DNA of 64,000 bases from Candidatus Marithrix sp. Canyon 246 (GTDB lineage: Bacteria; Pseudomonadota; Gammaproteobacteria; Beggiatoales; Beggiatoaceae): positions 1-64,000 of the forward strand of contig NZ_MCBX01000008.1 in NCBI RefSeq assembly GCF_001723685.1, given 5' to 3'. The notes under the pieces were generated by a model. That model did no database searches. It was not told where the DNA came from and was given only the letters and a program-made list of their open reading frames with translations. Positions 1 through 64,000 of the stretch are shown piece by piece; within the stretch, counting starts at the first letter, position 1; the number at the start of each line of letters is the position of its first letter. Both the position numbers and the translations under genes were made by a program.

Positions 1-692
1 TGAGTAATGACATTGGCTTTTAATGCTAATTTAGCTAATCTAGCAATAGGGGCTTCAATTTTTATAACACCTTTGTGTAAATCTAAGCGGCTAGGGGCGC
101 GAATCAAAACTGCTAATGCCATCATTTCTTTTAAGCTTAAAGTATCTAAATCGCGATCAAAATAATAACGCGCCGCTTGTAATACTCCTCGCCTTTGACT
201 GGCATAAGGAACTTGATTTAGATAAAATTCCAAAATATCGGCTTTAGAGACACGTTTTTCTAATCGAGTAGCCTCAATCCCTTCCAACCAATGTGACCAA
301 AAAGTACGTTTACGTGGATATAAAATACGTACAGTTTGTTCACTAATAGTACTAGCCCCTCGTACAACTCGTAAAGCTTGAATATTTTGCCACATAGCAT
401 AGAATCGCGCTATCCAATCAGAACCACCATGCTGAAAAAAGCGTTTATCCTCAGCCAAAAGAAAAAGCTTAGGCAATAATTCAGGTATATCATGTAAAGG
501 CACATAATAATGAATATTCCAATCATTTTGATAAGTGATAGTAAGCGGCGTAGCATAGCGATCTAACACTTGAACTTTTTTAATGCTAGAATTGGTAATA
601 GACAAACTATTAGGTGGCGATCTTAGATCAAGACTAGTTTTCCATATTAATGCGATGGTTAATAAACTGAAAATTAAAATAATTTTTTTCAT
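1..692 (-). CDS. Peptidoglycan glycosyltransferase (GT51, PBP1C-like), 5' part only
   Basis: The reading frame is open from an ATG at 692 to the window edge, so about 230 N-terminal residues are seen and the 3' part lies outside. An N-terminal membrane anchor (MKKIILIFSLLTIALIW) is followed by the hallmark GT51 motifs: EDKRFFQHGG, RGASTISEQ (family form RGGSTITQQ) and ILEFYLNQVPYA. GT51 enzymes polymerise lipid II into glycan strands at the outer face of the inner membrane. Spacing of motifs and wording resemble PBP1C rather than PBP1A. Whether a transpeptidase domain follows cannot be seen here. Family is secure; the subtype is tentative. Confidence 0.85.
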   Translation of the reverse strand, partial: MKKIILIFSLLTIALIWKTSLDLRSPPNSLSITNSSIKKVQVLDRYATPLTITYQNDWNIHYYVPLHDIPELLPKLFLLAEDKRFFQHGGSDWIARFYAMWQNIQALRVVRGASTISEQTVRILYPRKRTFWSHWLEGIEATRLEKRVSKADILEFYLNQVPYASQRRGVLQAARYYFDRDLDTLSLKEMMALAVLIRAPSRLDLHKGVIKIEAPIARLAKLALKANVIT

Positions 693-754
693 AAGGCTAA
701 ATAAGTGGTAAAAGATTTTATACATTATGCAAACTATATACAAGTTTTGCTACC

Positions 755-1099
755 CTAAGCTGTTACAGTGCCACTATCTAACTGCATTTCCTTAATATCA
801 GTAAATTGTTTAATCTGCACTTCTCCATCAGGAAAATTGGCAATAATATCTAGTTTTCCACCCATTGCTTCTATATAGCTGCGTAGTGTACTAATATATA
901 TATCTGTGTCATGTTCTAACTTAGAAAGAGTATCAGCTTCCATAAACAATAGTTTTGCTAATTGTTCTTGGGATAAATGCCGAGCTTGTTGAAGTTCTTG
1001 AATGGGCAGTTCGACTAATACACGTTGTACACGCGCTTCTACACGCGCTCTAGCTTCTGGTGATCTCGCATTATGTAAATCAAGAAAATTCTTAGCCAT
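755..1099 (-). CDS. higA: XRE-family antitoxin (HigA-like)
   Basis: This 114-residue protein carries a helix-turn-helix at roughly residues 38-85 (LSQEQLAKLLFMEADTLSKL) behind a charged N-terminal helix (RARVEARVQRV). The arrangement is typical of antitoxins that follow a HigB/Gp49-like toxin. It starts six bases after the toxin stop, so the two are co-transcribed with the toxin first, the order usual for higBA and opposite to most type II pairs. It should neutralise the toxin and repress the operon. The C-terminal tail ends in about 30 residues rich in acidic and hydrophobic residues. Confidence 0.85.
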   Translation of the reverse strand: MAKNFLDLHNARSPEARARVEARVQRVLVELPIQELQQARHLSQEQLAKLLFMEADTLSKLEHDTDIYISTLRSYIEAMGGKLDIIANFPDGEVQIKQFTDIKEMQLDSGTVTA

Positions 1100-1105
1100 A
1101 TCTAT

Positions 1106-1477
1106 TTACCTTTGATCTTTTTTAATTAAGCCTTCTTGTTGCAACATTTCTAAATGTTCTTGATATAACTTTTCTGCTACAGGAATTTGTTTATTATACC
1201 ATCTATCATCGCCAGTTTTGTTACCACCTAGCAATAATATTGCTGTTCTACGGGGATCAAAAGCATACAACACTCTATAAGGATTTCCTTGAGATTGAAT
1301 GCGTAGTTCCCGTAAATTGTATCTGCTGTTCTGAATTTTGCTACTGTAAGGATATCCCAATGTTGAACCCCTTTCCCCTAGTAATAGTACCACAAAGTCA
1401 ACATCATCCTTTTCAACTTCTGTAAGGATATTCCACCATTCGCCAAATTCGTCAGTATATTCAATACTCCAAAGCAT
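1106..1477 (-). CDS. higB: HigB-like toxin (phage Gp49-like / RelE superfamily)
   Basis: The 123-residue product has the core of the Gp49-like HigB family: LRELRIQSQGNPYRVLYAF, then ILLLGGNKTGDDRWYNKQIP and a C-terminal AxKLYQEHL helix. In this family the toxin is an mRNA interferase that cleaves transcripts, usually on the ribosome. The conserved arginines of the strand LREL and YRVLYAF are present and no frameshift is seen, so it looks functional. It lies directly upstream of the HigA-like antitoxin. A 22-bp perfect AT palindrome 54 bases before the start is a candidate operator. Confidence 0.88.
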   Translation of the reverse strand: MLWSIEYTDEFGEWWNILTEVEKDDVDFVVLLLGERGSTLGYPYSSKIQNSRYNLRELRIQSQGNPYRVLYAFDPRRTAILLLGGNKTGDDRWYNKQIPVAEKLYQEHLEMLQQEGLIKKDQR

Positions 1478-1530
1478 AATCTATCCTTTTTGCTTTCAGC
1501 TTATCCACTAATTAGTCAATGAGCCATATT

Positions 1531-1552
1531 ATAATTATATATATATAATTAT
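1531..1552. promoter_or_regulatory. AT-only perfect palindrome upstream of higBA
   Basis: ataattatatatatataattat reads the same on both strands over 22 bases. It lies between the divergent-looking upstream region of higB (start 1477) and the 3' end of the XRE gene. Its position suits a HigA or HigBA operator overlapping the promoter, but AT-rich palindromes arise easily in DNA of this composition. Confidence 0.3.
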
Positions 1553-1577
1553 CAAAAAACAAGTAAAATCGAAAATC

Positions 1578-1607
1578 CGTTGTACTATTTTTTTATTAGG
1601 TACAACG
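1578..1607. repeat. Small hairpin with CGTTGTAC/GTACAACG arms
   Basis: cgttgtac at 1578-1585 and gtacaacg at 1600-1607 form an 8-bp stem with a T-rich loop, followed by aattaacggaataaacgaatt. The GTACAACGAATTA end recurs at 21988-22090 and, slightly changed, at 41904-41995, where it bounds larger inverted repeats. It lies downstream of the XRE gene stop (1652), so it could also act as a terminator. Confidence 0.5.
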
Positions 1608-1651
1608 AATTAACGGAATAAACGAATTTACCTTGAAATATTAATAATCTT

Positions 1652-2059
1652 TTAATTTTTGATAAGACTATTAATTTCCTTTAAATAGGCAATTTCTTTG
1701 TCTTTTTGTTGCAATAGCAGACGTGCTTTTTCTAATTCATGTTCAAGTTCATGTTTTTCACTTGAAGAATCAGTTGATTGTAAATTATTTTTACAATTAT
1801 TAAAGCTATTATTATAATAATTATTAGCTGCTGCTGCTACCAAATAAAAAACATTTCTTTCACCAAAGCTAAACAATTCCAATAATTCAATCTCAAAAAC
1901 CGTAGCAATTTTTTCAAGCCGAGACACTGGCACATCGGTTTCGCCTCGTTCAATATTCGCATAGCCATTAACAGACATATATAATTTATCAGCCATATCT
2001 TCTTGCGACCAACCTTTTGACAATCGCATAGATCGAATTTTTTCATGTACTTTCATCAT
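1652..2059 (-). CDS. XRE-family transcriptional regulator with C-terminal coiled coil
   Basis: A canonical helix-turn-helix fills the N-terminus (KGWSQEDMADKLYMSVNGYA, then NIERGETDVPVSRLEKIA). The middle is asparagine-rich and the last 35 residues form a leucine/glutamate coiled coil (EHELEKARLLLQQKDKEIA). The first start gives MRMCMMKVHEK; the methionines at 2059 or 2056, just before KVHEKIRSMR, fit the family better and 2059 is used here. No toxin partner is adjacent, so it is more likely a stand-alone repressor than an antitoxin. Target unknown. Confidence 0.8.
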   Translation of the reverse strand: MMKVHEKIRSMRLSKGWSQEDMADKLYMSVNGYANIERGETDVPVSRLEKIATVFEIELLELFSFGERNVFYLVAAAANNYYNNSFNNCKNNLQSTDSSSEKHELEHELEKARLLLQQKDKEIAYLKEINSLIKN

Positions 2060-2165
2060 ACACATTCTCACTTGGTCGAATCACCAGTATTACTTGGTGG
2101 TTCAGTAATAAACTTGTTTGTTAGAATAATAAATTACAAATTATTTTATCATAATGGAGAACGAT

Positions 2166-2936
2166 ATGTTAATAAAAACAGCTATACAGTTGTTGTGTTC
2201 CTTGGTGTTTGTATTTGGACACATTGTAGCCAGTGCAGAAACTGATTTACTTAATTTGGCAACTTATGCCGAAGGCACGCGAGTGCCTTATGGTGAGAAT
2301 ATGGTTGTTGTCCAAGACGAAAAAACTGGTGAAAAGTCGTTAACACCTATCGCAGGATCAGAAGGTAAATTAGATATTCCTATTAATCTCAATGGCAATT
2401 CTTTTGAAATTAACTTTGAAATGGATGGTGGTCATCCTAGAGCACATTTTATCTTGGTAGCCGATGAGGTAACTTTTTCATTTATTGCAGGTTATTTTGG
2501 AAACGCTATCAGCCTTGAAGGCAAGAGAGGAACGCCTCCTGTATGGCAACAAAACGGCAAAAATATTATCAAAGTCTTGGTAAGTAATGGCGTAGCCAAA
2601 CTTTATGCCAATGATGCTTTTGTTCAAAAAGTTACCATTAATGAAAAGAAGCAGAATATCACATACACTAAATTATCAGTGACTAATATCGGTGGGGGTT
2701 ATAGACTGTATAGCCTAAAAATAAAAGGTGGATCGGATGTTCCTGCTCCTAGTGGTACAACAACTCCAGCCACTGGCAATTGCATGGCAACCTATACAGT
2801 TGAAGGCAAAATCCATATTCCTTGTCTATCAGTACCTAATGCGTTTGGTGGCACAAACGTTTATGATATTCAAATGCAACAACAAGCAGGAAAAATGACC
2901 TTTGATATAGATATGAGCAGTATTAAACCTCATTAA
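2166..2936 (+). CDS. Exported protein of unknown function
   Basis: A clear signal peptide (MLIKTAIQLLCSLVFVFGHI, cut after VASA) begins at 2166, six bases after GGAGA at 2156-2160; an upstream in-frame ATG at 2154 lacks such a site. The mature part is beta-rich. One segment (residues ~50-180) reads like a concanavalin-type jelly roll that ends in TNIGGGYRLYSLKIKGG. A Thr/Pro/Ser linker (APSGTTTPATG) then leads to a short C-terminal domain with two cysteines and a VEGKIHIPCLSVP strand. I do not recognise the family. The gene is followed 11 bases later by a palindromic repeat that may end its transcript. Confidence 0.7.
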   Translation: MLIKTAIQLLCSLVFVFGHIVASAETDLLNLATYAEGTRVPYGENMVVVQDEKTGEKSLTPIAGSEGKLDIPINLNGNSFEINFEMDGGHPRAHFILVADEVTFSFIAGYFGNAISLEGKRGTPPVWQQNGKNIIKVLVSNGVAKLYANDAFVQKVTINEKKQNITYTKLSVTNIGGGYRLYSLKIKGGSDVPAPSGTTTPATGNCMATYTVEGKIHIPCLSVPNAFGGTNVYDIQMQQQAGKMTFDIDMSSIKPH

Positions 2937-2947
2937 TGAAAATTAAA

Positions 2948-2972
2948 GACCTGTCAGGTCTGAGAGTTTTTT
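2948..2972. repeat. GACCTGTCAGGTC repeat copy 1 (possible terminator)
   Basis: The short palindrome gacctgtcaggtc at 2948-2960 is followed by tgagagttttttag. It begins 11 bases after the stop of the exported-protein gene. It belongs to a family with at least eight members in this window; the stem plus T-run would work as a rho-independent terminator. Confidence 0.6.
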
Positions 2973-2975
2973 AGT

Positions 2976-3003
2976 TGGAATTTATTCCTAGGCGGTGTTT
3001 GCT
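2976..3003. repeat. Partial arm of the CCAAACACCGCC inverted-repeat family
   Basis: ttggaatttattcctaggcggtgttt matches the right arm of the larger elements at 28875-29028 and 36354-36598. Only one arm is present, so this is a solo or broken copy, lying between two convergent genes. Confidence 0.6.
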
Positions 3004-3076
3004 GATGTAGAATATTTCGGTCACACTTCATCAAAAGATTCAGCTTGAGGAATCAAATAAAGAAGTAATATTTTTA

Positions 3077-3712
3077 TTAGTTAGCAACCTTGCGATATTT
3101 ACCATTGAATGTAACATTCATACCACCACAAGAAAATTTGTCATTGCTGATGATTAGGGCATTCTTAAGAAAAGCTATAGTCAAGCGACATCCATCTTTA
3201 TTATAATACACCTTATTCCTCTTTAGAGGAAATGAACCATTCAATTCGCCGGTATTTACATTCCCAGTAGCCACATTACCTACCCAAACAGCATAACCTG
3301 TCACCTGTATCATGCGATTTTTCAATTCTCGAATAGTCAGGTCAGCTGATATAGGCCCAGAACTTCGGTCGTATTCACCTGATATAGAACGATATTTGTT
3401 ACCAGCTAATTTTTTTAGTTCTGAGATACGTGATTTATATGTATGTTTTATACAGCGGTTAGTTCTACAACGGTTACGTTTGTACAGCCAAGATCGTTGC
3501 GCCCTTCTTAATGAGCGTTTATTGCGGGTATTGGCTAAAGCTTTTTGGTATGAAAAAGCCAATAAGTCATCTAAATCAGAAAATAGCTGATTTGAACAAA
3601 TGGTTTTTTCAACTCTTAACTTAGCCTTTTTGCAATTAAAACTAACAGCATAAGCTTCAAACGCCACCAGCGAGAACAACATTGTGAGAATAAGCTGTGG
3701 TTTTATATTCAT
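3077..3712 (-). CDS. LprI/DUF1311-like exported protein
   Basis: A signal peptide ending in AYA leads a mature domain with the LprI N-terminal pattern: SFNCKKAKLRVEKTICSN, SDLDDLLAFSYQKAL and RRAQRSWLYKRNRCRTN, with four cysteines likely paired as two disulfides. The family is named after a mycobacterial lysozyme-inhibitor lipoprotein, but most members have no tested role. The C-terminal half (~residues 110-211) is a beta-rich domain that I cannot place. Predicted periplasmic. Inhibition of lysozyme is only a family-based possibility. Confidence 0.75.
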   Translation of the reverse strand: MNIKPQLILTMLFSLVAFEAYAVSFNCKKAKLRVEKTICSNQLFSDLDDLLAFSYQKALANTRNKRSLRRAQRSWLYKRNRCRTNRCIKHTYKSRISELKKLAGNKYRSISGEYDRSSGPISADLTIRELKNRMIQVTGYAVWVGNVATGNVNTGELNGSFPLKRNKVYYNKDGCRLTIAFLKNALIISNDKFSCGGMNVTFNGKYRKVAN

Positions 3713-3775
3713 AATATATAAGTTCCTAATTTAAAATATTTTACACTGACAGTATAGTTGAATTGATGTTAGTTG

Positions 3776-6700
3776 TCAATCACCATATCCCCCACCCCCC
3801 GGAGTTTCAATCACAAACACGTCGCCAGCTTCCATTTCAACAGTATCGGTACCAGCAAGTTGTTCTATTTTACCATCAGCGCGTTGTATCCAGTTGTTGC
3901 CTGTTTTAGCCGCACTTCCGCCTGCCATTCCATAAGGTGGGATTTTTCGATGGTTTGAGAGTATTGATGCTGTCATGTTTTCTTTAAAACTAATACGTCG
4001 TTTTACGCCATTTCCTCCTTGATATTTGCCTTTGCCGCCGCTGTTGTTACGAATTGAAAAGGATTCTAGTAGTACTGGGAATCGCCATTCTAGGATTTCT
4101 GGATCGGTTAGGCGTGAGTTGGTCATGTGGGTTTGTACGGCTGAGGTGCCATGAAAGTTTGCGCCTGCTCCTGAGCCGCCACTGATGGTTTCGTAGTATT
4201 GGTATTGTTGGTTGCCGAAGCTGAAGTTGTTCATGGTGCCTTGGGAGGCTGCCATTATTCCTAATGCTCCATATAGTGCATCAGTTATACATTGTGAGGT
4301 TTCTACGTTGCCGGCTACTACTGCCGCTGGGTAGTTGGGGTTTAGGATGCTGCCTTTTGGTATTATTATTTTTAGGGGTTTTAGGCAGCCGGCATTCATT
4401 GGTATGTCGTCTTGTACCAAGGTTCTAAATACATATAATACTGCTGCTTTGCAAACCGCCGCTGGTGCGTTAAAATTATTATCCTGTTGTTCTGAGGTGC
4501 CAGTAAAGTCTATGGTTGCCTCGTCTTGCTGAATGCTGATTTTTACTTTTATTATCGCGCCATTATCTAATTCATATTTAAATTCACCGGGTTCTAATTG
4601 TTTTAACAGTTTACGTACTGCTGCTTCGGCATTGTCTTGTACATGTTGCATGTATGCTTGTACGATGGGTAAGCTAAATTGTTGTATCATTTTGTGTAGT
4701 TGTTTGACTCCAGTGGTATTAGCGGCTACTTGGGCACGTAAGTCTGCTAGGTTTTGGTCAATTTTACGCGCTGCTTTTAGTATGTTTCTGATTTCAGTTT
4801 CACGCCATAAGCCTTGATCTACTAATTTAAATACATCAATCACCACTCCTTCTTCATGCAAATTTTTACTTGTTGCTGGCATAGAACCCGGTGTTATGCC
4901 GCCAATATCAGCATGATGTCCACGTGATGCTACATAAAATAGGGGTTTGTTTTGATAAAATACTGGAGTGACTACAGTAACATCAGGTAAATGTGTGCCG
5001 CCATGATAGGGATTATTTAGAACAAATACATCTCCTTGCTTTGCAGTTTGTGCCTTAATTACTGTTTCTACGCTATCTCCCATTGAGCCTAAATGAACTG
5101 GTACATGGGGCGCATTTGCAATGAGTTGCCCTGTTTGATCAAATACCGCACAAGAAAAGTCTAAGCGTTCTTTGATGTTTACTGAATATGCAGTATTTGC
5201 CAGCGTCGCGCCCATTTGTTCGGCAATTGACATAAATAGATTGTTAAAAATTTCTAACATTACGGGATCAACATTGGTACTAATCTGTTTCGGCGCATTT
5301 GCTGCTTCGATTTGAGTTAAGATTATATCATAACGTGGAGTAATTTCTGCTTGCCAGTTTGGTTCAACCACGGTGGTGCCAGTTTTTTCAATTATAATTG
5401 CTGGACCTTTTATTTTTTGACCAATTGCTAGGTGTTCGCGTGCATAAACTGGTGTTTGATATGGTTTATTACCAGTTGTCATTGTGACGCTATCAAGTTG
5501 CTTAAATTCGCAAATTGGTGCAGGTTTTGAATTAATTTTTTGTTCAGATTTATTTATAGCTTCAACTGAAATTGCTTCTACCATTAAGGCTTTATCTTCG
5601 CGCACAAAGCCAAAAGTTTGCTTATGAGCAGCGGCAAAAGCGGTTTGCATTTCAGTACAAGAAGCAAAATTGACTAATAAGCTACTATCAGTGCCTGCAT
5701 AGCGTAAATGTATTTGATATTTGATTTCATTATAACCGCTTGGTTCTAATTCTTTTAGTTGTTGTTCTAAGACTGGAATTAGGCTATCATTCAGTTCGGC
5801 ATTGATAGATTTTTCTTTCAATTTACGAATATCTGCTAAACCAATCCCTAATGCTGATAATACTCCCGCTTGAGGATGAATTAATATCTTTTTCATACCT
5901 AAAGCTTCGGCAACTAAACAAGCATGTTGCCCTGCCGCTGCTCCAAAGCAACATAATACATATTCAGTAACATTATAACCGCGTTGTACTGAAATTTTCT
6001 TGATGGCATTTGCCATGTGATCAATGGCGATGGTTAAAAAACCTTCTGCAACTTCGGTGGCAGTCAGGTTTACTTGTTTCGCAAGCTTAGTAAATTGTTG
6101 TTTAACACTGACTTCATCAAGCGGCTCTTTGCCTGATTTGCCAAATACTTTTGGAAAATAGTCCGCATTTAATTTACCTAACATTACATTACAATCAGTA
6201 ATAGTTAAGGGGCCATTTTGCCGATAACAAACTGGTCCGGGTTTAGCTCCGGCTGAATCTGGTCCAACTCGAAACCGTAAACCATCAAAATGCACAATTG
6301 AGCCACCACCGGCTGCTACTGTGTGAATACGCATAATAGGAGTTCGCATTCTGACACCAGCAACTTGAGTTTCAAAATCGCGCTCATATTCTCCGGCATA
6401 ATGTGAGACATCGGTAGAAGTTCCACCCATGTCAAAATTAATGATTTTATCAAAACCGGCTAGGGCAGCCGTTTTCACTGCACCTACATAACCTCCTGCT
6501 GGACCAGATAAAATCGCATCTTTACCCTGAAACTTATGAGCATCAGTCAAGCCACCATTAGATTGCATAAATAATAATTTTGCATCACCCAATTCATTAG
6601 CAACACTATCAACATAGCGGCGCAAAATCGGCGATAAATAAGCATCAACAACCGTAGTATCGCCACGACTTATCAATTTAATAAGAGGACTAACTTCATG

Positions 6701-7243
6701 AGAAACCGAAACTTGACTAAAACCTAAATCACGCGCCAAAGCTGCCACTTGTTGCTCATGCTTAGGATAACGATAAGCGTGCATAAATACAATCGCAATG
6801 GAATCAATACCTTGACTTTTAACAGCCTCTAATTGACTACGAACATCAATTAATGAAACCGCTTTTAATTCCTCAGAATTTGCACTATAACGCTCATCAA
6901 CTTCAATAACTTGCTCATATAATAATTCTGGCAACACGATATTCAGAGCAAAAATATCAGGTCTATTTTGATAAGCAATTCTCAAAGCGTCACCAAAACC
7001 TTTAGTAATCAATAAAGCGGTGCGCTCACCTTTACGCTCAAGCAAAGCATTAGTAGCCACCGTAGTTCCCATTTTAACCGCCGCGATTTTTTCACCAGCC
7101 GGTAAAATTTCACGAATTCCCTGTATTACAGAATTATCTGATAATATCTTATGGGTAAATAAATTTCCATCTGGGGATAAGGCGACAATATCGGTGAAGG
7201 TGCCGCCTCTATCTATCCAGAATTGCCAATTTGATTGTTTCAT
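3776..7243 (-). CDS. Hydantoinase/5-oxoprolinase family protein, HyuA-HyuB fusion
   Basis: About 1,155 residues combine both halves of the ATP-dependent hydantoinase/oxoprolinase family. The HyuA half starts [18 protein letters not shown] and contains [13 protein letters not shown] and the [12 protein letters not shown] loop. The HyuB half contains [26 protein letters not shown] and a glycine-rich C-terminus (TPGGGGYGD). Such single-chain proteins are the 5-oxoprolinase form, which hydrolyses 5-oxoproline to glutamate with ATP in glutathione turnover; other cyclic amides cannot be excluded. The start at 7243 (MKQSNWQF) is preferred over 7327, since the longer form adds a cysteine-rich stretch overlapping lnt. 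Same strand as lnt, 31 bases downstream. Confidence 0.9.
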
Positions 7244-7274
7244 ATGTTTGTATGTCATTCTGTTCACATCAAAT

Positions 7275-8687
7275 TCATATTCTTCTTTTGAAACCAGCAA
7301 GCAAAACCATAAAAAACAGCAACCCAATAATCAACCAATTACCAACAATAACATAAGGTGTTGTGCCTGTAAATGTTTGAGCTGTAGCACGTAATGTCAT
7401 GGTTTCAAATTGCGGTGATCTAGCTGTAATTTTACCTTTTTCATTTATAACCGCTGAAATACCTGTATTAGTTGCACGTAATAAATAGCGTCCAGTCTCT
7501 AAAGCTCGCATACGAGCTATTTCTAAATGTTGATCTGGCGCGATGGATTCTCCAAACCACGCATCATTACTTATATTCACTAATAATTTAGCTTCCGGCA
7601 GACTTTGACGAACTAAGTCACCAAAGGCATCTTCATAACAAATTGATGCTCCAATTGCAATGCCTTCAACATTTAAAGTTGCTTGTTTCTTAGAACCAGC
7701 AGTAAATTCAGACATTGGTACATCTAATAGTTTTAATAAATCACCCAACATTGACATAAAAGGAATATACTCACCAAAAGGTACTAAGTGATGTTTATAA
7801 TAAAATTCATTATTACTCAGATTAGCAAGACCATTATAATAACGACCATCTGGTTCCATCACCGGAATACCAATTAAAAAATTAGTATCTATCTTCGATA
7901 AATGTTTGATTAAATCCTTGGATTGATGATAAAAAAGAGGTATAGCTGTTTCTGGCCAAATTATTATATCTGCATCATAATGCGATTTACTTAATCGCAA
8001 ATAACGATTTATCGTAGGAATTTCATTACTTGATTCCCATTTAAAATCTTGAGGTATATTTGCTTGTACTAGTGCTATTTTTAAGGTTTTATCTTCTGCT
8101 TGTGTCCATGATATATTTGATAATAACCAGCCGCTACCCCAAATCACAACTATCAAAACCAAATACTTTTTAAATTTAATACTATATAACAATATTGCAG
8201 CAGATAATATTGTAATCCAAGTTACACCATAAACCCCTAACAATGGAGCAAATCCACTTAGCGGCGAATCTATTTGACTATAACCAATACTTAACCAAGG
8301 AAAACCAGTTAAAAACCATCCTCTTAACCATTCCATTAATGTCCAAGCCGCTGGTAATATAAAGATATAGATATTATAGCGTCTTACCAGCCAGCCTAAC
8401 ACTCCTATATACAATGCCATAAATAGCACCAACAGAATAGTCAAAACAATTGCTCCTATAAAGGGCAAGCCGCCAAATTGGTAAATGGTGAAATGTATCC
8501 ATGAAATACCAAACCCAAATAAACCTATACCAAATAATAAACCATATTTAAAAGCATCTTTTGGTGAGGCTGATTGCCATAGATAAAATAATATTGCTGG
8601 TGCTACTACAGCAAGAGGATAGAAGGAAAAAGGAGCAAATGCTAACACTAAACTAGCTCCCGCTAATAAAGCAATGACTAATTTCAT
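7275..8687 (-). CDS. lnt: Apolipoprotein N-acyltransferase
   Basis: A 470-residue inner-membrane enzyme that adds the third acyl chain to the N-terminal cysteine of lipoproteins. Several membrane segments occupy residues 1-190 and a periplasmic nitrilase-like domain follows. The catalytic triad is intact: Glu246 (IIWPETAIP), Lys298 (YYKHHLVPFGEY) and Cys350 (GASICYEDAFGD). A final membrane helix sits near the C-terminus. Its start overlaps the corC stop by four bases (ATGA), as is usual for the ybeZ-ybeY-corC-lnt operon. It is slightly shorter than the Escherichia coli enzyme. Confidence 0.96.
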   Translation of the reverse strand: MKLVIALLAGASLVLAFAPFSFYPLAVVAPAILFYLWQSASPKDAFKYGLLFGIGLFGFGISWIHFTIYQFGGLPFIGAIVLTILLVLFMALYIGVLGWLVRRYNIYIFILPAAWTLMEWLRGWFLTGFPWLSIGYSQIDSPLSGFAPLLGVYGVTWITILSAAILLYSIKFKKYLVLIVVIWGSGWLLSNISWTQAEDKTLKIALVQANIPQDFKWESSNEIPTINRYLRLSKSHYDADIIIWPETAIPLFYHQSKDLIKHLSKIDTNFLIGIPVMEPDGRYYNGLANLSNNEFYYKHHLVPFGEYIPFMSMLGDLLKLLDVPMSEFTAGSKKQATLNVEGIAIGASICYEDAFGDLVRQSLPEAKLLVNISNDAWFGESIAPDQHLEIARMRALETGRYLLRATNTGISAVINEKGKITARSPQFETMTLRATAQTFTGTTPYVIVGNWLIIGLLFFMVLLAGFKRRI

Positions 8688-9502
8688 AATGGTTTCACTT
8701 TTAAAGTAATTATATGACGGCGATTAGTTTCTGTCACTTCAAAATGAAAAGCTTCAAGTTCTATTTGTTCGCCTTTTTTCGGTAAATGTCCAAATGCTTG
8801 TAACAATAAACCACTGACAGTATCAAATTCATCTTCATTTAATGAAGATCTAAAATACTCATTAAATTCTTCTATTGGCGTAAGAGCTTGCACAACATAT
8901 TCGCCGTTATCATCTATTTTAATGAAAACATCATCATCAATATCATATTCATCATCAATTTCCCCCACAATTTCTTCAATGACATCTTCAATAGTGACTA
9001 ATCCAGCAACTCCACCATATTCATTCACTACAATTGCAATATGATTACGACTAGTACGAAATTCGCGTAACAATACATTTAAACGTTTACTTTCAGGAAT
9101 AAATACCGCAGCGCGCATAACATCTCGCATATTAAACTGAGATTTACCGCTTTTTGCATAAAAATCTAACAAATCTTTGGCTAAGAATATACCTTGTATA
9201 TCATCCAAATTTTCGCCAATTACCGGAAACCGTGAATATCCAGAATCAACAATTGTTTCGACTAATTTTTCTGGTGGATCATTTGAGTTTAAAACTGTAA
9301 CTTGCTTTCTGGGAATCATCACATCACGTACATGTGTCTCTGTCACTTTTAATACACCTTCAATCATTCCCAAGGCATCAACATTTAGTAAATTAGCTTG
9401 TTCAGCATCACGCAATAAATGAATTAATTGCTTTTTATCACGTAGTTTATAAGCAGGAAAGAATGATTGTTTTAGACCTTCAAACCAAGATATAGAACTC
9501 AT
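8684..9502 (-). CDS. corC: CorC/HlyC-family CBS protein
   Basis: The 272-residue protein carries paired CBS domains (around residues 65-190: VRDVMIPRKQVTVL, then NHIAIVVNEYGGVAGLVTIE) and a C-terminal CorC_HlyC transporter-associated domain (~200-270), with an acidic linker EEIVGEIDDEYDIDDD. It has no membrane domain, as in the proteobacterial CorC form linked to Mg2+/Co2+ efflux; biochemical function is poorly defined. It overlaps both ybeY (4 bases) and lnt (4 bases), so translation of the operon is coupled. Confidence 0.93.
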   Translation of the reverse strand: MSSISWFEGLKQSFFPAYKLRDKKQLIHLLRDAEQANLLNVDALGMIEGVLKVTETHVRDVMIPRKQVTVLNSNDPPEKLVETIVDSGYSRFPVIGENLDDIQGIFLAKDLLDFYAKSGKSQFNMRDVMRAAVFIPESKRLNVLLREFRTSRNHIAIVVNEYGGVAGLVTIEDVIEEIVGEIDDEYDIDDDVFIKIDDNGEYVVQALTPIEEFNEYFRSSLNEDEFDTVSGLLLQAFGHLPKKGEQIELEAFHFEVTETNRRHIITLKVKPL

Positions 9503-9951
9503 AAATAAGGATTAGAATAACCTAGGCTGTGTAAAATATCAATTTCTAAATTTTCCATGATATTTGCTTCATAATCAGAAATATGATCATAACCCAGCAA
9601 ATGCAAACATCCATGAATAATCATATGTGCCCAATGGGATTCAACATATTTTTGTTGTTCAGCGGCTTCATGTTTAACCACAGCGGCACAAATTATAATA
9701 TCCCCTAATAATGGAATATTGATACCCGGTGGAGATTCAAAGGGGAAGGATAAAACATTGGTAGGATAGCTACGCTGTCGCCATTTTTCATTTAACTCCT
9801 GCGCTTCCACTTCATCGACGATACGAATCGTCAATTCAGGATTTGGTTCATCAATAGACTGTAAAGCAGCATTTACCCAAGCATTAATCATCTCTGAATT
9901 AGGTAAATCGGCTGCTTTACTAACATACTGTATATCAATATCAGCTTTCAT
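9499..9951 (-). CDS. ybeY: Endoribonuclease YbeY
   Basis: A 150-residue metal-dependent RNase for 16S rRNA 3' maturation and ribosome quality control. The zinc-binding motif HGCLHLLGYDH is intact, with His113, His117 and His123, and the upstream strand TNVLSFPFE is typical. Length is normal for the family. It overlaps ybeZ and corC by four bases each. Confidence 0.96.
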   Translation of the reverse strand: MKADIDIQYVSKAADLPNSEMINAWVNAALQSIDEPNPELTIRIVDEVEAQELNEKWRQRSYPTNVLSFPFESPPGINIPLLGDIIICAAVVKHEAAEQQKYVESHWAHMIIHGCLHLLGYDHISDYEANIMENLEIDILHSLGYSNPYL

Positions 9952-10883
9952 TTTTCAGCTTTTGTATAAGCGTCAATTATACGCCCCACAATAGGGTGTC
10001 GTACTACATCTTTAGAGTCAAAAAAAGTGAAACTTATTCCTTTAACATTTTGCATAATTCCAATCACATGATTTAAACCAGATTGAGTTTCACGTGGTAA
10101 ATCAATTTGAGTTATATCACCAGTTACTACTGCGGTAGAGCCAAAACCAATACGAGTTAAAAACATTTTCATTTGTTCTATGGTAGTATTTTGAGCTTCA
10201 TCTAAAATAACAAAGGCATCATTTAAAGTACGCCCACGCATATAAGCTAAGGGTGCAATTTCGATCAGATTCCGCTCTAGTAACCTTCCTACTTTTTCAA
10301 AGCCTAACATTTCATATAAAGCATCATACAATGGACGCAAATAGGGGTCAACTTTTTGAGCTAAATCACCGGGTAAAAACCCTAGACGTTCACCAGCTTC
10401 AACAGCAGGGCGTACTAAAATTAAGCGGCGTACTTGTTCATTTTCTAATGCTTCAACTGCACTAGCAACTGCCAAATAAGTTTTGCCAGTACCAGCAGCT
10501 CCAATGCCAAAATTTATATCATGTCTAACAATATGATTTAAATATTTACGTTGATTAAAACCACGACCTTTAATTACGCTACGAGGTGTACGAATTATAA
10601 CTTCCGCGCCTTCAGTTTGACTAATACTAGCCTCCTGAGAAAATAAATGCACACTATTTGGATTTATTTGTTCTTCAATTGTGGCATTATATAATTTAGA
10701 AACTACTTGCGTCACCGTTTGTACCGCATCATTATTTCCAATAATATTAAATTCATGTCCGCGATGATTAATTTCAACGTCGAAACGTTGTTCTAGTTGT
10801 CGCAAATGATTATCAAATTGACCACATAGATTAGCAAGTCGCTTATTATCTGGTGGCTCTAAAATTATGCTATTATCTATCAT
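9948..10883 (-). CDS. ybeZ: PhoH-like ATPase YbeZ
   Basis: A 311-residue PhoH-family ATPase. The Walker A motif GAAGTGKTYLAVASA lies near residues 128-142 and the Walker B region reads AFVILDEAQNTT; an N-terminal KH-like segment (~residues 25-75) may bind RNA. YbeZ is a partner of YbeY in ribosome biogenesis. It is first in the four-gene operon here; miaB, often just upstream in relatives, is absent. Its start faces a divergent gene 53 bases away, so the gap 10884-10936 must hold both promoters. Confidence 0.94.
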   Translation of the reverse strand: MIDNSIILEPPDNKRLANLCGQFDNHLRQLEQRFDVEINHRGHEFNIIGNNDAVQTVTQVVSKLYNATIEEQINPNSVHLFSQEASISQTEGAEVIIRTPRSVIKGRGFNQRKYLNHIVRHDINFGIGAAGTGKTYLAVASAVEALENEQVRRLILVRPAVEAGERLGFLPGDLAQKVDPYLRPLYDALYEMLGFEKVGRLLERNLIEIAPLAYMRGRTLNDAFVILDEAQNTTIEQMKMFLTRIGFGSTAVVTGDITQIDLPRETQSGLNHVIGIMQNVKGISFTFFDSKDVVRHPIVGRIIDAYTKAEK

Positions 10884-10936
10884 ACTTGATATTATATATC
10901 ATATGTTTAATATAAAAAAGGTAATAATACATTATT

Positions 10937-11362
10937 ATGAGTGATTCTGAACAGATAATTGATCAAGCTAAAACTCTGATAGCAACTAAACAATTTGCAG
11001 CGGCTAAACAATTATTAGATACACTACCATTAAATGTACTAGCAACACTTGAAGTCAGTAAATTAATGGTACAAAATAAATTTGCAAGTGTTGCGGATAA
11101 AGCATATTCAATAGAATCTTTAGAACAAGTGTTAAAACAGAATCCTAACAATCTACTAGCACACTATTATATTAGCACTCATTTCATAGTAGCTGAACAA
11201 TATGAATTTGCACTAGAACATTTATTAACTATAATGCGTTTAGATAGAAAATTCAAAGATGATATTGGGCATAAAAGTATATTGGGTGTATTTAATTTAT
11301 TGGATAATCAAGGTACACTTGTAAATCGTTATCGTGCTAAGATGTCATCTTTATTATACTAA
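10937..11362 (+). CDS. Stand-alone YbbN/CnoX C-terminal TPR-like protein
   Basis: The 141 residues match the tail of the thioredoxin-TPR co-chaperone YbbN: the end LGVFNLLDNQGTLVNRYRAK plus SSLLY mirrors the family C-terminus, and PNNLLAHYYIS resembles its helical repeats. No thioredoxin domain precedes it: the frame begins directly at MSDSEQIIDQAKTLI, and the upstream 53 bases are the promoter gap to ybeZ. So this is a detached TPR module, perhaps still able to bind unfolded proteins or chaperonins. The next gene starts 17 bases on. Confidence 0.7.
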   Translation: MSDSEQIIDQAKTLIATKQFAAAKQLLDTLPLNVLATLEVSKLMVQNKFASVADKAYSIESLEQVLKQNPNNLLAHYYISTHFIVAEQYEFALEHLLTIMRLDRKFKDDIGHKSILGVFNLLDNQGTLVNRYRAKMSSLLY

Positions 11363-11379
11363 ACAATTGGAATACCAAT

Positions 11380-11970
11380 ATGATTAAAAAACTCAGCCTA
11401 TTATTATTTTCCATAGCATTTATTAGCAGTTGTATTTCAAGCAACAAGCAATCTGATTATCAACTTGATAATGATACTTCTTCTTTGACATTTATTTCAG
11501 TCAAAAAAACTGATACTGCTGAAATCGGCAAATTTAAGCAATTAGAAGGTACAATTGATAAAAGCGGTAATGTCACATTAAAAGTAGATTTATCTAGTGT
11601 TGATACTAACATTGCAATTCGTAATTCTCGAATGCAAGAATTCTTATTTGAAATTGCTAAATTTGCTACTGCTAATATTACTACCAAAGTTGATATGGAA
11701 AAAGTCAACAAACTAGCTATTGGTAAAACTATGCTAGAAACTGTTACAATTAAATTAGATTTACATGGTGAACAGAAAGACATTACAGCCAATGTATTAG
11801 CAACACGTTTAGCTGAAGATAAATTAATGATAGTTAATCAAACCGCATTATTTCTAAAAGCGGCTGATTTCAAATTGTTAGATGGTATTGAAAAATTACG
11901 GAATTTAGTTGGATTACCGCGTATTAGTAAAGTGGTGCCGATTAATTTTGTGTTTACTTTTAAGATGTAA
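11380..11970 (+). CDS. YceI-family lipoprotein
   Basis: A lipoprotein signal with a lipobox ending at Cys18 (AFISSC) leads a YceI-type lipocalin-like beta barrel of about 175 residues: SLTFISVKKTDTAEIGKFKQ, then VDLSSVDTNIAIRNSRMQEF. The family binds isoprenoid-like lipids in a few structures; physiological role is unclear. Predicted to be anchored in the outer membrane or periplasm. It probably shares a transcript with the preceding gene. Confidence 0.88.
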   Translation: MIKKLSLLLFSIAFISSCISSNKQSDYQLDNDTSSLTFISVKKTDTAEIGKFKQLEGTIDKSGNVTLKVDLSSVDTNIAIRNSRMQEFLFEIAKFATANITTKVDMEKVNKLAIGKTMLETVTIKLDLHGEQKDITANVLATRLAEDKLMIVNQTALFLKAADFKLLDGIEKLRNLVGLPRISKVVPINFVFTFKM

Positions 11971-12055
11971 GGTGATTATTATGAATAAAACAATGTTCAT
12001 TTTACCAATTGTTACTTAATCACAATGATTGTTCAAATTAACTTATTTTAGTTAA

Positions 12056-12121
12056 GGTGGGTTTAGCTTCGCTGACTTCGTATCGACGAAGCGATACGAA
12101 GTCAGCGAAGCTAAACCCACC
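12056..12121. repeat. Perfect 30-bp inverted repeat (hairpin)
   Basis: ggtgggtttagcttcgctga and the following cttcgtatcg at 12056-12085 are exactly complementary to 12092-12121, with a 6-base loop. It begins with GGTGGGTTT, the same end as the palindromic element in the cas10 remnant near 43.2-43.4 kb. It lies 36 bases before the moxR start, so it may affect transcription or mRNA stability there. Confidence 0.8.
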
Positions 12122-12156
12122 ATCGACCATACCAAACTCCTCTTAATTCAATTACA

Positions 12157-13116
12157 ATGTCAATCAAACAAGAAATTTCCAAACTCAGACAACATATTAA
12201 TCAATATATCATTGGTCAAGAAGCTCTAGTAACTCGTTTATTGGTAGCATTATTAGCCGATGGGCATTTATTGGTAGAAGGTGCGCCCGGTTTAGCTAAA
12301 ACTAGGGCTATTAGAATTTTATCTGAAGGTTTAGAATGTAGTTTTCATCGAATTCAATTTACACCAGATTTATTACCCGCTGATGTAACTGGTACTGAAA
12401 TTTATCATGAGCAAGATGCTAGTTTTAAATTTCAGGCTGGTCCAATTTTTCATAATCTTGTTTTAGCTGATGAAATTAATCGCGCTCCGGCTAAAGTACA
12501 ATCTGCTTTACTCGAAGCTATGGCTGAACATCAAGTTACTATTGGTAAGGAAACTCATTTGTTGCCGAAATTATTTTTAGTTATGGCAACTCAAAATCCA
12601 ATTGAACAAGAGGGTACTTATCCTTTACCTGAAGCGCAACGTGATCGATTTTTAATCATGGTAAAGGTAGGTTATCCCGATGTAGCCGCTGAACATAAAA
12701 TTTTAGCTTTAACTTTGAAAGAGGCTCAAGATACTAGCACTGCTGATATAGAAAAATTATCTCAAGAAACTCTATTTGCAGCGCGTCAAGAGGTATTAGA
12801 TGTACATTTAGCACCACAATTAGAAGAGTATTTAATCCAAATAGTTGTTGCTACACGTGATCCTTCTGCTTATGGTGAAGATTTAGTTAGATGGCAAGAA
12901 TTTGGAGCTAGCCCACGTGCTAGTATCGCTTTAGCTCGTTGTGCTAAGGCTTATGCGTGGTTACAAGATCGTGATTATGTTAATCCTGAAGACATTCAAA
13001 CACTAGCATATGATGTTTTACGTCATCGTATTTTATTGTCATTTGAAGCTGAAGCTGAAGGTATTACTACTGATCAATTTATTAAAGAATTATTACTCAG
13101 AGTGCCTGTATCTTAA
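12157..13116 (+). CDS. MoxR-family AAA+ ATPase
   Basis: The 319-residue protein has Walker [14 protein letters not shown], Walker [21 protein letters not shown], the MoxR signature [19 protein letters not shown] and an arginine-finger region [14 protein letters not shown]. MoxR proteins are chaperone-like ATPases usually paired with von Willebrand A-domain proteins that insert metals or fold complexes. No such partner follows; instead mnmG begins at the last base of the stop codon (TAATG). Function therefore cannot be assigned from context. Confidence 0.93.
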
Positions 13117-14921
13117 TGAATTACCCAGAAAATTTCGATGTAATTGTTATCGGCGGTGGACATGCAGGAACTGAAGCTGCTCTTGCTTCTGCTCGTATGG
13201 GTGCGCGTACCTTATTACTAACTCATAATATTGAAACATTAGGCCAAATGTCTTGTAATCCAGCGATTGGTGGGATTGGTAAGGGGCATTTAGTTAAGGA
13301 AGTTGATGCTTTAGGTGGATTAATGGCACGCGCCGCTGATCATGCTGGAATTCAATTCCGTATTCTTAATGGGAGAAAAGGTCCAGCAGTTCGTGCTACT
13401 CGCGGGCAAATGGATAGAGTATTATATAAGGCATATGTCAGGAAAGCCCTTGAAATTCAAAAAAATTTAACTTTATTTCAACAAGCCGCTGATGATTTCA
13501 TTGTCGAAAACGATACGATTAAAGGCGTTGTCACTCAGGCTGGTATTCGCTTTTTTGCTGAAACCGTAGTATTAACTACTGGTACTTTTTTAGGTGGAAT
13601 AATTCACATCGGTTTATCCAACTTTCAAGGTGGTAGAGCTGGTGATCCTCCTGCTAATGCTTTAGCTAAGCGTTTGAGAAGTTTACCTTTTAATGTAGAA
13701 CGTTTAAAAACTGGCACTCCTCCGCGATTAGATGCTCGTAGTTTAGACTATTCGCTGATGACTGAACAACCGGGGGATGATCCTGTTCCTGTTTTTGCCT
13801 TTCAAGGTGATGCTAGTCAACATCCTGCGCAAATTTGTTGTTATATAACTCATACCAATGAACAAACCCATGATATTATTCGCAACGGTTTAGATCGTTC
13901 TCCAATGTACACTGGAATTATTGAAGGTGTTGGACCACGCTATTGTCCTTCAATAGAAGATAAAATTATACGTTTTGCTGATAAAAATTCACATCAAATT
14001 TTCATTGAACCAGAAGGTTTAGAAACTGTTGAAGTTTATCCAAATGGCATTTCTACCAGTTTACCATTTGATATTCAATTACAATTAGTGCGTTCCATGA
14101 AAGGCTGTGAAAAAGCTCATATTACTCGCCCGGGTTATGCGATTGAATATGATTTTTTTGATCCTCGCGATTTACAATACAGTTTAGAAACTAAATTTAT
14201 TAAGGGTTTATTTTTTGCTGGGCAAATTAATGGCACTACTGGTTATGAAGAAGCCGCTGCTCAAGGTTTAATAGCAGGCTTAAACGCGGCTTTACAAGTA
14301 CAAGGTAAATCAGCATGGGCACCTCGTCGTGATGAGGCTTATATTGGTGTTTTAATTGATGATTTAATCACTATTGGTACTAATGAACCTTATAGAATGT
14401 TTACTAGTAGAGCCGAATATCGACTGTTATTACGCGAAGATAATGCCGATTTACGTTTAACTGCTACAGCAAGAAAACTGGGTTTAATTGGTGATGAACA
14501 ATGGCAATATTTTGAAAATAAAAGGCTTGCAATAGAGGCTGAAAAACAAAGATTAAGTAAAATTAAATTAAATAATACTAATGCCTTAGAATTATTACGC
14601 CGCCCTGAGATGACATATGAAACATTAGAAATCAGCGCGACAAATGTAGCAGCAGCAGTAAGTCAACAAGTTGAAATTCAACAAAAATATAGCGGCTACA
14701 TAAAACGTCAAGAAACAGAAATAGCTCGATTACGTCGCTATGAAGAAACTAAAATTCCAATAGGCATTGACTATAATAAGATAAAAGGCTTTTCCAATGA
14801 GGTTAGCCAAAAATTACAAAAACAACGCCCAAACACTATTGGGCAAGCCTCAAGAATTCCCGGTATTACTCCAGCGGCTATTTCTTTGTTGTTGGTGCAT
14901 TTGAAAACTAAGAATGGTTGA
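13116..14921 (+). CDS. mnmG: tRNA uridine-5-carboxymethylaminomethyl modification enzyme MnmG
   Basis: A 601-residue FAD enzyme that, with MnmE, makes cmnm5U34 in tRNA anticodons. The N-terminal dinucleotide site reads [20 protein letters not shown]; family signatures [30 protein letters not shown] and a [16 protein letters not shown] motif are all present, as is the helical C-terminal tRNA/MnmE-binding domain. It is a little shorter than the ~630-residue norm. Its start shares one base with the moxR stop. rsmG, the common downstream partner, is not here. Confidence 0.97.
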
Positions 14922-14972
14922 TTTTTGACTGGGTGTTCACTGATGCCTAATAACGGAACTAAGTTACAAATA

Positions 14973-15593
14973 ATGTTACACAAACTCAATATCAAAAATT
15001 TCACAATTTTTTCTGATAATCAATTTGAATTTGCCCCCGGGATTAATATGATTATTGGAGAAAATGGTACTGGAAAAAGCCATTTACTATATTTGGCTTA
15101 TACGATTGATTATGTATGGCGCGAAGCATTACAAATTTATCTATCTGAGCATAAAATTAAAGATAAAGAATCATGGCAGCGTGACTTAGCGGAAAAATTA
15201 AAAAGAGTATTTAGACTTATGTAAAGCTTTAACTGCTACACCTTTAAAAGCTAAAGCTTTTCAAAAAATATCACACTTAGTGGCACCATTAGAATAAATT
15301 TTACAAGGTAAAGTAGTATTAGAATTTAATAATTTCTATTTCTTATCAAATGAATACGGCAAGATGGAAATCTCACTAATACCTGAAGGATTACGTAAAA
15401 TAGGGATGCTATCTTACCTAATTTCGACAGGAGGTTTAACAAGCGGCAGTACTTTATTTTGGGATGAGCCAGAATTAAACTTAAATGCCAAACTACAAGT
15501 AAAACTGGTTGATACTTTAGTAGCACTAGCAAAATAACTCAGAACAGCAAGTAATACAAGGAGATGACTTGACTGATTTTGCAAGGAATTAAA
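14973..15593 (+). pseudogene. Broken AAA (SMC/RecF-like) ATPase
   Basis: An N-terminal fragment (MLHKLNIKNFTIFSDNQFEF, then GINMIIGENGTGKSHLLYL with Walker A) runs to a stop at 15224. About 80 bases on, another frame encodes the C-terminal half: EISLIPEGLRKIGMLSYL, GSTLFWDEPELNLNAKL (Walker B with a D-loop-like LN), ending at 15537. Traces (QQVIQGDDLTDFA) continue to about 15593. The middle is missing and no frame joins the parts, so this is a dead gene of the AAA_15/AAA_21 type found in defence and OLD-like systems. Confidence 0.8.
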
Positions 15594-15705
15594 GTTCTTG
15601 AATGTAAAGTGTTTTGTTCACAATAAGAAAAGTTATGCAAAAAAACCGTTAGGTTGGAAAGTTAAGGGATAAACAATAAATCACTTAAAAACAAAGTATT
15701 ATATC

Positions 15706-15814
15706 GTAGGTTGGGTTAGCTTATTGAGCGTAGCTCAATAACGTAACCCAACATTTTATCATGCTCTGTTGGGTTACGTTTTTTTACTGCGTAAAAAAAT
15801 CTAACCCAACCTAC
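15706..15814. repeat. Compound inverted repeat with GTAGGTTGGGTTA ends
   Basis: gtaggttgggttag at 15706 is mirrored by ctaacccaacctac ending at 15814. Inside are two smaller hairpins, each bounded by GTTGGGTTA and TAACCCAAC. The element sits in a 400-base gap after the broken ATPase, and nothing else in 15594-15948 looks like a gene. The layout resembles short palindromic (REP/MITE-like) elements. Confidence 0.8.
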
Positions 15815-15948
15815 AATTTAGCTTATTGAAAATAAATATATAAATTATTAAGTTAATGGCATTGAGGTGATTCAGTACAACTAATAGCTAATTTCATTTT
15901 AATCGTATATAATTTGTAATGATATATAAAAAAATAAGGCAGAGTATT

Positions 15949-18042
15949 ATGATTAGTTTGTTAGGTGAACGGTTGTCGCAAAGGCTTCAGGGATTGAGCC
16001 TCTGCTTGTTGTTATGCATAAATAGCATAGTTTTTGCTGCAACTTCTATTGAAGGTATTTACAGCTTCTCAGGTAATGATTATGCCGGCATTTATACCGG
16101 CAAAGCCGAAGTGCGTTGGCAAAATGGGCATTACAAACTGGTCAAGCTGAAAGATTATACAGAATTAAAGGTTCAGGGTTTTCATATTTCAAGCGCAGTT
16201 GAAGGCACAGCACAAGCCCATACTGACGGCAGCATTACGATGGCTTACGATCTTGATGTAGTAGGATACATTAAACATGCCGATGGCTTTATCCGTGAGG
16301 CTGATTTTAATAAAAACACTCCGATAAGCATCACAGAAATCCTGATACCTAAAGATACTGCAAATGAATATAGTGGAGAATATTCAGCGTATTACCAAGG
16401 AAAAAACTATAAATTTTCCGAATCATGGCATAAAATAGGTACATTGCAAATACAACCCCTATGGACAAACCAGCGTATTGATCTTCCCACAGTAGATAAT
16501 ACCAGAGCATCTTCCTTGGGAATCATAACAACAGTGCTTCCAAATTATTATCAAGCTGAGTTTCATACACTGCCTCAAATCGCACCCTATACCCAGCGCA
16601 AAGAGTTTAAGGATCGTATTCATTATTGGGTTTTCGATCCCACTGATTACAACTATTATCAACAAAATCCAAACCGTGTTCGCGTGATTCAAAAACTCAT
16701 TGATCCGATCAGCATTGCAGAAGCCAAACTCAGAAACAGTGCTTATCGTTATAATCTAAAGGCTAAAGCTGCATTTTTTGATGATGAAGTTTCAAAATTG
16801 CAAATCAATGAATTGGGTTTTGTTTCACAATGGGATAGCTGGGAAAAACGCTATCGACACGATGGTGATGCTTTAATATGGACAGGCGTTTATGTGTCTG
16901 CAATGGCAAAAAAATATCTCGTCACACGAGATCCTTCAGCCTTAAACAAAATGCTGAAATCGCTCAATGCCGTTATCAATGCAATTGATATTGTGCGTAC
17001 AAATCCTGATGATAAGCTTGCTAATACCTTCGCACGTACCATCATGTTGGATCGTGGTCGTGCCAATAGCAATCCCGAATGGCGACGGGGTAGGATGCAA
17101 TATTCCGAGTTTAGCGCAGTAGAATACAAGCGTGGTGGCAATAATGATATGAGTAGGGGCATTGTGATAGCTGCCTATTGGTCAACAAAAGCCTTGCGTA
17201 CTCTATCCAGCCCTGAATATGCTGACATTACAAAACGCTATGGTGATATTCGTACACGCATGATTGAAGCTCTGATTGCTTTACGTTATGAACATAAGTC
17301 CTTATTTGTAACTAACTGCGGTTTCAGTAGGCTTTATAAAGTCAGAAAATGGCCACGTTCCATGCAGTTGAATCTAGTCTTGTATAATATGCTGCGAGAT
17401 AAACCTAATTATCAACATATTCTTGAGTGGAATAAGGATATCAGAGAATGCTACAGACGTCTCAAAATTTACTCCAAGACAACAGAATGGAATTTAACCA
17501 ATATTGCAGGAGTGGTCAGTGATTGGTCGGGAAATCATCTGAAGATTTGGTCATTCTATCTCAATTACTTGGGCTTTGTTGATGCTGCTGGAGAACAGTC
17601 AGAAGAAGCCAATGATTACCGTAAGTTTCTTCAAGATGCAGATGAACACATGTTGACACATCGTATAGGGCTGTTTAGACTGATTGCTGGTACATTACGT
17701 CATAAACCGAATCGTCCTTTCTGGATTGAACAAGCCTTATGGCGTTTGCGCGAAATACCAACTATACGTGGGGAATATGAAATTGATTGGACAATCAATC
17801 CTAAACACACAGCCTCACCTTATCCAGAACTGATCTGGAAATACAGACGCGCAGAAGCTGCTGAACGTGTACAAAGTTTACGCGCTTACCCTTTATTTGA
17901 GTCTGCCACATCTAGTTATTACTGGAAAGAAAACCCTTTTAATTTACATAAAGGACCCATAATAACAGGATTATCAGGAATTGATTTTCTTATCGCCTAT
18001 TGGTTTGGGCGTTATCATGGAGTAATTAGGGAGTATATGTGA
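15949..18042 (+). CDS. Large exported protein of unknown function, coupled to an ABC exporter
   Basis: About 697 residues from an ATG at 15949, preceded by AAGGCAGAG; an upstream in-frame ATG at 15919 adds ten residues but lacks a ribosome site. A long signal peptide ends near SIVFAA. Residues ~30-130 form a beta domain (GKAEVRWQNGHYKLVKLKDY). From ~residue 270 the protein is alpha-helical with Trp/Tyr-rich motifs (RYRHDGDALIWTGVYVSAMA, FWIEQALWRLREIP) reminiscent of six-hairpin (alpha/alpha) barrels, so a carbohydrate-active role is possible but unproven. Base composition looks richer in G+C than its neighbours, hinting at transfer. The stop overlaps the ABC exporter start by four bases. Confidence 0.75.
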   Translation: MISLLGERLSQRLQGLSLCLLLCINSIVFAATSIEGIYSFSGNDYAGIYTGKAEVRWQNGHYKLVKLKDYTELKVQGFHISSAVEGTAQAHTDGSITMAYDLDVVGYIKHADGFIREADFNKNTPISITEILIPKDTANEYSGEYSAYYQGKNYKFSESWHKIGTLQIQPLWTNQRIDLPTVDNTRASSLGIITTVLPNYYQAEFHTLPQIAPYTQRKEFKDRIHYWVFDPTDYNYYQQNPNRVRVIQKLIDPISIAEAKLRNSAYRYNLKAKAAFFDDEVSKLQINELGFVSQWDSWEKRYRHDGDALIWTGVYVSAMAKKYLVTRDPSALNKMLKSLNAVINAIDIVRTNPDDKLANTFARTIMLDRGRANSNPEWRRGRMQYSEFSAVEYKRGGNNDMSRGIVIAAYWSTKALRTLSSPEYADITKRYGDIRTRMIEALIALRYEHKSLFVTNCGFSRLYKVRKWPRSMQLNLVLYNMLRDKPNYQHILEWNKDIRECYRRLKIYSKTTEWNLTNIAGVVSDWSGNHLKIWSFYLNYLGFVDAAGEQSEEANDYRKFLQDADEHMLTHRIGLFRLIAGTLRHKPNRPFWIEQALWRLREIPTIRGEYEIDWTINPKHTASPYPELIWKYRRAEAAERVQSLRAYPLFESATSSYYWKENPFNLHKGPIITGLSGIDFLIAYWFGRYHGVIREYM

Positions 18043-19805
18043 AAACTTACAATTGGCAGGATATTATTGATGTTATATTAAGCTATAAACGGCAACTTAT
18101 TTCTGCACATATTATAGCTATTATAGCTACTATTTTAAGTGTGCCTCTGCCTTTGCTTATTCCTTTTGTGATTGATGAAGTTGTACTTGATAATCCTGCT
18201 ACTATCGTCAATACTGTCAATTCGCTGTTTCCAATTAGTTGGCATGGAGCGGTTTTAACTGTTATCGTTATATTGTTGTTTAGTTGGTTCCTACGTATTT
18301 CTAGTTTGTTATTTTCAGTCTGGCAAATGCGTCAATTTACTATTATTTCCAAAGCTGTAGTGTTTCGTATTCGTCAAGAATTGATTAATCGTCTTCAGCG
18401 CGTTTCAATGGTAGAATATGAAACTTTAGGTGGCGGCAAAATAAATTCTCATTTAGTCACAGACTTAGATACCTTAGATCAATTTCTTGGAGTTAGCCTT
18501 AGCAAGTTTTTACTCGCTGTTTTGAGCATGATTGCTACTGCAATTATATTGTTATTGATACATTGGCAACTAGCTTTAATAATTTTAATTATTAATCCTT
18601 TGGTTATTTATGTAACTATAAGTCTTGGTCGTAAAGTTAAGAAATTAAAGGCAAAAGAAAATAAAGCTTATGCAAAATTTCAAGAAATTTTAACCGAAAC
18701 CTTAGAAGCGATTCAACAAATTAGAACCTCTAATCGAGAACATTATTATTTTGGGCGGGTTAATCAAAGTGCCTCTGAAATCAAAGAATATGCAATTGAT
18801 TATGCTTGGAAAAGTGATGCCGCTAGCCGCTTATCTTTTAATGTGTTTATATTAGGTTTTGAAACATTTCGTGCAACTGGTATATTAATGGTGCTATTTT
18901 CTGATTTAAGCATTGGGCAAATGTTAGCGGTATTTGGCTATTTATGGTTTATGCTGACTCCAATGCAAGATATAATCAACATTCAATACAGTTACCATAG
19001 TGCGAACGCGGCTTTACAACGAGTTAATCAACTGTTTAGCCTCTCAATGGAGCCACAATATCCACAAAAATACAATCCATTTAGCAATCAAACCACTGTA
19101 TCTTTAAGATTAGATAATATAAATTTTAATTATAATCAATACGATAAAGTACTAGAAAATATATCCTTAGAAATTAAAGCCGGAGAAAAAGTAGCCTTTG
19201 TCGGCACCAGCGGCGGCGGAAAAACAACATTAGTACAAGTAATATTAGGTTTATATGCACCTCAATCAGGTGATATTTATTTTAATAAGATTCCAGTCAA
19301 TCAAATTGGTTTAGAAATAGTGCGCGAAAACGTTGTAACCGTGTTACAACATCCAGCCTTATTTAATGACACACTACGCATGAACATAACTTTAGGGCGA
19401 CAATTATCTGAAGATAAATTATGGCAAGCCTTAGAAATAGCCCAACTAGCCGAAACAGTAACAGCTATGGAAAATGGATTAGATACCATCTTAGGGCAAC
19501 GCGGCGTGCGCCTTTCTGGAGGGCAACGACAACGAGTAGCAATAGCACGAATGATACTCGCAGAACCTAAAATAGTAATTTTAGACGAAGCAACCTCAGC
19601 CCTTGACACCGAAACCGAAGCCAAACTTCATACCGCACTAAACGATTTCTTAAAAGACAAAACTACTTTAATAATAGCTCATCGTTTTAGCGCGGTAAAA
19701 CAAGCAGATCGAGTATTTGTATTTGAACAAGGCAGAATTATAGAACAAGGTAAGCATGAAGACTTAATGCTTCAAGATGGTTTGTATGCTAAATTGTATG
19801 GTTAG
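18039..19805 (+). CDS. ABC exporter, fused permease and ATPase
   Basis: A 588-residue half-transporter: six membrane helices in residues ~15-320 and a nucleotide-binding domain from ~345. Walker A is GTSGGGKTTLVQ, the signature LSGGQRQRVAIARM, Walker B KIVILDEATSALD and the switch His IIAHRFSAV; all are intact. It starts with GTG inside the ATGTGA overlap with the preceding gene, so it should be made in step with that exported protein. The family includes MsbA-type lipid and peptide exporters. The substrate is unknown; no peptidase domain for peptide leaders is seen. Confidence 0.9.
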   Translation: MKTYNWQDIIDVILSYKRQLISAHIIAIIATILSVPLPLLIPFVIDEVVLDNPATIVNTVNSLFPISWHGAVLTVIVILLFSWFLRISSLLFSVWQMRQFTIISKAVVFRIRQELINRLQRVSMVEYETLGGGKINSHLVTDLDTLDQFLGVSLSKFLLAVLSMIATAIILLLIHWQLALIILIINPLVIYVTISLGRKVKKLKAKENKAYAKFQEILTETLEAIQQIRTSNREHYYFGRVNQSASEIKEYAIDYAWKSDAASRLSFNVFILGFETFRATGILMVLFSDLSIGQMLAVFGYLWFMLTPMQDIINIQYSYHSANAALQRVNQLFSLSMEPQYPQKYNPFSNQTTVSLRLDNINFNYNQYDKVLENISLEIKAGEKVAFVGTSGGGKTTLVQVILGLYAPQSGDIYFNKIPVNQIGLEIVRENVVTVLQHPALFNDTLRMNITLGRQLSEDKLWQALEIAQLAETVTAMENGLDTILGQRGVRLSGGQRQRVAIARMILAEPKIVILDEATSALDTETEAKLHTALNDFLKDKTTLIIAHRFSAVKQADRVFVFEQGRIIEQGKHEDLMLQDGLYAKLYG

Positions 19806-20267
19806 AACTTATCTATGGTGAGTAAGATAATTTTAATCTGGAAGTAATGTATGAAATTGGTCACTGGACACTTTCTTTATTACCGGAAATTGAAGAAAAT
19901 GGTCATGTTAATATGAACCGTTGTATTAATATTGACTATACTATTCTTTTTATGCAGACTTATCGGAGCAGGAGAAAAGCGTAAAGATAAAAAAAACATA
20001 AAATTAAATCTGGAAGTTATAACTACATGGATTGCATATAAGCATGGATTTATTATTTAAGTTTTGTAGTTTTGTAGCTTGGGTTACTTAAAAATTCAAC
20101 TTCTATGCTGGCTATGCACCAACAACAGCAGCCAATATATTAGATAGTTTATTATTTAATTCTAAACCATTTCGTTTGGAAATAAAATAAGTACTCGTAG
20201 GGGCAATCCCTTGTGGTTGCCCTCTCTGCTGTTATTGAACCCCAAGAGTTAGCATGTTGTTGATAAT
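19806..20267. other. Gene-poor stretch with scattered remnants
   Basis: I see no intact gene. A 45-codon frame at 19847-19984 (MYEIGHWTLSLLPEIEENGH) and a short frame ending near 20190 (NFYAGYAPTTAANILDSLLF) look like gene debris but I cannot name them. aactacatggattgcatataagca near 20024-20048 matches the ends of the inverted repeat at 44.8-45.3 kb. GTAGGGGCAATCCCTTGTGGTTGCCC near 20195-20222 is a short palindrome. Confidence 0.5.
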
Positions 20268-20928
20268 TTAATGAAACATTAAAAATACACACATAGCCAA
20301 TATTTCAAAGCAACTAATCACGATTAACATATAAGCAATGCGTCGCGCTGATGGTTTCATTGTTTGCCATACACGGCACATATACCACCGGTATAATGGA
20401 AACCATTTCCAGCGTTGCCAACTTTGTAAGTATTTATATATCGCGTTGCCCCAAGGGATTAGACTTTTGTCAACTTCAGCTAAGTCTGCTTCGGAGCTGC
20501 CGCTATAGTCGTCAGTAATTATTAACGCATTGGCTTCAATTTTTAAAATTGTTGCCTTTTTTATACCGCTTTCATAGTTAATTTTTAAGCCTTCTACTGA
20601 GATTGTGGTGTTTATTTCTTGGTTATTACTCAGGTTTTTGAAATGTATATGATAGGTATTAGTGTCAATTTGTCGCCATTCTATGAATTCTAGCAGTGGA
20701 TTTATACGATATAATGCCTTCTACTGAGATTGTGGTGTTTATTTCTTGGTTATTACTCAGGTTTTTGAAATGTATATGATAGGTATTAGTGTCAATTTGT
20801 CGCCATTCTATGAATTCTAGCAGTGGATTTATACGATATAATCGTTCTAAATCACTGCAAAATTCATGTAATTGCTTATTTGATAATGGGGTTGCTATAC
20901 GTACCCATGCTTTATCTTCACTAGACAT
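20268..20928 (-). pseudogene. Unknown membrane protein gene, copy 1, broken by a tandem duplication
   Basis: The frame starts at 20928 (MSSEDKAWVRIATPLSNKQL), overlapping usp by eight bases. A 127-bp direct tandem repeat (20589-20715 and 20716-20842) shifts the frame. Removing one unit restores a protein of about 178 residues that ends in a basic, Trp-rich segment (LQSWQRWKWFPLYRWYMCRV) and a membrane helix (YMLIVISCFEILAMCVFLMF). The family is not recognised. A second copy at 27792-28301 is broken differently. Ancestrally it was the last gene of an est-smORF-usp-unknown operon. Confidence 0.8.
20589..20842. repeat. 127-bp tandem direct duplication
   Basis: gccttctactgagattgtgg begins at 20589 and again at 20716, and both units end in gatttatacgatataat. 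The two units look identical by eye. Because 127 is not a multiple of three, the host gene is frameshifted. The paralogue near 28.1 kb holds this segment only once. Confidence 0.95.
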
Positions 20929-21373
20929 TTGGGATAATCAGTAAAGGAATGGATAAGTTAGCCAATATTTTCTTACAATCCATGCGTGAATTCAATCCAG
21001 TTTCAGATTTAGGGCGAGTGGAGCCGATTACAATTAAATCAAAGTTGTGTGAATCTGCTACTTTTAATAAACATTCAGTTGGTTTTCCCTGTAGCAATTC
21101 CAGATTATAATTAATATTGCGTTCTGCTGCGGCAGCACTTACTCGCTGAATATTTATTTCAACTTCCTGTTTTAATTCAGCTTCTAAATAATTGCCATAG
21201 TCAATTTGAGTGATCGCATTATTTAACCAATCATCTCCCATCATACCTTTCCAAAAATCTGGTATCACTATCAGATGATATAAGTCGCTATCCGATAAAT
21301 TCAAAGCGGCAACTTCTGCCGCACAAGCACCCGGTGTACCATGACTTGCTAGTAAAATATTATTATAAGACAT
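20921..21373 (-). CDS. Universal stress protein (UspA family)
   Basis: A 150-residue single-domain Usp: the first strand NNILLASHGTPGACAAEVAA, a central IDYGNYLEAELKQEV helix, and the ATP-loop region FDLIVIGSTRPKSETG followed by KILANLSIPLLIIP. The G-2x-G-9x-G(S/T) nucleotide motif is only partly kept, so ATP binding is uncertain. It overlaps the broken gene downstream by eight bases and shares one base (TAATG) with the 43-residue gene upstream. This is the only intact usp of at least three copies in the region. Confidence 0.87.
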   Translation of the reverse strand: MSYNNILLASHGTPGACAAEVAALNLSDSDLYHLIVIPDFWKGMMGDDWLNNAITQIDYGNYLEAELKQEVEINIQRVSAAAAERNINYNLELLQGKPTECLLKVADSHNFDLIVIGSTRPKSETGLNSRMDCKKILANLSIPLLIIPNV

Positions 21374-21504
21374 TAATCAACCAACAAATATACGCCTAAT
21401 GCAATTAGCAAAGAACAAGCTAATGCCATCCAATCTTCATGACGATCAGTATTAAAGATTGTTAAAGCGGAACCACGTTTAAATTTAATTTGTTCTTTAG
21501 ACAT
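21373..21504 (-). CDS. 43-residue membrane protein, copy 1
   Basis: A short gene: MSKEQIKFKRGSALTIFNTD, then RHEDWMALACSLLIALGVYL and LVD. GGAG sits 10 bases before the ATG. The N-terminus is basic and the C-terminus is one membrane helix, so it is probably an inner-membrane microprotein. Its stop shares a base with the usp start. An almost identical copy (one synonymous change) lies at 28473-28604, although the genes around both have decayed, which suggests selection on this peptide. Function unknown. Confidence 0.75.
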   Translation of the reverse strand: MSKEQIKFKRGSALTIFNTDRHEDWMALACSLLIALGVYLLVD

Positions 21505-21509
21505 TTTTT

Positions 21510-21690
21510 ATATCTCCATAAAATTAGTAAGGAATGAACTTATATTATTTATTTCTACTTAATTCAGCATAATTTAAAGAAATCACATTATCAATTATAC
21601 CATGTAACCAAATTATACTAGCATTAACTGCTTGTGGTGGTTCTATAAAAGTAGAGAATTTAGACCTGTCAGGTCTTTGAACTATATTAA
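21510..21690 (-). pseudogene. Carboxylesterase gene remnant, copy 1, plus flank
   Basis: This stretch equals the 3' end, a middle piece and the 5' end of the intact esterase gene at 29237-29896, with two internal deletions. One deletion joins the two CCATGT sites of the intact gene (near 29395 and 29835). The remnant at 28611-28786 has the same joins, so the deletions came before copies 1 and 2 separated. A GACCTGTCAGGTC hairpin (21663-21675) lies within the shared flank. Confidence 0.85.
21663..21675. repeat. GACCTGTCAGGTC repeat copy 2
   Basis: A bare palindrome of the family found behind several stop codons. The homologous flank of copy 2 (near 28765) reads gacggtctttgaac, lacking the inner bases, so the repeat was gained or partly lost after duplication. 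Confidence 0.6.
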
Positions 21691-21695
21691 GTCTT

Positions 21696-21776
21696 GTAGG
21701 GTCGGTGATAACCGACCATTCTGATATTTTAGATTAACACTAAATGGTCGGTTACGCGATGCTCCACCGACCCTAC
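21696..21776. repeat. Inverted repeat with GTAGGGTCGGTG ends
   Basis: gtagggtcggtgataaccgaccatt is mirrored by aatggtcggttacgcgatgctccaccgaccctac, leaving a short AT-rich loop. Related half-elements occur at 22830-22855 and 26955-27022. It looks like a short palindromic repetitive element with no coding. Confidence 0.8.
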
Positions 21777-21806
21777 TACCTAATTTTAATTTATAAAGGC
21801 TAAATC

Positions 21807-21869
21807 ATGAAAACCTATCATGGTAGTTGCCACTGTAAAAAAATCAAGTTCACAGTAACTACAAATTAA
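21807..21869 (+). pseudogene. GFA-family gene, 5' fragment
   Basis: MKTYHGSCHCKKIKFTVTTN then stop. It is nearly identical to the start of the intact GFA gene at 27276 and shares its upstream bases (tataaaggctaaatcatg). Only the first zinc-binding CxC remains. Confidence 0.85.
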
Positions 21870-22188
21870 ATGAGCAACTGAAAAAATAAGGCTAATCAGC
21901 CTAGGGATGATGTATATCATATCATTAAGCCCTGAAGGGGCGTATTAAAACATGTATTAAAACCAATATCTTCGCCAAAAGTTGAGTTTAGTACAACGAA
22001 TTAAGAAATAAGCTAATTTATTTATTTATAATTTCTTGTTAGTTAAGCTTCTTTTTTAAATTAGTTCATTTCCTAATTCGTTGTACTAAAGCAGTAGCAT
22101 TTGATCAATTGAAAGATTGAGGTCATATGTTCTCTGTAAAAAAGTATAAAAATATATCATTAGATTGAGCAATTTTCTAAAGCTAATG
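21870..22188. other. Non-coding stretch with repeat fragments
   Basis: It holds a fragment of the element at 45 kb (cctagggatgatgtatatcatatcattaagccctgaaggggcg, 21900-21943), then an inverted repeat at 21988-22090. No gene is seen. Confidence 0.6.
21988..22090. repeat. Inverted repeat with TTTAGTACAACGAATTA ends
   Basis: The left arm 21988-22020 (tttagtacaacgaattaaga onward) pairs with 22058-22090 over about 33 bases with few mismatches and a 37-base AT-rich loop. It shares its ends with 1578-1607 and 41904-41995, so it is one copy of a dispersed non-coding element. Confidence 0.8.
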
Positions 22189-22316
22189 CTGATCAGCAGA
22201 AGAAGCAATCAATTCGAGGATACATTACAAATTTCAAAACTGTTACTAAATGATCAAGAAGATTTAATTCATAAAGCGGTAGGCTGGATGCCAAGAACTA
22301 TGTTAAGATATGCAAA
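22189..22316 (+). pseudogene. DNA alkylation repair (AlkD-like) gene fragment
   Basis: The frame reads [20 protein letters not shown], then [12 protein letters not shown] joined directly to [12 protein letters not shown]. In AlkD-family glycosylases the motifs HKAVGWMLREVGKRD and [13 protein letters not shown] are about 25 residues apart, so an internal deletion fused them. No start or N-terminal half is present. Confidence 0.8.
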
Positions 22317-22405
22317 TAAAATTTTTTTGTTCAGTTATACTCAACATGGTAACAATTTGTGATTCTTGTCATCCTCTTTGTTTAAGCTCTTTCTCTTTTA
22401 TCCAT

Positions 22406-22501
22406 TCATTTAGCCGCTTCTCGTGGATTAAAACCTAAATCTTCAAAAATCTTTGCATTTTCTGAAGTTATATGAGTAATGGAAGTGTCAATATTATTCA
22501 T
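22406..22501 (-). pseudogene. XRE-type antitoxin N-terminal fragment
   Basis: MNNIDTSITHITSENAKIFE followed by DLGFNPREAAK and a stop. The pattern (short lead, IFEDLGF, P-EAA) is the usual N-terminus of small XRE/HigA-like antitoxins. A shifted frame continues briefly (LNEWIKEKELKQR). GGAAAA precedes the ATG. The helix-turn-helix is gone. Confidence 0.5.
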
Positions 22502-22661
22502 AAGTTTTCCTTATTTAAAACTCTCAAGCAGATATATTAATTATATCATAATTTTTATGGCAAGAAATCTATAGGTATAGAATAAATAGTTTGCCCTTGG
22601 AAGTTGTGATCGTAACGATACTCATCGCTAGTACTTCGTCAACTTTAAACTGTCGGGTTTT

Positions 22662-22694
22662 AGACCTGACAGGTTTTAAAAACCTGTCAGGTCT
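22662..22694. repeat. AGACCTGACAGG...CCTGTCAGGTCT hairpin copy 3
   Basis: A 33-base near-perfect palindrome with gttttaaaaac at its centre, followed by gagagtttttc. It is not directly behind a surviving gene, but gene debris surrounds it. Confidence 0.75.
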
Positions 22695-22792
22695 GAGAGT
22701 TTTTCTTTTTATGAAAAGCTATATCACCCATTCAGGCGTTGTACCCCAGCAATTATACCATGTTTAAGCTTGATAATTAAAAACACACGGCG

Positions 22793-22822
22793 GTAAGGCT
22801 ATTACTTATATGGAAGGTGAAA
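22793..22822 (+). pseudogene. phzF 3' fragment
   Basis: ggtaaggctattacttatatggaaggtgaaat matches the 3' end of the phzF-like gene near 26884-26914 (KAITYMEGEI). It runs straight into a GTAGGATCAGTGATAACCGACC half-repeat, which also forms the C-terminus of the gene on the other strand. Confidence 0.75.
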
Positions 22823-23459
22823 TATCTGTAGGATCAGTGATAACCGACCCTACGGAGTTATGGGAATTTTGCAAAAAATATTTAAGTATCCCCAATATTT
22901 TACTACCATCACCGAAATTATATAAATAACTATCTATAACCGCTATATTATCGTGTAAGGATATAAACCGCCAGATTACCCCATCAGTCACTACACCGTA
23001 TATAATAGGAATATTATTAGCTTTTCTCTCATTAAAAATTCTAGCAGCTTCCATTTCCGCTATACATTGAGCATAGCCACCTCCTAAATCTGATTTTTTA
23101 GCTTCAACCAAGATCACAACTGGTGATGTTATATATAACTGGTTATCACTATTAGTTATTATAGAGTCAGGATTACCGGTTAAGCCTTTGCTTTTATCAA
23201 CATTAAAGGCATTACCGACAAAAAAGCTTATGTCAATATGTCTTTTTAATTCCATTAACACATTATCTACTATAAAAGATTGTCTTGCCATCTCGGTATC
23301 TATTTTGATAGCTAGATCAAAAGCTACTTTCATTATTTCAACAAATAAATTACTTAATTTAACTGGCTCAATATTGACATATAACTTATTTTCATCCTTT
23401 ATTACTATTCCTAGCTCAGTATTTATTTGTTCTAGGGTTTTAAAATCACTATAAGACAT
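22806..23459 (-). CDS. PD-(D/E)XK nuclease-like protein of unknown role
   Basis: A start at 23459 is favoured by a strong AAGGAG site 11 bases upstream (a longer frame from 23555 reads through gene debris). The 217 residues contain a likely PD-(D/E)XK core: GNPDSIITNS, then VVILVEAKKSDLGGGYAQCI, which matches the D...ExK metal site, and a Gln-containing helix (AQCIAEMEAARI). The family resembles uncharacterised proteins akin to the N-terminal part of type I restriction subunits. The last ~16 residues (GSVITDPTDISPSI) are translated from a palindromic repeat, so the original C-terminus was lost or extended. Confidence 0.65.
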   Translation of the reverse strand: MSYSDFKTLEQINTELGIVIKDENKLYVNIEPVKLSNLFVEIMKVAFDLAIKIDTEMARQSFIVDNVLMELKRHIDISFFVGNAFNVDKSKGLTGNPDSIITNSDNQLYITSPVVILVEAKKSDLGGGYAQCIAEMEAARIFNERKANNIPIIYGVVTDGVIWRFISLHDNIAVIDSYLYNFGDGSKILGILKYFLQNSHNSVGSVITDPTDISPSI

Positions 23460-23471
23460 TGTTTTATAACT

Positions 23472-23625
23472 CCTTAAAACATAATCATGATTAACATATA
23501 AGTAATGCGTCGCGCTGATGGCTTCATTGCTTGCCATACACGGCGCATATAGCATCGGAGCGTTGCCAACTTTTTATACTTATTAAAGTAGTAGTGGATT
23601 TATACGATATAATCGTTCTAAAACA
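23472..23625 (-). pseudogene. Unknown membrane protein gene, fragment (copy 4)
   Basis: taacatataagtaatgcgtcgc onward, then ccatacacggcgcatat and gtggatttatacgatataatcgttcta, match the 3' part and part of the middle of the genes at 20268-20928 and 27792-28301 with several deletions. It directly follows the PD-(D/E)XK gene's ribosome site; the same junction is found at 27740-27800. Confidence 0.8.
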
Positions 23626-23809
23626 ATGATACTTGTATTTAATATTAAAGTCAAGTTGTTATTTGACTGTTACTACAGAGACATTGATGTTTACATAAAT
23701 ACCATTTATAATATAATGTGATTATCTATTAACTAGTGGTGAGCAAGATATGAAAAAAGTAAATAAAAATGTGTTTTTTGCTGTAATATTAGACAAAATG
23801 GAAACTTGA

Positions 23810-24118
23810 TTGATGAATCAAATAAAGTATATAAAAGGTGATGCAACCTCTCCCCAAGCTAAAGGTACAAAAATAATTTGCCATATTTGCAATGATATTG
23901 GAGCTTGGGGCAAAGGATTTGTTTTAGCCATATCAAAACGATGGTCAGAGCCAGAAGCCGATTATAGAAAATGGCACCAATCAAAAAATGATTTTTATTT
24001 AGGTAATGTACGTTTCATACAAGTAGAAGAAGAGCTTTATGTTGCAAATATGATTGGACAAAGAGATATAAAAACCAGTCACAAAATTCCTCCAATACCT
24101 TATGAAGCTGTTAGATAA
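23810..24118 (+). pseudogene. Macro-domain gene, truncated
   Basis: IKYIKGDATSPQAKGTKIIC, then CNDIGAWGKGFVLAISKRW, is the start of an ADP-ribose-binding macro domain (phage and Appr-1''-p-like type). The frame stops after PPIPYEAVR at the point where the family continues with a glycine-rich IGCGLAGG loop and a final helix. Faint traces (LVENILVNNN) follow in the same direction. About two thirds of the domain is left, so it is probably inactive, though a short stable product is possible. Confidence 0.7.
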
Positions 24119-24164
24119 TTAGTAGAAAACATTTTAGTAAACAATAATATAAATATTTTAGTGT

Positions 24165-24437
24165 ATGATATTTAAAACAGATACATATATAGAACAACAA
24201 CAAAGATTGCCTGATAGTGGGCGTAATATCCTTGCTAATCATGATGATGAAAGTATTATTGTCTATCAAGCATACGGTCCGAGCATAGGAAATTTTGCAG
24301 CACAAAATGGATATTTTGGAGGGCAGTTTAATTTTGATAGAATGACATGGATAAAAACTAACTTTCTTTGGATGATGTATCGTTCCGAATGGGGAACCAA
24401 AGAAGGGCAAGAAATAGTTTTCCCTCTATCAGTTTGA
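24165..24437 (+). pseudogene. DUF4291 gene, 5' half
   Basis: The frame contains the DUF4291 hallmarks: RLPDSGRNILANHDDESIIV, YQAYGPSIGNFAAQNGYFGG and FLWMMYRSEWGTKEGQE. About 85 of the usual ~190-200 residues remain; the frame then crosses into a GFA gene fragment and stops. The family is of unknown function. Confidence 0.8.
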
Positions 24438-24556
24438 CTCAAAAGAAGCAAAGCATTACTTTTGCAAACAGTGTGGCATCCATCCTTTCAGCAATCCTTG
24501 ATGGTCAAAATTGGGAACAGGCTGTTGCAAAGTTAAATGAGCAATACCATGAATAA
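24422..24556 (+). pseudogene. GFA-family gene, 3' fragment with internal deletion
   Basis: The frame YQFDSKEAKHYFCKQCGIHP is followed by FSNP, then jumps to DGQNWEQAVAKLNEQYHE in a shifted frame. Compared with the intact gene at 27276-27665 about 100 bases between FSNP and DGQNW are missing. It follows the DUF4291 fragment without a gap. Confidence 0.85.
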
Positions 24557-24564
24557 AATACATT

Positions 24565-25602
24565 ATGAAATATCAAAAACTTGGTCGTACAAATTTAAAG
24601 GTTAGTCGAATTGGTTTAGGTACAATGACGTGGGGATTACAAAATACTCAAGAGCAAGGTTTTGAGCAGATGGATTATGCGCTTAATCAGGGAATTAATT
24701 TGTTTGATACCGCTGAAATGTATGCCATCCCTCCCAGCGATAAAACTTATGGTACTACTGAGACTATTATTGGTAATTGGTTCGCCTCACGCCAAACTCG
24801 TGACAAAGTGATTCTTGCCACAAAAATAGCAGGACCGGGCTTATCTTGGATCAGAAATGGTGAGATGATTAACAAGAAAAATCTGCTATTAGCACTTGAA
24901 GGCAGCTTAAAAAGATTGCAAACAGATTATATTGATTTATATCAATTGCATTGGCCTAATCGGGACTCTTATCACTTTGGCAAAACGTGGAATTATGCGC
25001 CACGATTTGATATAAAACAACAAACAGATAATTTTCTTGAAGTACTCCAGACACTGCAAACACTGGTTCAATATGGAAAAATCCGTCATTTTGGACTCTC
25101 TAACGAAACAGCTTGGGGGATTAGCAAATGGCTACAATTAGCGCAACAACACGATTTGCCAAGAGTTGTATCAATACAAAATGAATATTCCTTGCTTTGC
25201 CGCCATTTTGAATCTGACTTAAGTGAAATTGCTTTAAATGAGGACTGTGGATTACTTGCTTGGTCACCACTATGTCGCGGCATGATCAGTGGAAAATACT
25301 TAAATGGTGCGCGACCAGAGGGAGCAAGATTAACCATTGAAACACGAAAAGAACACCGTATCCAACCCATGAGCGATGCGGCGATTGTACGATATATTAA
25401 GCTGGCTAAAGAAAATGACTTAGATGTCAATCAAATGGCGATTGCCTTCGTTAATAGTCAGCCATTTGTTACCTCAACGCTTATTGGTGCGACCAATATG
25501 ACACAACTAAAAACCAATATTGATGCCATTGATTTGCATTTATCAGATGACATTAAAACCGAAATAGAGACTATTCGTCGAGACTATCCGGCACCGTTTT
25601 AG
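24565..25602 (+). CDS. Aldo/keto reductase (Tas-like)
   Basis: A 345-residue NADPH-dependent aldo/keto reductase with the catalytic tetrad Asp48, Tyr53, Lys87 and His129 (NLFDTAEMY, LATKIAG, DLYQLHWPNRD). The length and the extra loop at LHWPNRD fit the Tas/YajO branch. It starts eight bases after the preceding gene fragment and is followed six bases later by a small exported-protein gene. It is one of the few intact genes in the scrambled 20-30 kb block. Substrate unknown. Confidence 0.92.
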   Translation: MKYQKLGRTNLKVSRIGLGTMTWGLQNTQEQGFEQMDYALNQGINLFDTAEMYAIPPSDKTYGTTETIIGNWFASRQTRDKVILATKIAGPGLSWIRNGEMINKKNLLLALEGSLKRLQTDYIDLYQLHWPNRDSYHFGKTWNYAPRFDIKQQTDNFLEVLQTLQTLVQYGKIRHFGLSNETAWGISKWLQLAQQHDLPRVVSIQNEYSLLCRHFESDLSEIALNEDCGLLAWSPLCRGMISGKYLNGARPEGARLTIETRKEHRIQPMSDAAIVRYIKLAKENDLDVNQMAIAFVNSQPFVTSTLIGATNMTQLKTNIDAIDLHLSDDIKTEIETIRRDYPAPF

Positions 25603-25607
25603 CACTT

Positions 25608-26153
25608 ATGAAAATTATTTTAAAAATCATTTTGATTGTTACCTTAGTTGCGGAAAGTTCAACATATGCAACCGACAAGAAGATTGATATTGCTGAAAAG
25701 GTGTTATTTAGGGCAACAACAAGTGATAATACAGTTTCAGCATTATGGGTAGGCGTTGATCCAAATATTGAATTAGAAACCTCAGATATGCCTTTAACAT
25801 TTGGTGTGCATAAATTGTATTTTGAATTCCCGAAAACTAAGGAAAAATTAGCATTTAATCCAAGGGGTCAACTTTTTTTTAGTGATTGGTCTTTTAATAT
25901 CTTTAGCCCAGATTATCGTTTTGTAGTATTACTGCAAGATCATTATGGACCATACCATATTATTCCCATTTCTAACTTACAAGATTATTTAGCTGGAAAA
26001 AATCCACAGTTTGAAATTGTTGAAGCTAGTAATGGTAAAGTTAGCGCAGTTCATGGAGAAATTAATTGGCTTTCGATTGACACAATAGAATTCAGTGCAT
26101 GGTGTTGTGGTGGTAGCTACACGGTTATTCATAAAATTGGTGAAAAAAAATGA
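25608..26153 (+). CDS. Exported protein of unknown function
   Basis: The 181-residue product has a signal peptide (MKIILKIILIVTLVAESSTY) and a beta-rich mature domain with repeated aromatic residues (FFSDWSFNIFSPDYRFVVLL). It ends with a paired cysteine motif (AWCCGGSYTV). No known family is recognised. It sits five bases after the aldo/keto reductase and overlaps the start of phzF by four bases (ATGA), so the three formed an operon. Confidence 0.6.
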   Translation: MKIILKIILIVTLVAESSTYATDKKIDIAEKVLFRATTSDNTVSALWVGVDPNIELETSDMPLTFGVHKLYFEFPKTKEKLAFNPRGQLFFSDWSFNIFSPDYRFVVLLQDHYGPYHIIPISNLQDYLAGKNPQFEIVEASNGKVSAVHGEINWLSIDTIEFSAWCCGGSYTVIHKIGEKK

Positions 26154-26943
26154 AATTACCAATATATCAAGTAGATGCTTTTGCCGATGAATTATTTTCA
26201 GGCAATCCAGCGGCAGTAGTTATACATGAAATTGAATTATCTATTGAAATAATGCAAAAAATTGCCGCTGAAAATAACTTATCAGAAACAGCTTTTGTTT
26301 ATAAAAAAGATCAAACTTATAAGATTCGATGGTTTACGCCAACAGTTGAAGTTGATTTATGTGGACATGCAACATTGGCAGCCGCACATGTACTTTTTGT
26401 CCCAATGAAAAAATCTCATTTTCATCAAATAGCGGCATTTTAGATGTTGAAAAAAAACAAGAATATTTATATTTAAACTTTCCTGCTGATACACTTCATC
26501 AAATTGAAATATCAAAACAAATTATAAATGGACTAGGAGAAAAACCATTAGAACTATATAAAGGTAGGGATGATTTTTTAGCAATACTAGAAAACGAAGA
26601 AACTATTGCCTCAGTTTCACCAAATATGGAAATATTATCTAAACTACCATCAAGAGGAATTATAGTATCTGCACAAGGCAATGAAACGGATTTTGTATCG
26701 CGCTTTTTTGCACCACAAGCAGGAATTCCAGAAGACCCTGTAACAGGATCAGCACATACTACATTGATACCATATTGGTCAAAAAGATTAGCAAAACCAG
26801 ATTTACAAGCTAGACAAATATCCAAACGAGGAGGAAGTTTGGTTTGTAGAAATCTTGAATTGAATAATCGGGTTGAAATTGGGGGAAAAGCTATTACTTA
26901 TATGGAAGGTGAAATTTTACTAAAATGGCAAAATGTTGCCTAA
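26150..26943 (+). pseudogene. PhzF-family isomerase gene with one frameshift
   Basis: Frame 1 (26150-26397) reads YQVDAFADELFSGNPAAVVI and WFTPTVEVDLCGHATLAAAH, with the conserved Glu of NNLSETAF. Near 26398-26405 the frame shifts and continues as CPNEKISFSSNSGILDV through RFFAPQAGIPEDPVTGSAHT to the end. Together the halves make a normal-length PhzF fold protein (~265 residues). A single-base event separates them, so this may be a recent mutation or a sequencing error. PhzF relatives isomerise or epimerise small metabolites; this one's substrate is unknown. Confidence 0.88.
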
Positions 26944-26954
26944 GGTACAGCCAT

Positions 26955-27022
26955 GTAGGGTTGGTGAAACGAAGTGAAACCGAGAATCCAATCAATTCAC
27001 ACAAAATGGTCGGTTACGCTAC
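26955..27022. repeat. GTAGGGTTGGTG half-palindromic repeat
   Basis: gtagggttggtgaaacgaag at 26955 and aaaatggtcggttacgctacc ending near 27022 are variants of the 21696-21776 element. It lies directly after phzF, as the related half-element does after the phzF fragment at 22793. Confidence 0.6.
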
Positions 27023-27043
27023 CTAGATTTAATTTATAAACTG

Positions 27044-27256
27044 ATGTTACGCACTATCTTTTTGTAAAAAACCAAACACCGCCTAGAGCTAAAGCTCAAA
27101 GCTTAAGTCTGCTAAAGCAGACTAATATTAAGCCTATATAGTTTTTAGTGCTTATTAATGAAGTTTGTTAGTCGGCTTTAGCCGACTTTAGCTATGAGCC
27201 TTGAGCTTTAGCTCTAGGCGGTGTTTGGTTTATTACAAAAGCTTGGTGCGTAACAT
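27044..27256. mobile_element. MITE-like element, CCAAACACCGCC family
   Basis: The outermost bases atgttacgcac and gtgcgtaacat (27044-27054 and 27246-27256) are perfect inverted repeats. Inside are accaaacaccgcctagagct with its complement, and further nested stems containing agtctgctaaagcagact and agtcggctttagccgact. It has no coding capacity, at 213 bases. Relatives occur at 28875-29050 and 36354-36598. Confidence 0.8.
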
Positions 27257-27275
27257 AAGTTATAAAGGTTAAATC

Positions 27276-27665
27276 ATGAAAACATATCACGGCAGTTGCC
27301 ACTGTAAAAAAATCAAGTTCAAAGTAACAACAAATCTCGATAAAGTGGTATCCTGTAATTGCTCAATTTGTACTAAAAAAGGTGTTCTTCATCATCGCGT
27401 AACACCAGAACAATTTACTTTACTTGAAGGCAAAGAATATTTGTCCCTCTATCAGTTTGATTCAAAAGAAGCAAAGCATTACTTTTGCAAGCAATGTGGC
27501 ATTCATCCTTTCAGTAATCCTCGTGCGGCACCTGATATGTACAGTATCAATGTACGCTGTTTAGATGATTTTGATTTAGAAAAAGAATCCTATAAAATAA
27601 TTAAATTTGATGGTCAAAATTGGGAAGAGGCTGTGCTAAAATTAAATCAGCAATACAATGAATAA
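27276..27665 (+). CDS. GFA-family (glutathione-dependent formaldehyde-activating-like) protein
   Basis: A 129-residue zinc protein with ligands in CHCKKIKF, CNCSICTKKG and CKQCGIHPF, the layout of the GFA (Mss4-like) fold. The name derives from one enzyme said to speed S-hydroxymethylglutathione formation; most members are untested. This is the only complete copy: fragments of the same gene lie at 21807 and 24422. The protein is nearly identical to those fragments where they overlap, so the duplications are fairly recent. Confidence 0.87.
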   Translation: MKTYHGSCHCKKIKFKVTTNLDKVVSCNCSICTKKGVLHHRVTPEQFTLLEGKEYLSLYQFDSKEAKHYFCKQCGIHPFSNPRAAPDMYSINVRCLDDFDLEKESYKIIKFDGQNWEEAVLKLNQQYNE

Positions 27666-27739
27666 GATTCATTTGGAAACTATTAGTAATAAGAGGAATA
27701 ATATGGACTTGAAAACCTATATGGCTGAAATAGTTCATC

Positions 27740-27800
27740 TTTTATTACTATTCCTAGCTCAGTATTTATTTGTTCTAGGGTTTATAAATCCTTAAAACAT
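27740..27800 (-). pseudogene. PD-(D/E)XK gene 5' fragment
   Basis: tttattactattcctagctcagtatttatttgttctagggttt is the N-terminal coding sequence of the gene at 22806-23459 (codons for ELGIVIK). It is followed after a deletion by its ribosome site (ccttaaaac) and the 3' end of the neighbouring unknown gene, giving the same gene junction as at 23459-23480. Confidence 0.8.
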
Positions 27801-28301
27801 AATCAAAAACAAACATATAGCCAATAATTTAAAGCAGCTAATCACAATTAACATATAAGCAATGCGTCGCGCTGATGGTTTCATTGTTTGCCATACACGG
27901 CACATATACCACCGGTATAATGGAAACCATTTCCAGCGTTGCCAACTTTGTAAGTATTTATATATCGCGTTGCCCCAAGGGATTAGACTTTTGTCAACTT
28001 CAGCTAAGTCTGCCTCGGAGCTGCCGCTATAGTCGTCAGTAATTATTAACGCATTGGCTTCAATTTTGAAAATGGTTGCCGTTTTTATGCCTTCTACTGA
28101 GATTGTGGTGTTTATTTCTTGGTTATTACTCAGGTTTTTGAAATGTATATGATAGGTATTAGTGTCAATTTGTCGCCATTCTATGAATTCTAGCAGTGGA
28201 TTTATACGATATAATAGTTATAAATCACTGCAAAATTCATGTAATTGCTTATTTGATAATGGGGTTGCTATACGTACCCATGCTTTATCTTTACTAGACA
28301 T
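27792..28301 (-). pseudogene. Unknown membrane protein gene, copy 2, with nonsense mutation
   Basis: This copy lacks the 127-bp duplication of copy 1, but the codon GAA of copy 1 (in DLERLYR) is TAA here (DL*LLYR) at about residue 28. It has also lost eight codons in frame after ISVEG. The rest, down to CFKLLAICLFLIMF and the stop at 27792, is open. The two copies were thus inactivated independently. Confidence 0.85.
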
Positions 28302-28310
28302 TTGGGATAA

Positions 28311-28472
28311 CCAACAAAGGAGTGTTTAAGTTAGCCAATAATTGTTTACAATATTGCGTTCTGCTGCGGCAGCACTTACGCGCTGAATATTTATTTCAAC
28401 TTCCTGTTTTAATTCAGCTTCTAAATGATTGCCATAATCAATTTGAGTGATCGCATTATTTAACCTAAGACA
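28311..28472 (-). pseudogene. Universal stress protein gene remnant, copy 2
   Basis: Pieces of the usp gene at 20921-21373 survive: the start (gacattaatcaacc side), AITQIDYGNHLEAELKQEVE, and AAAERNI. Internal deletions removed the first 50 residues and most of the C-terminal half. Confidence 0.85.
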
Positions 28473-28604
28473 TTAATCAACCAACAAATATACGCCTAAT
28501 GCAATTAGCAAAGAACAAGCTAATGCCATCCAATCTTCATGACGATCAGTATTAAAGATTGTTAAAGCTGAACCACGTTTAAATTTAATTTGTTCTTTAG
28601 ACAT
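28473..28604 (-). CDS. 43-residue membrane protein, copy 2
   Basis: The 43-residue protein is identical to that of 21373-21504; the only nucleotide difference I find in 132 bases is one synonymous change in a serine codon (TCC/TCA). The ribosome site (GGAG, upstream of the ATG) is kept. Flanking genes in this copy are all broken, so this peptide is still open despite decay around it. Expression would have to come from upstream, where only an esterase remnant is left. Confidence 0.7.
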   Translation of the reverse strand: MSKEQIKFKRGSALTIFNTDRHEDWMALACSLLIALGVYLLVD

Positions 28605-28610
28605 TTTTTT

Positions 28611-28786
28611 ATATCTCCATAAAATTAGTAATGAATGAACTTATATCATTTATTTCTACTTAATTCAGCATAATTTAAAGAAATCACATTATCAATTATA
28701 CCATGTAACCAAATTATACTAGCATTAGCTGCTTGTGGTGGTTCTATAAAAGTAGAGAGTTTAGACGGTCTTTGAACTATATTAAG
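28611..28786 (-). pseudogene. Carboxylesterase gene remnant, copy 2, plus flank
   Basis: Same two deletion joins as the remnant at 21510-21690, and near-identical in sequence up to gtctttgaactatattaagt. This supports duplication after the deletions occurred. Confidence 0.85.
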
Positions 28787-28874
28787 TTTTATCTTTATTT
28801 GTTAAAATTGTTGGTGCATAAGGCAAAATGTTGTGGTTTAAATAAATTATCACACATATTTTAGCATATTATGT

Positions 28875-29050
28875 CATTACCAAACACCGCTTAGGGATAA
28901 ATCCCCAAGCTCAAAGCTAAAGTCACCTAAAGGTGACTATTCCACTTAGCTATATCACTGTGTTAGTCTGCTTAAGCAGACTTTAGCTTTGAGCCTTGGA
29001 ATTTATTCCTAGGCGGTGTTTGGTAATGGCAAAAAGGCAATGGGTAACAT
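28875..29050. mobile_element. MITE-like element, CCAAACACCGCC family, copy 2
   Basis: cattaccaaacaccgcttag at 28875 is mirrored by ctaggcggtgtttggtaatg ending at 29028, with inner stems (agctcaaagctaaagtc; gactttagctttgagcc). gggtaacat at 29042-29050 is a remnant of the outer repeat seen in the 27 kb copy. Confidence 0.75.
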
Positions 29051-29064
29051 GAGGTAGAAAGTTT

Positions 29065-29097
29065 AGACCTGTCAGGTTTTTAAAACCTGACAGGTCT
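29065..29097. repeat. AGACCTGTCAGG...CCTGACAGGTCT hairpin copy 4
   Basis: A 33-base palindrome with tttttaaaa at the centre, followed by gagagtttttc. It lies downstream of the esterase operon remnant (minus strand). Confidence 0.75.
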
Positions 29098-29126
29098 GAG
29101 AGTTTTTCTTCTTGATCATTTAATGA

Positions 29127-29236
29127 TAATTATCACTAGACATTGGGGATAATTCATACATGAATTCAATCCAGTTTGTGCTACTTCGCTGAATATTTAT
29201 TTCAACTTCATGATTTAATTTGTTCTTTAGACATTT
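29127..29236 (-). pseudogene. Remnants of usp and of the 43-residue gene, copy 3
   Basis: Immediately after the intact esterase stop come the ATG and first codons of the 43-residue gene (MSKEQIK), then scraps of usp (HEVEINIQR; TGLNS; the end near cactagacattgggg). The order est-smORF-usp is the same as in copies 1 and 2, showing the ancestral operon. Confidence 0.8.
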
Positions 29237-29896
29237 TTATATCTCCATAAAATTAGTAATGAATGAACTTATATCATTTATTTCTTCTGGGTGAACTGTG
29301 TGTTCCATATAATATTGATGCCATTCAATATCATAATTGAGTTTTTTCAATCTTTCCCTACTTAATTCAGCATAATTTAAGGAAATCACATTATCAATTA
29401 TACCATGTGCCATAAATATTGGAATATTACGATTAGCGGCATGAATTTCATCTTCTACTGTATCGTTTAATGGCAAATAACTAGAAAGTGCTATAATTCC
29501 ACCAAGCGGTTGCGAATAGCGTAATCCTGTATGTAAAGCCATCGTTCCTCCTTGAGAAAATCCAGCTAAAAATATTTTTTCTGAACTAATACCCTTATTA
29601 ATTTCTGTTTGAATCAACTCACAAATGATTTTATCAGCTTCATATATGCCTTTAGCATCTTGAGGAGCGGTTTTGTCTAATCCTAAAATATCATACCATC
29701 CTCGCATGACCATATTGCCATTAATAGTAATCCTACGTTCAGGAGCATGAGGAAAAATAAAACGTGTTCTATCGCTTATCGTTTTAGCTAACTCAGTAAC
29801 TATAAATTCAAAACCATGCCCATCATCACCTAAGCCATGTAACCAAATTATACTAGCATTAGCTGCTTGTGGTGGTTCTATGATAATTGTTTGCAT
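29237..29896 (-). CDS. Carboxylesterase/phospholipase (alpha/beta hydrolase)
   Basis: A 219-residue esterase with IIWLHGLGDDGHGFEF at the oxyanion strand, nucleophile elbow AGFSQGGTMAL (Ser114), Asp168 (AHGIIDNVI) and His199 (MEHTVHPEEI). The family hydrolyses carboxyl esters of short acyl chains and sometimes lysophospholipids or protein thioesters. It shares one base with the trhP stop upstream, so it closes a ksgA-trhP-est operon. Its stop lies inside the ribosome site region of the 43-residue gene that once followed. This is the intact copy; two remnants lie at 21510 and 28611. Confidence 0.92.
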   Translation of the reverse strand: MQTIIIEPPQAANASIIWLHGLGDDGHGFEFIVTELAKTISDRTRFIFPHAPERRITINGNMVMRGWYDILGLDKTAPQDAKGIYEADKIICELIQTEINKGISSEKIFLAGFSQGGTMALHTGLRYSQPLGGIIALSSYLPLNDTVEDEIHAANRNIPIFMAHGIIDNVISLNYAELSRERLKKLNYDIEWHQYYMEHTVHPEEINDISSFITNFMEI

Positions 29897-31125
29897 TATT
29901 TATCATCGCCTTGCAATTCTCTTAGCAATAAGCCATATTTAAATTCACTGTTGATTGGTTTGCGAATTCGCACAATATGCCCTGATCCCGGGGCTACTGA
30001 TATGCTTTCGCCTTTTTTATTTTCAATATGTTCCAGCGTGAAATATTCTGGCTGAGCTTGGGCTGACATTAATTCTAAACGGTCTCCTACGCTAAAACGA
30101 TTTTTTACGTCTATTTCTAACAAATTTTTGTCTTGACTGATAATTTCTCCAACAAATTGTTGACGCTGGTGAAGTGAATTGCCAGTTTCATAGTTTTGAT
30201 ATGCTTCTGGTACATGGCGACGGAAGAAGCCTTCTGTATAGCCGCGATTGGCTAGTTTTTCTAGTTCAGCCATGAGATTCATATCAAAAGGTTTACCAGC
30301 AGCCTTATTGTCTATGGCTTGACGATAGACTTGTGCAGTTCGTGCAGCGTAATAATGTGATTTAGTTCGCCCTTCAATTTTTAAACAATCTATGCCTATA
30401 TCCATTAATTGTTCTACATGCTGAACCGCACGTAAATCTTTGGAATTCATAATATATGTACCATTTTCATCTTCCATAATTGGCATAGGGTCATCTGGGC
30501 GTTTTGGTTCTTGAACCTTATATTCCCAACGGCAGGCATTGGTACAAGTGCCTTGATTAGCATCACGATGGTTCATATAACCAGACAATAGACAACGCCC
30601 AGAATAAGCTATACATAAGGCTCCATGTATAAACACTTCTAATTCAATATCTGGACATTGTTCGCGAATTTCGGCAACATCATCTAAGGAAATTTCCCTA
30701 GATAAAATAATCCGAGTTAAACCAAAATTTTTCCAAAATTTCACCGCAGCATAATTCATAGTATTGGCTTGTACTGACAAATGAATTGGTACATCAGACC
30801 AACGTTCTCGCACTAACATAATTAACCCGGGATCAGCCATAATTAAAGCATCTGGCTGCATTGCAATGATAGGTTCCATATCATCAATAAAGGTTTTTAA
30901 CTTAGCATTATGAGGTAATAAATTAGTAGCCAGAAAAAATTTCTTGCCTAATGTATGAGTTTCATCAATAGCAGTTTTTAAATTATCTAAATGCTTAAAA
31001 TCATTTTGACGTACTCGCAAACTATAACGCGGTTGCCCTGCATAAACAGCATCAGCTCCATAAGCAAAAGCATAACGCATATTTTTCAGAGTGCCGGCTG
31101 GTGATAATAATTCAGGTTTTTTCAT
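29896..31125 (-). CDS. trhP: U32 peptidase-like tRNA hydroxylation protein TrhP (YegQ)
   Basis: A 409-residue U32-family protein: ELLSPAGTLKNMRYAFAYGA at the N-terminus, SVQANTMNYAAVKFWKNFGL, EVFIHGALCIAYSGRC and the cysteine cluster NQGTCTNACRWEY that probably binds iron-sulfur. In Escherichia coli TrhP (YegQ) supports prephenate-dependent formation of 5-hydroxyuridine at tRNA position 34. Proteolysis is the older annotation of U32. It overlaps ksgA by 14 bases and the esterase by one. Confidence 0.9.
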   Translation of the reverse strand: MKKPELLSPAGTLKNMRYAFAYGADAVYAGQPRYSLRVRQNDFKHLDNLKTAIDETHTLGKKFFLATNLLPHNAKLKTFIDDMEPIIAMQPDALIMADPGLIMLVRERWSDVPIHLSVQANTMNYAAVKFWKNFGLTRIILSREISLDDVAEIREQCPDIELEVFIHGALCIAYSGRCLLSGYMNHRDANQGTCTNACRWEYKVQEPKRPDDPMPIMEDENGTYIMNSKDLRAVQHVEQLMDIGIDCLKIEGRTKSHYYAARTAQVYRQAIDNKAAGKPFDMNLMAELEKLANRGYTEGFFRRHVPEAYQNYETGNSLHQRQQFVGEIISQDKNLLEIDVKNRFSVGDRLELMSAQAQPEYFTLEHIENKKGESISVAPGSGHIVRIRKPINSEFKYGLLLRELQGDDK

Positions 31126-31879
31126 GATTGGCTAATAGTGCAAATTGTTGTAAGGTTAAAGTTTCAGCGCGAGCTTGTGGATTGATGCCCAAAGCTTCTA
31201 TGTCTATTATATCAAGTAAATGTTTTAAGTTATTACGTAAAGTTTTACGCCGCTGTGCAAATGCGCTAGTAACTAACTTAGCAAAATATTGCAGATCATT
31301 AACAATAACTGGCGGTTTATAGTAAGGTATTAATTGCACTACACTAGAATCTACTTTAGGTGCTGGTGTAAAAGAATCGGGGCTAACATCAAATAATTTT
31401 TCCATTTGGCAATAATATTGCAACATGACAGATAAACGTCCATATGCAGAACTTGAAGGAGCGGCAATCATACGATCAACCACTTCTTTTTGTAGCATAA
31501 AAGTCATATCCATTATATCATGTTGATATTTAAGCAAATGAAATAATAAAGGTGTAGATATATTATAAGGTAAATTACCGACTATTCTAAGCGGCAAGCC
31601 ATTAGTCATTAATTGCTTAAAATCAAATTTCAAAACATCAGCATTATAAATACCTACTTTTAAGCTTTTGAGATTTTCAATCAAATCACGATCAAGTTCT
31701 ATCACATCTAATTGGCAATTAGACTCAAGCAAAGGATGTGTTAATGCCCCCATACCCGGTCCAATTTCCACTATATGTTGTTTAGATTTAGGCGCAATCG
31801 CGCTTATAATTGCTTGAATCACATAATTATCATGAAGAAAATTTTGACCAAAACGTTTACGAGGGTTATGATATTTCAT
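31112..31879 (-). CDS. rsmA: 16S rRNA dimethyladenosine transferase RsmA/KsgA
   Basis: A 255-residue SAM-dependent enzyme that dimethylates A1518 and A1519 of 16S rRNA. The N-terminal RKRFGQNFLHD, SAM motif VEIGPGMGALTHPL and target-base motif VGNLPYNISTPLL are all present, as is the C-terminal helical domain (FAQRRKTLRNNLKHL). Length is slightly below the usual 268-273 residues. It heads the operon with trhP and est and faces a divergent small gene 33 bases away. Confidence 0.96.
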   Translation of the reverse strand: MKYHNPRKRFGQNFLHDNYVIQAIISAIAPKSKQHIVEIGPGMGALTHPLLESNCQLDVIELDRDLIENLKSLKVGIYNADVLKFDFKQLMTNGLPLRIVGNLPYNISTPLLFHLLKYQHDIMDMTFMLQKEVVDRMIAAPSSSAYGRLSVMLQYYCQMEKLFDVSPDSFTPAPKVDSSVVQLIPYYKPPVIVNDLQYFAKLVTSAFAQRRKTLRNNLKHLLDIIDIEALGINPQARAETLTLQQFALLANHEKT

Positions 31880-31912
31880 AATCTATAAGATATATTAAGA
31901 GAATAAACCAAT

Positions 31913-32359
31913 ATGAATACTAACCCATTATTATCAACTTGGGAATCCTATCAGACTTCTCAAGCTTGTTTTCAAGCTGTAACAGGGATAAACGAAAACA
32001 AAATTGAACGCAGTAAAAGCGATATTGAGGATTTATTTGTATTATTATTATGGATAAAATTTGAACAATTCATTAGATATTATTTGCAAGAGAAGAGTAA
32101 AAACAAATTATATGATACATCAGCTCCTATTAACTTAACTAGTTTTATATTTGCATCTTTTGAAAAAGATGAAAAATTTTGGAATCCGATAGAATTATTA
32201 GAATTATTGGAAAGAACATTATCTATATCTGAAGACTTAATAGATGAAGCTCAACAAATATCAGTTTTTGCTTATAACATTTTAAAAAAGCAGGAATCAA
32301 AAATTACAGTGAATTATGCTTATGAAACTTTAACTAAAATTGTCAAATTGATGATTTAA
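31913..32359 (+). CDS. Small helical protein of unknown function
   Basis: The 148-residue product is soluble, acidic and predicted alpha-helical (RSKSDIEDLFVLLLWIKFEQ, ELLELLERTLSISEDLIDEA). A HEPN-like arrangement is conceivable, but no RxxxxH motif is seen. AAGAGAATAA precedes the ATG. The gene is divergent from ksgA and its 3' end overlaps the convergent yraN gene by four bases. No family recognised. Confidence 0.55.
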   Translation: MNTNPLLSTWESYQTSQACFQAVTGINENKIERSKSDIEDLFVLLLWIKFEQFIRYYLQEKSKNKLYDTSAPINLTSFIFASFEKDEKFWNPIELLELLERTLSISEDLIDEAQQISVFAYNILKKQESKITVNYAYETLTKIVKLMI

Positions 32360-32733
32360 ATACGAAAAGCATCACTAATCCAAGATAGTTGTGGATTGGT
32401 GGTATTACCACTAATTAATACTGCATCAAAACGACAAGAAAATTGTTGCGCCCATTTATGAGTGTGCAAATAATAAGTAGCGGTTTTTATAATACGTTGT
32501 TGTTTACGAAAATCAATACTTTCTAAACTACCACCATAGATACGACTATTTTTTCGATAACGCACTTCTATAAAAGCTACTATAGTTTTATCTAAAAAAA
32601 TCAGATCGATTTCTCCGGTTTTGCAACGAAAATTACGTTCAATAGGCTTTAAACCTTGTTGACATAAATAATTATGGGCTAAATTTTCAGCCCATTGCCC
32701 TTGAGAAACTGCTGTTATTGAATTGTTAATCAT
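32356..32733 (-). CDS. yraN: YraN/UPF0102 nuclease-fold protein
   Basis: The 125-residue protein shows the UPF0102 pattern: GQWAENLAHNYLCQQGLKPI, FRCKTGEIDLIFLDKTIVAF and IEVRYRKN, that is the E...EIDL...EVR triad of a PD-(D/E)XK fold. Its role is unknown in most bacteria; a link to DNA processing is presumed. It converges with and slightly overlaps the gene at 31913. Confidence 0.9.
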   Translation of the reverse strand: MINNSITAVSQGQWAENLAHNYLCQQGLKPIERNFRCKTGEIDLIFLDKTIVAFIEVRYRKNSRIYGGSLESIDFRKQQRIIKTATYYLHTHKWAQQFSCRFDAVLISGNTTNPQLSWISDAFRI

Positions 32734-32855
32734 TGATTAATTTTTTCCATTGTATATTATTATACAATATAAATTATTATTCACAATAAATCTCTAAAAA
32801 AATCATGCAATACTGATGAGGCTGGGGATTTTTGTTTGCAACATGGAATTGGAGT

Positions 32856-32888
32856 AAACCTGACAGGTTTTTAAAACCTGTCAGGTTT
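32856..32888. repeat. AAACCTGACAGG...CCTGTCAGGTTT hairpin copy 5
   Basis: A 33-base near-perfect palindrome ending ten bases beyond the stop codon (32899) of the minus-strand LRR protein gene, so it is positioned as a transcript end. Confidence 0.8.
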
Positions 32889-32898
32889 GTTCAACTAA

Positions 32899-35800
32899 TT
32901 ATTTAGGCAAAGCAAACAATCTTTGTTCTGTTCCATCAGGATAAGTAATCATAACATCATTGCTATCTGGGATTTCTGTTACTTTATAATCTAAACGCCC
33001 TTTAATTTTTTGACCATCAATTTCAAATTTTCCTAGAGCTGACATATCTGCTGGGGATGGGTAGAGTATTTGTTCTCGTTTTTCTCCTTTTTCATCTTCA
33101 AATATTAGGGCTATATTGCCATCTTCTTTGGTAATAAAGCCGTTTGGTGTATCTTTATCAACTATTCTTGAGGCTAAATCTGCTCTGCCGCTATACTAAT
33201 ACTTACTTCTGGTAAATTAATTTTAATTAAAGCTTCTTTAAAAGTTGACATATCTTGTACCGCTGGAAAAGCTAATACCTCTATTTGTGTATCAGTTTTA
33301 AAGCGCACTGTTTGTCCAGATTCGAGTTGCAAACCTTCTGCTTCTGATAAATGCTTTACTTTCATTGGATTGACAGCATAGCGTGTTGTTTCTATATCCA
33401 AATAGATAAAACCTTTGTCGTGTTGAAGAACTGTTAGTTCTGGTGGCGCAAATTCTTGCAGGCGATTAATTGCTGGTAAAATACCTTCTCCTCCTAGCAC
33501 TGGATCAGCGGATAAATCTATGCTTTCTCCTTTTTTAGGTAAAGTTTCAGTTAAATCAACATCTGCTGGAATATTTTCCGTTTTAGTGAAACGCACGCCA
33601 CTAGCTAACTTAACATCAGTTGGGATTTCTACACCATCTGCAATGATAACATCTGTTAATTGGGTTTGTGGTTCTACTGTCAAATGTTGCAATACTGCTG
33701 GTTTTTTAGGAGTGCCGCTAATTGTTCCTGCTAGTTTGCCACCAATAATTGTTGCATTTTCTCCTAAAGATACATTTTTTATAGTACCTTCATTTTTGAT
33801 TTTTCCTGTGAGAATTCCGCCTTCAATTGAACATTTTGGTTCTATTTTGGCATCATTTATAGTTCCTTCATTTTTTATTGTGCAGTTGATGTTAGTTCCA
33901 ACACTGGAACCTGTTGGTTCTGATGTTGTTTGTTGCGATGGTACAGAAATTTGAGCTGGATCCACTTTAATATTAAATGTTTGAGCCGCTGATGTATCAA
34001 TACCATCACTTAATATTACTGTAACAACCGCGCTGCCAGCCGCCGCTGGAGTAAAACTTAATTTTCCATTTGCATCAATTGCAGGTTGGACTGCAAATAT
34101 TCTATTATTATCATTAGTTACTGTAAAACTTAGAGTTTGTGATGCTTCATTGCTTGGTCCAGCGGATATATTCGTTGCCCAATTCGGAATTGTTTGCGCT
34201 CCGGAATTTGTGTAAACAGTTGGATCAGCTCCTTTGGTGAATGATGGAATGTCATTTACTGGATTGACTGTTATATTGATAGTATCTGTATCTGTTAAGC
34301 TTTGATCATTTACTTCAATTTGTATTGTTGCATTACCATAAAAGTCAGCAATTGAAATAAAAATAATATCCTCTAAAGCTGTATTAATATCTGTTACAGT
34401 TCCTGTGAATACCATTTTAGCATCATTTGTTCCTGTGCCAGTTGTGAATGTTAATCCAGTAAGTTTATTTAAAGTAACTGTTCCATTAGTCACTGTCAAT
34501 TTAATTTTAATTGGATTAGTTCCAGCATCATTATCTGTAATTCCAAGCTGATTACTATTTTCTGTAGAAAAAATCAGTGTGGAACCTTCATTTATAGTTT
34601 GATTTGTTGGAACAGTATTGATTGGTTTGTCATTGGTAACAATAGTTGTAGTTTCAGTCACATTATTATTACTTGTATCAGGATCAAGTATATCAGAACT
34701 AATCTCAACCTTATTACTAATATCACCTGTCGTACTAAGAGCTGTTACTTTAATTGTAATTGAATTCGCTGAAGTTATAGATAGACTATTAAGCGTACAA
34801 GTTACTGTGCCACTAGATTCGTTACATGTCCAACCAGTGCCGCTTGCACTTATAAATGTAGTTCCGCTAGGCAAGGTATCAATAATGCTGATATTAGTTG
34901 CTTCATTTGGACCAAGGTTTTTCACTGTTAAAGTATAAGTTATCTGATTGTCAATATTTACTGGATCTGATAAATCAGTTTGAGTTATTTGTAAATCTGC
35001 TGTTTTTTCTGGAGTTGTCGCATTTACTTCTGCACTGAATGAACTAGTTAAAGCATTTTGCTGACTACCATGCGCCGCTGTATAAGTTTCTATCACAAAA
35101 TAATATTTTGTCTGATCTGTTAAACCATTAACATTATAATTGTTCGTATATTTATTTCCAGTATTTGTAGAAGCAGCAGTATAAGGACCACCAGAAGTAT
35201 TAGCATATTTGACTTGATAATGTCCACTATAATAATTAAAAGGAATAGTTGTCCATGATATGCGGATAGTATCAGCATCAATTGCTGTAGCTGTTACATT
35301 AGTTGGTGGTACTGTTTGAGTATTTTTCCAATCAGAGTCTTTTCTTTTGAAAAATTCGATTAAATTCGCATTGGATGCAGTTAATTTATTGTAGCCTAAA
35401 TCTAAAGATGATAAATTAGTTAGGCTGGTTAATGAGCTAGGAATATCTCCGCTGAATTGATTATTTTGTAAATAAAGATATTGTACAGCAGTTAAATTAC
35501 TAAAATCAGGAACCACCGTTATTTGGTTGTTATATAATTCAAGAGACTTTAAAGCAATTAAATTACTTACATCAGGAATTTGAGTGAGCCGGTTACTCTT
35601 CAAGTTAATAGATTCTAAAGCCGTCAAAGCACTTAAATTAGGAACTTGAGTTAGTTGATTATTTTCTAAATTTAGAGATGTTAAAGCAGTAAAAACACTT
35701 AAATCAGGCACAATTCCAGTTAGATTTTTATAATATAGATTAAGAGATGTAACGCGCCCGCCAGAACAACCTATACCTTCCCAATTGGAGTATTAGTTTT

Positions 35801-36253
35801 AGTCCAATTTGAAATATCCCTCCAATTCGGACCACCAGTTTCATTATAAATAGCAATTAAAGCATCACATTCTGCACTTGAAATTTGGCTTTGCGTGGGA
35901 CATGTAGCAGGATTAACTGTTATATTAAATGTTTGTTTATCATTTTGTGAAGGTGAACCATCATCAGTTACTACAGCAGTCGCGCTATAAGAACCCGTTT
36001 TGCTGGGTTTCCAACTAAAAACACCACTACTAGAATTAATACTTGCACCAGAGGGTGCATTTTCAATACTAAAATTAAGTGTATCACCATCAGAATCAGT
36101 AGCTGTTACAGTAAAAGTTAAAGTATTACTAAGAACAATACTTTGTGGGGTGGCTATAGCATCCAAAACAGGAGGGCTATTCGCTGCAAAGGCAGTTTGT
36201 AAATGCCATAGCAGCGTAAGGAACATTATTAATTGATAAAAATATTTGGACAT
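32899..36253 (-). pseudogene. Large LRR/cadherin-like surface protein gene with two frameshifts
   Basis: Three consecutive frames join into one protein of about 1,110 residues. Frame 1 (36253-35771): signal peptide, an Ig/cadherin-like domain (TVTATDSDGDTLNFSIENAP) and the LRR cap (CDALIAIYNETGGPNWRDIS, up to TPIG). The frame then shifts at NWEGIGCSGGRVTSLNLYY. Frame 2 (to 33174): LRRs (LTSLNLENNQLTQVPNLSAL and repeats), fibronectin III, DUF11 (TLTVKNLGPNEATNISIID), two cadherin-like domains and a beta-helix-like region. Near 33185 the frame shifts again and adds ~95 residues to LFALPK at 32899. It was probably an exported adhesin. Alternatively the shifts are sequencing errors. Confidence 0.8.
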
Positions 36254-36353
36254 ATTATCTCACTCTGGTCATAATATATTAAATAAGGATCAGAAATATA
36301 TTATCATAAGTGAATAAATTATGATAATATAATCATCAATCTTACAACTAAAC
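36254..36353. other. Upstream region of the LRR gene
   Basis: AT-rich, with no coding. It precedes the signal-peptide start at 36253 and so should hold that gene's promoter. Confidence 0.4.
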
Positions 36354-36598
36354 TTTTTGCCATTACCAAACACCGCCTAGGAATAAATTCCAAGGCTCAA
36401 AGCTAAAGTCTGCTGAAGCAGACTAATGTAATGATAAATATTAGTTTTTAATTCTACATTACTGTTTTTTTAATAAGGTTTATGTAAAACTAAATAAATT
36501 TAATATTCCATAGTCTGCTTCAGCAGACTTGAGCTTTGAGCCTTGGAATTTATTCCTAGGCGGTGTTTGGTAATGACAAAATGCTAGTGCGTAACATT
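36354..36598. mobile_element. MITE-like element, CCAAACACCGCC family, copy 3
   Basis: tttttgccattaccaaacac at 36354 mirrors gtgtttggtaatgacaaaa near 36563-36581, and gtgcgtaacat (36587-36597) matches the terminal repeat of the 27 kb copy. Inner arms carry cctaggaataaattccaagg and agtctgctgaagcagact. The element is about 245 bases with an unrelated AT-rich centre. Confidence 0.8.
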
Positions 36599-36607
36599 AG
36601 TTACTAT

Positions 36608-36633
36608 CTGACAGGTTAAAAAAAACCTGTCAA
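36608..36633. repeat. CTGACAGGTT...AACCTGTCAG hairpin copy 6
   Basis: Imperfect palindrome ending four bases from the stop (36638) of the nuclease-domain frame on the minus strand. Confidence 0.75.
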
Positions 36634-36637
36634 GTTT

Positions 36638-38017
36638 CTATTCACCAACAATTTCCCAAACCAAGCGATCAAACCCCACAGCCACAACACTAATCAACTT
36701 CAATTTCAATTCATCACCATATTTATTCTGCAAACTAGTTTTATAACTAAGCAATTGTTTTTTAGCATCAGCGGCATTTTTCTTCACCAGAGCCAAAGCC
36801 TTTAATTTATCAACACTCATATCCCTAAGTTCTTTGCCGCTGACTGTTACCTCTGATAAACTTATATATTTGAGTTCTAATATAAAGTCAAAAATAGGAT
36901 ATTTACGTCGCTCTGGGCGAATCATCATACAAAACGGTTAAAAATGCTGTTTTTATAGTTAATTCATTAGCTAGTTTATAATCACGATTATCAAAAACTT
37001 TGAAATAATGTTGTTCCATAAAATCGCAGATTGCTTGCAAATCACCAGTTTGAAAAAACTCTTGAGCAAGTTTACCTGTTTGTTCACGTTCTGACTTTGT
37101 CAAATGTATTTCAAATAGCCGCTCAACATAAAGCTTACGTGCTACTAAATTAGGGATTTTAAAACGTAATTTTCCTAATTCTGTCTCACCATTTAAAGTT
37201 AAAATTCCTAAATAATACAACAAAGAAACAATAAATTGAGTATCTTTGTTAGCAGATAACATATCTTGAACACCAAAACGATCTACTAATTCAAACAGAC
37301 TTAATGGTGGATTTTCATTTAAAGCCTGAAATATTACAGATTCACCATTCAATAAACTTGAAACATAAGAAAGTTTACCTCTATCCATAGCCAAATTGTT
37401 ATCCAACATTTTACGGGGGAATTTACACTTGTTCTGAAAAAATTTCAGAAAATAAAGAACTAATGTTGGATTATAAACAAATTCCTGAATAGTTTCGTTA
37501 AAGCAATAACCATTATAAAAGCTTTTCATTATATGTAAGGCATCTTGTTCTTTTTGTTTAGATAATTTACATTGTATAACAATTTTGCTTAAAAGAGATT
37601 TAAGTTCAGATTCTCGAAAACCGGAGAAACACCAGTAATAAAAACTCGCTCTAAACCTTGCCCACTGGAACCTGATTTAACTGCTTTAAACAGAGTTTTT
37701 AATGAACTCTCTGCGGAAGTTAAAGCATCATAACGGCTATTGCTGATTTGATGTTTGCCCATCATTACTTCATTGGCGAAATTATCATATTCGTCAATAA
37801 ATAGATAGAGTTTATAAGGTGTTGTTCGCACTGCCCTTAATAAAGATAGAAATGATGCGATAGGATTTGATGAATTTATTGAAATAGAAATTTGTAATAT
37901 AGATTGGTAATAATTAGCAAAATCTTGGAAACGTTCGTTAAGATAATCCGATAGGCTTTTTTCAATTTGTTTACTATCACCCTCTGGGCTAATATTAGAA
38001 AAATCCCATTTCATCAC
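36638..38017 (-). pseudogene. AAA-ATPase-like/PD-(D/E)XK gene (DUF1703 type), truncated and frameshifted
   Basis: Three frames follow the order of the AAA-ATPase-like plus PDDEXK_9 family. Frame 1 (38017-37589): MMKWDFSNISPEGDSKQIEK, then YKLYLFIDEYDNFANEVMM (Walker B region) and VFITGVSPV. Frame 2 (from about 37610): FRESELKSLLSKI, MKSFYNGYCFNETIQEFVYN, then the helical linker. Frame 3 (36928-36638): the nuclease core FDFILELKYISLSE. The ~100 N-terminal residues with Walker A are missing. The family is common and multi-copy in many bacteria; role unknown, possibly defence. Confidence 0.85.
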
Positions 38018-38040
38018 TAATTATTCTCCGTTATAATCTA

Positions 38041-38304
38041 TTAGAAACTTATCAGCAATTTGAAACATAATAAATCTATCCAGCCTTCATAATTTTGTGG
38101 GGCTGTGTATTCAGTCGTTATACTACGTTTATCATTCTCAAGTGTTAATTTATTATGAGCTAATTTCCCAAATTGACTGGTTAATATATAATTACCTGCA
38201 ACTTTTGGTGTATTATTAGCATTACCACCATAGTAAGTTACATTCTTCCAAATGGCACCAAAGGCGTAACGCTCGTTCACAGTTCCATTAACTATTAATT
38301 TCAT
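38041..38304 (-). CDS. Small protein of unknown function
   Basis: An 87-residue frame: MKLIVNGTVNERYAFGAIWK, then NVTYYGGNANNTPKVAGNYI. It looks beta-rich and soluble. The last residues (DLLCFKLLISF) are unlike the rest, so the end may be altered. I do not recognise the family. It lies between the broken ATPase gene and the PIN-like gene on the same strand. It may be the N-terminal part of a larger lost protein. Confidence 0.45.
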   Translation of the reverse strand: MKLIVNGTVNERYAFGAIWKNVTYYGGNANNTPKVAGNYILTSQFGKLAHNKLTLENDKRSITTEYTAPQNYEGWIDLLCFKLLISF

Positions 38305-38335
38305 GCAATATCCCTTAACTTAGCCTTGTAGTTAC

Positions 38336-38360
38336 AAATTCCAAGGTTCAAAGTTTAAGT
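38336..38360. repeat. Fragment of the CCAAACACCGCC family arm
   Basis: aaattccaaggttcaaagtttaag resembles the inner arm (aaattccaaggctcaaagctaaag) of the 36.4 kb element. It ends within the last codons of the PIN-like gene. Confidence 0.45.
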
Positions 38361-39032
38361 AAATTCTTTCAATTTTATCAGATTATAGGTGACTTTTCCA
38401 TTTTCCATAATATCTACAATTGATTTATTTATTAGTTCTTCAAATACATTTTTTGCAATATGGGGCATACCCTTAAATTGAAGTTTAATGCTATTCATTA
38501 AACTATCCTTTTTCGCTGGTTTGGTTTTTGAATGTTTTATTAAATATTTACAATAAGTAGTCAATGAATCATCATTTATATTTGATAGAGTGTTATTATT
38601 TTTTTTCACACTGCCAATGCGTTCTGCGGAACGCCCTTGGCTTTTTAATAACTCAATAGCATGATCTAAGTCACTATCATTAGATACAATTATAAAGTGT
38701 GTTTCTTTAGGTAAACGCTCCATTAACATGCCAGAAAAGAAACAAATGCCAAAATCCGCTGAATTTTTTGTTGCAGTTTTCATTTTGATGATTTTTAATC
38801 TATTCTCATTAATAGCGATTGCTAAAGTATTTAACCAATCTAATGGAATTTTAGGGCAATTATTCTGTGCATAACAAATAAACACTTGACTAAAAGTGAT
38901 TAAATTGCTTTGCAGTTGTTTAATTTGAGTTGGACAATTTTCAATGTCGATTAATAATACTGTATCTTTATCTGGTATAGTTGCTTCAGATACAGATTGT
39001 TCTAATTCAGGTGGTTTATATTCTTCAAACAT
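38355..39032 (-). CDS. PIN/NYN-like domain protein
   Basis: The 225 residues begin with a PIN-like fold: TVLLIDIENCPTQIKQLQSN with the first metal Asp, a NSADFGICFFSGML segment with the second, and FIIVSNDSDLDHAIELLKSQ with the SNDSDLD motif of NYN/PIN nucleases. After a linker (KHSKTKPAKKD) a small C-terminal helical domain (~170-225) recalls winged-helix or OST-HTH modules. Such proteins are likely RNases. It is close to, but not inside, the decayed Cmr locus (purB intervenes). Confidence 0.75.
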   Translation of the reverse strand: MFEEYKPPELEQSVSEATIPDKDTVLLIDIENCPTQIKQLQSNLITFSQVFICYAQNNCPKIPLDWLNTLAIAINENRLKIIKMKTATKNSADFGICFFSGMLMERLPKETHFIIVSNDSDLDHAIELLKSQGRSAERIGSVKKNNNTLSNINDDSLTTYCKYLIKHSKTKPAKKDSLMNSIKLQFKGMPHIAKNVFEELINKSIVDIMENGKVTYNLIKLKEFT

Positions 39033-39057
39033 AACAATTCCTTATACAATTAGTTTT

Positions 39058-39090
39058 AGACCTGACAGGTTTTTAAAACCTGTCAGGTCT
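39058..39090. repeat. AGACCTGACAGG...CCTGTCAGGTCT hairpin copy 7
   Basis: A 33-base palindrome ending two bases from the purB stop (39093, minus strand), between purB and the PIN-like gene. It has the position and form of an intrinsic terminator. Confidence 0.8.
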
Positions 39091-39092
39091 TT

Positions 39093-40478
<1,386 letters not shown>

Positions 40479-40569
40479 TTATAGCTCATGTAATGCCAGT
40501 CTGCACAATTTGATGTATTTTATTAAGGATTACCATTAACCAATTCTTCTACGCCATATCTTCTTAATA

Positions 40570-40719
40570 TTAATTTGTTTCGATTGGTGTTTCGGCTTCA
40601 GAAAAATTGGCGGCATCTCGTAATTGAGAATACCAAGTTTTTTCATCTGGGTTGGCGCGATTAATTTGGTTGGTTAGTAAGCTGGTGCCGATGGTTGAGA
40701 TTATTAGCTTGTTATTCAT
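40570..40719 (-). pseudogene. CARF-domain (APE2256-like) CRISPR gene fragment
   Basis: MNNKLIISTIGTSLLTNQIN, then RANPDEKTWYSQLRDAANFS and EAETP, is the N-terminus of the CARF/APE2256-type CRISPR accessory proteins, which sense cyclic oligoadenylate made by Cas10. The frame stops at 40570 after about 49 residues; the rest of the CARF domain and any effector domain are missing. It continues in frame from the cmr6 fragment. Confidence 0.75.
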
Positions 40720-40839
40720 TATTTTTTTGTTTAGTTCATTTAATAAGCTTTTTTCCTCAGTTTCATTCCAAACCATATGCCCATATCCAACCGCCGTCTT
40801 AGAACCTGAACCAGTAAATTCTAAGGCTTGAAGTAATGA
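40720..40839 (-). pseudogene. cmr6 3' fragment
   Basis: The frame reads SLLQALEFTGSGSKTAVGYG, the closing G-rich loop of Cmr6 RAMP proteins, then HMVWNETEEKSLL. The first ~90% of cmr6 is gone. It begins directly after the premature stop of the cmr5 fragment and in the same frame, so one deletion joined the two genes. Confidence 0.75.
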
Positions 40840-40983
40840 TTAAAAAATCGGCTGTAGAATCATAAACGGTAAAGCTGAAATATGGCTATGATATTCTTTA
40901 CATTCATCAGATTTTAATTGAGCTTTTGCGTTTGTAACTCCTTGTAAGGCAAATTTAGCGCGTTGTTGATCCATTGTTTGCAT
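40840..40983 (-). pseudogene. cmr5 5' fragment
   Basis: MQTMDQQRAKFALQGVTNAK followed by AQLKSDECKEYHSHISALPF and a stop at codon 48. This matches the first third of Cmr5, the small-subunit of type III-B effector complexes. It starts two bases after the cmr4 stop, the normal order. Confidence 0.8.
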
Positions 40984-40985
40984 AA

Positions 40986-41867
40986 TTAAACCTCACCTTG
41001 CAAGACTTTAACTTTACACCAACCCATACCAACAGTTTCATTACCGTCTATTCTTAAATAAGGATGCTTTTCAAATAAGTCACTAATTACATGATTTAAA
41101 ATATCATTAGCTTTTTTCTCACTCTTATTTTTACGAGAGTTTTGTGCGATTAAGCTAGTATAAAGCAATGTATTTGGTGGTAAGGTTTCTTGATACCATA
41201 ATGCACCGGGTATAGTTACTTTAGTTTCATTATCAATTGCGATATGAGCATCAACTGGAGTTGCATAGCGGCATAAATGGGCAAACATGTCGTCATTGAT
41301 AATTACCAATTGCTTGATTAAATTAGCCTTCAGGTCATTATTAATAAGTTTGATTATGTTATTAATAACATCCTTAACGTTTTTATTGGCTTGTGTTTTA
41401 AAACGAAATTCTTCTAAGAACAAATCTTGTTCAGGCAATTTATCATGCACTAAAGCAGTTTCATTGTCGATTGTAGAAGGTACAGAAAAACCATTAGCTT
41501 CTGGCAAACCTAAACGTTGATAATCAGCTTTCCAACGATCCAAAATGGCTGGACAAGTTACCCATTTAAAGTGTCCAGTTAATGAACGTACAGGTAATAA
41601 TAACAAACGCGCATCACTAACACCTAAAGCTCCGGCATGTTCAGAACCATGTTGCATATCTGGTCCAAATACCTCATCTATCCATTTAAATCCACGAGAT
41701 TCTGCTGATTGACGCAAAGCCCCTTTTACACCTGAACCATATACACAAGGATAACTTGTATGGTATTCGCGTTGAATAGGTAAATCAATATTACTTAACA
41801 TTTGCCCTGTTCCGGCGTGTAATGATGTTTCTGTACATAAGCCTAAAATGGCGGTTTTTTGTGACAT
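40986..41867 (-). CDS. cmr4: Type III-B CRISPR effector subunit Cmr4
   Basis: A 293-residue RAMP protein, the backbone subunit that cleaves target RNA. It carries LGLCTETSLHAGTGQMLSNI with the active-site region, YPCVYGSGVKGALRQSAESR, the ferredoxin-like folds and the closing glycine loop RIDGNETVGMGWCKVKV. No lesion is seen and the length is normal. It is the only intact gene of the Cmr locus; without Cas10, Cmr1, Cmr3 and Cmr6 no complex could form, so it is either a recent survivor or serves with parts encoded elsewhere. Confidence 0.93.
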   Translation of the reverse strand: MSQKTAILGLCTETSLHAGTGQMLSNIDLPIQREYHTSYPCVYGSGVKGALRQSAESRGFKWIDEVFGPDMQHGSEHAGALGVSDARLLLLPVRSLTGHFKWVTCPAILDRWKADYQRLGLPEANGFSVPSTIDNETALVHDKLPEQDLFLEEFRFKTQANKNVKDVINNIIKLINNDLKANLIKQLVIINDDMFAHLCRYATPVDAHIAIDNETKVTIPGALWYQETLPPNTLLYTSLIAQNSRKNKSEKKANDILNHVISDLFEKHPYLRIDGNETVGMGWCKVKVLQGEV

Positions 41868-41903
41868 TTTTTTTATACCCTTTCTTTCATAATTCAGTAT
41901 TAG

Positions 41904-41995
41904 GAGTACAGCTAATTACGTGGATAAACGAATTAAAACATTACCTAGCATATATTTTATGTCTTATTAGTTTATCCACGTAATTTGTTGTACTC
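41904..41995. repeat. Inverted repeat with GAGTACA...TGTACTC ends
   Basis: gagtacagctaattacgtgg onward (41904-41936) pairs with 41964-41995 (ccacgtaatttgttgtactc) over about 32 bases with a few mismatches. The ends resemble the GTACAACGAATTA element at 21988-22090. It sits between the cmr3 remnant and cmr4, where no gap is expected, so it probably inserted there. Confidence 0.75.
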
Positions 41996-42012
41996 ACTAT
42001 AAATAGATTTAA

Positions 42013-42269
42013 TTACCAAACTCCAACAGCCAATTCTCCACGCCCATATTCTGTCTCTTCGCCAATATGATAACCATTCAAACTACTTGGATTACCACTT
42101 TCTATTTGACAAAACCAGACGCTGCCTGCTGGTATTAAACTAATTACTTAAAATTGTTAATTTTACTTCATTAATGTTACCGCGCCAAACTTTGGTTCCT
42201 TGTTTGTCAGTTTCTTCGGTAAATCCTTTTGGTAGCCAAAAACCGCACTAATAATGCCCCATCCACTTC
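42013..42269 (-). pseudogene. cmr3 3' remnant
   Basis: Frames here read DGALLVRF, then WLPKGFTEETDKQGTKVWRG and NINEVKLTIL, and after another lesion LIPAGSVWFCQIESGNPSSL followed by YHIGEETEYGRGELAVGVW. These are C-terminal features of Cmr3. At least one frameshift (in the TTTTTGG near 42240) and a stop near 42150 break it, and the N-terminal two thirds are deleted, so its 5' edge is fused to the cas10 tail. Confidence 0.75.
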
Positions 42270-43944
42270 TAATCTTATTCTGTTACCCGATACATAATCT
42301 GCCGCTAATAAGCTAACTGATTCATTTGCACTCAGAATTGCTTTTTCTCCTTTTGCAGGATTCAATAAGTCAAAACGTTGTCTTATTTTGTAGAAAAAGC
42401 CACTACTAAATTCATCATCGGCACGAAATTTTTCTACTATTTGTTCTATTATCAAGGCATTGCCCATTGTAGGGCTTTACCACCTTGTTTCCAGACTCGA
42501 ACTGCGATAGCGTCACGCCCACAGCCATCTTTGGCTACTTTGTCTAATAGGCTATGTGAATCTCTAAGAATTTTGGTTAGTGGCATTTTTATATGAGCAT
42601 ATTCTATCGCGCCAGATAAGGTGGAATTAATGCCGCTATCTTTAAAAGCTTCTAAATATTCATCGCGTAAATCCTTAGCACAAGCTAATGCGTCTTCTAA
42701 TGGTAAAATTGCTAATACATCATCTCCACCAGCATAGATTAAAAAGCCATTGTTTTTACATACGATATTATTTACTTTATCAGTAAACTTTTTTAAAGCG
42801 GCTGAAATTTTAGGTTGCTTTTCGGTAGAGCTCATATGTTTACCTAGAGAATCTCCATCCATTAATAAAATCGCATAAAATGGTGATGGTTTAGTTTCTA
42901 TATTTTTGAGTGCTGCTAGCATTTGTTTTGCCGCTGCTTAATTTTCTTCTTCTGCGTTTAGCAATTCTGATTCAAAAAATACTACTCCATCTAAAGCTGT
43001 TAAACGTTTAGTTTTATCAATACATTTAATATTAGTATTCCATTCTCCGTTTTCGATTCCAAGATTTTTAGCTGCTTTATATAAAGCTTCCAATGTTTGT
43101 TCATCTAAATCCCTTTTTAGTTTCTTTTCACGAATTTTTTTCCAAAAATTTTTTAATGTATTATTATCTTTTTTCTTTTTAATTTCTTCTTTCCTTTGAA
43201 TTTGATTTTGTAGGGTGGGTAGAGTGAAACGAAACCCACCATGCTCTTCTTTCTTTTGAATTTGGTTTTGTAGGGTGGGTAGAGTGAAACGAAACCCACC
43301 ATGCTCTTCTTTCTTTTGAATTTGGTTTTGTAGGGTGGGTAGAGTGAAACGAAACCCACCATGCAAGTTGTTATTATCATGATCTGGTGGGTTTCGCTCC
43401 GCTCTACCCACCCTACATGACTTCTCATCTACTTTCTCAGAATAAGGAACACCTGATAATTCTTGCCAACCAGTCATAATCATACATTTAACCCCCGGTT
43501 CAGCAGGTGTAAAGTGATTACGCCAATTTTTGCGACGATCTAATAAGTTAGATTCATTTGCATCATCAGTTATTACCCAACTGATTTCAAAGAAGTTATT
43601 TATTTGTCTATTCCATATTTTACGATGAATTGAATCTTCTTTGCAAAATTCTGCTAAATCTTGTTTCCATACTTCTTCAGCTAATTTTTGCCTTTAAAGC
43701 GATTTGGTATGTTACCTTGATGAGGTGGTGATTTTTCACCTTTGCCTTTTATCCATTTTAGATAATCTTCATCAGGTAATGGAAATATAATTTCTCCATT
43801 TTGGTTTTTTACTGAGTTCATTGCTATACCAGCTAACCAAGGTAGTAAAAATGAACCAGCCCAAAAGTCACGAGTACGTCGCGCTTGTGCTACAAAGCCT
43901 TGCACTGGTCCTAATATGAAAAAATAATGGGCTAGTGCGACTTT
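42270..43944 (-). pseudogene. cas10: cas10/cmr2, multiply broken
   Basis: Pieces in order: KVALAHYFFILGPVQGFVAQ and ARRTRDFWAGSFLLPWLAG (start codon missing, preceded by TAG); a frameshift in an A-run near 43686; KLAEEVWKQDLAEFCKEDSI and PGVKCMIMTGWQELSG; an in-frame repeat insertion at 43184-43416; an in-frame TAA at 42938; the palm domain FYAILLMDGDSLGKHMSS with FLIYAGGDDVLAIL; a frameshift near 42460; and the tail ALIIEQIVEKFRADDEFSSG. The GGDD active site for cyclic oligoadenylate synthesis is still legible. As it stands no full Cas10 can be made. Confidence 0.9.
43184..43416. repeat. Palindromic element with triplicated 60-bp left arm, inside cas10
   Basis: gtagggtgggtagagtgaaa plus cgaaacccaccatg pairs with ggtgggtttcgctccgctctacccaccctac (43386-43416), a typical short palindromic element. 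The left arm with its flank (cttctttcttttgaatttggttt) is repeated three times at exactly 60 bases (units near 43201, 43261 and 43321). Being a multiple of three, the array keeps the cas10 frame open as three copies of HGGFRFTLPTLQNQIQKKEE. Confidence 0.92.
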
Positions 43945-44476
43945 CTAAATCAAGACGATATTCTTTATATAAATTTCCTGCTTGTTGATTCGCTACTAAT
44001 AATTTTAAAACTACTATTTTTACTAAAAGCTGTATAAGGTGGATTGTCGGTTATATGTTGATATTTGTTTAAATACTTGTTCTTCAACTCGTTTGGGTTG
44101 GATATGGAGTAAATGCCATTCTGGTTGACAATTACGACTGGCTAAAATAAGACTAGCATCAAAAGCTTCTCTAACTGGTTATAATTCCTCACCAACATTC
44201 CGAAAATTAGTTTCAGCTTCTTTACGTCGCATCCAATATTTAATACTAAAAGCCCAAGCACTAATAAAAGAAACCCAACCTATTAAGGTATTAGAATTCT
44301 CAAACAAATCCAGCAAGGTATCATTATTAGAGCTGATTAACCAACCAAAAGAAAATTGTCAGAATGGTTAATATGGGATTACGTCTAGCGTTTTTAAGTG
44401 GCTATCATATCACTGGCAAGAACAAATTAAAAGTTTGGCAAATTTGCCGTGATGAAATATCAAAAGGAAAGGTATT
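43945..44476. other. Gene debris upstream of cas10
   Basis: On the minus strand (about 44330-43945) several short frames remain: a segment with a likely membrane helix (LLDLFENSNTLIGWVSFISA, then WAFSIKYWMRRKEAETNFRN) and, after a stop, PVREAFDASLILASRNCQPE and WHLLHIQPKRVEEQVF. They may come from a CRISPR accessory gene, but I cannot name it. On the plus strand 44390-44470 reads FLSGYHITGKNKLKVWQICR, the end of another lost gene. No intact gene is present. Confidence 0.55.
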
Positions 44477-44674
44477 ATGATTACAGCAAAAACATTACAT
44501 CCACAATATTTGAAAACACCAAATGGCACACCTTCTTTTGTTGTTTTGTTTATAGAAGAATATGAAGAATTAATTGAAGATTATAATGATTTAACTATTA
44601 TAAAAGAAAGGAGAGAAGAAGAAAAAATTTCTTTCAAAGATTTCAAACATAACATATTAAAAACTAATGTATAA
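44477..44674 (+). CDS. Type II antitoxin (Phd/YefM or RelB-like)
   Basis: A 65-residue protein whose start MITAKTLHPQYLKTPNGTPS is typical of small antitoxins paired with RelE/ParE toxins; the acidic C-terminal half (EEYEELIEDYNDLTIIKERR) would wrap the toxin. AAAGG precedes the ATG. Its end overlaps the toxin start by eight bases. The toxin is truncated, so the antitoxin has no intact partner here. Confidence 0.75.
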   Translation: MITAKTLHPQYLKTPNGTPSFVVLFIEEYEELIEDYNDLTIIKERREEEKISFKDFKHNILKTNV

Positions 44675-44897
44675 ATTAGAAGTCACAAAATCTGTTGAGA
44701 AAGATTTTAAAAAACATGCTAAAGAAAAGCATGAATATTTATTAAATGCAATAGAAAGTTTATCTTCAAATCCTTTTCCAGTATCACAATATAAAAAGTT
44801 AAAAGGAACTTTGTTAAATATTACTTGTCACATTATCCTTATAAAACTACATGGATTGCATGTAAGCAGGGATTTCATATATATACATCCTTGCTAA
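44667..44897 (+). pseudogene. RelE/ParE toxin, truncated by a repeat element
   Basis: YKLEVTKSVEKDFKKHAKEK, then HEYLLNAIESLSSNPFPVSQ and YKKLKGT, is the first half of a RelE/ParE-superfamily toxin. The family continues with a YRIRxGxYRVIY strand pair holding catalytic residues; here the frame instead enters repeat sequence (from about 44830) and ends in foreign residues. It is therefore inactive. Confidence 0.8.
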
Positions 44898-45340
44898 AAT
44901 GCAATCTCTGTAGTTATTAATGATACAAAATACAAATTTCAATCACCTGCATTACTGAACACCCATTCAAGCTCAAATCCTTATACATACATATCTAACT
45001 AATTGATTTTAATAGCCCTGAAGGGGCGACATAATACAGCCTAGGGCAACGCCCTAGGGATGATGTATATTATATGTTAGCCCTGAAGGGGCGAAATAAT
45101 ATCCGTTCCTAGGGCGTTGCCCTAGGCTATATTATCCCAACCTAGCCCTGAAGGGGCGACATAATTTATCCTCATTATTTCGCCCCTTCAGGGCTGACAT
45201 ATAATATACATCATACCTAGGGCGTTGCCCTAGGCTATATTATGTCGCCCCTTCAGGGCTATTAAAATCAATTAGTTAGATATGTATATATATGAAATCC
45301 CTGCTAAAATGCAATCCCTGTAGTTTTATAAGGGCGAGGG
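44830..45340. mobile_element. Large nested inverted-repeat element
   Basis: The outer ends ccttataaaactacatggat...gcagggatttcatatatata (44837-44884) and tatatatatgaaatccctgc...tgtagttttataag (45286-45334) are inverted copies. Within lies a 113-bp inverted repeat (44988-45100 against 45174-45286). The element carries no gene and has entered the relE-like gene. Short relatives of the ends and middle occur near 20024-20048 and 21900-21943. Confidence 0.8.
44988..45286. repeat. 113-bp-arm inverted repeat with AGCCCTGAAGGGGCG motifs
   Basis: By hand alignment, arms 44988-45100 and 45174-45286 match at 110 of 113 positions when one is reverse-complemented. Each arm holds two agccctgaaggggcga blocks and a cctagggcaacgccctagg palindrome. 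The 73-base spacer carries further copies of both motifs. Confidence 0.93.
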
Positions 45341-45572
45341 CTTATTTAAAGTGGAACGATAAAAATAATACTCAAACATCCAACCACATCTGCACCGAAC
45401 CAAAACCAATCTTATTACCTTTAAGATTAAAACCAAGTTGCCCCATCTCAATGAACAACTAACTTTTGAACAGGTAAAGGATTATAATTTAACATTATAT
45501 TTTTTTCGTTCCAATTTACCATTGTTATCGAATATAATACCTCTTCCCGCAGATAACTTTTTAATAAAAAAT
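45341..45572. other. Upstream region of the TRAP transporter genes
   Basis: No convincing gene. A frame from 45438 runs into the DctQ gene, but its first 45 residues do not look like the family. The stretch should hold the TRAP promoter; no clear box is visible to me. Confidence 0.4.
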
Positions 45573-46079
45573 ATGTTTATCAAAACAATAAATCAATTCA
45601 CAGAACTAACAGGGCGTTTAATCGCTTGGTTAGTTTTATTAATGACATTAATCATTGTCTATGATGTTACTACAAGATACCTATTTTCTATAGGTTCTGT
45701 AGGATTGCAAGAATTGCAATGGCATTTATTTAGTCTCATTTTTTTATTTGGTGCCGCTTATACTTTTAAACATGATGAGCATGTACGAGTAGATATAATT
45801 TATAAAGGGCGTTGGATGAATGATGAATCACGCGCTTGGGTAAATATTATAGGTGGTTTGTTATTTTTAGTGCCTTTTTGTTTGTTAATTATAAATGGCT
45901 CATGGCAGTTTGTTTATAATTCTTATATTTTTCAGGAAGCGTCTCCTGATGCCGGTGGTTTAGCTTATCGTTTTTTACTTAAAGCCGCTATTCCTATTGG
46001 TTTTAGTTTATTGTTATTACAAGCTATTGCTAATATTATTGAAAATATAACGTATTTAATTGAGTCTCAAGGAGAATAA
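45573..46079 (+). CDS. TRAP transporter small permease (DctQ-like)
   Basis: From the ATG at 45573 the 168-residue protein begins MFIKTINQFTELTGRLIAWL and has four membrane helices, the DctQ layout, with the typical YDVTTRYLFSIGSVGLQELQ and HDEHVRVDIIY segments. The longer frame from 45438 lacks family similarity in its extra part. It ends one base before the start of the large permease gene. TRAP systems import organic acids with a periplasmic binding protein driven by ion gradients. No binding-protein gene (dctP) is adjacent. Confidence 0.88.
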   Translation: MFIKTINQFTELTGRLIAWLVLLMTLIIVYDVTTRYLFSIGSVGLQELQWHLFSLIFLFGAAYTFKHDEHVRVDIIYKGRWMNDESRAWVNIIGGLLFLVPFCLLIINGSWQFVYNSYIFQEASPDAGGLAYRFLLKAAIPIGFSLLLLQAIANIIENITYLIESQGE

Positions 46080-46080
46080 T

Positions 46081-47403
46081 ATGGAAATCTGGGCATTAAT
46101 AATGTTGGCTGTAATAATATTTGCTTTATTATTAGGCTATCCTGTCGCTTTTACTTTGGGTGGTGTCGCGCTGTTATTTGGAACTATCTTTCTTGGTTTG
46201 CCCTTTTTTGATTTATTGCCATTGAGAATATGGGGAATTATGACTAATTTCACCTTATTAGCAGTGCCACTATTTATATTTATGGGCATAATTTTAGAAA
46301 AATCTGGGCTGGCTGAAGAATTAATCGAGGTAATGGGCTTATTACTTGGACGTTTAGGCGGCGGTTTAGCTATTTCTGTTGTGATAGTTGGTGGCATGTT
46401 AGCAGCAACTACAGGAGTTGTAGCCGCATCTGTAGTAACAATGGGTATTATTTCACTACCAATTCTATTAAAAAATAACTATTCCCCAACCCTTGCAACC
46501 GGCGTGATTGCAGCTTCTGGCACCTTGGGGCAAATAATTCCCCCCAGCATTGTATTGATTTTATTAGCTGATATTATCGGTGTTCCAGCAGGCAGCTTGT
46601 TTATTGGTACAATTATACCCGGCATCATGTTAATAACCATATATATATTATATATAATGTTCAGAGCATGGCTTAATCCAGAAATAGCACCCAAATTAGT
46701 TCGTGATATTTCTAATAAGAAGTTTGTTATTCGTTTTATTAACAGTGTAATTCCAACATTATTAATAATAATGATCGTATTAGGCAGTATAATTTTCGGC
46801 ATTGCTACTCCCACTGAATCAGCGGCATTTGGAGCCATAGCTGCTTTAATATTAGGGATATTACATAAACGTTTAACAGTAGAAAAATTAACTAAATCCA
46901 TACAACATACTACACGCTTAACTAGTATGGTCTTTCTAATACTAATTGGTGCAACAGCCTTTGGCTTAGTATTTCGAGGCATGGGTGGTGATCATCTAGT
47001 ACATGAAATTTTAACCCAATTACCCGGTGGTCAATGGGGATTTATTGTAGTTAGTTTATTGTTGATCTTTATACTAGGTTTTTTTCTAGATTTTCTGGAA
47101 ATCTGCTTTATAGTAGTGCCAATACTAGCACCAATTGCTCAATTTTTTGATATTAATCTGCTTTGGTTTGCGGTTTTAATAGCAGTTAATTTACAAACAT
47201 CCTTTCTAACTCCGCCATTTGGCTTTGCTTTATTCTATTTAAAAGCAGTAGCACCTCCAACAATATCCATTGATATAATTTATCGCGGCATAATTCCTTT
47301 TGTAATCTTACAGTTGATAGTTTTGATGTTATTGACGATATATCCACAGATTATCTTGTGGTTGCCTAATTTAATTGATCATTGGTTAAATTTTTCAGTA
47401 TAA
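46081..47403 (+). CDS. TRAP transporter large permease (DctM-like)
   Basis: The 440-residue protein starts at 46081 behind AAGGAG. It has about 12 membrane helices and the DctM patterns YPVAFTLGGVALLFG, VPLFIFMGIILEKSGLAEEL and GQIIPPSIVLILLADIIGVP. Near the end are LDFLEICFIVVPILAPIAQF and NLQTSFLTPPFGFALFYLKA, wording that I associate with the subset of TRAP carriers of unknown or keto-acid/mannitol-type substrates. Coupled to the small permease. Substrate cannot be told without dctP. Confidence 0.92.
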   Translation: MEIWALIMLAVIIFALLLGYPVAFTLGGVALLFGTIFLGLPFFDLLPLRIWGIMTNFTLLAVPLFIFMGIILEKSGLAEELIEVMGLLLGRLGGGLAISVVIVGGMLAATTGVVAASVVTMGIISLPILLKNNYSPTLATGVIAASGTLGQIIPPSIVLILLADIIGVPAGSLFIGTIIPGIMLITIYILYIMFRAWLNPEIAPKLVRDISNKKFVIRFINSVIPTLLIIMIVLGSIIFGIATPTESAAFGAIAALILGILHKRLTVEKLTKSIQHTTRLTSMVFLILIGATAFGLVFRGMGGDHLVHEILTQLPGGQWGFIVVSLLLIFILGFFLDFLEICFIVVPILAPIAQFFDINLLWFAVLIAVNLQTSFLTPPFGFALFYLKAVAPPTISIDIIYRGIIPFVILQLIVLMLLTIYPQIILWLPNLIDHWLNFSV

Positions 47404-47445
47404 TTAGTAATTTTTTACTATCAACAACAGGAGTAACACTCTCGA

Positions 47446-47877
47446 ATGGCTATTGAACGTACCTTATCTATTATTAAACCTGACGCTATTGCTAAAAATG
47501 TAATTGGTGAAATTTATTCACGTTTTGAAAAAGGTGGATTAAAAATTATAGCGGCAAAAATGCTGCATTTAAGTCGTGAGCAAGCCGAAGGTTTTTATGC
47601 GGTACATAAAGAACGCCCATTTTTCAAAGACTTAGTTGATTTCATGATTTCCGGACCAGTTATGGTACAAGCATTAGAAGGTGAAAATGCCATCAGTGTT
47701 CACCGTGAATTAATGGGAGCAACTAATCCTAAAGATGCAGCGGCAGGAACAATACGCGCTGATTTTGCTGAAACTGTTGATGAAAACGCAGTACATGGTT
47801 CCGATGCACCTGAAACTGCCAAAACAGAAATTGAATATTTTTTCACTTCTGAACAAGTTTGCCCACGTACACGTTAA
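47446..47877 (+). CDS. ndk: Nucleoside diphosphate kinase
   Basis: A 143-residue enzyme that balances NTP pools by a phospho-histidine route. The start [20 protein letters not shown] and active-site motif [14 protein letters not shown] (His117) are canonical. AGGAG lies upstream of the ATG. It opens the ndk-rlmN-pilF-rodZ-ispG block known from many gammaproteobacteria; rlmN starts three bases after its stop. Confidence 0.97.
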
Positions 47878-47880
47878 TCA

Positions 47881-48942
47881 ATGGTTAATTTGTTGGATTT
47901 GGATTTAAATGGTTTACAAGCCTTTTTTGCTAGCATAGGTGAAAAACCATTTCGTGCCACTCAAGTCATGAAATGGATTCATCAGCAAGGTATTGTAGAT
48001 TTTGATGCAATGACTAATTTAAGCAAAGCCTTGCGGCTGCGCTTAAAAGAAGTTGCTTGCATAACTATTCCCAAAGTAGAAACCATGCAAACCTCGCAAG
48101 ATGGTACACGCAAATGGCTATTAAAATTAGATAACGGCAATAGTATTGAAACGGTTTTTATTCCAGAAGATGATCGTGGCACCTTATGTATTTCTTCACA
48201 AGTTGGTTGTGCCTTAGATTGTAGTTTTTGTGCCACAGCACAACAAGGTTTTAATCGTAATTTAACAGTGGCAGAGATAATTGGTCAATTATGGTTAGCA
48301 GAACATACGCTACGTTCTGAAATGGAAAAGGATGAACGAGTAATTAGTAATGTTGTAATGATGGGTATGGGAGAACCTTTAACAAATTTTAATAATGTCG
48401 TTCAAGCCATGAGCTTGATGATGAATGATTTCTGTTATGGTTTATCTCGACGGCGTGTTACTCTAAGCACTGCTGGTATTGTTCCAGCCTTATTACGTTT
48501 AAAGGAACAATCTCCAGTTAGTCTAGCAGTATCATTACATGCAGCAAATGATTCATTACGTGATCAATTGGTGCCAATTAACAAAAAATATCCGTTAAAT
48601 CAACTAATTGCTGCTTGTCGTGAATATGTAGAAGATGATAATCGTCGTCATATTACCTTTGAATATGTAATGTTAAAAGACATAAATGATAGTCCAAGTC
48701 ATGCTCGTGATTTAATAAAGTTATTAAAAGGTATTTCGGCGAAAATTAATCTAATTCCATTTAATCCTTTTCCACAAAGCCATTATCAACGATCAACACC
48801 TGAAGCCATTGAACGATTTCGTGATATTTTGATCAAAGCAGGTTTAGTAACAATTACACGAAAAACTCGCGGTGATGATATTGATGCAGCTTGTGGGCAA
48901 TTAGCTGGTAAAGTTATTAATCGACGACAGCTGAATAGGTAA
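47881..48942 (+). CDS. rlmN: Dual-specificity RNA methyltransferase RlmN
   Basis: A 353-residue radical-SAM enzyme that makes m2A2503 in 23S rRNA and m2A37 in some tRNAs. The iron-sulfur motif C110xxxC114xxC117 ([17 protein letters not shown]) is intact, as are [13 protein letters not shown], the [20 protein letters not shown] strand and the C-terminal methyl-carrying cysteine Cys338 (DAACGQLAG). Length is normal for the short form. Confidence 0.97.
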
Positions 48943-48946
48943 TACT

Positions 48947-49690
48947 ATGAAACTAGCAAGTTATGTGCTAATGATCTTGTTATTAAATGCTTGTGGAACC
49001 AATCTCAAAACCAAGCAGAATGCTGCTCAAAATGCCGCTACCAATCATTTGCAATTAGGTGTTGCATATATGCGACGTGGGCAAAATGAGATGGCACTTG
49101 ATCCATTGCAAAAAGCATTAAGCATAAATCCCAATTATGCTGAGGCGCATAATGCAATTGCGGTATTATATGATCGTTTAGGCAAAAATGATGAAGCTAA
49201 AAAGCATTATCAAACATCATTACAAATTAAACCAAATTATTATGATGCTCATAATAATTATGGACAATTTCTATGTAAAAATGATGAATTTGCACAAGCT
49301 AATATACATTTTCTAAAAGCTATAGAAAATCCTATGTATAAAACACCGGAAATTGCTTATACTAATGCTGGCATATGTGCTGTACGTTACAAAAAACTAA
49401 CAGATGCTGAAACTTATATGCGCAAAGCCTTGCAAAGTAACTCTAAATTTCCACGAGCATTATTTCAAATGGCTTCAATAAGTTTTGATCAACAACGTTA
49501 TAAGCAAGCACGTAATTACTTGCAACGTTATTCAAATGTTGCTAAACAAACTTCAAAAACCTTATGGTTCGGCTTTCATATTGAACGTAAACTCAATAAT
49601 AAAGAAGCTCAAGTACAATACGCACGATTACTACGTAATCAATTTCCAGATGCCTTAGAAACTCAAAAACTCAATCAATTGGAACAATGA
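48947..49690 (+). CDS. pilF: Type IV pilus biogenesis lipoprotein PilF/PilW
   Basis: A lipobox ends at Cys16 (LLNAC), so the mature 232 residues are anchored in the outer membrane. About six TPR motifs follow (HLQLGVAYMRRGQNEMALDP, AEAHNAIAVLYDRLGKNDEA, YYDAHNNYGQFLCKNDEFAQ). PilF/PilW helps assemble the PilQ secretin. It sits four bases after rlmN, its usual place in gammaproteobacteria. Other pilus genes are not in the window. Confidence 0.93.
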   Translation: MKLASYVLMILLLNACGTNLKTKQNAAQNAATNHLQLGVAYMRRGQNEMALDPLQKALSINPNYAEAHNAIAVLYDRLGKNDEAKKHYQTSLQIKPNYYDAHNNYGQFLCKNDEFAQANIHFLKAIENPMYKTPEIAYTNAGICAVRYKKLTDAETYMRKALQSNSKFPRALFQMASISFDQQRYKQARNYLQRYSNVAKQTSKTLWFGFHIERKLNNKEAQVQYARLLRNQFPDALETQKLNQLEQ

Positions 49691-49702
49691 TAGGAGGTTT
49701 AT

Positions 49703-50629
49703 ATGAATGATGAAACTAAAAAAAGCGATGATATTGAAGAAGTGAGCGTAGAAGAAACTACTGAAGAAAAAGAAGCCCCAAAACCAGAAATAAGCCCGGG
49801 TGCTATTTTACGTAAAGCCCGTGAAGACAATAATTTATCTGTTGGGCATGTTGCGGATAGATTATGTTTAGATATTAGAGTTATCGAGGGGCTTGAAAAT
49901 GATAATTATGACAAATTACCTTCAACTATTTTTATTCGTGGTTACTTACGTAGTTATGCGAAATTACTAGAAATTCCTGAAAAATCTATTGCAGATGGTT
50001 TTGATCATATTAATAAATCACAACAACTAAAAACCATAATACCAACTCCTAAAATAAAACATCAAAAACAAGCAACTAGCTTAGATTTATGGCCTAAGCT
50101 GGTTAGTATTTTACTAGTTATAACTGTAATAGTATTAATGGTTATATGGCAATTTTATCCTAATGAAGAAGAAGAAACTTCTGTTGCTCAACTAAATCCA
50201 ACACATACTGATCCGTGGGCTAATGATAATGCTGTATCTCCTCAAAATGATCATAATGGCATTAATAATGCTACCACTACAGTAGTATCTCAAAATACTA
50301 CACAGACAGGAACAGTAACAGAAACCACATCTGAAGAATCTCAGACAATAACAGAGGAAGTAGAAGAAACTCCTGCTGTAGAACTAGATCATACTTTAAC
50401 AGTGCATTTTAAAAGACGAGTATGGCTGAGAATTCAGGATAGTGATGGAAAACAACTGTACGAAGGTATCGGAAATAAAAATCAAGTATTACCAGTAAAA
50501 GGTACTCCTCCTTATAAAATTAAGGTTGGTAATAGAAATATCGATATTGAATATCTAAGTGAAACTAAGAATATAAGACAGTTTTCAAAAGATGATGGCA
50601 CTTATATTATTGGAACAAAAGAAGAATAA
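49703..50629 (+). CDS. rodZ: RodZ-like cytoskeletal membrane protein
   Basis: The 308 residues show the RodZ plan: an acidic N-terminus, an HTH_25 domain at ~30-100 (GAILRKAREDNNLSVGHVAD, then LPSTIFIRGYLRSYAKLLEI), a membrane helix at ~128-150 (VSILLVITVIVLMVIW), a Thr/Gln/Glu-rich periplasmic linker and a C-terminal DUF4115 domain (VHFKRRVWLRIQDSDGKQLY). RodZ links MreB to the cell-wall elongation machinery. AGGAGG precedes the ATG. It lies between pilF and ispG, the conserved location. Confidence 0.93.
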   Translation: MNDETKKSDDIEEVSVEETTEEKEAPKPEISPGAILRKAREDNNLSVGHVADRLCLDIRVIEGLENDNYDKLPSTIFIRGYLRSYAKLLEIPEKSIADGFDHINKSQQLKTIIPTPKIKHQKQATSLDLWPKLVSILLVITVIVLMVIWQFYPNEEEETSVAQLNPTHTDPWANDNAVSPQNDHNGINNATTTVVSQNTTQTGTVTETTSEESQTITEEVEETPAVELDHTLTVHFKRRVWLRIQDSDGKQLYEGIGNKNQVLPVKGTPPYKIKVGNRNIDIEYLSETKNIRQFSKDDGTYIIGTKEE

Positions 50630-50638
50630 AACTATTAA

Positions 50639-51715
50639 ATGAAACGCCGTTTATCTAAGCAAATTTATGTTGGCAATGTAGCAGTGGGTGGAGATGCACC
50701 GATTTCAGTACAAAGTATGACAAATACAGAAACTTGTGATGTCACAGCTACAGTAGCACAAATTAATGCCTTGCAAAATGCAGGTGCTGATATTGTGCGA
50801 GTTTCTGTGCCTTCCCTTGAAGCCGCTGATGCTTTTGGTAAAATCAAATTAGCAACTAATATTCCATTAGTGGCTGATATTCATTTTGATTATAAAATTG
50901 CCTTGAAAGTCGCTGAATTAGGTGTAGATTGTCTGCGAATTAATCCGGGAAATATTGGACGCGAAGATCGTATCAGAGCAGTGGTAGAAAGCGCGAAAGA
51001 TAACGGTATTCCAATTAGGATCGGTGTCAATGCCGGTTCTTTGGAAAAAGATTTGCAAAAAAAATATGGTGAGCCAACAGCAGATGCTTTAGTCGAATCA
51101 GCTTTTCGCCATATTGAGATTTTAGAAAAGCTTAATTTTTCTAATTTCAAAGTTAGTCTTAAAGCATCAGAAATATTTATGACGGTAGCAGCATATAAAC
51201 AGCTAGCCTCACAAATAGAACAGCCGCTGCATTTAGGCATTACTGAAGCTGGAGGTTTTCGCGCTGGGGCTGTGAAATCAGCTATTGGTTTAGGCATGTT
51301 ATTAGCCGAGGGTATTGGTGATACCATTCGAGTTTCATTAGCCGCCAACCCAGTAGAAGAAATTAAAGTAGGTTTTGATATTTTAAAAAGTCTGCATATC
51401 CGTCAAAAAGGCATTAACCTGATTGCTTGTCCATCTTGCTCACGTCAAAATTTTGACGTTATAAAAACAGTTAATGCTTTAGAACAGCGTCTTGAAAATG
51501 TATTAGAACCATTAGATGTAGCCGTTATCGGCTGTGTAGTAAATGGACCGGGAGAAGCACGAGAAGCACATATTGGCTTAGCAGGTGGCTGCCCCAATAA
51601 TTTATTATATATTGATGGTAAACCTGATTATAAAGTCCAAAATGAAGACTTAGTCGATGAATTAGAGCGCGTTATTAGAGCGCGTATTGATAAAAATGCC
51701 AATTCGCAATTATAA
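50639..51715 (+). CDS. ispG: (E)-4-hydroxy-3-methylbut-2-enyl-diphosphate synthase IspG
   Basis: A 358-residue iron-sulfur enzyme of the MEP isoprenoid pathway. The cluster ligands Cys264, Cys267 ([10 protein letters not shown]) and Cys299, with the nearby Glu306 ([15 protein letters not shown]), are intact, and the TIM-barrel start reads [20 protein letters not shown]. It is the usual gammaproteobacterial length. hisS, which commonly follows, is replaced by a gamma carbonic anhydrase gene whose frame overlaps the ispG 3' end. Confidence 0.97.
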
Positions 51716-52217
51716 AAACCAAACACCGAAAATTGCCGCTAGTGCTTATATAGATCCTATGGCTTTAGTCATAGGAGAAGTGACAATTGGAGAAGATGCC
51801 TCTTTATGGCCGATGGTAGTAGCGCGAGGTGATATTAATAGTATTAGCATTGGCGCACGTACCAATATTCAAGATAATAGCGTCTTACATGTTACCCATG
51901 ATAGCCCATATTATCCGGGAGGGCAAGCATTAGTTATTGGTGAGGCTGTTACAGTTGGACATCAAGTGAATTTACATGCTTGCACTATAGAACACCATTG
52001 TTTAATTGGTATTGGATCTATTGTATTAGATGGTGCAGTATTGAAAGCTTATACTTTATTGGGTGCAGGTAGCCTAGTACCACCGGGTAAAGAATTAGAA
52101 GGTGGCTATTTATGGTTAGGTAGCCCAGTCAAAAAAATACGTCCATTAACTACTGAGGAAATGGAATATTTTGAATATTCAGCCACACATTATGCTAATT
52201 TAGCAACACAATATTAA
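51687..52217 (+). CDS. Gamma carbonic anhydrase-like protein (YrdA family)
   Basis: A left-handed beta helix of hexapeptide repeats: [38 protein letters not shown] and the zinc histidines in [16 protein letters not shown]. The family includes CaiE/YrdA/PaaY-like proteins; true carbonic anhydrase activity varies. The first ATG at 51687 lies 29 bases inside ispG, and the one at 51696 (MPIRNYK) is equally possible. It precedes a 66-residue gene and the FIST gene. Confidence 0.9.
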
Positions 52218-52233
52218 AAATGAGAAGATAAAA

Positions 52234-52434
52234 ATGCCGGGTAAAATCAAAGACATGATTGATACAATCATTGAACAGAGGGCGCAAGGCAGTCATATTA
52301 TCGCTAGCACAATTAAAATTAAATTAATTTTAAAAGGTATTAATCCTGATAAATATACTGCTGAATCTCCAGATAATATCAAGGTAATTAACAAACTAAA
52401 CAAATTAGCAGAAGAATTAAGATTGAAATTATAA
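52234..52434 (+). CDS. Small helical protein upstream of FIST sensor
   Basis: The 66-residue protein MPGKIKDMIDTIIEQRAQGS onward is lysine-rich and predicted to be three helices; the C-terminal NIKVINKLNKLAEELRLKL looks amphipathic. GAGAAG precedes the ATG. Its TAA overlaps the FIST start (TAATG), so the two are translated together, and it may be a partner of the FIST sensor. Family unknown. Confidence 0.65.
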   Translation: MPGKIKDMIDTIIEQRAQGSHIIASTIKIKLILKGINPDKYTAESPDNIKVINKLNKLAEELRLKL

Positions 52435-53546
52435 TGAATGTGATCACAGCCTACAGTAATAAAGCAAATCTTGAACAAATCACTCAAGATTTAACACAAC
52501 AATTCGGTGAATTTGACACAAAAATGGTGCTTTTTTTTGCATCATCAACATTTGATCCTGATCAAACAGCGGCACAAATGCAAGCCACCTTTAATAATAT
52601 ACCAGTATTTGGTTGTACCACCGCCGGTGAAATTGTTACAGGTAAAATGTTAAAAAATTCAATAGTAGCTATGGCATTTAATGCCGATATAATTGAAGAT
52701 ATTGATATTCAAGTCGTTGAAAATCTCTCGAAGGGGGGTACTCAAGGCGTTGATCACGCATTTGCTAAATTTAAACAGCACTTTAGACAACCAGTTCTAA
52801 CAATGGATATTAACCAATATGTAGGTATTATTCTAATTGATGGGCTTAGCGGTGCTGAAGAAAGAGTTATGGATAGGGTAGGTGATCTAACTAATCTATT
52901 ATTTGTTGGTGGCTCTGCTGGTGATGATGTTAAATTTGAAAAAACTTATGTTTATGCTAATGGCAAAGCTTATTCTGATGCAGCATTGTTAGCATTAATG
53001 AAGCCAAAAATTCAATTTGACATACTTAAAACACAAAGTTTTTGTGCCTTAGATCAAAAATTGATTGCTACTAAAGTTGATGAGCCAAAAAGAACAATTA
53101 TTGAATTTAATAATAAACCAGCCACTGTAGCTTATGCTGAAGCTGTTGGTTGTTCAGTAGAAGATGCTGCAAATCATTTTATGCTCAATCCAGTAGGTTT
53201 AATGGTAGGAGATGAACCATATGTTCGCAGCCCACAACAAATTCAAGATCAAAATATTGTATTCTATTGTAATGTTTTAGAAGATACAGAACTATCATTG
53301 TTAGAAGCTCAAGACATGATTGCGGATACCAAACAAGCACTTGAAAATAAACAAAAACAAATGGGTTCAATCTCAGCTATAATTAACTTCCATTGCATTT
53401 TAAGAACCTTAGAATTAGAAGCAAAAAATTTAATGGAAGATTATGGGCAAATTTTTTCTGATATTCCCACAATAGGTTTAAGTACCTATGGAGAATCATA
53501 TATAGGGCATATCAATCAAACAGCTACTATGTTAGTGTTTAAGTGA
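52434..53546 (+). CDS. FIST-domain signal-sensing protein
   Basis: A 370-residue protein with a FIST N domain (TQQFGEFDTKMVLFFASSTF, FGCTTAGEIVTGKMLKNSIV, LIDGLSGAEERVMDRVGDLT) and FIST C domain (GQIFSDIPTIGLSTYGESY near the end). FIST domains are thought to sense small ligands, perhaps amino acids, and are often linked to diguanylate cyclases or kinases; here it is free-standing. A helical insert with INFHCILRTLELEAKN lies near residues 310-330. Its 3' end overlaps rluB convergently by 15 bases. Confidence 0.88.
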   Translation: MNVITAYSNKANLEQITQDLTQQFGEFDTKMVLFFASSTFDPDQTAAQMQATFNNIPVFGCTTAGEIVTGKMLKNSIVAMAFNADIIEDIDIQVVENLSKGGTQGVDHAFAKFKQHFRQPVLTMDINQYVGIILIDGLSGAEERVMDRVGDLTNLLFVGGSAGDDVKFEKTYVYANGKAYSDAALLALMKPKIQFDILKTQSFCALDQKLIATKVDEPKRTIIEFNNKPATVAYAEAVGCSVEDAANHFMLNPVGLMVGDEPYVRSPQQIQDQNIVFYCNVLEDTELSLLEAQDMIADTKQALENKQKQMGSISAIINFHCILRTLELEAKNLMEDYGQIFSDIPTIGLSTYGESYIGHINQTATMLVFK

Positions 53547-54278
53547 TTTCAACAATAGCCGCTTACTCTGTTCATCAAGCTCTACAGATTTACCTGCACG
53601 CAAGCGTGGAGGTAATAAAATTGATCCAAAACGAATCCTAATCAAACGACTTACTGTAACACCTTGAGTTTCCCATAAACGGCGAACTTCACGATTACGC
53701 CCCTCAGTTAATATCACATGATACCAATGATTAGCACCACTACCACCTGCATCTCTAATACTTTTAAATTTAGCCATACCATCTTCTAATTCTACTCCCT
53801 CAGTTAAACGTTTTTTCATATCAAGATCAACTTCACCTAATATTCTTACTGCATATTCACGTTCAATATTAGAAGAAGGGTGCATTAAACGATTTGCTAA
53901 CTCACCATCAGTTGTTAATAACAATACACCAGAAGTATTAATATCTAAACGCCCAACATTAATCCAACGCGCCCTTTTCAGCGGCGGTAACTTATCAAAA
54001 ATAGTCTTACGTTTTTCAGGGTCATGGCGAGTACAAACTTCACCTGCTGGTTTGTGATAACATAAAATCTTTTGAGGTGCTTCTTTTATATTTAAAATAT
54101 TTATTTCACGATTATCAACACTAATCTTATCTTTAAACACAACTCGTTCACCAATATGAGCTATATCTTTATTAACTTTTACACGCCCATCTCGAATCCA
54201 TTGTTCAATTTCACGCCTTGAGCCTAAACCAGCGCGAGCTAATACTTTTTGTAATTTTTCACTAGAATCTGTTTTCAT
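53532..54278 (-). CDS. rluB: 23S rRNA pseudouridine synthase RluB
   Basis: A 248-residue RsuA-family enzyme: S4 domain at the N-terminus (LQKVLARAGLGSRREIEQWI), catalytic Asp112 in VGRLDINTSGVLLLTTDGEL, and RNREVRRLWETQGVTVSRLI. RluB modifies U2605 of 23S rRNA. It has the S4 form and KPAGEVCTRHDPE motif of RluB rather than RsuA. It lacks the basic C-terminal tail often seen. It is divergent from waaC with a five-base gap between the starts. Confidence 0.93.
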   Translation of the reverse strand: MKTDSSEKLQKVLARAGLGSRREIEQWIRDGRVKVNKDIAHIGERVVFKDKISVDNREINILNIKEAPQKILCYHKPAGEVCTRHDPEKRKTIFDKLPPLKRARWINVGRLDINTSGVLLLTTDGELANRLMHPSSNIEREYAVRILGEVDLDMKKRLTEGVELEDGMAKFKSIRDAGGSGANHWYHVILTEGRNREVRRLWETQGVTVSRLIRIRFGSILLPPRLRAGKSVELDEQSKRLLLKSLKH

Positions 54279-54283
54279 ATTTA

Positions 54284-55300
54284 ATGCGTATTTTAATAGT
54301 TAAAACTTCCTCATTAGGGGATGTTATCCATACTTTACCAGCCATAACTGATGCGCAACAACATTATCCTGACTTAGAAGTTGATTGGGTTGTCGAAGAA
54401 AACTTTGCTGAAATCCCAACATGGCATCCAGCGGTTAAACAAGTAATTCCTATCGCACTACGGCGATGGCGTAAACAAATTTGGCAAACATTATCAACTG
54501 GTATTTGGCATAATTTTATCCAAAAATTACAACAACAAAAATATGATAAAATTATTGACGCACAAGGCTTATTAAAAAGTGCATTTATAACTTATAAAGC
54601 ACAAGGTATTCGTTGTGGATTTGATTTTAAATCAGCGCGAGAAGGTTTAGCCGCTTTAGTATATCAACAAAGTTATAATATTCCTAAAAATCAACACGCA
54701 GTCACCAGATTAAGACAATTATTTGCAGCGGCTTTAAATTATACTGCTCCGAAAGACCAGCCTAATTATGGTATAATTCAACATTTTCAACCCATAATAC
54801 CAAAGTCAAAAATTATATTTTTGCATGGAACAACGTGGCAAAGCAAGCATTGGCCCTATGAATATTGGGGAAAATTGGCACGTAAAATGATAGAACATGG
54901 TTTTGAAATCGCTGTACCTTGGGGAAATGCTCAAGAATATAAACGCGCTCAAAAGCTGGCGGCAATAAATTCAAATATTCATATAATAGCTAAAAGTACC
55001 TTATATACTATCGCTAAAGAATTAACAGAAGCCAAAGTTGTAATTGGAGTAGATACAGGATTAGCCCATCTTGCCGCTGCCTTGAATATACCATCAATAA
55101 CATTATATGGAGCAACAGCACCATCATTAACAGGTACTTATGGTTTAGCACAAACACATTTACAAGTAGATTTTGCCTGCGCTCCCTGCTTTAATAAGAA
55201 ATGTACTTATCGCGGTGCGACTAGCGTTTCACCAAATTGTTATCAAACTTTATCACCAGAAAAAGTAATAGAAAATCTAAATAAGGTTATTATTAAATGA
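54284..55300 (+). CDS. waaC: Lipopolysaccharide heptosyltransferase I
   Basis: A 338-residue GT9 enzyme that adds the first heptose to Kdo in the LPS inner core. The start MRILIVKTSSLGDVIHTLPA, KIIDAQGLLKSAFITYKAQG and the ADP-heptose site LTEAKVVIGVDTGLAHLAAA with ITLYGATAPSLTGTYG are typical. It begins five bases from the divergent rluB start, so the two mRNAs' leaders must overlap. The next gene overlaps its stop by four bases. Confidence 0.93.
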   Translation: MRILIVKTSSLGDVIHTLPAITDAQQHYPDLEVDWVVEENFAEIPTWHPAVKQVIPIALRRWRKQIWQTLSTGIWHNFIQKLQQQKYDKIIDAQGLLKSAFITYKAQGIRCGFDFKSAREGLAALVYQQSYNIPKNQHAVTRLRQLFAAALNYTAPKDQPNYGIIQHFQPIIPKSKIIFLHGTTWQSKHWPYEYWGKLARKMIEHGFEIAVPWGNAQEYKRAQKLAAINSNIHIIAKSTLYTIAKELTEAKVVIGVDTGLAHLAAALNIPSITLYGATAPSLTGTYGLAQTHLQVDFACAPCFNKKCTYRGATSVSPNCYQTLSPEKVIENLNKVIIK

Positions 55301-55920
55301 TTTTAGTAGTAATGTTTTCATTTTTATTTATTATTTATAAAAGTAAAAGATTAACTGAATTTGAAAAAAACTCAGAAGAACAGCTTGCGAATTTTAAAAA
55401 AACTCAAGCGGCTGATTTAACAAGATTCCAAAAAACTAACAAAGACAAATTAACAAAATTAAAAACCGAACAAAATACCAAAGCTAAAGATGCAACAACA
55501 GAAACTACAAAAAAACAAAAAGATTTTGCAGTCAGTCAAAAAAAGCAATTAGAAAATAAGCAAAAACAAATTGAACGTGACAAACAAGAAGTTCAAAAAG
55601 ATATTGCCAATGGAAGAGAAATAGGATGGATGCAAGCCACAGCATTTTGGGCAATATTATTCATATTTTATCTGATAATAATCAATGGTTTTGAAGTAAA
55701 TTGGAATTTTGGTCAAACATATAGTTTGACTGTCAAAACTAAACCTACTAATGTTGATGTTAAAATCATGAATATTAAACCTAGATATAAAGATGGTATT
55801 CGTCTAAAACCGGGGCAATATGTGATTAAAGCTCAACATTCTGCTTATCAACATAAATATCAATGCGTCAATATTACAGATAAAAATGTCAATCTTAAAA
55901 TGAAATTAAGAAAAAAATGA
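55297..55920 (+). CDS. Membrane coiled-coil protein with PEGA-like domain
   Basis: The 207 residues have an N-terminal membrane helix (ILVVMFSFLFIIY), a long Lys/Gln/Thr-rich coiled coil (~18-105), a second membrane helix (WAILFIFYLIIINGF, ~115-130) and a C-terminal PEGA-like beta domain (SLTVKTKPTNVDVKIMNIKP, LKPGQYVIKAQHSAYQ). The two helices would place the coiled coil on one side and return the PEGA part to the other. Coupling to waaC by ATGA suggests an envelope role. Not a known named family. Confidence 0.7.
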   Translation: MILVVMFSFLFIIYKSKRLTEFEKNSEEQLANFKKTQAADLTRFQKTNKDKLTKLKTEQNTKAKDATTETTKKQKDFAVSQKKQLENKQKQIERDKQEVQKDIANGREIGWMQATAFWAILFIFYLIIINGFEVNWNFGQTYSLTVKTKPTNVDVKIMNIKPRYKDGIRLKPGQYVIKAQHSAYQHKYQCVNITDKNVNLKMKLRKK

Positions 55921-56065
55921 TTAATTAATTCCATATTCAATTAATTCTTTTTCTTTTTTTAATAAAAAATTAACAATTTTATTCATATCAGCATTTTTTG
56001 CTAATGCTAACTTTTTTATAAATTCTGCTATGTCTGGCTCAAGATAAATTGGAAAATTTAATTTC
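55921..56065 (-). pseudogene. BrnA-like antitoxin 3' fragment
   Basis: The frame LNFPIYLEPDIAEFIKKLAL followed by AKNADMNKIVNFLLKKEKEL resembles the ribbon-helix-helix part of BrnA/CopG antitoxins. A TAG stands where the first codons should be and no start is available, so it is probably not translated. It follows the brnT-like gene, the expected order. Confidence 0.6.
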
Positions 56066-56271
56066 TAATTTTACATACTTCTTGACTTACATAATTAAAT
56101 GTATGTATTACTACTAATAATACTCCAGAACTATCAAAACCTATGGTAATCCATCGATCTTCATTTTCACTATGTTCTTGATCAACTATTGATATAGCTT
56201 GAGGATCACGAAATATGGTTCCTGATATTAATTTTAGCTTTTTTAGGATCCCATTCAAAATCATATTGCAT
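56058..56271 (-). pseudogene. BrnT toxin gene, frameshifted
   Basis: The start MQYDFEWDPKKAKINIR at 56271 is the family N-terminus, but the rest (TIFRDPQAISIVDQEHSENE, then DRWITIGFDSSGVLLVVIHT) lies in another frame with about seven residues missing at the join. BrnT is an RNase toxin of the RelE superfamily. The toxin is thus dead and its antitoxin decayed. Confidence 0.8.
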
Positions 56272-56274
56272 TAT

Positions 56275-56889
56275 CTAATACTTACGTGCAATATAGCAAG
56301 TTCTAGTCAACTTTGCGGGAAAAATAGTTACAGGAATTGATACAAGTTCAAATCCATTTAACTTTATTAATTTTTCTATCTCTGCAAGTGGCATTATTGG
56401 ATATTTATACCTTCTTGAGACATTTTTGCCAAAAAAACCCTCATTCATTTCAATATTTATAAAATATCCATTTGGTTTTACCAGACTTAGCAAATCTTCT
56501 ATTGTTTGTTTTTGATTTTGTGAATATCCAATAACAGCACCTGTTGCAACTATATCAAATGTCGCATCTTTTAAAATAATCGAGTTTGTTGAAGTTATTT
56601 TTTTAGGAGTAGTTATATCAGATATTCCAAAAGATAATCTTTTCGCTTCAATCTGTTTTTCTTCAGCATTCTTTTTTGCTTGATTCAGCAAATTTTGATT
56701 TATATCAGTGAACAAAATGGAACAATTTCTATATCTTTCAGCCAAGCTTAAACCAATAACACCAGTGCCACAGCCAACATCTAAAATATTTTTATAATTT
56801 TCATTAGCTATATTAATTTCTTTTAAAAATTTAGAAATGCTGGCATCAAATCCTAAATTTTTCATTATAAATGAATATGACTTATACAA
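56275..56889 (-). CDS. SAM-dependent methyltransferase
   Basis: A 204-residue class I methyltransferase with motif I NILDVGCGTGVIGLSLAERY, the acidic strand end ILFTDINQNLL and a motif IV-like FDIVATGAVIGYSQNQKQ. It lacks added domains that would show the substrate; the phrase LLSLVKPNGYFINIEMNEGF suits small-molecule or lipid methyltransferases. Its stop is four bases from the brnT start. A hairpin (56909-56943) separates it from the SMR gene. Confidence 0.85.
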   Translation of the reverse strand: MYKSYSFIMKNLGFDASISKFLKEINIANENYKNILDVGCGTGVIGLSLAERYRNCSILFTDINQNLLNQAKKNAEEKQIEAKRLSFGISDITTPKKITSTNSIILKDATFDIVATGAVIGYSQNQKQTIEDLLSLVKPNGYFINIEMNEGFFGKNVSRRYKYPIMPLAEIEKLIKLNGFELVSIPVTIFPAKLTRTCYIARKY

Positions 56890-56908
56890 ATTTTCATTCC
56901 TATGTTTT

Positions 56909-56943
56909 TAAACCTGACAGGTTTTTAAAACCTGTCAGGTTTG
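56909..56943. repeat. AAACCTGACAGG...CCTGTCAGGTTT hairpin copy 8
   Basis: A perfect palindromic hairpin with a TTTTTAAAA centre, ending seven bases from the stop (56951, minus strand) of the SMR transporter gene. The position is that of a terminator between the SMR and methyltransferase genes. Confidence 0.8.
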
Positions 56944-56950
56944 TTGGAAT

Positions 56951-57295
56951 TTATGATGAGCTAACATTCAAATTTAACCCAATAACTCCTATAACTATCA
57001 GTGCTATTGATATGATTTTAATCGTAGTTGCTGTTTCTTTAAACCATAAAAAGCCAATAATTGCAATTAAAGCAGTGCCTAAACCTGACCATACCGCGTA
57101 TGCTATACTAATATCTATAGACTTAACCACATATGCCAATAAACTTAAACCAACAGCATAAAATCCTAACATCGCTATAATTGGTCCAATTTTAGTAAAA
57201 CCATCTGATAATTTCATTGAAATCGTACCAAATACTTCTAAAATTATAGCTACAATTAGTAACATCCAAGTTATAGCAGTTACTTCACTATTCAT
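56951..57295 (-). CDS. Small multidrug resistance (SMR/EmrE-type) transporter
   Basis: A 114-residue, four-helix transporter with the membrane-embedded glutamate (AIILEVFGTISMKLSDGF, Glu20), the AYAVWSGLGTALIAIIGFLW motif of helix 3 and a typical final helix. Pairs of such proteins exchange protons for lipophilic cations or guanidinium. EmrE-like wording (SIAYAVWSG) favours drug export over the guanidinium (Gdx) type, but this is a weak guide. It follows gyrA by six bases on the same strand. Confidence 0.92.
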   Translation of the reverse strand: MNSEVTAITWMLLIVAIILEVFGTISMKLSDGFTKIGPIIAMLGFYAVGLSLLAYVVKSIDISIAYAVWSGLGTALIAIIGFLWFKETATTIKIISIALIVIGVIGLNLNVSSS

Positions 57296-57301
57296 AGTTT
57301 T

Positions 57302-59752
57302 TTATTCCTCAGTTTCTTCTTCATCTACTTCTAACTCTAAAATTTTACATAAACCTACCAATTGTTCTTTTTTACTTAAGGTAATCAAATTGACTCCTTG
57401 AGTATTACGACTTACTACTGAAATACCTTCAACTTTAGTACGGACTAAGGTTCCACGATCACTTATTAACATAATGTCATCATTATCTTCAACTTGCAAG
57501 GCTCCTACTACTTCACCATTACGTTCTGAAGTTTTTATCGCGATTACGCCTTTACCACCACGCCCTTTGGTTGGATAGTCATCCACAGGTGTGCGCTTAC
57601 CAAAACCATTAACTGTAGAAGTTAAAACCGTGCCGCCAGTATGTGTTATAATTAACGACATTACTTGATCTTCATCCGCTAATCTAATACCACGCACACC
57701 ACGTGCAGTTCGCCCAGTTGCACGTACAGCTTCTTCTTTAAAACGCACTGCCTTGCCGCGTTTACTAAATAACATTACATCTTGTTGCCCATCTGTTATA
57801 TCTACCCCAATTAATCGATCATTATCATTTAAATTAATTGCGATAATGCCATTAGAACGAGGATTTGAAAATTTTATAAGAGCAGTTTTCTTAACTGTGC
57901 CTTTAGAAGTTGCCATCAAAACAAATTTATCTTCAGTAAATTCACGTATTGGCAAAATCGTATTTATACGTTCATTTGCTTCTAAAGCTAGTAAATTAAT
58001 AATTGGTTTACCGCGTGAAGCGCGACTAGCCAATGGCAATTGATGAACTTTTAACCAATAAACCTTACCTATACTACTAAAACACAAAATGGTATCATGA
58101 GTATTAGCAATAAACAGCTTATCAATCACATCTTCTTGTTTAATTTTAGTCGCTGATTTACCTTTACCGCCGCGTTTTTGAGCAGTATAAGTATTAACAG
58201 CTTGAGTTTTAATATAACCTTCAATAGACAAGGTAACAACCACATCTTCTTCAGTAATTAAATCTTCTATACTTAAATTAATACTATCTATTAGTATTTC
58301 AGTTTGTCGCTTATCAGCATATTGATCATGCACCGCCATTAATTCTGCACGTATCACCTTCATCAAGCGTTCATTATTATCCAGAATATCTAATAAATCT
58401 GTAATCCGAATAGATAAATTTTTAATTTCTTCAACAATTTTGTCTTGTTCTAAGCCAGTTATACGATGTAAGCGTAAATCTAAAATAGCCTGTATTTGAA
58501 CTTTTGATAAGCTATAGCTGCTGGATAATTTTTCTCGTGCGATTTGCGGGGTTTTAGCAGCTTTTATAATTTTAATTACAGCATCTATATTCTTTAAAGC
58601 TGTAGCTAAACCTTCTAATATATGCGCTCTTTCTCTAGCTTTCTTTAACTCAAACAAAGTGCGTCGTGTAACGATTTCGCGTCTATGGCGAATAAAATAT
58701 TCTAGTAACTGCTTTAAAGGTAATAAACGCGGTTCTCCATCAACTAAAGCCACCATATTAATACCAAACACATTTTGCATTTGAGTATATTTAAATAAAT
58801 TATTTAATACAACATCAGCAATTTCACCACGTCGTATTTCAACAACTATACGAATACCATCTTTATCAGACTCATCGCGTAAAGCACTAATACCTTCAAT
58901 TTTTTTATCTTTAATTAACTCTGCTATTTTTTCCAGCAAACGCGCTTTATTAACTTGATAAGGTAACTCTGTTACTATAATTTTTTGATGACCATTATCA
59001 TCTTCTTCAAAGTTACTGCGAGCGCGAAGATAAATTTTACCTCGCCCAGTATGATAGGCTTCAGTAATACCATTTGCACCATTAATCATAGCAGCAGTAG
59101 GGAAATCTGGACCGGGTATATATTCCATTAATGCTTCAATAGATAAATCAGCATCATCAATTAAAGCAATGCAAGCATTAATCACTTCGCCTAAATTATG
59201 CGGCGGAATATTAGTCGCCATACCCACGGCAATACCGCTAGTGCCATTGATTAATAAATTAGGAATTCTGGTAGGAAAAACTTTAGGCTCAAATTCAGAT
59301 TCATCATAATTTGGATTGAAATCAACAGTATCCTTATCAATATCAGTTAGCAACTCATGAGCAATTTTAGACATTCTAACTTCGGTATAACGCATACTAG
59401 CGGCATTATCACCATCAATAGAACCAAAATTTCCTTGCCCATCTACAAGGCAATAACGTAAAGAAAACGGCTGTGCCATACGCACAATAGTGTCATATAC
59501 AGAAGAATCACCATGAGGATGAAAACGCCCTAAAGTATCACCCACAATACGTGCAGATTTTTTATAAGGCTTATTCCAAACATTACCCAATTCATGCATT
59601 GCGTATAATGAGCGTCGATGCACAGGTTTTAAGCCATCACGAACATCAGGTAATGCCCTACCAACGATTACACTCATCGCATAATCAAGGTAGGATTGTT
59701 TCATTTCATCTTCAATATTTACGGGCTGGATTTCTTTGGCGAATTCAAGCAT
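57302..59752 (-). CDS. gyrA: DNA gyrase subunit A
   Basis: An 816-residue type IIA topoisomerase subunit. The catalytic Tyr122 ([10 protein letters not shown]) and the quinolone region [10 protein letters not shown] (Ser83, Asp87, same numbering as Escherichia coli) are wild type. The six-bladed C-terminal domain holds the GyrA box QKRGGKG ([18 protein letters not shown]). It is somewhat shorter than the ~875-residue enterobacterial protein, mostly at inserts and the acidic tail (EVDEEETEE), which is kept. Confidence 0.97.
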
Positions 59753-59800
59753 TGGTTTATATATCCTAACAGTTTATTTTACTGCTAATTATACCATATG

Positions 59801-60313
59801 TTAATATTTTGAATCATAGCAACTAATGACACCCACCTTAATATATTCCACTACTTGCATATAATTTTCTTCATTGTCTTCACTCTTTTCAGTGGGTGCT
59901 ATATGTGATACCGAAATCATATCATCAATAAAATCTTTCATATTATCTGATAAATCATCTAACTTATTTTTAGTTAAACTAAAACCAAATAAAAAGCCTT
60001 CACACCACCCACCTAAAGCTTGAGTGCGTTCTAATAACGAAATTTCATCATCAGGTAATAAAGGCATGAATTCATAATTAGAGGATTCCAATTGATCTAT
60101 GGTATAATTTTTTACCAGATGTAATTGTTGCTGACATTGAGAAGCCAAGCCATCTTGTACAGAAGCTTCTCCAAGAACATGTTTTATCCAAAGGTTTTCA
60201 GAAAAAGATTGAGATACACATAATAATCCGCATAAAATACCATGCGTTTCAGCGGCATCCATTAAAGAACCTACATGTTTTAATGATTGATTTAATGGTT
60301 CATAAATTTCCAT
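59801..60313 (-). CDS. UPF0149 (YgfB-like) protein
   Basis: The 170 residues follow the UPF0149/YgfB plan: DAAETHGILCGLLCVSQSFS, then RTQALGGWCEGFLFGFSL and an acidic C-terminus. Family members are helical, and one in Pseudomonas affects a transcriptional regulator; general role is unclear. The gene faces soxXA, with only 15 bases between the two starts, so their promoters must lie within each other's coding sequence or be shared. Confidence 0.85.
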   Translation of the reverse strand: MEIYEPLNQSLKHVGSLMDAAETHGILCGLLCVSQSFSENLWIKHVLGEASVQDGLASQCQQQLHLVKNYTIDQLESSNYEFMPLLPDDEISLLERTQALGGWCEGFLFGFSLTKNKLDDLSDNMKDFIDDMISVSHIAPTEKSEDNEENYMQVVEYIKVGVISCYDSKY

Positions 60314-60328
60314 CTTAATTTCTCCACT

Positions 60329-61516
60329 ATGGGGGTTAAATTGCAGTATAATAAATCACAGTTATTGTTAATATATATATTAATAATACCTTTATCCGTA
60401 AAAGCGGCAGAAATGCCATCATCTGTACCATTAGATATAAAAAATGCTACTACTATAACATCTTGGAAAAGCAGTAATACATGGAGTAACTATAGTAATT
60501 TACGACACACAGTAAAAAAACCAGTGTCAGTTATCCAACCGATAACATCTAGCATTAAAGCTAATCCTGCTAATGGTAAAAAATTAGTAGCAAATAGAAA
60601 AAAAGGTAATTGTGTTGCCTGTCATATTTTACCTGATGTTTCTCAACCGGGTAATATAGGTATGAATTTATCATTTATTGGAGCATGGAATTTACCCGAT
60701 CAATTATTATTTAATTATATTTATGATGCTAGGATTTATAATCCTAATACTGTAATGCCACCTTGGGGTGCGCATAATATCTTAACTACAGATGAAATTA
60801 AGGATATTGTATCTTACTTAAAAACACTTACAATTCCAGTACCACTTCCACAACGTCGAATACCAACAAATAATGTGGATAATTTAGATGAATTTGAAAA
60901 TCCTGCAATGTTTGAACTGGAAACAGGCGCAGACTTATTTATTGAATCTTGTCAAAAATGCCATAAAAATCCTGAAGATAAATTTGCCAAATGGGCAGTT
61001 ACAATGCCTAAATTTGAACCACGCTTAAACAAAATAATTGGCATAGAAGAATTTATTACTCGTCACGCTAAAGCGACAACTAATGTAAAATATTTACTAC
61101 AAAGCGAAGAAAACCTAGCTTTAACGATCTATTTACGTAACCTAGCCAATGGACAAAAAATTGCTGTTGATACCAGTGACACTAACACCAACCTTGCCTT
61201 AAAACGAGGAAAAACCCTAACCCAACGTAAAATTGGACAACTGAATTTTGCTTGTACAGATTGCCATAAAAAGAATAGTGGTAAATGGATACGTGGGCAA
61301 TACCTCAAAAAATTAACTAATATAATAGATCACTATCCAACTTATCGTTCAGGTAAAGACGCAATTTGGGATATAAATAAACGAATACAGTGGTGTAACC
61401 TAGCAGCTCGTGCCAATGACTTACCGCCAGACGCAGCAGAATATGCTGATATTGAATTATATTTAACTGTTGAAAGTAATGGTAGTGAATTAAGCGTACC
61501 CGGTTTTGGTCCATAA
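60329..61516 (+). CDS. Fused SoxX-SoxA cytochrome c of thiosulfate oxidation
   Basis: The 395-residue exported protein (signal peptide to ~residue 26) joins two Sox subunits. Residues ~78-170 are SoxX-like: heme site CVACH at 95-99 and Met143 in NTVMPPWGAHN as the likely axial ligand. Residues ~190-395 are SoxA-like with heme sites CQKCH (208-212) and CTDCH (309-313). The end IQWCNLAARANDLPPDAAEY holds Cys356, the persulfide active-site ligand, and PGFGP closes the family pattern. SoxXA attaches thiosulfate to SoxYZ in the periplasm. An alternative TTG start at 60341 would use GGGGG as its ribosome site. No other sox gene is nearby. Confidence 0.88.
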   Translation: MGVKLQYNKSQLLLIYILIIPLSVKAAEMPSSVPLDIKNATTITSWKSSNTWSNYSNLRHTVKKPVSVIQPITSSIKANPANGKKLVANRKKGNCVACHILPDVSQPGNIGMNLSFIGAWNLPDQLLFNYIYDARIYNPNTVMPPWGAHNILTTDEIKDIVSYLKTLTIPVPLPQRRIPTNNVDNLDEFENPAMFELETGADLFIESCQKCHKNPEDKFAKWAVTMPKFEPRLNKIIGIEEFITRHAKATTNVKYLLQSEENLALTIYLRNLANGQKIAVDTSDTNTNLALKRGKTLTQRKIGQLNFACTDCHKKNSGKWIRGQYLKKLTNIIDHYPTYRSGKDAIWDINKRIQWCNLAARANDLPPDAAEYADIELYLTVESNGSELSVPGFGP

Positions 61517-61542
61517 ATTCATTCTGCTAAAGGATTATTATT

Positions 61543-61824
61543 ATGATATGGTCAGATATACATAAAATATATAAAAAACAATGGCTTATAGTAGAAGCTT
61601 TAGAAGCACATACAACTTCAGACACTCAACGACATCTTGATAATATAGCCGTTATTGAAACTTGTGTCAGTGGAGGTGATGCAATGCAAAAATATCGTCA
61701 TCTTCATAAAAAATATCCCAGTCGTGAGTTTTATTTTGTTAATGCAGCGCGTGAAAAACTAGATATTCGTGAACGGAAATGGTTAGGAATTAGGTTAAAT
61801 GATGCAGTTAATACTGAAAAATAA
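61543..61824 (+). CDS. Small protein upstream of a retropepsin-like protease
   Basis: A 93-residue protein: MIWSDIHKIYKKQWLIVEAL, IETCVSGGDAMQKYRHLHKK and FYFVNAAREKLDIRERKWLG. The middle looks like a short alpha/beta unit with a G-G-x-A helix cap. It resembles the small proteins found with retropepsin-like aspartyl proteases in cyanobacteria and filamentous sulfur bacteria, and overlaps the protease gene by 23 bases or so. Its function is unknown. Confidence 0.65.
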   Translation: MIWSDIHKIYKKQWLIVEALEAHTTSDTQRHLDNIAVIETCVSGGDAMQKYRHLHKKYPSREFYFVNAAREKLDIRERKWLGIRLNDAVNTEK

Positions 61825-62182
61825 TCATATTTTTACCACAGTGACTGTAGCTTATAAAGGAATGGTCACTAATATTTCAAATATATTAGTTGATACAGGT
61901 TCAACTACAACTATTTTATCTGTTGATACAGTTGCTAGTATTCAAATTGAACCAGCATTAGAGGATGTTTTTCATACTATACGCGGTGTTGGTGGTACGG
62001 AAACCGTTTTTATGCGCACTGTTGATTATTTACAAGTAGGTAAATGTAGTTTACAAGATTTTCAGGTAGAAATTGGAGGTATGGATTATGGTTTCAATAT
62101 TAATGGTATTTTAGGTATGGATTTTCTAATTCATGCTAAAGCTATTATTAATTTGCCTGAAATGAAAATTGATTTCACATAG
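61802..62182 (+). CDS. Retropepsin-like aspartyl protease
   Basis: The 126 residues form a single-domain aspartic protease half: NILVDTGSTTTILSVDTVAS holds the catalytic DTG, followed by the flap region and INGILGMDFLIHAKAIINLP, the hydrophobic ILG-like second motif. Such enzymes act as dimers. No signal peptide is seen, so it is cytoplasmic. Start at 61802 (second of two adjacent ATGs at 61799 and 61802). Overlap with the preceding gene argues for joint control. Confidence 0.8.
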   Translation: MQLILKNNHIFTTVTVAYKGMVTNISNILVDTGSTTTILSVDTVASIQIEPALEDVFHTIRGVGGTETVFMRTVDYLQVGKCSLQDFQVEIGGMDYGFNINGILGMDFLIHAKAIINLPEMKIDFT

Positions 62183-62197
62183 AAAAAATAAATTAAC

Positions 62198-63121
62198 ATG
62201 AAAATCAACATACTAAAATGTCATGGTTCTGGAAATGATTTTATTCTAATTGATGAATATCATAAAATATTATTTTCTGAGGAGCAAAGAAAAACATTAT
62301 CCAATCAGCTTTGCGATAGAAATGGTATCTTAGGAGCTGATGGCATACTTTTTTTTCAAAATAGTGATAAAGCTGATGGCACTATGAGGATGTTTAATCC
62401 TGATGGCTCCGAAGCTGAAATGTGTGGTAATGGTTTAAGATGTGTTGGTAGATTTGCTTGTGAATCTTTAGACAAACATAGTGTTTCAATTGAAACCTTA
62501 AAAGGCGTTTCTCAAGTCGAAAAAGATCAAAATATACATCCAGATGTCGCAACTTATAAAGCCGAATTAAGCACCATTTCATTAAATACAGACTGCATTA
62601 ATCAAATATTACCTGCACTATCACCAGTATTCAAATTTACTGAAGTACATATGCCTAACCCTCATATTGTTGCAATTGTCGATAACATTTCAGATACCGA
62701 ACTTGATACAATAGGAGCAAAAGCCAATCAACTTCCTGAACTATTTCCTAATGGAACCAATATTAACTTTTGTCAAATATTAGATGACGGCGCGATATTC
62801 GTTAGAACTTATGAAAGAGGAGTTGGTTTAACTAACTCATGTGGTAGTGGCATGTCAGCAAGTACACTAGTCTATTGTTTATTAAAACATTCACCTTTTG
62901 GTAACACCATAGATGTTTATAATCGAGGAGGTTTAGTGCGTTGTCAAGCTACTAATGAGGATGGCTATTCAGTGTATTTATCAGGCAATGCTACTTTTAT
63001 GTTTAAAAGTAGCATCAGTTTATCAGAGGATATAACTCACTATTTTGGAGAAATCTTTGTTGATGAATTGCAAAATTATGGTAAATTACTTGAAATGTCT
63101 AAAATGAGTAAACCCTTATGA
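62198..63121 (+). CDS. dapF: Diaminopimelate epimerase
   Basis: A 307-residue enzyme interconverting LL- and meso-diaminopimelate for lysine and peptidoglycan. Both catalytic cysteines are present: Cys76 (NPDGSEAEMCGNGLRC) and Cys215 (GVGLTNSCGSGMSAST). It begins MKINILKCHGSGNDFILIDE, and is about 30 residues longer than the ~275-residue gammaproteobacterial enzyme, with an unusual C-terminal extension (YFGEIFVDELQNYGKLLEMS). The next gene overlaps its end by four bases. Confidence 0.92.
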   Translation: MKINILKCHGSGNDFILIDEYHKILFSEEQRKTLSNQLCDRNGILGADGILFFQNSDKADGTMRMFNPDGSEAEMCGNGLRCVGRFACESLDKHSVSIETLKGVSQVEKDQNIHPDVATYKAELSTISLNTDCINQILPALSPVFKFTEVHMPNPHIVAIVDNISDTELDTIGAKANQLPELFPNGTNINFCQILDDGAIFVRTYERGVGLTNSCGSGMSASTLVYCLLKHSPFGNTIDVYNRGGLVRCQATNEDGYSVYLSGNATFMFKSSISLSEDITHYFGEIFVDELQNYGKLLEMSKMSKPL

Positions 63122-63759
63122 AAATGAATGATCCTGTTGCATTACAAGAAGTTGAATCAGCATTAGAAGAATTTTTATTTAATGCTCAAACACCAGATGA
63201 TGGTATAACGGTTTTACTAAAAAACCCCAACTTAATTACTAGTTTTATCGAAGAGATATTTGATGATCTGATTGCAGATGCTGATAATGAAGGCGATAAT
63301 ATATTAAAAGATTTTTATAAAAGTCGTCTTGAACTATTACATATCCTTAAATCAAAGTTATCTAAACAGGATATTATCTTATTACATACAGCTAAGCAAT
63401 TAACTAAACAAGTCTTAATTGAAAATGATTCCAAAGAAATATTTTCAAAGATTGTAAAATGGTTACGAACACCAACTTTAGAAAAACGTATTAAAATTTT
63501 ACAAAAAAATCCAGAATTATTAACAGACAAGACGGAAAAATTTTTTACCAATTTAATTGAACGAGCTAATTCTTCTGGAGAATTGATGTCAGTTAAAATA
63601 CTTCGTAGTATCAATGAAATATTCCGCATGTTAAGACTTGATTTAAATAACAAGACTGATAATATTGAAGATATTAAAGCAGCAATAGAATTGTCGCTAG
63701 ACAAAACTGATTTTTCTATCTTCACAGAAGGTTATCAGTCTGTCTATTTTGTCGCTTAG
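63118..63759 (+). CDS. Helical repeat protein of unknown function
   Basis: The 213 residues contain two copies of a ~75-residue helical module: TVLLKNPNLITSFIEEIFDD (first) and KILQKNPELLTDKTEKFFTN (second), each followed by a long helix and RSINEIFRMLR-like leucine helices. The same module recurs in CHAT- and TPR-linked proteins of filamentous bacteria, by memory of the pattern. There is no enzyme domain. It starts within the dapF stop (ATGA). Soluble; likely a protein-binding scaffold. Confidence 0.65.
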   Translation: MKMNDPVALQEVESALEEFLFNAQTPDDGITVLLKNPNLITSFIEEIFDDLIADADNEGDNILKDFYKSRLELLHILKSKLSKQDIILLHTAKQLTKQVLIENDSKEIFSKIVKWLRTPTLEKRIKILQKNPELLTDKTEKFFTNLIERANSSGELMSVKILRSINEIFRMLRLDLNNKTDNIEDIKAAIELSLDKTDFSIFTEGYQSVYFVA

Positions 63760-64000
63760 TTTCGACGCTGCTTAAAAAAATTTGTCAGGCATCTACTGCA
63801 ATCATCAGCTAAGATGCCGCTGACACATTCCAAATAATGATTATGACGACTATCTCTTAAAATATCAAAGCGGCTACCAGCAGCCCCAGCTTTATTATCA
63901 TAAGCTCCAAATACTATACGTTTAATTCGCGCTTGTAAAATTGCACCAGCACACATAGTGCAAGGTTCAAGAGTAACATATAAAGTTGCATTGACTAAAC
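63756..64000 (-). CDS. tadA: tRNA-specific adenosine deaminase TadA, 3' part
   Basis: The frame enters at the window edge as LVNATLYVTLEPCTMCAGAI, so the N-terminal part with HAE is missing. It holds the zinc-binding PCTMC cysteines and the TadA ending FGAYDNKAGAAGSRFDILRD, then HHNHYLECVSGIL-like residues (SRHNHYLECVSGILADDCSR). TadA makes inosine at A34 of tRNA-Arg. Its 3' end overlaps the helical repeat gene convergently by four bases. Confidence 0.95.
   Translation of the reverse strand, partial: LVNATLYVTLEPCTMCAGAILQARIKRIVFGAYDNKAGAAGSRFDILRDSRHNHYLECVSGILADDCSRCLTNFFKQRRN

What the first reader, a model, noticed from the sequence alone, without database searches (positions are those of the whole stretch)
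43184..43416. A palindromic repeat invaded cas10 in frame and its arm then amplified threefold
A GTAGGGTGGGT...ACCCACCCTAC element lies in the cas10 coding region. Its left arm plus flank is repeated three times with a period of exactly 60 bases, so the gene gained three copies of a 20-residue peptide without losing frame. Such elements are normally intergenic; here one became coding and expanded.
Basis: seen in the sequence. Interest (0 to 1): 0.6.

Follow-up and report, generated by a model that had tools for sequence, protein, structure and literature searches.

The report
Mobile palindrome repeats in dead cas10
A common small mobile DNA palindrome (a GTAG-type REP spread by a RAYT transposase) sits, with one arm tandemly tripled, inside the remains of a decayed CRISPR gene; it is a known kind of event, though in the same genome similar insertions lie in frame inside living genes such as those for DNA polymerase I and a purine-synthesis enzyme.

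Summary
The DNA observation is correct. A 60-bp unit occurs three times at 43185-43364 (copies 2 and 3 identical, copy 1 differs at 2 bases), followed by an inverted arm at 43385-43417; the minus-strand frame stays open with a 20-residue repeat. The element is an ordinary GTAG REP: 83 copies in this genome, plus a RAYT transposase gene flanked by arrays of it. The host gene is not a working cas10 but a type III-B cmr2 pseudogene with at least five other lesions, in an operon where only cmr4 is intact and which the same-genus sister lacks at that place. No sampled relative carries the repeat (linker 8-17 residues, 101 here).

"In frame" is weak evidence: two of three minus-strand frames are open through the whole element. 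Tandem growth of one arm plus outer flank also occurs at intergenic REPs here. Intragenic REPs, and REPs repeated with flanking DNA, are already described (PMC3733652). New members of a known kind.

The parts
43185..43244 (-). Tandem unit 1 (60 bp): outer flank plus REP arm 43210-43240
   Evidence: differs from units 2 and 3 at 2 bases
43245..43304 (-). Tandem unit 2 (REP 43270-43300)
   Evidence: identical to unit 3
43305..43364 (-). Tandem unit 3 (REP 43330-43360)
43385..43417 (-). Inverted partner REP (43386-43416); with the arm at 43330-43360 it forms the basic REP dimer
   Evidence: (inverted repeats I1-I3, 91% complementary); hairpin z about -3
42938..43483 (-). Open segment of the cmr2 pseudogene that contains the REP array; ends in an in-frame TAA at 42938-42940
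43690..43929 (-). N-terminal cmr2 remnant (Cmr2_N, PF12469) in another frame; about 22 residues lost and frame changed at its 3' end (~43690)
42452..42922 (-). cmr2 second palm domain remnant, GGDD motif intact (PF22335 E 1.8e-37, TIGR02577 E 2.6e-28)
42207..42467 (-). C-terminal cmr2 remnant in a third frame, with a large internal deletion
42016..42244 (-). cmr3 remnant: only C-terminal fragments in two frames
40986..41867 (-). cmr4, the only intact ORF of the operon
   Evidence: TIGR02580 E 1.7e-61
40771..40983 (-). cmr5 and cmr6 fragments

Best explanation
The element is a GTAG-type REP dimer (two hairpins, GTAG + GGTGGGT...AACCCACC) of a family of 83 copies that the genome's own RAYT (a Y1/HUH single-strand transposase) most likely spreads. 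It inserted in a variable linker of a type III-B cas10 (cmr2) gene, between the conserved GWQELSG and FW motifs. The arm nearer the gene's 3' end, with 24 bp of outer flank, was then duplicated twice by slippage or unequal recombination at the hairpin (an older first step, a recent second one). The cmr2 gene is now dead, through lesions other than this insertion, so the 20-residue repeats belong to no working protein. Open frame and period of 60 fit an event made while the gene still lived, but chance would also give them fairly often. Shown: REP identity and copy number, RAYT, tandem structure, pseudogene state, absence in relatives. Inferred: RAYT mobilisation, slippage, order of insertion and gene death.
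For: REP: GTAG head plus hairpin, 83 copies against 0 for the reversed control, RAYT NF047646 E 3.4e-61 flanked by arrays of the same REP. Pseudogene: pieces in three frames with a stop at 42938, large deletions against relatives, cmr3/5/6 reduced to fragments, no other Cas10 palm domain in the genome. Insertion site: linker 8-17 residues in relatives, 101 here. Same tandem form at intergenic REPs: periods 70/60, 62, 57, 49. Sister genome has purB and the TRAP genes about 670 bp apart with no operon between.
Against: No same-genus cmr2 exists to give the exact empty site, and transposition itself is not shown. Net insertion and repeat period both divisible by three hint at selection for the frame, so the insertion may predate gene death; a dead gene need not keep a frame. 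The assembly is a 44-contig draft with several contigs ending in REPs, so the unit count may be off.
Confidence: 0.88

Rival explanations
1. The repeats are a functional, selected insertion in a working Cas10, or in a split Cas10 made of several ORFs.
For: The frame is open, the period is a multiple of three, and the palm domain with GGDD is intact. REPs do sit in frame in living genes of this genome.
Against: Frameshifts near 43690 and 42455, a stop at 42938, loss of about 60 conserved residues (HLCAIAFVKRRF... region) and of the C-terminal region; cmr3, cmr5 and cmr6 are fragments, so no Cmr complex can form.
Confidence: 0.04
2. REP insertion and amplification took place after cmr2 was already dead; the open frame is coincidence.
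For: Two of three minus-strand frames are open through the element, and REPs mostly lie in non-coding DNA. Chance of a net length divisible by three is 1/3, and of the period 1/3.
Against: Both lengths are divisible by three and the insertion is in the most length-variable linker, which is where a living gene would tolerate it. All three in-gene tandem arrays of the genome have periods divisible by three (60, 45, 51), whereas three of four other arrays do not.
Confidence: 0.35
3. Assembly or sequencing error created the tandem copies or the broken frames.
For: Draft assembly; many contig ends lie in REPs; copies 2 and 3 are identical.
Against: Copy 1 differs from the others at two bases; the lesions include deletions of about 20 to 60 residues, not single-base errors; neighbouring genes are intact; the same tandem form appears at several other loci.
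Confidence: 0.05

Closest known systems
GTAG REP elements (REP/BIME/REPIN) with their RAYT (TnpA-REP) transposases
   Same: GTAG head, short imperfect hairpin, high copy number, inverted dimers, RAYT gene flanked by the same REPs (PMC2817692, PMC3733652). [quoted passage not shown]
   Different: Nothing of principle; this host lineage was not found discussed in the papers searched.
Intragenic GTAG/CGTC REPs listed by Di Nocera et al. 2013
   Same: REPs in frame inside genes, including DNA polymerase I; clusters that encode 43-82 residues; suggested to be neutral in flexible linkers (PMC3733652).
   Different: Here about 90 residues and in a pseudogene. For pepP and copA the sister species shows the site without a REP, and for polA a shared insertion.
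Rickettsia palindromic elements (RPE)
   Same: Palindromes inserted in frame in coding sequence (described in PMC3733652).
   Different: RPEs have a CGTC tag and no dedicated transposase is known (PMC3733652); this family is GTAG with a RAYT.

Membership tests
GTAG REP element | GTAG tetranucleotide at one end | tested here: met
   All 83 copies in the genome, by the pattern itself
GTAG REP element | Short imperfect hairpin of about 20-40 nt | tested here: met
   7-bp stem, z-scores -2.8 to -5.1 as single-stranded DNA
GTAG REP element | High copy number, often as inverted dimers | tested here: met
   83 copies, mostly in inverted pairs; 26 copies in the sister, all in inverted pairs
GTAG REP element | RAYT gene in the genome, flanked by the same REPs | tested here: met
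   NF047646 E 3.4e-61; REPs on both sides
GTAG REP element | Mobilised by its RAYT | not testable with these tools
   Would need an in vitro or in vivo assay; presence/absence between sister species is consistent with it
Functional Cas10/Cmr2 | One continuous reading frame from the Cmr2_N domain to the C-terminus | tested here: not met
   Pieces in three frames, stop at 42938
Functional Cas10/Cmr2 | Conserved regions present | tested here: not met
   HLCAIAFVKRRF region and part of the C-terminus missing
Functional Cas10/Cmr2 | Partner genes cmr3, cmr4, cmr5, cmr6 | tested here: not met
   Only cmr4 intact

The most novel reading that the evidence does not exclude
In this genus REPs are a recurrent source of new in-frame protein segments: dimers enter interdomain linkers of living genes (polA, purL, copA, pepP, a hybrid kinase), in some genes grow by in-frame tandem duplication, and some are kept across species (polA), possibly with an effect on the protein; cas10 was one such gene before it decayed.
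Probability: 0.15. Interest if true: 0.45.

Novelty: new member of a known kind. Interest (0 to 1): 0.25.

Why it matters
By itself little: a mobile palindrome in a dead gene. The wider pattern gives a clean natural series for studying how REPs enter proteins: sites without a REP and filled sites between two species about 8% apart in protein, one shared insertion in polA, and arrays whose periods can be compared inside and outside genes. It also warns against reading 'repeat peptides' in such ORFs as protein function.

Tried and rejected
A first multiple alignment forced the REP peptide onto the conserved central part of Cas10; aligning the right-hand flank alone resolved it. Rfam showed nothing at the REP array itself. 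No paper on REPs in Beggiatoa-type bacteria was found. A family-wide search with a REP-encoded composite peptide listed mostly short or interrupted frames outside the two genomes of this genus; only the best places are listed, so this is not a census. The period-mod-3 contrast (3 of 3 in-gene arrays against 1 of 4 others) is too small for a firm test; one of the others, at C3 (L149), overlaps the 5' edge of a TTG-started ORF and so may not be strictly intergenic. REPs near the start of ORFs in L072, L075, L082, L090 and L094 were not counted as intragenic, because these ORFs may simply be extended upstream by the open REP frame.

Full report
What is there. At 43185-43364 a 60-bp unit occurs three times in tandem, followed after a 20-bp spacer by an inverted arm at 43385-43417. 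Read on the minus strand, the ORF 43483..42938 goes through all of it and encodes HGGFRFTLPTLQNQIQ(K/R)KEE three times. Units 2 and 3 are identical; unit 1 differs at two positions, so one duplication is older and one recent.

What the element is. Each unit holds GTAGGGTGGGTAGAGTGAAACGAAACCCACC: a GTAG head and a 7-bp hairpin. The same pattern occurs 83 times in this genome and never in reversed-letter form, and 26 times, always as inverted pairs, in the only other genome of the genus held. A RAYT gene (NF047646, E 3.4e-61) stands at G000:C30 with an inverted REP and three tandem REPs on one side and an inverted pair on the other. These are the defining marks of GTAG REPs and their transposases (PMC2817692, PMC3733652). 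That the RAYT moved this copy is inference.

State of the gene. The surrounding gene is cmr2, the type III-B cas10 (TIGR02577, PF22335, PF12469). It is not intact. Its N-terminal part lies in one frame up to about 43690, where about 22 residues are missing and the frame changes; the middle part, with the REPs, ends in a TAA at 42938; the palm domain continues in the same frame to about 42455; the C-terminal part is in a third frame and lacks a further stretch. About 60 conserved residues around HLCAIAFVKRRF are deleted after 43110. Of the rest of the operon, cmr4 is intact, while cmr3, cmr5 and cmr6 are short fragments. The genome has no other Cas10 palm domain. The same-genus sister has purB and the TRAP transporter genes about 670 bp apart, with no operon between. 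The nearest named relatives with Cas10 are Parabeggiatoa and Thiomargarita.

Insertion site. In the relatives where both motifs were found, the stretch between GWQELSG and FW is 8-17 residues; here it is 101. None of the relatives aligned showed the REP-peptide motifs tested. So the insertion is private to this lineage as sampled and sits in a variable linker, between the Cmr2_N domain and the second palm domain.

How much 'in frame' means. Read in this direction, all three frames of the tandem units, and two of three frames of the whole element, have no stop; an open frame is therefore expected more often than not. The period 60 and the net length are each divisible by three, each a 1-in-3 matter. 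This is mild evidence that the event happened while the gene was alive, no more.

The same thing elsewhere in the genome. I fetched most REP sites and scored 65 copies for position in ORFs; 20 lie inside ORFs of 100 codons or more. Leaving out those near ORF starts and a truncated duplicate of copA, 11 REPs lie well inside five long genes: purL (3 REPs, period 45), polA (2), copA (3, period 51), pepP (2) and a hybrid histidine kinase (1). For four of these the sister species gives a direct comparison. In pepP and copA the sister has the site without REPs. In polA both species carry the REP dimer at the same place, so it predates their split. In purL the sister has a different palindrome (CCTGACAGGTTTTTAAAACCTGTCAGG type) in the same loop. 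dN/dS between the species is 0.13-0.17 for all four genes (computed), so they are under purifying selection and the insertions are tolerated. Pfam places the insertions between domains in polA, purL and the kinase, and inside a domain match in copA and pepP.

Tandem growth. The pattern 'one arm of the dimer plus its outer flank, repeated' is not peculiar to cas10. It occurs at C11 (70, 70, 70, 60), C14 (62), C30 (57, 57) and C3 (49) outside the long genes, and in purL (45) and copA (51). Inside genes the periods are all divisible by three; outside, three of four arrays are not. This fits growth everywhere with frame filtering in living genes, but the numbers are small.

Comparison with the literature. 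PMC3733652 reports REPs inside genes of many species, including DNA polymerase I, clusters that encode 43-82 residues, large clusters of REPs repeated in tandem with segments of flanking DNA, and the idea that linker insertions are neutral. The same paper recalls the in-frame palindromes of Rickettsia. The present case is a new member of this kind; the amplified copy in cas10 happens to lie in a dead gene.

Verdict. Observation confirmed; interpretation partly supported; interest low to moderate.

Noticed in passing
G000:C22:193798-196407 (L091) and G001:C6:113869-116490 (L114): An in-frame REP dimer in the interdomain linker of polA is shared by both species of the genus (about 91% protein identity), so it has been kept since before their split.
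   Followed up: partly
L077:2086-2209 (purL) and L104:3425-3451 (sister purL): The same purL loop holds three GTAG REPs in this genome and an unrelated palindrome (CCTGACAGGTTTTTAAAACCTGTCAGG type) in the sister, both in frame.
   Followed up: partly
window 22665-22691, 32859-32885, 39061-39087, 56913-56939; L025:1198-2255: A second palindrome family, CCTGACAGGTTTTTAAAACCTGTCAGG, occurs four times in the window; close variants lie in arrays with about 66-bp period on both sides of another Y1 transposase gene in this genome, which looks like a second palindrome-transposase pair.
   Followed up: partly
window 45014-45058 (-) and 45216-45260 (+): Two Acido-Lenti-1 (RF01687) matches in the gap between the cmr remnant and the TRAP genes; similar repeats recur many times in the sister genome, so this 'RNA' may be another mobile palindrome.
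   Followed up: no
G000:C40:42326-42482 and 44159-44315 (L070): The 3' part of copA, with its REP trimer, is duplicated in tandem as a truncated second copy (99% identical).
   Followed up: no
starts of G000 contigs C5, C9, C11, C14, C20, C26, C27: Several contigs of the assembly begin within about 120 bases of a REP, so REP arrays probably break the assembly and unit counts may be uncertain.
   Followed up: no
window 20589-20849: A 127-bp tandem duplication, 98% identical, elsewhere in the window.
   Followed up: no
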